A stretch of DNA of 23,842 bases. It comes from a virus. The notes under the pieces are model-generated. The model had not been told where the DNA came from, searched no databases, and was given only the letters and a program-made list of their open reading frames with translations. Positions 1-23,842 of this stretch are shown here, piece by piece. Location of the stretch: positions 1 to 23,842 of IMG/VR virus record IMGVR_UViG_3300010370_000243; one strand, written 5' to 3'. How positions within the stretch are numbered: the first letter of the stretch is position 1; every line of letters begins with the position of its first letter. A program made the translations under genes and the position numbers.

Positions 1-150
1 CCTGAATGGCAAGAATGTGGTCACCAGTATGTTGCTATTGCTCTCAATCCTGAGACCAATAAAAGTATGGTGATGAGCAAACCGCGTTCCCATTATGATA
101 CTCTGCAATGGGTTCGTCGCTTCTGTGGTTCATTCTCTCTCCTGTATTGA
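1..150 (+). CDS. partial hypothetical protein, C-terminal end only
   Basis: The reading frame is open from the first base and ends at TGA 148-150, giving the last 49 residues of a protein whose start lies upstream of the window. The visible part is mixed polar and aromatic (WQECGHQYVAIALNPETN near the left edge; WVRRFCGSFSLLY at the end), with no membrane segment or recognisable motif. The stop overlaps the ATG of the next gene (tgATGATG), as in the rest of this cluster, which supports a real co-transcribed gene. An ATG at 108 in another frame would give a longer version of the next gene, but it lies inside this frame and I regard it as spurious. Function unknown. Confidence 0.6.
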   Translation, partial: PEWQECGHQYVAIALNPETNKSMVMSKPRSHYDTLQWVRRFCGSFSLLY

Positions 151-314
151 TGATGAAAAACTACAAAATTACCGTCGAAACATTTGATGGGTTGCGTACA
201 ATCTGGTATGAAAAGTCCAAAGCAAAAAAAGCAACCGACATTATCTGCAATCGTGTTTATCAACAACTCTGTGGTCTAAACATTAAAGAAATCGACGTTA
301 CTCTCTCTGTTTGA
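150..314 (+). CDS. small basic hypothetical protein
   Basis: A 54-residue protein starting MMKNYKITVETFDG and ending IDVTLSV. Its first ATG shares a base with the upstream stop, and a second ATG follows at once (153), so the exact first residue is uncertain by one codon. The middle is Lys-rich (YEKSKAKKATD), unlike the acidic proteins further along. The pattern (short strand, basic helix, short strand) suggests a compact alpha/beta fold, but I recognise no family. It is translationally coupled on both sides, since its TGA overlaps the next ATG at 314. Probably an early accessory phage protein, inferred only from size and location. Confidence 0.65.
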   Translation: MMKNYKITVETFDGLRTIWYEKSKAKKATDIICNRVYQQLCGLNIKEIDVTLSV

Positions 315-535
315 TGATGACTAACTTGCAAGAGTTCTACGATTATGTTCTCTCTTTCTATGGTGCTGGTGGATTGTATCCTATGAGTGCAACATTAGAC
401 CTGATTGAACAAGCAACTCTCACACACATCAAAATACTTGAACTGAAAGGAGATGAGTTCTGTGGTGATAGTGTTGATCGTGAATGTGTGAGAGATTTGT
501 TAATCTCCAAATACAAACTTTCATTCCCAAACTAA
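314..535 (+). CDS. conserved small cyanophage protein (FYDYVLSFYG / GDSVDRE type)
   Basis: A 73-residue protein beginning MMTNLQEFYDYVLSFYG and containing GDEFCGDSVDRECVRDLL near the C-terminus. From memory, an N-terminal FYDYVL-FYG-GG segment with a later F-GDS-DRE-VRD segment recurs in small proteins of T4-like cyanophages; I cannot search to confirm it. The order is a short aromatic helix, a Gly-rich turn, and two further helices. The start is ATG 314, overlapping the upstream stop, with a second ATG at 317. No catalytic motif or membrane segment is visible. Probably cytosolic; function unknown. Confidence 0.7.
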   Translation: MMTNLQEFYDYVLSFYGAGGLYPMSATLDLIEQATLTHIKILELKGDEFCGDSVDRECVRDLLISKYKLSFPN

Positions 536-539
536 TCCT

Positions 540-683
540 ATGAAATACATCGTTGATTTATACGTTGGTGGTCGTGTCTTCAAGGAAGAAGTACAAGCAA
601 CCAACCCAAAAGATGCACGAGAGACTGCACTTGCTCGCAATCCTAAGGCAAAAGTTGTTGCTGTCAACGTATCTTTCAAGTGA
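540..683 (+). CDS. small basic hypothetical protein
   Basis: A 47-residue protein (MKYIVDLYVGGRVFKEEV... ending VVAVNVSFK). The start at 540 lies four bases after the previous stop. The predicted order is strand, helix (NPKDARETALARNPKAK), strand, which resembles a single small alpha/beta unit such as a phage-encoded peptide binding another protein, but no family is recognised. It is the last gene before the first copy of the 29-bp repeated element, which starts eight bases after its stop. It therefore closes an upstream transcription unit that is not followed by an obvious terminator. Function unknown. Confidence 0.65.
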   Translation: MKYIVDLYVGGRVFKEEVQATNPKDARETALARNPKAKVVAVNVSFK

Positions 684-690
684 TAATTAC

Positions 691-719
691 TGAGGCCTCG
701 AAAGTGTCCCTATAGTATG
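691..719 (+). promoter_or_regulatory. 29-bp repeated promoter-like element, copy 1
   Basis: TGAGGCCTC, then GAAAGTGTCCC, then TATAGT (711-716) and ATG. The palindrome GAGGCCTC ends 11 bases before the -10-like TATAGT. There is no TTGACA-like -35 at normal spacing. If TATAGT is a -10 box, transcription would start near 723, inside the gene whose ATG is 717-719. Copies 1 and 4 are identical over the first 28 bases. Confidence 0.75.
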
Positions 720-890
720 AACACAACCTTCTCCGTCCGTTTCGTCTCCGATGCTCTCGATTCTCCTGAGTACATTGGACCTTTCTACTCTGAAGATGCT
801 GCCGAAGAGTATGCTGATGATCGCAACAGTTCGTTAGCACTCTCTGGCATCCCTTCCTCTGTTGCTTGTTACTCTGTCGTCGCTGATTGA
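717..890 (+). CDS. small acidic hypothetical protein; start fused to repeat copy 1
   Basis: A 57-residue protein, MNTTFSVRFVSDALDSPEYIG... ending SVVAD. It is acidic with many Ser residues. The segment GPFYSEDAAEEYADDRNS resembles the helix of a small strand-helix-strand fold. Its ATG is the last three bases of the repeated element, directly after TATAGT, so a conventional promoter there could not place this ATG on the mRNA. Either the gene is read through from upstream, the transcript is leaderless with an unusual start site, or the element acts at another level. No internal ATG is available as an alternative. Its stop overlaps the next ATG (890). First of a three-gene unit; function unknown. 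Confidence 0.6.
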   Translation: MNTTFSVRFVSDALDSPEYIGPFYSEDAAEEYADDRNSSLALSGIPSSVACYSVVAD

Positions 891-1126
891 TGAAAACTTT
901 AACACTCCAAGTCACTGAAGTTTCGTTTGATTTTGATGATGAAGACTTCACCGTAGAAGAACAACAAGAGGTCATCAATTCTGTCGTTGGTAATGTCTTC
1001 GAGGTGGAAGTTGATGATGACGACGATGATGAAGACATTGCACATTGTTTAGTTGAAGAGGTGACAGATTACACTGGTTGGTGTGTCTTCTCTCTTGATT
1101 TTGTTCACATTCTTAACACTCACTGA
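890..1126 (+). CDS. very acidic small protein with Asp run
   Basis: A 78-residue protein (MKTLTLQVTEVSFDFDDEDF... ending FVHILNTH). It is strongly acidic: a DFDDEDF segment early, and residues 42-49 are six Asp followed by Glu-Asp. The C-terminal part (YTGWCVFSLDFVHI) is aromatic and hydrophobic. The start used is ATG 890, which overlaps the previous TGA; an in-frame TTG at 887 is less likely. Acidic small phage proteins can act as DNA mimics or bind basic host proteins, but that is a guess from composition; the Asp run could also bind metal. Second gene of the first three-gene unit. Confidence 0.65.
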   Translation: MKTLTLQVTEVSFDFDDEDFTVEEQQEVINSVVGNVFEVEVDDDDDDEDIAHCLVEEVTDYTGWCVFSLDFVHILNTH

Positions 1127-1137
1127 AACAAACTAAA

Positions 1138-1353
1138 ATGACACTTTCCAACGAACAACTTTGCTCTCTGACTGAAACTTATGCCATGATGATTGTTGAT
1201 GGCATGGACATGGATGATCTTGTTACATTTGCCGTCGAATCTCTAGTTGCAGAGTATAACAAATACACAGAGGCAGAACTTCTTTCTGAGATCGAAGAAT
1301 TGTACGATACAGAAGTATTGAATGATCTTCTCGAAAGTGTAAAAGAACTGTGA
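1138..1353 (+). CDS. conserved small acidic helical cyanophage protein
   Basis: A 71-residue protein starting MTLSNEQLCSLTETYAMMIVDG, with a MDMDDLVTFAVESL segment and a C-terminal acidic helix. It looks almost entirely helical and is rich in Glu, Asp and Leu, suggesting a helical bundle or a protein-binding adaptor. From memory, small proteins with this start and a VDGMDMD-L segment are common in T4-like cyanophages, without known function. The ATG at 1138 is 11 bases after the preceding stop. It is the third gene of its unit. Codons near its end contain CTCGAAAGTGT (1330-1340), an 11-base match to the middle of the repeated element. Confidence 0.7.
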   Translation: MTLSNEQLCSLTETYAMMIVDGMDMDDLVTFAVESLVAEYNKYTEAELLSEIEELYDTEVLNDLLESVKEL

Positions 1354-1403
1354 ATGTTTCCGAGGGTTTCCGAGTTGCGCTCGCGCCGCTAATTATTAAA
1401 CTC

Positions 1404-1432
1404 TGAGGCCGGCAAAGTGTCCCTATAGTATG
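1404..1432 (+). promoter_or_regulatory. 29-bp repeated promoter-like element, copy 2
   Basis: TGAGGCCGG, then CAAAGTGTCCC, then TATAGT (1424-1429) and ATG. This is the most diverged copy: three adjacent substitutions break the GAGGCCTC palindrome, although GGCC and the whole right half are kept. As in copy 1, the ATG of the next gene directly follows TATAGT. The 50 bases upstream hold a GTTTCCGAG direct duplication (1356-1364, 1366-1374) and a GC-rich patch. Confidence 0.7.
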
Positions 1433-1588
1433 AACACCACTCAAATGCCACAAACTCTCAATCACGATGACATTCGTGCTCTTCTTGATCTCATCGAGTT
1501 TCATGATGATTGGGACGAGTGCAGTGAACAACTTGGTGTAGATGTTGCTGCACTGTATGACAAACTCCACGATCTTTTCGCTAACTGA
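1430..1588 (+). CDS. small acidic hypothetical protein; start fused to repeat copy 2
   Basis: A 52-residue protein, MNTTQMPQTLNHDDIRALLDL... ending LHDLFAN. It looks like two amphipathic helices joined by a short EQLGVD turn, which would suit a small helix-turn-helix or adaptor, but no family is recognised. The ATG immediately follows TATAGT. A second ATG at 1445 (codon 6) lies beyond the predicted transcription start near 1436 and would make a 47-residue product, so the real start may be there. The first residues MNTT match those of the gene at 717 because both come from the same repeat-derived sequence. First gene of the second three-gene unit. Confidence 0.6.
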   Translation: MNTTQMPQTLNHDDIRALLDLIEFHDDWDECSEQLGVDVAALYDKLHDLFAN

Positions 1589-1594
1589 TAACAA

Positions 1595-1777
1595 ATGACA
1601 CATTACAATCCTTACGTTCAAAACCTGATTGAGATGGGTTATGATGAATCTGACTGCCGTATGGTTGCTGATGTCGGCAGACAGAATGTGACCTATCCGC
1701 GTAACATTCACGGTCGCACATTTGAAACAGAAAGTGAGTACAAAGAAGCACTCGCTGATTTTATCAATGGACTCTGA
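1595..1777 (+). CDS. small hypothetical protein with UBA-like MGY loop
   Basis: A 60-residue protein (MTHYNPYVQNLIEMGYDESDC... ending LADFINGL). The segment LIEMGYDESDCRMVADVG has the pattern of a UBA-type first helix and MGF/Y loop. This is a pattern resemblance only; a full three-helix domain would need more length than is clearly present. The C-terminal half has a TFETESEYKEALADF helix. The start is six bases after the previous stop. Second gene of its unit; it overlaps or nearly abuts the next gene, depending on the start chosen there. Function unknown. Confidence 0.65.
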   Translation: MTHYNPYVQNLIEMGYDESDCRMVADVGRQNVTYPRNIHGRTFETESEYKEALADFINGL

Positions 1778-1784
1778 TTTGATC

Positions 1785-1934
1785 ATGATTGAAACTCAAT
1801 TCTACATTATGACTGAAGAACAATACAATCAATTCTCCATTGATGCACAACAACTGAACGTAACTGTTGATTACTTTCTTTCTGAGTTTTGTGACGTGAT
1901 TGGAGAGATTGTGCAAGTTGCTAACAAATACTGA
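1785..1934 (+). CDS. small hypothetical protein ending inside repeat copy 3
   Basis: From ATG 1785 (seven bases after the previous stop) this encodes 49 residues starting MIETQFYIMTEEQYNQF and ending IGEIVQVANKY. An in-frame ATG at 1767 would add six residues and overlap the previous gene by 11 bases; both starts are plausible. The sequence reads strand, acidic helix, strand, helix, with no motif recognised. Its TGA stop (1932-1934) is the first three bases of the next repeated element, so element and gene end are physically joined. Third gene of the second unit. Confidence 0.65.
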   Translation: MIETQFYIMTEEQYNQFSIDAQQLNVTVDYFLSEFCDVIGEIVQVANKY

Positions 1935-1960
1935 GGCCTCGAAAGTGTCTCTATAGTGTA
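1932..1960 (+). promoter_or_regulatory. 29-bp repeated promoter-like element, copy 3
   Basis: TGAGGCCTC, then GAAAGTGTCTC, then TATAGT (1952-1957) and GTA. The palindrome is intact. The predicted start of transcription is near 1964, leaving a leader of about 15 bases before ATG 1979. The upstream stop codon is part of the element. Confidence 0.8.
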
Positions 1961-1978
1961 ACCACAACGCTTCCCACA

Positions 1979-2293
1979 ATGCGAGTCATCGAATCACAAA
2001 TGAATCAAGCAATCAACAAGCAAGTTGATTGGAAGAAAGACAACACCGAAGTTATCTCTTGCACCAACGTTACTGATGTATTTTTGTATGGTAACTTGAT
2101 TGCACGGATTGGTGAAACCTGGATCGAATTGTTCGATGGTGGGCATCAATCAAACACGACAAAATCGCGTCTTAATGCTATACTGAAAGAGCACGGTTTG
2201 CCTGGTGAGTATGTCTTTCAGAAGAAAGGTCAGTGGTTTCTTAACTATAATGGCGCTACAATTCCTTTCTTCTCAGGTATGCGCCTGAACTGA
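1979..2293 (+). CDS. conserved hypothetical cyanophage protein, 104 residues
   Basis: Starts MRVIESQMNQAINKQVDWKK and ends PFFSGMRLN. After an amphipathic N-terminal helix, the protein is beta-rich: VTDVFLYGNLIARIG and WIELFDGGHQSNTTKSRL, followed by a helix (LNAILKEHG) and strands (GEYVFQKKGQWFLNYNG). The overall basic, aromatic beta-sheet character would suit a nucleic-acid-binding fold, but this is inference. It is the largest protein of the small-gene arm. The first ATG follows repeat copy 3 by 18 bases, the expected layout for a promoter with a short leader. I believe similar proteins occur in other cyanomyoviruses, without known function. Confidence 0.75.
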   Translation: MRVIESQMNQAINKQVDWKKDNTEVISCTNVTDVFLYGNLIARIGETWIELFDGGHQSNTTKSRLNAILKEHGLPGEYVFQKKGQWFLNYNGATIPFFSGMRLN

Positions 2294-2324
2294 ACTTTTC
2301 CTTCATTTTTTACACTTTTCAATC

Positions 2325-2507
2325 ATGACTCAAGTAGAAATCAACGGTGCAATCTCTCAAGCATTTGCTAATCTTTCCATTCTAAATGAACAGGTTTATG
2401 ATTACTGGGTTTCTGAACTTTACACTCTTGATGGTAACTTTGTAGAGGGTAAGTGGAATGAAGAAACTCTCTATGAAATGGAAACTGATGTGATGCAAAA
2501 CTCCTGA
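2325..2507 (+). CDS. small acidic hypothetical protein
   Basis: A 60-residue protein, MTQVEINGAISQAFANLSILN... ending METDVMQNS. The first half is a likely amphipathic helix; the second half is aromatic and acidic (VYDYWVSELYTLDGNFVEGKWNEETLYEME). No family is recognised. The spacer before it (2294-2324) is pyrimidine-rich with no hairpin or purine-rich ribosome site. Second gene of the third unit, seven bases ahead of the small membrane protein gene. Confidence 0.65.
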   Translation: MTQVEINGAISQAFANLSILNEQVYDYWVSELYTLDGNFVEGKWNEETLYEMETDVMQNS

Positions 2508-2514
2508 ATCTATC

Positions 2515-2640
2515 ATGGATCTTATCTCTTTCGTTCTTTCAATTCCTATTCTATTGTTTGTGCTTTTGTTCTCTTTTGTGAATCCTGATCTTCCCAATGA
2601 TACACATGACTCGCCACCTTCACAAAGTAGCAAATACTGA
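2515..2640 (+). CDS. 41-residue single-span membrane peptide ending inside repeat copy 4
   Basis: MDLISFVLSIPILLFVLLFSF is one strongly hydrophobic helix covering about residues 3-22. A short polar tail (VNPDLPNDTHDSPPSQSSKY) follows. The layout fits a tiny inner-membrane peptide with a soluble C-terminal tail, the type phages use to alter host membrane proteins or lysis timing; the role is inference. The ATG is seven bases after the previous stop. Its TGA (2638-2640) is the first codon-sized piece of repeat copy 4, like the gene before copy 3. Third gene of the third unit. Confidence 0.65.
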   Translation: MDLISFVLSIPILLFVLLFSFVNPDLPNDTHDSPPSQSSKY

Positions 2641-2666
2641 GGCCTCGAAAGTGTCCCTATAGTATA
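2638..2666 (+). promoter_or_regulatory. 29-bp repeated promoter-like element, copy 4
   Basis: TGAGGCCTC, then GAAAGTGTCCC, then TATAGT (2658-2663) and ATA. It is identical to copy 1 except at the last base. The predicted start is near 2670, giving a leader of about 14 bases before ATG 2684. The upstream stop is again within the element. Confidence 0.8.
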
Positions 2667-2683
2667 ACCACCAAACTCAAATC

Positions 2684-2890
2684 ATGGTCTTTCTGATCTC
2701 TTCAAAAAACCAGTGTACCTATACTCTGGATGCCAACAATCAACGGGTTTTGATGTATGCTCCACTGTTGCCTGATGGTTCATACGAAACAGCAGGAAAT
2801 GCCTATGATTGGGTAGAATGGGATCGTCTCGATGATGATGAATTAGCAGAGGCAGATCGTTGCCACAAATTGTTACTTTCTGAGGTTTGA
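2684..2890 (+). CDS. small acidic hypothetical protein
   Basis: A 68-residue protein starting MVFLISSKNQCTYTLDANNQ and ending CHKLLLSEV. It reads as a beta hairpin (TYTLDANNQRVLMYAPLLPDG), then an acidic C-terminal helix (VEWDRLDDDELAEADRCHKLL). No motif is recognised. It follows repeat copy 4 with a 20-base gap after TATAGT, the same gap as for the genes after copies 3 (21 bases) and 5 (20 bases). First gene of the fourth three-gene unit; the next gene starts four bases after its stop. Confidence 0.7.
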   Translation: MVFLISSKNQCTYTLDANNQRVLMYAPLLPDGSYETAGNAYDWVEWDRLDDDELAEADRCHKLLLSEV

Positions 2891-2894
2891 TTTG

Positions 2895-3029
2895 ATGTTC
2901 ACAATCCGCTATTTTACTCCCTATCAACAACAGTGGAGAACTCAAACATTTCCTACATTAGATGAAGCAAATAGGATGATAGATTTCTACCGTTCTTGTG
3001 GATCTCCTGCTGAATTAGTCAATCAATGA
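2895..3029 (+). CDS. 44-residue hypothetical protein
   Basis: The product is MFTIRYFTPYQQQWRTQTFPT... ending GSPAELVNQ. It has a strand (FTIRYF), a polar Gln-rich turn and a helix (LDEANRMIDFYRSCG). The ATG is four bases after the previous stop, and its own TGA overlaps the ATG of the next gene (ATGA at 3026-3029). This spacing and the unbroken frame support a real gene despite the short length. No family recognised; function unknown. Confidence 0.65.
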   Translation: MFTIRYFTPYQQQWRTQTFPTLDEANRMIDFYRSCGSPAELVNQ

Positions 3030-3253
3030 TTACTCTTACAAGCGTTAATCTTCCGTTCATTATTAACAAGGAAAAGAGCAAAGATGAGTGTCAAGAAGGT
3101 ATGTTCTCTCTCTACTTTTACAGTCGAAAGATTATACATAACAATCGACTTCGTTATAAGTTTGAACCCCTAAGATTTGAAGGTAAGCAAGCACGATTCA
3201 AGACAAGAAAGGACGCAAAAGAATACGCACGTTACAGACTTGCACTTGATTGA
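3026..3253 (+). CDS. small basic protein closing the cassette array
   Basis: A 75-residue, strongly basic protein, MITLTSVNLPFIINKEKSKDE... ending ARYRLALD. It contains SRKIIHNNRLRYKFEPLRFEG and then KQARFKTRKDAKEYARYR, whose Lys/Arg density would suit binding of nucleic acid or an acidic protein; this is inference. It overlaps the preceding gene by four bases. A textbook terminator follows eight bases after its stop, so it ends the run of genes that began left of the window. Third gene of the fourth unit. Confidence 0.7.
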   Translation: MITLTSVNLPFIINKEKSKDECQEGMFSLYFYSRKIIHNNRLRYKFEPLRFEGKQARFKTRKDAKEYARYRLALD

Positions 3254-3261
3254 TTATACTG

Positions 3262-3289
3262 AAAAAGACCCTTTTTAGGGTCTTTTTTT
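3262..3289 (+). terminator. strong intrinsic terminator
   Basis: An 11-bp perfect stem, AAAAAGACCCT (3262-3272) with AGGGTCTTTTT (3277-3287), has a four-T loop and ends in a run of seven T (3283-3289). It lies eight bases beyond the stop of the last gene in the cassette array. The A-run on the left could also support termination from the other direction, but no convergent gene is seen. Confidence 0.92.
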
Positions 3290-3342
3290 ATGTTTTTTAA
3301 TGAATAAATGTATTAAAAAATGTAGTTGAGTGTTTTATCTTG

Positions 3343-3400
3343 TTCTCAATAAGTGTTATTTTATTGAGAATCATTAGTGGTTATTGTTGAGAATTAGTGG
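3343..3400. repeat. perfect 10-bp inverted repeat plus a related direct copy
   Basis: TTCTCAATAA (3343-3352) and TTATTGAGAA (3361-3370) are exact reverse complements around an eight-base centre. The right arm and its flank (3361-3380, ending ATTAGTGG) recur at 3384-3400 as TTGTTGAGAATTAGTGG, with one substitution and a three-base deletion. This AT-rich stretch has no gene. It could be a protein-binding site or a weak RNA hairpin; there is no T-run like that of a terminator. Confidence 0.8.
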
Positions 3401-3418
3401 TGCATTTATGGTCATTTA

Positions 3419-3510
3419 AATGTGCTCAGGTCTTGTGATTTAGACCTCTTTTAATGTGCTGAGACCTTGTGATTTAGACCTCTTTTAATGTGCTGAGACC
3501 TTGTGATCTA
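3419..3510. repeat. 34-bp tandem repeat, about 2.7 copies, with AGACCT hexamers
   Basis: Units start at 3419, 3453 and 3487. Each reads AATGTGCT, then a hexamer, then TGTGATTT, then AGACCT, then CTTTT; the third copy decays after TGTGATCT. Hexamers fall at 3428, 3442, 3462, 3476 and 3496, that is 14, 20, 14 and 20 bases apart. The first is AGGTCT, the exact reverse complement of the others, so copy 1 alone has an inverted pair (stem of six, loop of eight). Iterated short sites in a gene-free stretch suggest binding sites for a regulator or replication protein. Confidence 0.85.
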
Positions 3511-3601
3511 AGCGTGCATCATAACACGAACGCGCACAAATGTCAAGACCCCCAACGTCACAAAATCCCCACACATCGGCACTCAAAATATCAGCACTCC
3601 T

Positions 3602-3609
3602 AATAAATA
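3602..3609 (+). promoter_or_regulatory. possible T4-late-type promoter box
   Basis: AATAAATA, the same octamer found before gp25 and gp8. It lies 13 bases upstream of a host-type promoter at 3622, so the gene at 3681 could be read both early and late. A single octamer in an AT-rich stretch may be chance. Confidence 0.35.
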
Positions 3610-3615
3610 CTCCCA

Positions 3616-3650
3616 GCCCCGTTGACATTTATCGTGGGGCATTTTATACT
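3616..3650 (+). promoter_or_regulatory. host-type promoter with -35 inside a GCCCC/GGGGC dyad
   Basis: TTGACA (3622-3627), a 17-base spacer, and TATACT (3645-3650) form a near-consensus sigma-70 promoter with a predicted start near 3657. GCCCC (3616-3620) and GGGGC (3636-3640) flank the -35, with 20 bases between arm centres (about two helical turns). The dyad could be an operator or a hairpin. The promoter lies 31 bases before ATG 3681 and decides that start. Confidence 0.85.
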
Positions 3651-3680
3651 GTCTACAGTTACACCATCGGAGCAATTCTA

Positions 3681-3854
3681 ATGTCTTTAGTGTATCAGCA
3701 GGCACAGAAGCATCGTTATAGAATCACTCTGGAATTGGACGTTCTAGGTGATTTCGACCCGCATCAAATTGACTGGGAGAAACTTTTTAAGTTGGAACCA
3801 GCAGAACATTGTGATGCATATGTTGAGGACCTAAGTACACCTGACCGATGGTGA
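3681..3854 (+). CDS. conserved small acidic cyanophage protein (MSLVYQQAQKHRYRITLELD)
   Basis: From ATG 3681 this encodes 57 residues: a helix (VYQQAQKHRYR), a strand (ITLELDVLG), then FDPHQIDWEKLF and a C-terminal acidic part ending STPDRW. The frame is open back to an ATG at 3540, but the extra 47 residues (Pro/Ser/Thr-rich) would span the near-consensus promoter at 3622, which starts transcription near 3657. GGAG at 3669-3672 lies eight bases before ATG 3681. Both points favour the short form. From memory, very similar small proteins occur in other T4-like cyanophages. No catalytic motif; function unknown. Confidence 0.8.
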   Translation: MSLVYQQAQKHRYRITLELDVLGDFDPHQIDWEKLFKLEPAEHCDAYVEDLSTPDRW

Positions 3855-3867
3855 AGGTTACTAATAC

Positions 3868-3896
3868 TGAGGCCTCCAAAGTGTTCCTATAGTGTA
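3868..3896 (+). promoter_or_regulatory. 29-bp repeated promoter-like element, copy 5
   Basis: TGAGGCCTC, then CAAAGTGTTCC, then TATAGT (3888-3893) and GTA. It has two substitutions in the spacer relative to copy 1, but the palindrome and TATAGT are intact. It lies 13 bases after the preceding stop and 20 bases (after TATAGT) before ATG 3914. It is separated from the main array by a terminator and about 0.6 kb. Confidence 0.8.
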
Positions 3897-3913
3897 GGCA
3901 TCACCCACACACA

Positions 3914-4162
3914 ATGAGCGTCACTTTCCAGACAAATCTGACCGACACTGAGTATAACGGTTGGACGAATTATGAGACCTGGAATGTTGCACTGTGGATC
4001 GGCAATGATGAGGGTCTTTATGACATCGCCCGTCGTTGTGATGATTATCAAGACTTCGTAGATGCAGTCGAAGGACTTATCTCTAAGACGCCCGATGGGG
4101 TATCATTTACCAGTGATAAGTTGAACTGGCACGAACTCAACGACATGATCGAAGATCTCTGA
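3914..4162 (+). CDS. conserved small protein with NGWTNYETWNVALW motif
   Basis: An 82-residue protein, MSVTFQTNLTDTEYNGWTNY... ending LNDMIEDL. The segment NGWTNYETWNVALWIGND (about residues 16-33) is a recognisable conserved motif of a small family (DUF7249-like, from memory) found in cyanophages and other viruses or plasmids; its biochemical role is not known to me. The rest is helical and acidic: LYDIARRCDDYQDFVDAVEGL, then DKLNWHELNDMIEDL. The gene has its own copy of the repeated promoter-like element and no other gene closely coupled to it, so it may be expressed alone or with the gene at 4248. Confidence 0.8.
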   Translation: MSVTFQTNLTDTEYNGWTNYETWNVALWIGNDEGLYDIARRCDDYQDFVDAVEGLISKTPDGVSFTSDKLNWHELNDMIEDL

Positions 4163-4177
4163 TCTAGGTTATACTCA

Positions 4178-4203
4178 AGAGGAATGAGATGCGCCTCTAT
4201 AAA
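4178..4203 (+). promoter_or_regulatory. possible promoter with small dyad before gene 4248
   Basis: AGAGG (4178-4182) and CCTCT (4194-4198) form a five-bp dyad leading directly into TATAAA (4198-4203), a -10-like box. The matching -35 position (4175-4180, TCAAGA) fits only 3 of 6 bases. The leader to ATG 4248 would be about 38 bases. Weak evidence. Confidence 0.35.
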
Positions 4204-4247
4204 GACACTCACAACACACACAGTTTCTAACACTTTTCTTCTTTATT

Positions 4248-4388
4248 ATGTCCAAGCAAGTTCTCATCTCTCTGCTGGCACAAGGTAACACTGGCGCTGA
4301 GATTCTTTCGATTCTCGATGTCATTGCTGCCGATAACATGTCAGAGCAGAGTGATAACGGTCCTACGCTGAGTGAGATCGAATTCTGA
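4248..4388 (+). CDS. conserved 46-residue cyanophage protein (LLAQGNTGAEILSILD)
   Basis: MSKQVLISLLAQGNTGAEIL... ending GPTLSEIEF. The first two thirds form one or two amphipathic helices (VLISLLAQG, then TGAEILSILDVIAAD); the tail is polar. From memory, short proteins with this LL-A-NTG-EIL-ILD pattern are widespread in T4-like cyanophages; no function is known to me. It starts 85 bases after the previous gene and its stop is 11 bases before a stem-loop at 4400, so it is probably a short one- or two-gene unit. Confidence 0.75.
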   Translation: MSKQVLISLLAQGNTGAEILSILDVIAADNMSEQSDNGPTLSEIEF

Positions 4389-4399
4389 TACTAACTGTG

Positions 4400-4425
4400 C
4401 GCCCCTTGGTTGACACTGAGGGGCG
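4400..4425 (+). terminator. stem-loop after gene 4248, carrying a -35 box in its loop
   Basis: CGCCCCT (4400-4406) pairs perfectly with AGGGGCG (4419-4425) across a 12-base loop, followed by TTTATGTT, a weak T tract. It lies 11 bases after a stop codon, consistent with a terminator. The loop contains TTGACA (4410-4415), part of a promoter for the next gene, so termination and initiation signals share the same bases. Confidence 0.7.
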
Positions 4426-4438
4426 TTTATGTTAGGAT
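4410..4438 (+). promoter_or_regulatory. host-type promoter overlapping the stem-loop
   Basis: TTGACA (4410-4415), a 17-base spacer and TAGGAT (4433-4438; 4 of 6 matches) form a sigma-70-type promoter with a predicted start near 4445. GCCCC (4401-4405) and GGGGC (4420-4424) flank the -35, with 19 bases between centres, the same layout as at 3616-3650. It would drive the membrane peptide at 4586 with a leader of about 140 bases. Confidence 0.6.
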
Positions 4439-4585
4439 TGGCAGTATAGTGGTTTGGCAGTGTTTTGCCGATGGTTTGTTATAGCGCGGGGCGGCGTTGC
4501 GTATATAAAAAAAGCAAACTACCCTAACCTACAGAGGTGACAAAACGCGAACGATATATCAATCTCTTAAAAATTTTCCGGAAGT
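4426..4585. other. 160-base gene-free leader
   Basis: I see no credible gene here; the longest frame from ATG 4471 encodes only 18 residues. It holds a GC-rich patch (4484-4500), TATATAAA followed by an A-run (4502-4511), and AT-rich sequence close to the next gene. There is no convincing second promoter. It may be an untranslated leader with RNA structure. Confidence 0.5.
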
Positions 4586-4735
4586 ATGATTAGTCTCAAA
4601 AACCCCCGCAGAAGGTCCCCCTATTGGAACTTTTGGAGGGTTGTTCTAGCAGGTTGGGTTATCCGATATCCTCGCACCTTTTTTATTGCACTGGGTATTT
4701 GCATAACTGTGATATATAATTCAGTAACTAAGTAA
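4586..4735 (+). CDS. 49-residue basic membrane peptide
   Basis: MISLKNPRRRSPYWNFWRVVL, then AGWVIRYPRTFFIALGICI and a TVIYNSVTK tail. A positively charged N-terminus (KNPRRR) is followed by an aromatic and hydrophobic stretch (about residues 13-27) and then a clear membrane helix (about residues 31-44). The RVVLAGWVIRYP core is distinctive, and I have the impression of similar peptides in other cyanophages. GGAAG sits immediately before the ATG (4580-4584). Because it is under 60 residues it is easily overlooked, leaving a false 380-base gap. Probably an inner-membrane peptide; function unknown. Confidence 0.65.
   Translation: MISLKNPRRRSPYWNFWRVVLAGWVIRYPRTFFIALGICITVIYNSVTK
4715..4720 (+). 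promoter_or_regulatory. possible -10 box before gene 4767
   Basis: A perfect TATAAT lies inside the 3' end of the membrane peptide gene, 46 bases before ATG 4767. The -35 position 17 bases upstream (TGGGTA, 4692-4697) matches only 3 of 6 bases. The gene at 4767 may instead be co-transcribed. Confidence 0.35.
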
Positions 4736-4766
4736 AGGTTGCTGAAAAAAAATTTCCCCATAAAAA

Positions 4767-4958
4767 ATGGAAAAAATATATCACATATATGCAAAGGGCA
4801 AGTGTTTGTTTCACTCAGTAAAAGAAGAGGAGTTCGAAACAACTTGGACAACCTTAAATCGTATGGTTGGATTAATGAAAACTGACTATAATGAAGGGGA
4901 TCTAAGTTACATAGAATTATATGTCAATAGGGAAGCAACCATAAATTCTTCCCATTGA
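4767..4958 (+). CDS. conserved small cyanophage protein (MEKIYHIYAKGKCLFHS)
   Basis: A 63-residue protein with a beta start (KIYHIYAKGKCLFHSV), an acidic helix (KEEEFETTWTTLNRMVGLM) and a DLSYIELYVNRE segment. From memory, proteins with the EKIYHIYAKG-C-HS start and an EEEF--TW--L---V helix recur in T4-like cyanophages; the role is unknown. The start ATG 4767 is 31 bases after the membrane peptide stop, preceded by an A-rich tract rather than a clear ribosome site. Its TGA (4956-4958) lies inside the TTGACA of the glycosyltransferase promoter. Confidence 0.8.
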   Translation: MEKIYHIYAKGKCLFHSVKEEEFETTWTTLNRMVGLMKTDYNEGDLSYIELYVNREATINSSH

Positions 4959-4984
4959 CAAACGTATATATAGACTGTTAAAAT
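4955..4984 (+). promoter_or_regulatory. host-type promoter of the glycosyltransferase gene
   Basis: TTGACA (4955-4960), an 18-base spacer and TAAAAT (4979-4984; 5 of 6 matches) predict a start near 4991, 19 bases before ATG 5010. The -35 box overlaps the upstream stop codon. A second TTGACA (4984-4989) follows, but its -10 would fall on the start codon, so it is probably not used. Confidence 0.75.
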
Positions 4985-5009
4985 TGACATTGAAGGTTGA
5001 TTAAACTTT

Positions 5010-5795
5010 ATGGCAAAAGGATTTACTGTTAAAACTGTTCCACCTAAAAAGGCTTCACAGCAGGAATGGGATTACCCTGCAATTATGGAACGTATGCGTG
5101 GCAAGACAATTGTTATGTGTCTTCCTGGACGTGGTTGTTCCTATATCTTTATGAAGAACTTCCTACAACTTTGTTTTGATCTTGTGCAGAACGGTTGTGC
5201 TATTCAAATTTCTCAGGATTACTCTTCCATGGTTAACTTTGCACGTTGCAAAGTACTCGGTGCAAATGTTCTCCGTGGTCCTAAGCAGATTCCCTGGGAT
5301 GGTAAAATGAATTATGATTACCAACTCTGGATTGACAGTGATATCGTCTTTGACACTGGTAAATTCTGGCAACTATGTGATCTCGCATTCCCTGCTCCCG
5401 ACGAAGAGGGCAATACAGAGGAGAAAGAGATTGTTTGCGGTTGGTACTGTACCGAAGATGGTCACACAACCTCGGTTGCACACTGGTTGGATGAAGAAGA
5501 GTTCCGCAAGAACGGTGGTGTCATGAATCATGAAACTCTTGATTCGATGGCAAAGCGTCGTAAACCATTCACTTGTGACTACACTGGTTTTGGTTGGGTG
5601 CTTATTAAGAGAGGTGTCTTCGAAAATCTCGAATATCCTTGGTTCGCTCCTAAGATGCAAGTCTTTGAATCTGGTGCAGTTCAGGATATGTGTGGTGAAG
5701 ACGTTTCATTCTGTCTTGATGCAATTGAAGCGGGATTTAAGATCTGGTGCGATCCTCGGGTTCGTGTTGGACATGAAAAAACTCGTATTATCTGA
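5010..5795 (+). CDS. GT-A fold glycosyltransferase
   Basis: A 261-residue protein. Hallmarks of a GT-A (family 2-like) nucleotide-sugar glycosyltransferase are an N-terminal strand KTIVMCLPGRG (about residues 32-42), a helix and second strand (NGCAIQIS), and a conserved NYDYQLWIDSDIVF block with the metal-binding DSD at residues 109-111. A CDYTGFGWVLIKRGVFENL acceptor-side block, Glu230-Asp231 in CGEDVSF (likely base region) and a C-terminal VGHEK (His255, likely metal ligand) follow. No signal peptide or membrane helix, so it is presumably cytosolic. It may modify virion proteins, host surface glycan precursors or DNA; the substrate cannot be told from sequence. Its stop overlaps the next ATG (ATGA 5793-5797). 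Confidence 0.85.
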   Translation: MAKGFTVKTVPPKKASQQEWDYPAIMERMRGKTIVMCLPGRGCSYIFMKNFLQLCFDLVQNGCAIQISQDYSSMVNFARCKVLGANVLRGPKQIPWDGKMNYDYQLWIDSDIVFDTGKFWQLCDLAFPAPDEEGNTEEKEIVCGWYCTEDGHTTSVAHWLDEEEFRKNGGVMNHETLDSMAKRRKPFTCDYTGFGWVLIKRGVFENLEYPWFAPKMQVFESGAVQDMCGEDVSFCLDAIEAGFKIWCDPRVRVGHEKTRII

Positions 5796-5953
5796 TGACA
5801 CAATACAACGTACTTTATAAAGGACGTAAAATTTATATGGACCTTAGTGCAGAAGAATGTACTGAGGTCCTTCAAGACCTCTCAGAGGCGTTTTTCTCGG
5901 GAGAAGATGTTGATCCAGAATTTTTAGAATTGGAGGAAATTGTAAATGGCTAA
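5795..5953 (+). CDS. conserved 52-residue acidic cyanophage protein
   Basis: MTQYNVLYKGRKIYMDLSAEE... ending LEEIVNG. A beta start (YNVLYKGRKIYMDL) leads into an acidic helix (SAEECTEVLQDLSEAFF) and a tail DVDPEFLELEEI. From memory, proteins of this type (YKGRK-Y-DL followed by EVL-DLSE) are conserved in cyanomyoviruses next to the following small basic gene. It overlaps the glycosyltransferase stop by one base and the next gene by eight bases, so the three form one translationally coupled unit. Its coding sequence contains a hairpin, GAGGTC (5864-5869) with GACCTC (5876-5881). Function unknown. Confidence 0.8.
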   Translation: MTQYNVLYKGRKIYMDLSAEECTEVLQDLSEAFFSGEDVDPEFLELEEIVNG

Positions 5954-6086
5954 AGGCGGAAGTAGTAAAATTTTATTTGAACCTGGAGCACCAAAGAAAA
6001 CTCGTCAAGGAAGGTCTCCAAGAACACTTCTCAGCGCGACCTCTCGCAATGGACGTAAAAAGAAGTATAGAGGACAAGGAAAATAA
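5946..6086 (+). CDS. conserved 46-residue basic protein (MAKGGSSK-EPGAPKKTRQG)
   Basis: MAKGGSSKILFEPGAPKKTRQ... ending KKKYRGQGK. It is very basic, with Gly, Ser, Lys and Arg throughout and no hydrophobic core, so it is likely disordered or folds on binding nucleic acid. The EPGAPKKTRQG core is one I recognise as recurring in small proteins of T4-like cyanophages; the function is not known to me. GGAGGAAAT lies just before the start (AGGAGG-like, 5932-5940). It overlaps the acidic protein gene by eight bases; the pairing of a small acidic and a small basic protein may be meaningful. A terminator follows six bases after its stop. Confidence 0.8.
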   Translation: MAKGGSSKILFEPGAPKKTRQGRSPRTLLSATSRNGRKKKYRGQGK

Positions 6087-6091
6087 TTTTT

Positions 6092-6125
6092 AGAGTGCTT
6101 AAATAGAATTAGGCACTCTTTTTTT
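6092..6125 (+). terminator. intrinsic terminator abutting the next start codon
   Basis: AGAGTGC (6092-6098) pairs perfectly with GCACTCT (6113-6119) around a 14-base AT-rich loop, followed by seven T (6119-6125). It ends the glycosyltransferase unit. The last T is immediately followed by the ATG of the gene at 6126, leaving no separate leader. Confidence 0.9.
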
Positions 6126-6650
6126 ATGTTTACCGAAAAAGAACTACATATTTTAAATTGGATTAAGGATGTATCTAAGGTTAGACCAGAATTGAATGGA
6201 TTTGCTGTTTGTCCATTTGCATCTAATTCAAAATTTAAAATTATTGAGTGTCCAGCAGAAGAAATTTATCCTCTAAATGACTATGATGTAGTCATTTACA
6301 TCATAGAAGACTATTTTGACCTTGAAGCAGTTGAATTTTGGGTCAATTATCACAACTCAAACCATCCAGGTTGGAAATTTTTTGAAGATTGTGGGTCATA
6401 TGACACGTTTATTAACGGTATTAAGACAAACAATGGCAAATACAACCTGATTTTGGGTCAACCTACACAAAAATTACGCAAATTTCGTGAACATTTAGCA
6501 AAAACCACCTATTATGACTTGTGGGATGAAGAATATTTGAAAGAAATACTTGAAGATGACTATGATATAATTGAAAAACGGGATAGCAACCCCGTAAAAA
6601 GTTCTGATTTACCAAATCAGGAGCAAAAAAATGACCAAACAAGTCGATAA
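6126..6650 (+). CDS. conserved hypothetical protein upstream of gp25, 174 residues
   Basis: Starts MFTEKELHILNWIKDVSKVRP, then NGFAVCPFASNSKFKIIECP. The N-terminal W-K--------GFAVCPFA pattern is loosely like DUF1415-type proteins, but I would not assign that family. The middle is acidic and hydrophobic (YDVVIYIIEDYFDLEAVEFWV); the end is polar and probably flexible (EKRDSNPVKSSDLPNQEQKN). No catalytic motif or membrane helix is certain. The start ATG directly follows the T-run of a terminator, with no purine-rich ribosome site. Its 3' end overlaps the next gene by 20 bases. By position it may belong to the late module, but no late promoter box is clear. Confidence 0.75.
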   Translation: MFTEKELHILNWIKDVSKVRPELNGFAVCPFASNSKFKIIECPAEEIYPLNDYDVVIYIIEDYFDLEAVEFWVNYHNSNHPGWKFFEDCGSYDTFINGIKTNNGKYNLILGQPTQKLRKFREHLAKTTYYDLWDEEYLKEILEDDYDIIEKRDSNPVKSSDLPNQEQKNDQTSR

Positions 6651-6885
6651 AGACCAAAATTACATGAAAAATACGTGGGGAACCGAATTTCTAGCATCAG
6701 AATACGGTTGGGAAGAGAAAATAGAGAAGCAAAAGATGCTTCGTGAGATTGCAAACGATGCCTTAACCCCCAAAAAACACGATTTTTATCATCAGAGCGA
6801 AATTCACGCAAAAATTCGCAATGATGCTGATTATGATGATTGGGAATACGGAACTGAACCCATTTATGAATCCAAAAATCGTTAA
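6631..6885 (+). CDS. small acidic hypothetical protein before gp25
   Basis: An 84-residue protein, MTKQVDKDQNYMKNTWGTEFL... ending EYGTEPIYESKNR. It is highly charged and mostly helical (WEEKIEKQKMLREIANDAL), with a Tyr/Asp-rich C-terminus (IRNDADYDDWEYG). The start at 6631 is well supported by AGGAG (6619-6623) seven bases upstream, one of the clearest ribosome sites in the window, even though this overlaps the previous gene by 20 bases. Its TAA overlaps the late promoter box of gp25. The position next to gp25 suggests a structural or assembly role, but there is no direct evidence. Confidence 0.75.
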   Translation: MTKQVDKDQNYMKNTWGTEFLASEYGWEEKIEKQKMLREIANDALTPKKHDFYHQSEIHAKIRNDADYDDWEYGTEPIYESKNR

Positions 6886-6891
6886 TAAATA
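6884..6891 (+). promoter_or_regulatory. T4-late-type promoter before gp25
   Basis: AATAAATA, one change from the T4 late box TATAAATA, overlaps the stop of the preceding gene and lies 28 bases before ATG 6920. The same box precedes gp8, and CATAAATA precedes the 267-residue gene. In T4-like phages such boxes are read by the gp55 late sigma factor with the sliding clamp gp45. Confidence 0.75.
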
Positions 6892-6919
6892 AGTTAGATT
6901 TATTATCTTTTAAAAATAA

Positions 6920-7321
6920 ATGCCTTTAGAGAGGGTTAGTCAAGGTTTTAAAGATATAAGTATGACTTTTCAGGCAAATCCCCTGAACAGTGATTTGATA
7001 GCAATTAATAATATTAACGCTATCAATAGATCGATTAGAAACATTGTCTTCACCCTCCCTGGGGAAAAATTTTTTAATCCCGTTTTTGGGTCAAATATAA
7101 CTGCATCTCTATTCGAAAATATTGATGATTTTTCTGCGGCGGCTATTAAAAATGAAATTGAACTTTCTATTCGTAACTTTGAACCAAGGGTTAATTTACA
7201 ATCTGTAGTGGTTACTCCCGATTATGAAGATAACACCTTTGATGTGGTCATAAATTACGAAATCATAGGTTTAGCAGTTGCTCCACAACAATTAGAGTTT
7301 GCTTTACTCTCAGCAAGATAA
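6920..7321 (+). CDS. gp25: gp25-like baseplate wedge subunit
   Basis: A 133-residue protein, almost the same length as T4 gp25 (132). It carries the gpW/gp25 family layout: an N-terminal arm, a helix NAINRSIRNIVFTLPGEK, the NPVFGSNITASLFE segment (equivalent to the GER/FGS-l---lFE signature), a helix, and the EPRVNL signature at residues 88-93 followed by beta strands. In contractile phages gp25 forms the core bundle with gp6 and gp53 and helps nucleate the sheath at the baseplate, inside the infected cell. It is the first gene of the late transcript; its TAA abuts the gp6 ATG without a gap. Confidence 0.92.
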   Translation: MPLERVSQGFKDISMTFQANPLNSDLIAINNINAINRSIRNIVFTLPGEKFFNPVFGSNITASLFENIDDFSAAAIKNEIELSIRNFEPRVNLQSVVVTPDYEDNTFDVVINYEIIGLAVAPQQLEFALLSAR

Positions 7322-9247
7322 ATGGCACTACAAAATTTCACAAGTTTAGATTTTGATCAAATTAAAAGAACTCTTAGTGATTATCTAAGAGCGAATTCAA
7401 ATTTTACTGATTATAATTTTGAGGGATCTAACTTTTCCACTATACTAGATGTTCTAGCATATAACACCTACATTGCGTCATATAATGCAAATATGATCGC
7501 AAATGAGGTTTTTATTGATAGTGCTACACTCAGAGAAAACATAGTTTCTTTAGCTAGAAACATAGGATATGTTCCAAGATCAAGAAAAGCAGCAACTGCA
7601 GTTATAAGTTTTTTTGTTGATCTAAATCAAAGTGGAGTAACTCCATCAACATTAACTCTACAGAAAGGAGTAGTTGTATCTTCTTCTTCTCAGTTTGGCG
7701 GAAATTCATTTACCTTCTCTATTTTAAATGATATAACTGTTCCTGTTGTTAATGGCGTTGCCTCATTTAATAATATCAAAGTTTATCAAGGAAATTTAAT
7801 AACAGAAACCTTTGTCAGACAGTCCATAAATCCAATTCAAAGATTTCTGCTGAGTAACGTTGGAATAGATACAGATCTTCTATCAGTTGTGGTAAGAGAC
7901 TCTTTTAATGCTGATATTAGAAGAACATATAAAAAGCAAGATAGTCTTTTTGAAATTAACGATCAGTCAAGAGTATATTTTCTACAAGAAATAGAAGATG
8001 AAAGGTACGAATTAATTTTTGGTGATGGTATTTTTGGAAAGCAATTGCAAGAAAATAACGTAATCGAAGCTTCGTATATTGTTTGTGATGGTGATCCAGC
8101 AAATGGAATTCAATCTTTTTCTTTTAGTGGTAGATTAGTCTTTGTAAGAGATGGTGTTGAAAATATTGTTTCTCAGGGAATATCTCTAGTAACAACTCAG
8201 ATTCCATCTAGAGGTGGAGAAGCAATAGAGTCTGTGGAATCTATTAAAAAATATGCTCCAAGAATTTATTCTTCTCAAAACAGAGCATTAACTATTACTG
8301 ACTATGAAACTTTAATCCCAGCAAAAATTTATCCAGAAACAGAATCTATTTCTGTTTTTGGTGGAGAAGATCTTGTTCCTCCACAGTATGGAAAAGTTTT
8401 TATTAGCATAAAACCAAAAACTGGTGATTTTCTTCCAAACTTAATCAAAGAAAACATACGTAGAGATCTAAAAAAATATGCTGTTGCTGGCATTGTACCT
8501 GAAATTTTAGATCTAAAGTATCTTTTCTTAGAAGTAGAATCTCAAGTATATTACAATACAAATTTAACTTCATCTCCTTCATATCTTTCTAGTCTTATTC
8601 AAGACAATACTCTCAGATATGCTAATTCGTCAGATCTTAATAAGTATGGCGCTAGATTTAAATATAGTAAATTTTTAAAAATAATAGATGATACTGATGA
8701 CGCCATAACATCTAATATTACAAAAATACAAATGAGGAGGGATTTGAGAGTAACTCTGAATGCTTTTGCAGAATATAAGATCGGTTTTGGGAATCAATTT
8801 TATATTGGAAATCTGTCGGGATATAATGTAAAATCTTCAGCGTTTCAAGTATCTGGAATATCTGGAGATGTTTATCTATCCGATATTCCAGATACTAACA
8901 GAAAAGATGGTTCAATTTTCTTATTCTCTGTTCCATCAGCGAACTCAACAAGTCCAACAATTATCAGGAGAAATGTTGGAAGAATAGATTATGTTAAAGG
9001 GGTTATTACTTTAAATCCGATAAACATTATTAATGCAAAAATAAAAAATGGACAACCAACTATTGAAATTTCTGCAGTCCCACAATCTAATGACGTTGTT
9101 GGATATCAGGATCTTTATTTGCAACTAGATATATCAAACAGTACATTTGAAATGATTACCGACTCAATATCTTCTGGATTAGATCCTTCTGGTTCTCAGT
9201 ATATTGTTTCATCAAGTTATAAAAATGGCAATTTAGTAAGAAAGTAA
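7322..9247 (+). CDS. gp6: gp6-like baseplate wedge subunit (baseplate J family)
   Basis: A 641-residue protein close to T4 gp6 (660). Visible family marks are an N-terminal FTSLDFDQIKRTLSDYLR and DVLAYNTYIASYNANMIANEVF block (about residues 5-68), FGDGIFGKQL (233-242), SRGGEAIES (296-304) and QNRALTITDYE (319-329), the last three being typical of baseplate J-like proteins. The C-terminal third is beta-rich and more variable. gp6 dimers link neighbouring wedges into the inner baseplate ring and clamp gp25 and gp53. It follows gp25 directly and is followed by the giant gene after one base, with no promoter seen in between, so the three are probably co-transcribed and assembled together. Confidence 0.93.
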   Translation: MALQNFTSLDFDQIKRTLSDYLRANSNFTDYNFEGSNFSTILDVLAYNTYIASYNANMIANEVFIDSATLRENIVSLARNIGYVPRSRKAATAVISFFVDLNQSGVTPSTLTLQKGVVVSSSSQFGGNSFTFSILNDITVPVVNGVASFNNIKVYQGNLITETFVRQSINPIQRFLLSNVGIDTDLLSVVVRDSFNADIRRTYKKQDSLFEINDQSRVYFLQEIEDERYELIFGDGIFGKQLQENNVIEASYIVCDGDPANGIQSFSFSGRLVFVRDGVENIVSQGISLVTTQIPSRGGEAIESVESIKKYAPRIYSSQNRALTITDYETLIPAKIYPETESISVFGGEDLVPPQYGKVFISIKPKTGDFLPNLIKENIRRDLKKYAVAGIVPEILDLKYLFLEVESQVYYNTNLTSSPSYLSSLIQDNTLRYANSSDLNKYGARFKYSKFLKIIDDTDDAITSNITKIQMRRDLRVTLNAFAEYKIGFGNQFYIGNLSGYNVKSSAFQVSGISGDVYLSDIPDTNRKDGSIFLFSVPSANSTSPTIIRRNVGRIDYVKGVITLNPINIINAKIKNGQPTIEISAVPQSNDVVGYQDLYLQLDISNSTFEMITDSISSGLDPSGSQYIVSSSYKNGNLVRK

Positions 9248-9248
9248 A

Positions 9249-12200
9249 ATGATTAGCACAAATAAAGAAGAAAGAATTAAGTTTAATACAATCATTGAAA
9301 GTCAGTTTCCTCTATACATTGAGGAAGAATACCCACTTGCTAAAGAGTTTTTTAAACAATATTATATTTCACAAGAAAATTTTGGCGGACCATTAGATAT
9401 ACTTCAAAATATTGATAAACGCATTAAGTTGGGATCAGTAACAAGAGATTTTGAAGAAAGTACCACTATTCAAAATCTTTCCATATCTGGCGTTACAACT
9501 TCCATTGGTGTTTTCGATACCACCATTTATGTTGATAGTACCTATGGATTTCCAGATTCATATGGTCTAATAAAAATAGACAATGAAATAATTACGTACA
9601 CTTCAAAAACCAATATAACTTTTGATGGTTGCATTAGAGGATTTAGTGGAATAACATCATACAGAAATCCATCTGTTCCAGAAGAATTAATTTTTTCGTC
9701 TTCAGAAGCTGCAGAACATGCAGAAAAAACTAGAGTAGAAAATTTAGGGCAATTATTATATAAATCGTTTTTTAGAAAATTAAAGCAGCAAATCGCTCCA
9801 GGATTTGAAGACAGATCTTTGTTCTCAGGAAAGAATAAAGATACTGCCGCCATTAAAGTAAACGAAGAAAACTTTATTTCAAGGTTAAAAGATTTTTATG
9901 GTTCCAGAGGAACTGATCAATCTTTTAAAATTCTTTTTAAAGCTCTTTATAACGAAGATGTTGAGATTGTTAAGCCAAGAGATTTTCTTTTCAAACCATC
10001 AGATGCGGCATATAAGATTACAAAAGATCTGATAGTAGAGTTGATTAGCGGAAATGCGGAAGAATTAACTAATTCTACTCTTTTTCAAGACCAATATGGA
10101 GATATCTCTAAAGCATATGCGCCAATAACAAAAGTAGAAAAAATAAGCACAGGTATAGCAACGGCAAATTATTATAAGTTGAGTTTAGACTCAAATTATG
10201 ATAGAGATATTATTGTAGATGGTGCTGTATATGGATCTTTTTCTGTGCATCCATATACAAAATGCATCTCAAATGTTTCTGTAGGAGCATCTTATATTGA
10301 TGTCGATTCGACAATTTCATTTCCAATAAAAGGAGAACTATCTGTAGTTTATTTTGATGGTTCTGTAGGGGTAGTATCTTACACTTCAAAAAATCTTAAT
10401 CAATTTATTGGATGTTCTAACATAGACAAATTGATTTATGATAAAACACCAATCGGAATTAATACATATGCATATGGTTATTCAAATACTGGCGATGGAT
10501 CTATAGTTAAAGTTAGAGTAACTCCTGTCTTAGAGAGTTTAAATTATGATTCTACAAGTTATTATTATAAATCTGGCGATACTATTGATATAGATTCTTT
10601 AGGAAGAGAAACAGAAAAAGAAGATCTGGCAAATAAATTTTTTATTAATGCGTGTGCAACATATGATGTTAAATCTATAACAACGATAGATTTAACTGAC
10701 AATACTGTATTAATAGAAACGGAAGATCCTCATTCTTTGGTCGTAGGCGATGAAATTGTCTTAACAGGAAACAGTGGTAACCTAAACAAATCAATTATTG
10801 TAAAAATTGATACAGAATTTTCATTTTCTGCAAAAGGACAAGGACCAGTAAGTAGTTCAATCAAATATAAGTTTACTAAACTTTTATCAAAAACTAATGC
10901 CTCTTATTTTAAATCTTCATCATACTTTAATAGCAACGTTCAAAATGTCTATAAAGATGAAGAAAGTTTATTAATTGCTTCTCCATCTATTCCAAATTAT
11001 TATAATCAACCAATTGAAACAAATGATAAGTCCATCATTTTTGGTGGAACTTTTCCTCCAGTTGGAGTGGGATCAACAAACATTTTTAATATATCTCCAA
11101 TTAAAACACATGGATTGTTTACTGGAGATGCTGTTTATTATTCTTATCCAAAAAGAGTTTTTTATAGTGCAGAAACGGGATATGATGAAGTTGAAATATT
11201 GAATGGAAGACTTGGAGAAAATTTTCCAGAGGGTTTACTTTTTATTAAGAGAATTGATGACAATAGAGTCCAATTTGCTAGAAGCAGATCTGATATTTTA
11301 AATGGGAAATTTTTAAGCGTTCCTGCGCCAGTAACTTTTTCTCAAAATAAACTTGAAGTTTATAATTTACAAGGACAAACTTTAGAATCGCAAAAATTAT
11401 TAAGACAAATAACTCCTCCACAAAATGTGGATAAAAAATACGAAACCATCCCTGGACAAACAGGTATTCTTGTTAATGGCGTAGAGATCTTAAATTATAA
11501 GTCTCCAGATTCGATTTATTATGGTCCGTTAGATGAAATTAGTGTTTCTTCTCCTGGATCAAATTATGATATAATCAATCCTCCTGTTTTGCATATATCA
11601 GATTCTATTGGAATTGGAGCTACTGGTTATGTTGCTGTTACAGGATCATTGCAAGAAATTAGAGTTATAAATTCTGGGTATAATTACGTCGATAATCCTA
11701 TAGTATCAATAACAGGTGGAAATGGATTTGGTGCAAATGCTATCGTAGCTACTAAACAAATAATTAATAAACAATCTTTTAATTCTAATCCAAATGCAGC
11801 TCTAGTTGGAGTAGGAACAACTATTTCTACTATTGGATTTACAACTTATCATAGATTTTTAAATGGAGAAAAGGTCCTTTATAAAACAAATGGATCTGCA
11901 TCTATTGGCGGTTTAGTTGCAAATGCATCATATTTTGTCAATGTTAGAGATGCATATACGGTAAAACTTCATAACACGAGTCTAGATGCTCTTGCTGGGG
12001 TTAACACTATAGCATTATTATCTTATGGATCAGGAAATCACGAATTAGAGTCAATACAAAAGAAAAAAGTTGTTGATAAAATTATTGTTACAAATCCTGG
12101 ATTTGGATATCAGAATAAAAAAAGAACAACAAATTCTTCTGGTATCAATACATCTTCAGATTCAATAACAATAAAAAATCATGGATATAAAACTGGAGAA

Positions 12201-15200
12201 TTGATAAAGTATTATGTTGATGGAACTGCTATCTCAGGTCTATCTACAAATACAAATTATTATGCAAAGGTTGTAGATGAAAATACATTTAAATTATCAA
12301 TTGCTGGAGTAGGAACTGCTGGAAATTTATTTGATACAAATGAATTTGCTGATTTAAAATCTGTTGGATTTGGAACTCATATATTCAACTATCCAGAAAT
12401 TTCTGTAGAAGTCATAGGAAAAGTTGGTATTTCATCTTTATCGCAAGAAGACTTTAAAGTTAAAATTCAACCAGTTTTTAGAGGTTCTATAGAATCTGTT
12501 CATTTGTCAAATAATGGCGTTGGATATGGGTCTTCAGAAATACTAAACTTCAAGAGAGAACCAGTAGTTTCACTATATTCTGGTTCTAAAGCTCAAGTAA
12601 CTCCAATTGTGTCTCAAGGGAAAATAGTAGAGGTACTTGTTAATAATAGTGGATCTTCATATAATTCGCCACCTGATCTACAAGTGTTGGGATTTGGATA
12701 TGGTGCAGTTCTAACTCCTGTTATTCGAGATGGAAAATTAGTTGCAGTTAATGTTTTAGAAGGAGGAACTGATTATACTCCAGATACAACTTTTATTAAT
12801 ATAATTGCATCTGGATCTGGGGCAAACTTCGTTACTTTGATTAAGCCCTGGACTGTAAACATCTTCACTAGAAATCAAACATTTATTACAAATGATGATG
12901 GTTTTATAGTTAATGGATTAAATGATGATTATGGTCTTCAATATACACATCTTTATGCTCCAAGAAAATTAAGAGAGAATATTTACTCGTCAGATAGAAA
13001 TGGAAAAATTTTATATGGCGAATCTGATCTTAAAAAATTTGGTGGATCTGAAATTGATTCAGAAAATCATTCTCCAATAATAGGATGGGCATATGATGGA
13101 AATCCAATATATGGACCTTATGGATATAGTAAGAAAAATGGTGGAGTTGTAAAGCAACTTAAGTCTGGTTACAGATTAAATCAACAAGATCCTAGTAGCA
13201 GACCTCCTTTTCCAGAAGGATTTTTTGTGGAGGATTATACTTACTATAATTCGGAAGATCCTTTAGTCTTAGATGAATACAATGGCAGATTTTGCGTAAC
13301 CCCAGAGTTTCCAAAAGGAGTTTATGCATATTTCGCAACTTTTGATTTGAGTCCTGATTCTTCTGGAATTTATCGTGGATATAAACGACCAGTCTTTCCA
13401 TATTTAATTGGAAACTATTACAAATCAAAACCAAACGATTTTAATTTTAGAAAAGATTCTAATCAAGATTTTATAAATTTAAATAATACAAATTGGATCA
13501 GAAATACATATCCGTATAAAATAAAAACAGATAATAGTTCGTATCAATACATTAATATTCCAAATAATCTGACACAAACATCTGTAGTTAAATATGCATC
13601 TCCCGGATCAATTGATAATGTTGGAATACTGACAGGAGGACAAAATTATAAAGTTAATGATCGCATTATATTTACAGAAACAGATTCTGGTGGATTTGGT
13701 GCTAACGTTGTAGTATCAAAAATATCTGGAAAAAAAGTAAATTCAATTAGTGTAGCTTCTAGTATTGTATCTGATGTTGAATTTTATCCATCCGATGGAA
13801 ATGGCAATTTTATTCTATTTTGTCAAGATCCTCATGATTTTAAAAATTTCGACACAATATCGGTAAGTGGAGTTAATACTACATCCACTTTACTTGAAGG
13901 TTTATTTACTGCAGGAGTGACAACAGAAAGATATGTACTAAATGTAGGCATTAATAGTTCTTCAGTAACCGGTATTGTTACATATTTAAAAGTTTCTGGC
14001 AATTTAGAATTTCCAATTTTAAGGGAAAATGACATTCTTACTATTGGAAGTGAACAGGTAAAAGTTCTAAATGTAGATCAAAAAAATTCTAGATTAAGAG
14101 TTAGAAGATCAATCAACAATGTTTCTTCTGCCCATACAAGTTCTTCATTTTTATACAAAAATCAAAGAAGTCTTAAAATAAATGTTGGATATAAAACAAC
14201 ATATAACTGCAACTACAATAGGGAAATTTATTTTAATCCAGTAGATTCTGTTGCAATAGGAACAGTATTTGGAGTTGGAATAGGCAGCACTATTATATTG
14301 TCAAATCCTGGTTCAGGAAACACGAGTATTTTTATTCCAACAAAATCTTTATACTTGCCAAATCATGAATTAAATACTGGAGATGAAGTTGTCTACTCTA
14401 CTTTTGGTGGAAGTCCCATAGGAGTATCGACCAATGGAATATCGACAAGTGTTAGTATATCAAATCAGTCAATTTTATATGTAGCAAAAATTTCTAATGA
14501 TTTGATCGGATTATCTACTATAAAAGTCGGTCTTGGGACCGCAGGAACATTTGTCGGTGTCGGAACTACAACGCAAAATCAAACAACTCTTTATTTCACT
14601 GGTATAGGCACTGGTTCATATCATAGCTTTAAGACTAATTTTTCAAACACTATTAAGGGAACTATACAAAGAAATAAAGTAACAGTAGGTCTTGCAGAAA
14701 CGCATGGACTAATGAATCAAGATAATGTTTATGTTGACGTTATAGTTGGAACCTCTGTTACATTTAAATTAAAATATAATGATTATCATAGAAGAACAAC
14801 AGCAAATGAAAGATCTTTCAGTGGAATAAACACCTCAAATGGATCTATTACTGTTCCAGATCACAGATATTACACGGGAGAAAGAGTAATTCATAACTCA
14901 AACTCCAATTCTTCGCTATATGGTCCAGCAAATAATGATATATGTTATGTTGTAGTTGTTGATAAAGATACAATAAAGTTAGCAAGATCTTATGATAAAT
15001 CTATATCCAGAATACCAGAATATATTGGAATTTCCAGTGTATACTCTGGAACTCTATCTCAAATAAATCCACCATTAGAAGCACGTAAAAATTCTACTGT
15101 TATTTTTGATCTTTCCGATTCATCTCTTGCATTCACCCAACAATCTATTCAATATCCTGCTTTTGATTTAAATCTATATTCTGATGTTAGATTTAATAAT

Positions 15201-18200
15201 ATATTTGATTCTTCTGGAAAATCTCCTTTATTTGAAATTGAAAAATATGGATCGGTTGGTGTCAGTAACGATGCTAGATTGGTACTGACAATCAATGATA
15301 ATATCCCAGATATTTTATATTATAAGTTAGATCCCATCAATAAAGTATTTTCTCCAAAAGAAAAAACTGAAATAATAGTAGATGATTTAACCAATTCTTA
15401 CAATCAGATTCAAATTAAAAAAAGTGAATATGCAGGAAAACATAAGGTTGTTGTATCTTCATCCAGTTCTTTTACATATACTTTAGAAGAAATTCCAGAA
15501 TCTTCATCATATGATGTTGGATTATCAACTATTACATATTCTACTGATTCTATAAACGCATATGGACCTATTTCAGAAGTAAAAATTAAAAATGGAGGTA
15601 GAAATTACTCCTCTCTACCTGGATTTTCAACAGTATCAATTTCTGATCTTGGATCTAATGCAGTATTTACTATTTCCAGCAATACAATTGGAAATATTAA
15701 AAAAGTAAAGATAGAAGATATTGGATACGACTATCCAACCGATTACACACTAAGACCAACAAATAATATTCCTCAATTATGTAAAGTAGATCCTTTATCT
15801 TCTCTAGATTCTATAAGTGTAGTTTCTTTTGGTAAAGGATATACTAGTGTTCCAAAACTAATCGTTTTAGATGGAAAAACTAAAAAAATTGTTCCAGAGG
15901 TAGATCTTAAATATCAAATTGGCAATACAAATGTTGAGATAGTAAGAAATACTTTTGGTATATACAATGTAATTCCGACTATTATTCCAACCAACAATTC
16001 AAATGGTGTTGGAATATCTACATTATCATACAATAGTTCTAACAAAACTGTTACAGCTATTTTATCAGTTGGATTTAGCACTGCAGAATCATTCCCATTT
16101 GAAATCGGAGATAAGATTTTTGTAGAAAATGTTAGTGTTGGATCTGCTACAACTCTAAAAGGATTCAATTCTAGTGATCATGGATATGGATTATTTGAAG
16201 TTCTTTCTGTAGCTAAAAATATTGGCGGAGTAGGAATTATTACGTATAGCATGAGTTCTTATTTGAGTGATGGACAATATCCAGGAATTTATAACAATAA
16301 AAATTCTGCTGGGAGAATAATTCCAGAAAAACATTTCCCCAGATTTAAAATTACTTTAAGACAGAACGATTTTGTTGTTGGTGAGGAAGTTGTTTTTGGT
16401 TCCAAAAAAGGAATTGTCGAAAGTTGGGATAGATCATCTACTATTCTTAAAGTAAGAGGTCGCAATAAGGTACAAGAGAATCAAATTATTGAAGGACTTT
16501 CATCAAATACAAAAGGAGAAGTTGGAAAAGTAACGAGATTTGATTCTTATTACAGATTAGATTATTTTTCAAAAGTTTCTTCTGGTTGGGAAAACCAAAC
16601 TGGATTTTTAAATGATAATTTACAAAGGATTCAAGACAATGAGTACTATCAAAACTTCTCATATTCATTGAAGTCTAGAGTTGATTATGATACTTGGAAT
16701 GATCCTGTCAGTACAATGAATCATACTGCAGGATTTGCAAAATTTAGCGACTACCAACTCGAATCAGAACTTCCAATTACTTCAAAATCAACATTGGTCG
16801 TAAGTTTACCAGCACCTAGAGATATTCCTGGGATTGAAGTTATAGTTGATATAATTGGATCTGGAGATTTGAATACTGTTTATGATTTTGATCTGGTCAG
16901 TTCAAATCTCCTAAGGTTAAACGGACAAACGTTTTCTGATGAAATAATTTTCCAAAATAGAATTATTTCTGATTATGCAGAATCTATTGGAAATAGGGTT
17001 TTGGTTATTGATGACATTAGTTCTGAATTTAATAGCAATCCAAGAGCTTCAAGATTCGATGAAGTTTCGAGGTTCAGATTAACTGATGGTAGAGTCAAAA
17101 AGTTCATAACATATGTAAAAGATAAAAGATTCTATCAAGAAAGGCAGTTAATGTTGTTAACATTACTGTACGATAATAATAACAACGCATATATTAATCA
17201 ATATGGCAGAGTAGAAACAGTTTCTGATTTAGGTTCTTTTGACTTTACTGTTTCTGGATTAGAAGGAATTCTAAACTTCTACCCAATTAAATTTGAAGTA
17301 AATGATTATGATATTTCTACACTATCATATAATGTCAAAGATAAATTCTCTGGAGTGGGATCTACTAGTTTTGGTGATATAGTAACCGTTGTTGGAACAA
17401 GTAACAGTTCTGTAACTTCAACTATCGTTGATTTGCCGCTATATTATAGTTCTGTTAAAGGATTGGTCGAAATTAGTGGTCATAATGGAGAATATGAGTT
17501 TACAGAATTTAATTTAGTACACAATCAAACTGATGTTCAATTTGTTGAGTATGGGCAACTGACAAATCATAGTTTTGATGAATACTCAAGTCCAGGATTG
17601 GGAACTTTCTATCCATATATTTCTGGTTCTAGAATAAAAGTTGACTTTATTTCAAACTTGGGACTTTCTACAACAGGATTTGGTGCAACTGTCAATACTC
17701 TACAAGTAGCTATAGCAAATACCGCATACACTGGGATTGGAACATTAAACTTAAAATATGGGCAAATTCACAGTAACGTAACTTCAATAGCATCCACATC
17801 CTCTCCTACAGAAGTAGTAATTGATCAATATGATGATGTTTATGACGGAGGATATTTCTTAGTTCAAGCATCTAATCCTGTTACTGGTGAACATCAGTTA
17901 TCAGAAGTTATTGTTATCGATGATGATACAACTTCATATGATACTGAGTTTGGAAATGTTGAGACTTCTGGATCATTAGGAGTTGTAGGAACAGCCAAAA
18001 CAAATGAAATAACCAAATTAACATTCACTCCTGTCGCAAATACTGATGTAGAAGTAAGAGTTTTTGCAAATGTTTTAAGATATGAAAATGATGGTGGAAT
18101 TGATGTCTCAATTAACCTTTCAAACTCTTCTATTGAAAGTGGATATGGTGATTATACGGGAACTCAAAATAATATCAAGAGAAGTTTTGATCTAAAACAT

Positions 18201-21200
18201 AAAACACTTCCAATCTTTAAGAGACAGTTTAATGGAGGTAGTGCTTCTATAGTTAATACTTCAAATAATAGTATTCTTGTGCCTGATCATTTCTTTGTAA
18301 CCGGTGAAAAGATTGAATATAGAGTAGCTGGATCTGGAACTTCAAATGCTATTGGAATAGCAACCACTAGTTTTGCTGGAGTAGGATCTACAGATAAATT
18401 ACCTCAAGATCTTTATGTAATCAAATTAAACCAATCGGAAATAAAACTGGCACAAACTGCTGCAGATGCTCTTTCATATGTTCCGAAAGAAATTGACATT
18501 ACTTCCGTTGGAATTGGAACCTCTCATAGTTTCGCATCAATAAATCAAAATGCCAAAGTAATAGTTGCTATAGACAATGTAATTCAATCACCTGTTGTGG
18601 CAACTGCGATTACTAGTAGTTTATCTAAAGAATTAAAAACAACTGATAATGTTGCATATTTTACAGGAATAACATCATTCTTTGGGACAGATTTAATTAA
18701 AATTGATAATGAAATAATGAGAATTGAATCTATAGGTGTTGGGGATACCTTTGCAATAAGGGTTAGAAGATCATGGATGGGAACTACTCTATCTGGACAT
18801 TCGACATCTGCAAAAATCACAAAAGTAGTAGGAAATTATAATATTATTGAAAATACTTTGAACTTTGCAGAAGCTCCATATGGAAATACCCCATTATCTT
18901 CTACCACAAATCCTCCAAACGAAAGAGATTGGACAGGTATAACCACAGGATCTAGATTCCAAGGAAGATCATTTATGAGATCTGGATTGCAAGGATCTTC
19001 TGAGGAAACATATGCAAAAAATTACATTTTTGATGATATTTCTGGCAGATTTAACGGACAGAACAAACAATTCACTTTAACTTCTTTAGGTTCAAGTGTT
19101 AGTGGAATAGTAACTAGTAATGCGGTTATACTCATTGATGGAATTTTCCAAGGACCAGGAGATATCTATGATTACAATTTAACAGAATTTTCTGGAATTA
19201 CTTCAGTAAGATTTACCGGATCTGCAAGTTCTGTTTCATATGATCCAAATAACGCAAGCATTCCTGTTGGTGGAATAATTATTTCTGTCGGATCAATTGA
19301 AGGGTATGGTTATCAACCTTTAATTGGAGCAGGAGGAACAGCAATCGTATCTATTGCTGGATCTATATCTTCAATATCAATAGGTAATAGTGGATCTGGA
19401 TACAGACCATATCAGGTAGTTAGAGTTGGTGTTGCTACATCATCTTTAGAAACCACAAATATTCAATATATTGGAACTGCTACTGTTAATAATGGCAATA
19501 TCGTAAGTATAGCGGTAACAAACTCTGGTTTTGGATATACATCCACTAATCCGCCCTATGTTGTAATTGATAGTCCACTTTCATATTCAAATATACCACT
19601 GGTGTACAGCAATTCTTCTGTTTCTGGAGTAGGTACTCAAGCAACTATTGATATTGTTGTTGGACAAGGATCTAGTGTAATAGATTTTGAAATAAAGAAT
19701 TTTGGATATGGATATGGTCAAGGAGAAATTTTGACTGTTCCTTTTGGTGGATTGACAGGAATTCCAACGACTTCAGATTTTAATGAGTCTAACGAATTTC
19801 AAATCAGTGTTCAAAAAACAATCTCAGATAAATTTACTGGATGGTCAATTGGAGAATTGCAAGTTCTTGACAATTTAGATTCATCGTTTGATGGAGAAAC
19901 TAAATCTTTCCCACTTAGACTTGCTGGAAATCTTGTTTCAATTAGAGCTTCTAAAGGATCTCCGATTGATGTTCAAGCTACATTATTGATATTTGTAAAC
20001 GATGTTTTACAAGTTCCAGGAGAAGGATATGTATTTGGTGGCGGAACTATTATATCTTTTACAGAAGCACCAAAACCAGGAGATAAATCAAAGATTTTAT
20101 TCTATAGAGGAAGTGGATCTGTTGATGTTGTTGATCGTGATATTCTTGAAACCGTTAAACCTGGAGACAATTTAACAATTGGATATGATCCTTCTTTAGG
20201 ACAACCAATAACATATCAAGAAGATGCAAGAACAATTAACAATATCAAATCCGTAAACGTTGTAGGAACAAATCCATATTTTGGTCCAGGAAGTGGTACT
20301 GATCCATCTATCATAAGACCTGTTACCTGGACTAGACAAACTGAAGATAAAATTATTGATGGTAAAGAAGTTGGAAAAGATAGAGATCTATACGAATCTT
20401 TAGTTTATCCTACTTCTTATGTGATACAATCAGTTGGAGTTGGAAATACAATCATCTACGTAGATACATTGAGAACATTATTTGATGCATATAATGAAAA
20501 TGATATTAATCTATCTTTCCAAAAGTATATAACCTTAATATCCCAAGAAAATTTAGTTTCGGCAGCAGCGACGGCAATTGTTTCTTCTACTGGAACAATA
20601 TCATCGATAAGAATTTCGAACGGTGGTTCTGGATATACAACTTCTCCATCTGTTACAATAGGTACACCTATTGGATTTGGAACAACTCAAAGAGCAACTG
20701 CTTCCTCTACAATTTCAATTGGAGGAACTGTTTCATTGGTGTCTATTAATTCTTCTGGAGTTGGATATACTCGTACTTCTCCGCCACCAGTTTTGATTGA
20801 AAGTCCATTAGCAAAAACCGAAACCAATCCAGTAACTTCTTATAGTGGAGATTATGGTGTTATCGTTGGACTTGGAGTTACTACTATTTCTTTTGGAACT
20901 AGAGTGATATTTGATCTATTCATAACTAAAAATTCAGAATTTAGAGATGCTTCTTTAGTTGATAGTACAATAACTGTTAGTGGGATTAGTACTGGCGATT
21001 ATTTTGTTGTTAATGATACACATATAGGGTTGGCAAACACTTCTATAGTGTCTAGAAGATCAGATAATACTGTTGTTTCAATAGGAACAAACTACTTAGA
21101 TAATATCTATCAAGTCGAAGATTTTGACATTATTCAAAAAGAAGTCATTGGAATTGGAACAACAACGGTAAGTAGAATACAGGCTAGAGTTTCTGGATTA

Positions 21201-21515
21201 GGAACAATAGGATTATCTGGAATTGGATTTACTAATGTTGCAATTTCTTCGGTAACATTTGATTCCTCAACCATCACGTTTGATAGTACATTGTATACAT
21301 TTGATACTTCTGGATCTATGACTGGATTATCATATGATGGAACAATATTAGATTCAAATTATTTTGGCAAGTACAGTTGGGGTAAAATTGTTTTAAGTGG
21401 TAGAGCCGAAGCAAATGAATTTGAATCATATAATTTAAATGGAATTTCTGGAATTACAACTTCTTCCAGAGTCATAAGAGTTTCCCCATTAAAGTATAAA
21501 AACTACAAAAACTAA
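9249..21515 (+). CDS. giant 4088-residue modular baseplate wedge/structural protein in the gp7 position, YHYH-like domain
   Basis: One unbroken frame of 4088 codons between gp6 and gp8, where T4 carries gp7 (1032 residues). The N-terminus (SQFPLYIEEEYPLAKEFFKQ, about residues 18-37) resembles the first segment of cyanophage wedge-initiator or structural proteins. Recurring modules follow: about sixteen GxGY beta units (e.g. near 803, 1082, 2110, 3376, 3787); about six TGE-V-Y / D--T-KLA units (612, 856, 964, 1692, 1858, 3000); IDNE-type units (107-113 and near 354, 1584, 3145); and two FDG...IDG-Q-PG units (3262, 3541). GWAYDGNPIYGPYG (1279-1292) with VYAYF (1358-1362) marks a YHYH-like domain. 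The C-terminus has FGKYSWGKI (from 4039). No transmembrane helix. The gp7 role is inferred from position; the beta modules suggest an extended outer-baseplate or host-contact structure. Confidence 0.82.
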   Translation: MISTNKEERIKFNTIIESQFPLYIEEEYPLAKEFFKQYYISQENFGGPLDILQNIDKRIKLGSVTRDFEESTTIQNLSISGVTTSIGVFDTTIYVDSTYGFPDSYGLIKIDNEIITYTSKTNITFDGCIRGFSGITSYRNPSVPEELIFSSSEAAEHAEKTRVENLGQLLYKSFFRKLKQQIAPGFEDRSLFSGKNKDTAAIKVNEENFISRLKDFYGSRGTDQSFKILFKALYNEDVEIVKPRDFLFKPSDAAYKITKDLIVELISGNAEELTNSTLFQDQYGDISKAYAPITKVEKISTGIATANYYKLSLDSNYDRDIIVDGAVYGSFSVHPYTKCISNVSVGASYIDVDSTISFPIKGELSVVYFDGSVGVVSYTSKNLNQFIGCSNIDKLIYDKTPIGINTYAYGYSNTGDGSIVKVRVTPVLESLNYDSTSYYYKSGDTIDIDSLGRETEKEDLANKFFINACATYDVKSITTIDLTDNTVLIETEDPHSLVVGDEIVLTGNSGNLNKSIIVKIDTEFSFSAKGQGPVSSSIKYKFTKLLSKTNASYFKSSSYFNSNVQNVYKDEESLLIASPSIPNYYNQPIETNDKSIIFGGTFPPVGVGSTNIFNISPIKTHGLFTGDAVYYSYPKRVFYSAETGYDEVEILNGRLGENFPEGLLFIKRIDDNRVQFARSRSDILNGKFLSVPAPVTFSQNKLEVYNLQGQTLESQKLLRQITPPQNVDKKYETIPGQTGILVNGVEILNYKSPDSIYYGPLDEISVSSPGSNYDIINPPVLHISDSIGIGATGYVAVTGSLQEIRVINSGYNYVDNPIVSITGGNGFGANAIVATKQIINKQSFNSNPNAALVGVGTTISTIGFTTYHRFLNGEKVLYKTNGSASIGGLVANASYFVNVRDAYTVKLHNTSLDALAGVNTIALLSYGSGNHELESIQKKKVVDKIIVTNPGFGYQNKKRTTNSSGINTSSDSITIKNHGYKTGELIKYYVDGTAISGLSTNTNYYAKVVDENTFKLSIAGVGTAGNLFDTNEFADLKSVGFGTHIFNYPEISVEVIGKVGISSLSQEDFKVKIQPVFRGSIESVHLSNNGVGYGSSEILNFKREPVVSLYSGSKAQVTPIVSQGKIVEVLVNNSGSSYNSPPDLQVLGFGYGAVLTPVIRDGKLVAVNVLEGGTDYTPDTTFINIIASGSGANFVTLIKPWTVNIFTRNQTFITNDDGFIVNGLNDDYGLQYTHLYAPRKLRENIYSSDRNGKILYGESDLKKFGGSEIDSENHSPIIGWAYDGNPIYGPYGYSKKNGGVVKQLKSGYRLNQQDPSSRPPFPEGFFVEDYTYYNSEDPLVLDEYNGRFCVTPEFPKGVYAYFATFDLSPDSSGIYRGYKRPVFPYLIGNYYKSKPNDFNFRKDSNQDFINLNNTNWIRNTYPYKIKTDNSSYQYINIPNNLTQTSVVKYASPGSIDNVGILTGGQNYKVNDRIIFTETDSGGFGANVVVSKISGKKVNSISVASSIVSDVEFYPSDGNGNFILFCQDPHDFKNFDTISVSGVNTTSTLLEGLFTAGVTTERYVLNVGINSSSVTGIVTYLKVSGNLEFPILRENDILTIGSEQVKVLNVDQKNSRLRVRRSINNVSSAHTSSSFLYKNQRSLKINVGYKTTYNCNYNREIYFNPVDSVAIGTVFGVGIGSTIILSNPGSGNTSIFIPTKSLYLPNHELNTGDEVVYSTFGGSPIGVSTNGISTSVSISNQSILYVAKISNDLIGLSTIKVGLGTAGTFVGVGTTTQNQTTLYFTGIGTGSYHSFKTNFSNTIKGTIQRNKVTVGLAETHGLMNQDNVYVDVIVGTSVTFKLKYNDYHRRTTANERSFSGINTSNGSITVPDHRYYTGERVIHNSNSNSSLYGPANNDICYVVVVDKDTIKLARSYDKSISRIPEYIGISSVYSGTLSQINPPLEARKNSTVIFDLSDSSLAFTQQSIQYPAFDLNLYSDVRFNNIFDSSGKSPLFEIEKYGSVGVSNDARLVLTINDNIPDILYYKLDPINKVFSPKEKTEIIVDDLTNSYNQIQIKKSEYAGKHKVVVSSSSSFTYTLEEIPESSSYDVGLSTITYSTDSINAYGPISEVKIKNGGRNYSSLPGFSTVSISDLGSNAVFTISSNTIGNIKKVKIEDIGYDYPTDYTLRPTNNIPQLCKVDPLSSLDSISVVSFGKGYTSVPKLIVLDGKTKKIVPEVDLKYQIGNTNVEIVRNTFGIYNVIPTIIPTNNSNGVGISTLSYNSSNKTVTAILSVGFSTAESFPFEIGDKIFVENVSVGSATTLKGFNSSDHGYGLFEVLSVAKNIGGVGIITYSMSSYLSDGQYPGIYNNKNSAGRIIPEKHFPRFKITLRQNDFVVGEEVVFGSKKGIVESWDRSSTILKVRGRNKVQENQIIEGLSSNTKGEVGKVTRFDSYYRLDYFSKVSSGWENQTGFLNDNLQRIQDNEYYQNFSYSLKSRVDYDTWNDPVSTMNHTAGFAKFSDYQLESELPITSKSTLVVSLPAPRDIPGIEVIVDIIGSGDLNTVYDFDLVSSNLLRLNGQTFSDEIIFQNRIISDYAESIGNRVLVIDDISSEFNSNPRASRFDEVSRFRLTDGRVKKFITYVKDKRFYQERQLMLLTLLYDNNNNAYINQYGRVETVSDLGSFDFTVSGLEGILNFYPIKFEVNDYDISTLSYNVKDKFSGVGSTSFGDIVTVVGTSNSSVTSTIVDLPLYYSSVKGLVEISGHNGEYEFTEFNLVHNQTDVQFVEYGQLTNHSFDEYSSPGLGTFYPYISGSRIKVDFISNLGLSTTGFGATVNTLQVAIANTAYTGIGTLNLKYGQIHSNVTSIASTSSPTEVVIDQYDDVYDGGYFLVQASNPVTGEHQLSEVIVIDDDTTSYDTEFGNVETSGSLGVVGTAKTNEITKLTFTPVANTDVEVRVFANVLRYENDGGIDVSINLSNSSIESGYGDYTGTQNNIKRSFDLKHKTLPIFKRQFNGGSASIVNTSNNSILVPDHFFVTGEKIEYRVAGSGTSNAIGIATTSFAGVGSTDKLPQDLYVIKLNQSEIKLAQTAADALSYVPKEIDITSVGIGTSHSFASINQNAKVIVAIDNVIQSPVVATAITSSLSKELKTTDNVAYFTGITSFFGTDLIKIDNEIMRIESIGVGDTFAIRVRRSWMGTTLSGHSTSAKITKVVGNYNIIENTLNFAEAPYGNTPLSSTTNPPNERDWTGITTGSRFQGRSFMRSGLQGSSEETYAKNYIFDDISGRFNGQNKQFTLTSLGSSVSGIVTSNAVILIDGIFQGPGDIYDYNLTEFSGITSVRFTGSASSVSYDPNNASIPVGGIIISVGSIEGYGYQPLIGAGGTAIVSIAGSISSISIGNSGSGYRPYQVVRVGVATSSLETTNIQYIGTATVNNGNIVSIAVTNSGFGYTSTNPPYVVIDSPLSYSNIPLVYSNSSVSGVGTQATIDIVVGQGSSVIDFEIKNFGYGYGQGEILTVPFGGLTGIPTTSDFNESNEFQISVQKTISDKFTGWSIGELQVLDNLDSSFDGETKSFPLRLAGNLVSIRASKGSPIDVQATLLIFVNDVLQVPGEGYVFGGGTIISFTEAPKPGDKSKILFYRGSGSVDVVDRDILETVKPGDNLTIGYDPSLGQPITYQEDARTINNIKSVNVVGTNPYFGPGSGTDPSIIRPVTWTRQTEDKIIDGKEVGKDRDLYESLVYPTSYVIQSVGVGNTIIYVDTLRTLFDAYNENDINLSFQKYITLISQENLVSAAATAIVSSTGTISSIRISNGGSGYTTSPSVTIGTPIGFGTTQRATASSTISIGGTVSLVSINSSGVGYTRTSPPPVLIESPLAKTETNPVTSYSGDYGVIVGLGVTTISFGTRVIFDLFITKNSEFRDASLVDSTITVSGISTGDYFVVNDTHIGLANTSIVSRRSDNTVVSIGTNYLDNIYQVEDFDIIQKEVIGIGTTTVSRIQARVSGLGTIGLSGIGFTNVAISSVTFDSSTITFDSTLYTFDTSGSMTGLSYDGTILDSNYFGKYSWGKIVLSGRAEANEFESYNLNGISGITTSSRVIRVSPLKYKNYKN

Positions 21516-21516
21516 T

Positions 21517-21524
21517 CATAAATA
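21517..21524 (+). promoter_or_regulatory. T4-late-type promoter before the 267-residue gene
   Basis: CATAAATA lies two bases beyond the giant gene stop and 21 bases before ATG 21546, the same layout as the boxes before gp25 and gp8. It probably lets the fibre-like gene be expressed independently of the 12-kb gene upstream. Confidence 0.75.
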
Positions 21525-21545
21525 CCTTTAAAAGTTACCATAATA

Positions 21546-22349
21546 ATGGCAAAGCAAGGGATAGGCACTGGTTTAGCACCAAATGATGGAAATGGTGATA
21601 ATTTATTAGCTGGTGCCCTAAAAATTAATAACAATTTCACTGAAATTTACACACTTCTTGGTGACGGATCATCTTTAACGTCTGGAATAGTAACCTCGAT
21701 CGTTGCTGGCACAGGTGTAACAATATCTGCATCAACAGGTAGTGTTACTATTAATGCTACTTCTTTGGGTGGTGGGGGAGAATCTATTTGGAGATCAACA
21801 ACGATTGGAATTAATACAACTTCGAATGTTGGTATAGCAAGTACAGGTCCAACATCAAAGTTGGATGTTGTTGGTGATGCAAAATTTAGTGGTGTTGTTA
21901 CAGCAACTAGTTTTAATGGATCTTTGACCGGAGATGTTAGTGGTGGAGCATCTCAAATCTATCTCAATACCAACGTCTCAAATTCTCCAACTACTGGGTC
22001 TTGGTTAATACCATTTGTTGATAATCCAACAGGGACAAATAGACCATTATATGTAACGGGGGTAGGTTGGGGACCAAGATGGTTTAATCCAACAAAATCT
22101 TTGTATGTAACTAATGACACCACAGTCAACCAAACTCCTTCGGCTCAAGCAGGATACACTATAATCAGCCCGAACAGCGTTACAGTGGGCGCAAAGGTGG
22201 AAATTGAAGGAAGTTCTGGAATAGTTACCGCAACTGGTGGTTTTATTAGTGATTCTGGAATAGGTACTGCAATTCAAATTACTTTGTCTGGAGATAGAAT
22301 CATCTTCACTGCTGTTGGAATCGGATCAACTTCATTTAAATTATCATAA
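21546..22349 (+). CDS. fibre-like virion structural protein, 267 residues
   Basis: Gly/Ser/Thr-rich with almost no Cys or His. The N-terminus (GTGLAPNDGNGDNLLAGALK, then INNNFTEIYTLLGDG) is a motif I recognise from cyanophage tail-fibre and structural proteins. The middle has TSKLDVVGDAKFSGVVTATSF, then NGSLTGDVSG, resembling the shaft repeats of phage fibres that trimerise; the C-terminus is beta-rich (SDSGIGTAIQITLSGDRIIF). It is probably a short fibre, spike or collar of the baseplate; the exact T4 equivalent (gp9/gp10 position) is uncertain. It has its own late promoter box, and its TAA overlaps the box of gp8. Confidence 0.75.
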   Translation: MAKQGIGTGLAPNDGNGDNLLAGALKINNNFTEIYTLLGDGSSLTSGIVTSIVAGTGVTISASTGSVTINATSLGGGGESIWRSTTIGINTTSNVGIASTGPTSKLDVVGDAKFSGVVTATSFNGSLTGDVSGGASQIYLNTNVSNSPTTGSWLIPFVDNPTGTNRPLYVTGVGWGPRWFNPTKSLYVTNDTTVNQTPSAQAGYTIISPNSVTVGAKVEIEGSSGIVTATGGFISDSGIGTAIQITLSGDRIIFTAVGIGSTSFKLS

Positions 22350-22355
22350 TAAATA
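22348..22355 (+). promoter_or_regulatory. T4-late-type promoter before gp8
   Basis: AATAAATA overlaps the preceding TAA (22347-22349) and lies 18 bases before ATG 22374. It is identical in sequence and in stop-codon overlap to the gp25 box. Confidence 0.75.
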
Positions 22356-22373
22356 AGTAAAAAGCTCTGTAAA

Positions 22374-23813
22374 ATGGCCGCAATTATAACTGATCAGATT
22401 AGAATACTAAATGCTAAAAATTTTGTTGCTGGTGTTGTAACTAGTACTGATTCATATTATGCTTGGATTGGTTTACCAAATCCAACAGATCTTCAAAGTG
22501 ATTGGAACGTAAGTCCCCCTCCACCAAAAGATAATTTTGATGAGGAGAATAATTATTGGGATAGTATAATTGCTCTAAAGAAAATAGGAGCTTCTGATGT
22601 TCGTCAAGTGATCCAAAAAAGAGTTTGGGCGTCAGGGACAACATATGATATGTATAGGCATGATTATAGTAGATCTAACACAGCTAAAGTATCTGGATTT
22701 TCTAATTTATATGCAGCACCATATTATGTTTTAACAAGAGATTACAGAGTTTACATTTGCCTTCAAAATGGAACCACTCCAGAAAATCCATCGGGAAGAC
22801 CATCCTTAGATGAACCAAGATTTACTGATTTAGAACCAAGAGCTGCTGGAGATAGTGGTGATGGTTATATTTGGAAATATCTTTATACTATTACACCTAG
22901 CGAAATTATAAAATTTGATTCTACAAATTTTATGCCAGTTCCACAAAACTGGGAAACAGATCCAGATCAAGCACCTGTAAGATCAAATGCTGTTGATGGT
23001 TCCATAAAAATTGTTACGATTACTGATCGAGGAGTTGGTGTTGGAACTGCTAATAGAGTTTATACTAGAGTACCAATTAAAGGTGATGGGACTGGAGCAG
23101 AATGCACTCTAGTTATTAATAATGATCAAAAAGTAGAGTCAATAACGGTTTCCAATCAAGGATCTGGATATACATATGGTAATGTGGATTTAAACGCTGG
23201 TAATGTTCCAGTTACCACAAGAAAACCATCTTTCAATGTAATAATTCCACCAAAAGGAGGACATGGATCTGATATCTATAGAGAATTAGGAGCGTATAAT
23301 GTTTTGCTATATTCTAGAATAGAAAATGACAATGAAAATCCAGATTTCATAACTGGAAATCAAATTGCAAGAATAGGTATTGTAAAAAACCCAGAATTTT
23401 ATGGATCCTCTCAGATTTTAAGTCTAGAAAAAGCAAGTAATGCTTATGCAATGAGATTAACTGGAATTGGATACAGTACAGCAACTTTCACTCCAGATAC
23501 ATATATTACTCAAACTGTTGGCACAGGATTAACAGCTATAGGTAGAGTTATTAGTTATGATCAAATAACAGGTGTTCTAAAATACTGGCAAGATAGAACT
23601 ATGGCGGGTTTTAATACCGTAGGAACCGCACAGTCTGTCCCTACATATAGTTATGATTTAATTGAATTTTCTAATTCTATAGCAAGTGGAGGGTCTCTGT
23701 CAATCAGCGGAGGATCTGCTTCTTTATCAATATCCACAATTTTTAGCGGTATATCGACCGTAATAAATAATAGAAATTATTATCTAGGCCAATCGTTTGT
23801 CAATGGGATATAA
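22374..23813 (+). CDS. gp8: gp8-like baseplate wedge subunit with GxGY insertion
   Basis: A 479-residue protein, about 145 longer than T4 gp8 (334). gp8-family features are the N-terminal AAIITDQIRILNAKNFVAG, then SYYAWIGLPNP, an acidic Pro-rich loop (SPPPPKDNFDEENNYWD), RVWASGTTYDMYRHDYS, and DGYIWKYLYTITPSE beginning at Asp163. Between about residues 205 and 300 lies a stretch (IVTITDRGVGVG and SITVSNQGSGYTYGN) matching the GxGY module of the giant neighbour, which may account for part of the extra length. gp8 dimers sit on the outer wedge surface next to gp7 and gp10 in T4. The stop is TAA 23811-23813; the last 29 bases of the window hold no gene start that I can support. Confidence 0.9.
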   Translation: MAAIITDQIRILNAKNFVAGVVTSTDSYYAWIGLPNPTDLQSDWNVSPPPPKDNFDEENNYWDSIIALKKIGASDVRQVIQKRVWASGTTYDMYRHDYSRSNTAKVSGFSNLYAAPYYVLTRDYRVYICLQNGTTPENPSGRPSLDEPRFTDLEPRAAGDSGDGYIWKYLYTITPSEIIKFDSTNFMPVPQNWETDPDQAPVRSNAVDGSIKIVTITDRGVGVGTANRVYTRVPIKGDGTGAECTLVINNDQKVESITVSNQGSGYTYGNVDLNAGNVPVTTRKPSFNVIIPPKGGHGSDIYRELGAYNVLLYSRIENDNENPDFITGNQIARIGIVKNPEFYGSSQILSLEKASNAYAMRLTGIGYSTATFTPDTYITQTVGTGLTAIGRVISYDQITGVLKYWQDRTMAGFNTVGTAQSVPTYSYDLIEFSNSIASGGSLSISGGSASLSISTIFSGISTVINNRNYYLGQSFVNGI

Positions 23814-23842
23814 AATCCAGAGGTTAAAAAATATTCTGGAGA

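Follow-up and report, generated by a model that had tools for sequence, protein, structure and literature searches.

The C-terminal region of c6, a family of very basic phage proteins of about 200 amino acids, covaries with the 5' half of an element repeated between small genes of T4-like cyanophages, and this coupling is strongly supported. Computation further established that the element is bipartite and homogeneous within a phage, that a late-promoter core precedes c6, and that the c6 N-terminus resembles a T4 peptide. The reading we favour, with a probability of roughly 60%, is that c6 is made late, packaged and injected, and would recruit host RNA polymerase to the early promoters of the phage.

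A bipartite element between small genes

The window, the whole stretch of 23,842 nucleotides analysed (positions 1 to 23,842 of IMG/VR record IMGVR_UViG_3300010370_000243) and derived from a marine cyanophage, carries five copies of the element at the positions and on the strand given by the initial annotation (Table 1). All five match TGAGGCCnnnAAAGTGTnYCTATAGT exactly, and the distance of 20 nt from the first base to TATAGT, already remarked on, is exact in each. No sixth copy was found within three mismatches on either strand of the window; the number of copies expected by chance is 0, and 100 rounds of dinucleotide shuffling produced none, even with three mismatches allowed. GAGGCC(TC) had been described as shared: GAGGCC is invariant, but copy 2 reads GAGGCCGGC, and the full GAGGCCTC palindrome is therefore present in only four of the five copies.

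Table 1. Element copies in the window and the genes that they head
Feature	Position	Strand	Details
Element copy 1	691..719	+	GAGGCC 692-697, AAAGTGT 701-707, TATAGT 711-716, TAGTAT 713-718; ATG 717 abuts
57-aa small gene (cluster 36)	717..890	+	Headed by copy 1
Element copy 2	1404..1432	+	GAGGCC 1405-1410 (then GGC), AAAGTGT 1414-1420, TATAGT 1424-1429; ATG 1430 abuts
52-aa small gene	1430..1588	+	Headed by copy 2; further in-frame ATG at 1445
Element copy 3	1932..1960	+	GAGGCC 1933-1938, AAAGTGT 1942-1948, TATAGT 1952-1957; TGA 1932-1934, within TGAGGCC, doubles as the preceding gene's stop codon
Kyanoviridae Gp96 family gene (PF23790; cluster 9)	1979..2293	+	Headed by copy 3
Element copy 4	2638..2666	+	GAGGCC 2639-2644, AAAGTGT 2648-2654, TATAGT 2658-2663; TGA 2638-2640, within TGAGGCC, doubles as the preceding gene's stop codon
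68-aa gene	2684..2890	+	Headed by copy 4
Element copy 5	3868..3896	+	GAGGCC 3869-3874, AAAGTGT 3878-3884, TATAGT 3888-3893
DUF7249 gene (PF23907; cluster 14)	3914..4162	+	Headed by copy 5

At least 252 distinct exact sites of the element family occur in 116 cyanophage sequences. Many phages have the 3' half, AAAGTGTnYCTATAGTRTRA, in common, while the 5' half is phage-specific and centred on a hexamer, GAGGCC in the window phage. A first impression that the element is rare, gained from exact BLAST searches in isolates (few records), was abandoned, since the 3' half is common across IMG/VR whereas the 5' half varies. With CTCACC, GGGACG, GTAACC, GGGGCC, GGGCCC and others at the same place in other phages, conservation does not reside in the palindrome, which is not essential to the element.

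Identity of the 5' half is 0.918 within contigs versus 0.470 between contigs (shuffle 0.477, s.d. 0.019), and the flanks of the element reach merely 0.34 and 0.28 in the same comparison. For different genes of the same phage it is 0.895, for the same gene in different phages 0.480, and for neither 0.476; the 5' half therefore follows the phage and not the gene. The elements heading the Gp96 family carry 14 different hexamers in 23 sequences, and those heading the DUF7249 family carry 13 in 27. Single foreign 5' modules are present in L060 and L113, which shows that units are exchanged.

Nearly all copies fall between annotated genes. In four large genomes or contigs, all high-scoring copies are confined to one stretch of about 10-18 kb on one strand, and the reversed controls contained none; a spread over coding sequence or late genes, which would have told against the initial annotation, was thus not seen. 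In cyanobacterial hosts the pattern is absent: 20 of 11.3 million genome contigs match, once each, which is at or below chance (about 60 expected, estimated for uniform bases), and none of the 20 is cyanobacterial; use of the element by the host was accordingly rejected.

Coupling of c6 with the 5' half

In a covariation screen across all small early gene families, c6 alone stood out; its members include SSM2_065 (S-SM2), SynMITS9220M01_053 and AIR93418.1 (P-TIM68). Mantel tests, which ignore the tree although the sequences are related and for which the N-terminus of the same gene serves as control, gave r = 0.58 between the C-terminal ~60 residues and the 5' module (p <= 0.0005, n = 42; partial r given the N-terminus 0.58) and r = 0.06 for the N-terminus; in the combined set (n = 73) the values are 0.66 and -0.04. 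The best 60-column window among 41 protein families reaches 0.59 in c6; the next family has 0.44 (n = 14), and the remaining families with n >= 20 reach 0.35. Apart from the held-out loci fetched by c6, the alignment and the windows were chosen with the data in view; in those loci the nearest C-terminus predicts the module with an identity of 0.86 (random 0.46, n = 43). In 12 cases the N-terminal neighbour and the C-terminal neighbour disagreed, and the C-terminus was right in 10 of them (p = 0.019).

Agreement with the coupling also comes from one group and three named records to which only c6 led. P-TIM68, reached in this way, has 13 element copies of the GTTAG[T/A/G]{1,2}ACC type, and the modules of AG-345-O18, AG-345-E15 and RB11-B, likewise found through c6, are GGGGGGTCG, CTGAAGCG and TTACTCACC. 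The sites predicted for the c6 C-termini of S-SM2, SynMITS9220M01 and P-TIM68 are GGGGGGTCG, GTTACTCACC and GTTAGTWACC, respectively. Residues 153 and 156 (SynMITS9220M01 numbering, three apart) hold the highest information on the hexamer: ERD goes with CTCACC (13/14), ERM with GTWACC (11/11) and ERK with GGG[ATG]CG (9/9). For the left part of the module, it is a second segment of the C-terminus that covaries (partial 0.59).

By tblastn, c6 is found in 10 of 50,697 phage records, almost the same set as the element carriers; IMG/VR has more than 500 c6 loci. S-B43 retains three decayed elements, yet c6 is not detectable there. As the window contig has no c6 gene, we infer the c6 of the window phage from the GAGGCC/T phages L012 and L009. 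The initial annotation had held that a phage or host factor other than MotA would be needed, and the coupling makes c6 a concrete candidate for it.

The protein looks made for packing into the virus particle. TAAATA, the T4-type late promoter core, lies 22-42 nt 5' of the c6 start codon in all 42 cases, compared with 22 of 26 for gp25 (baseplate, a known late gene) and a median of 0 for 51 families. The c6 N-terminus is MKTF.[QE]F..E, with MKTF.xF..E in most of 50 aligned proteins; in sequence comparison it resembles the capsid-targeting peptide of T4 IPII, whose propeptide is the first 10 residues, MKTYQEFIAE. In T4, ten such N-terminal residues are enough for packaging and delivery (PMC9026906). 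The structure prediction is largely unfolded (overall pTM 0.28) with one confident C-terminal helix; the model has no known DNA-binding fold and no significant PDB match, and the family has no Pfam match.

Under the favoured reading, host RNA polymerase would engage the 3' half of the element, and c6 would bind the 5' half, which occupies the position of the MotA box in T4, through its C-terminal ~60 residues; these residues differ between phages in step with the 5' half. Expressed from its putative late promoter and packaged via the 10-residue targeting peptide, c6 would enter the next cell with the DNA and bring RNA polymerase to the early promoters of its phage, activating rather than repressing them. 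The implication is that these phages would deliver a gene switch of their own, existing in many specificities, to the host along with their DNA. The broader proposition is evenly poised: that a T4-like cyanophage lineage injects a sequence-specific factor marking its own early promoters, with factor and boxes co-diversified into more than a dozen specificities that would be private with respect to co-infecting phages and the host.

Promoter signals and alternative explanations

The element is promoter-like, and probably an early-type promoter of a large group of T4-like cyanophages. The hexamer lies 13 nt from TATAGT in all exact sites, and the T4 MotA box lies 11-13 nt from the -10, at about -30, in agreement with the placement initially proposed. 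Also as proposed, TTGACA is missing: a -35 at 17 nt, the criterion for host sigma-70, was not found in position-wise logos of the element, nor was a conserved promoter found 5' of -45 across element sites. TATAGT does resemble a -10, although TAnTRT, two bases downstream, is more constant across relatives. C/A occurs at positions 22/23 of the element, with G depleted downstream; these bases and TAnTRT/TATAGT agree with a start 6-8 nt past the -10, whereas start codons at position 17 disagree.

ATG immediately follows TATAGT in 219 of 430 exact sites (11 of 12 in the cluster 36 family), and in the remaining half the start codon lies 10-30 nt further on. Homologs show that translation does begin at the abutting ATG in several families (MKNxHLEHPED in P-TIM68, MPNKHLEHPED in Syn9). 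Since a transcript beginning 7 nt after TATAGT would leave this ATG untranscribed, and since about half of the sites have it, the transcript start is not assigned to one place. The 5' ends predicted at 723 and 1436 lie 3' of the ATGs at 717 and 1430 and would exclude the start codons used according to homology. What stands of the proposed distinct promoter class is an intergenic, promoter-like repeat that is strand-specific and heads small-gene units; the palindrome, the constancy of TATAGT and the predicted 5' ends do not. A single-subunit RNA polymerase was considered because of the TATAG before the start codon and SP6-like letters; PF00940 had no match in six records, in a search where no positive control responded.

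It is unlikely that c6 is instead a repressor or silencer, made late and turning off early genes, with the 5' half an operator beside a weak ordinary host promoter. Both the coupling and late expression suit a repressor no less than an activator, but no upstream -35 box would let the promoter work alone, the 5' box has MotA-like spacing, and a repressor carried in the particle would stop the same phage from infecting the next cell. Quite improbable is an action in RNA, in which the element would lie in a leader transcribed from further upstream, or would signal processing or a leaderless start, and the basic c6 would bind RNA. The genuine start codons directly after TATAGT in many genes would fit, as would a basic protein largely unfolded in the model; however, with the start codon 10-30 nt on in the other half of the sites the spacing between element and translation is not fixed, no conserved promoter lies 5' of -45, and the module requires no RNA fold.

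Already disfavoured, and very improbable, is a host-type sigma-70 early promoter without a phage factor, its 5' half homogenised by recombination within a phage and drifting between phages. The -10-like TATAGT/TAnTRT and the exchanged units of L060 and L113 are compatible with it, and T4 promoter-terminator cassettes offer a parallel for homogenised copies. Drift, however, leaves unexplained why the module follows the C- but not the N-terminus of one protein and why modules in new phages were predicted correctly; moreover, flanks and 3' half are homogenised differently, and the hosts lack the element. There is scarcely any chance that the element is the novel early-gene regulatory element reportedly described by Doron et al. 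(2016) in Syn9 and P-TIM40, which shares the phage family, the early small-gene region and an early type, since Syn9 has no copy and repeats another motif (TGTATTCTATAAGAGTCAAAG), P-TIM40 has none within three mismatches, and both lack c6. Repeats in Syn9, S-WAM1 and S-CAM4 were rejected as the same element, their motifs being different.

Relation to other viral systems

Like T4 middle promoters, the element has a phage-specified box in place of the -35, 13 nt from TATAGT, with host polymerase presumed here. The T4 MotA box is TGCTT, whereas the cyanophage boxes are unrelated to it and differ from phage to phage. MotA had been said to be absent from T4-like cyanophages, and neither MotA nor AsiA had a match in the element-bearing phages tested, while the same search found MotA in T4. 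Unlike MotA and AsiA, to which it is unrelated, c6 has a late-promoter core and a packaging-type peptide. In these two features, as in its basic character, it is like the T4 internal proteins IPI-III and Alt, which are packaged, injected early effectors that inhibit restriction or modify polymerase. No T4 internal protein is known to be a sequence-specific promoter factor. Herpesvirus VP16 is a virion-delivered activator of immediate-early promoters; if our model holds, c6 would likewise be a particle-borne factor marking the virus's own earliest promoters, with no homology claimed and, in contrast to VP16, in a bacterial virus and with a specificity diversified among relatives. PeSLs are promoter-stem-loop cassettes of T4-like phages (cited in PMC4503421). 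They too recur as spacers with promoters among small variable genes, but the present element has no stem-loop and its 5' half covaries with a protein.

These results bear on the way in which T4-like cyanophages, lacking MotA and AsiA, set their programme going, and they supply a named protein family, predicted sites for each genome and a residue-to-base code. If the model is true, c6 would be a phage counterpart of the virion-borne activators of animal viruses, and these phages would offer dozens of natural factor-promoter pairs, possibly free of cross-reaction, with which to study the evolution of specificity and the competition between co-infecting phages.

A bipartite element whose 5' half follows the phage

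The window is a T4-like cyanophage fragment of 23,842 bases from an IMG/VR virus, with Kyanoviridae (Synechococcus phages) as its relatives in the series of small + strand genes upstream of the gp25-gp6 block. The five copies of the 29-bp element listed in the initial annotation are exact and non-random, each lying on the coding strand in the gap separating a small gene from the following gene. The window also carries a 34-nt unit (TTTTAATGTGCTGAGACCTTGTGATTTAGACCTC) three times in tandem, shortly downstream of a terminator-like hairpin.

Coordinates of features in the window and in compared sequences
Feature	Sequence	Position
Element copies	window	691, 1404, 1932, 2638, 3868
Terminator-like hairpin	window	~3262-3290
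Tandem 34-nt unit	window	3415-3516
gp25	window	6920-7321
gp6	window	7322-9247
gp10-like and gp8	window	
TGTATTCTATAAGAGTCAAAG motif	Syn9 (L134)	46337, 47252, 48606
TGTATTCTATAAGAGTCAAAG motif	S-WAM1 (L007)	~3145
Decayed elements	S-B43 (L176)	10947, 12005, 13201
Foreign module	L113	3619

Scanning IMG/VR with the 3' half alone recovered at least 120 stretches. At least 252 distinct exact sites in 116 sequences have the 3' half in common and vary in the preceding 12 bases, with G scarce from about position 22 onward (position 1 being the first A of AAAGTGT). Hexamers in the 5' half include GGGGCC, GGGACG, CTCACC, GGGCCC, GGATCC, GGATCG, GAGGCC (the window), GTAACC and GAAGCC, among others, base 5 being a near-invariant C. 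The scan pattern had itself dictated the 3' half, so conservation there was measured a second time, on sites picked solely by their 5' half plus AAA; the conspicuous positions were T5, G6, T13, A14, T16, R17, T18, R19, A20 and A23. In each of four sequences (S-SM2, SynMITS9220M01 and two large contigs from IMG/VR) all high-scoring sites lay on a single strand in a single stretch, reversed controls of these sequences gave no element match, and Syn9 had no high-scoring site in the same scan.

Identity of the 5' half was 0.918 within contigs versus 0.470 between them; homogeneity is weaker in the A-rich stretch directly upstream of the module (the 5' half around the hexamer) and almost nil farther out or downstream. 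Among 406 sites assigned to gene families, identity was 0.895 for different genes of the same phage, 0.480 for the same gene in different phages, and 0.476 for neither. The 5' half is a property of the phage, not of the gene; one gene family (MKNTHxEHPED) has 15 different hexamers across 46 sequences. Two compared sequences, L060 and L113, each hold one or two foreign modules amid many of their own (GGGACG and GGGCCC amid GGGGCC; GAAGCC amid GTTACC), which look like recently gained promoter-gene units. A 284,050-base sequence (IMGVR_UViG_3300027541_000009) has 14 GGATCC-type elements and apparently duplicated structural genes, such as a 4-kb-aa tail gene present twice, and is a chimera or a jumbo relative.

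Coupling of the c6 C-terminus to the module

When the divergence of protein families common to element-bearing contigs was compared with that of the module, a single family was conspicuous, in its C-terminal ~60 residues alone: c6, basic proteins of ~200 aa (SSM2_065 of S-SM2, SynMITS9220M01_053, AIR93418.1 of P-TIM68). The Mantel r with the module was 0.58 for the C-terminus (n=42, at most 1 in 2001 permutations), 0.06 for the N-terminus, and 0.58 for the C-terminus given the N-terminus. Linkage or shared ancestry would shift both gene ends, so the N-terminus serves as a built-in control.

By tblastn, 10 of 50,697 phage records bear c6 (SynMITS9220M01, S-SM2 twice, P-TIM68 twice, AG-345-O18, AG-345-E15, S-B05, RN05-S and RB11-B). 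For P-TIM68 and AG-345-E15, where the element was not previously known, the module was read from the c6 C-terminus before being sought: a GTTAGTAACC-like and a CTGAAGCC-like module were predicted, and 13 copies of AATGTTAGTTACCTCTAAATTGA... and two of CTGAAGCG, respectively, were found. The 3' halves of these phages differ (AAATTGAnnnTAnTAATGTAA in P-TIM68), so detection of their 5' halves did not depend on the 3' half. Another 80 c6 loci yielded 43 non-redundant cases for testing, in which identity to a neighbour's module was 0.86 for the nearest C-terminus, 0.73 for the nearest N-terminus and 0.46 at random; where the two neighbours were discordant, the C-terminus did better in 10 of 12. Four loci that lack the standard 3' half carry repeats of GTTACTCACC or GTTAGTAACC.

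The C-terminal residues most informative about the hexamer are 153 and 156 (SynMITS9220M01 numbering), the triplets ERD, ERM and ERK pairing with CTCACC, GTWACC and GGG[ATG]CG, respectively. The segment that follows varies in step with the module's left part. The compared sequences L095 (ACTTGGATCG) and L126 (GTTATGATCG) agree in the first segment and in the right-hand part of the box; their second segments differ, and so do their left-hand parts. S-B43 retains three decayed elements and has no detectable c6, whereas its relatives RB11-B, RN05-S and S-B05 encode it; c6 may have disappeared together with most of the genes headed by the element.

The -10 box and the transcript start

TATAGT had been put forward as a possible -10 box. 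Its first TA (positions 11-12) is less conserved in the CTCACC and GTAACC groups, making TAnTRT (13-18) the steadier candidate. The triplet at positions 17-19 varies by gene (ATG at 219 of 430 sites, GTA at 142, ATA at 61, GTG at 8), and in families with ATG this codon is the true start, the one at which MKNxHLEHPED begins. In P-TIM68 this protein starts 15 nt farther on, and in Syn9 it occurs without any element. A transcript starting at 22-26 would exclude start codons at 17-19 from the message, and the 5' ends predicted in the initial annotation require correction. For the ATG families, either transcription is leaderless from 15-17, or read-through messages are translated, or the -10 assignment is wrong.

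c6 as a putative packaged activator

Neither the element nor c6 was found in Syn9 and P-TIM40, the two phages in which Doron et al. in 2016 reportedly found a new early element. Ahead of small genes, Syn9 and S-WAM1 repeat a different promoter-like motif, TGTATTCTATAAGAGTCAAAG, in several cases with GTGnCAC...ATCGGTTG ~30 nt upstream; this may be the early element published for that lineage. We know of no description of the proposed c6-element factor-promoter pair, novelty here meaning absence from the literature searched. Neither MotA nor AsiA had a match in the element-bearing phages tested (T4 as positive control for MotA). Reviews describe T4-like cyanophages as being without T4 middle promoters, motA and/or asiA (PMC5780444).

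The first ten residues of c6 resemble MKTYQEFIAE, the annotated removed propeptide of T4 IPII. In T4, ten N-terminal residues are enough for head entry and delivery into the host, residues 4 and 7 acting in targeting and 8 and 10 in processing (PMC9026906). TAAATA lies 22-42 nt upstream of c6 in 42 of 42 distinct upstream regions, as for gp25 and unlike the element-headed genes. Judged by sequence, c6 looks like a packaged protein. Given the element, its coupling to c6, the late-promoter core and the peptide resemblance, all established by computation, the simplest reading is that c6 would be made late, packaged into the particle and injected, and would then bind the 5' half of the element and bring the host polymerase to early promoters.
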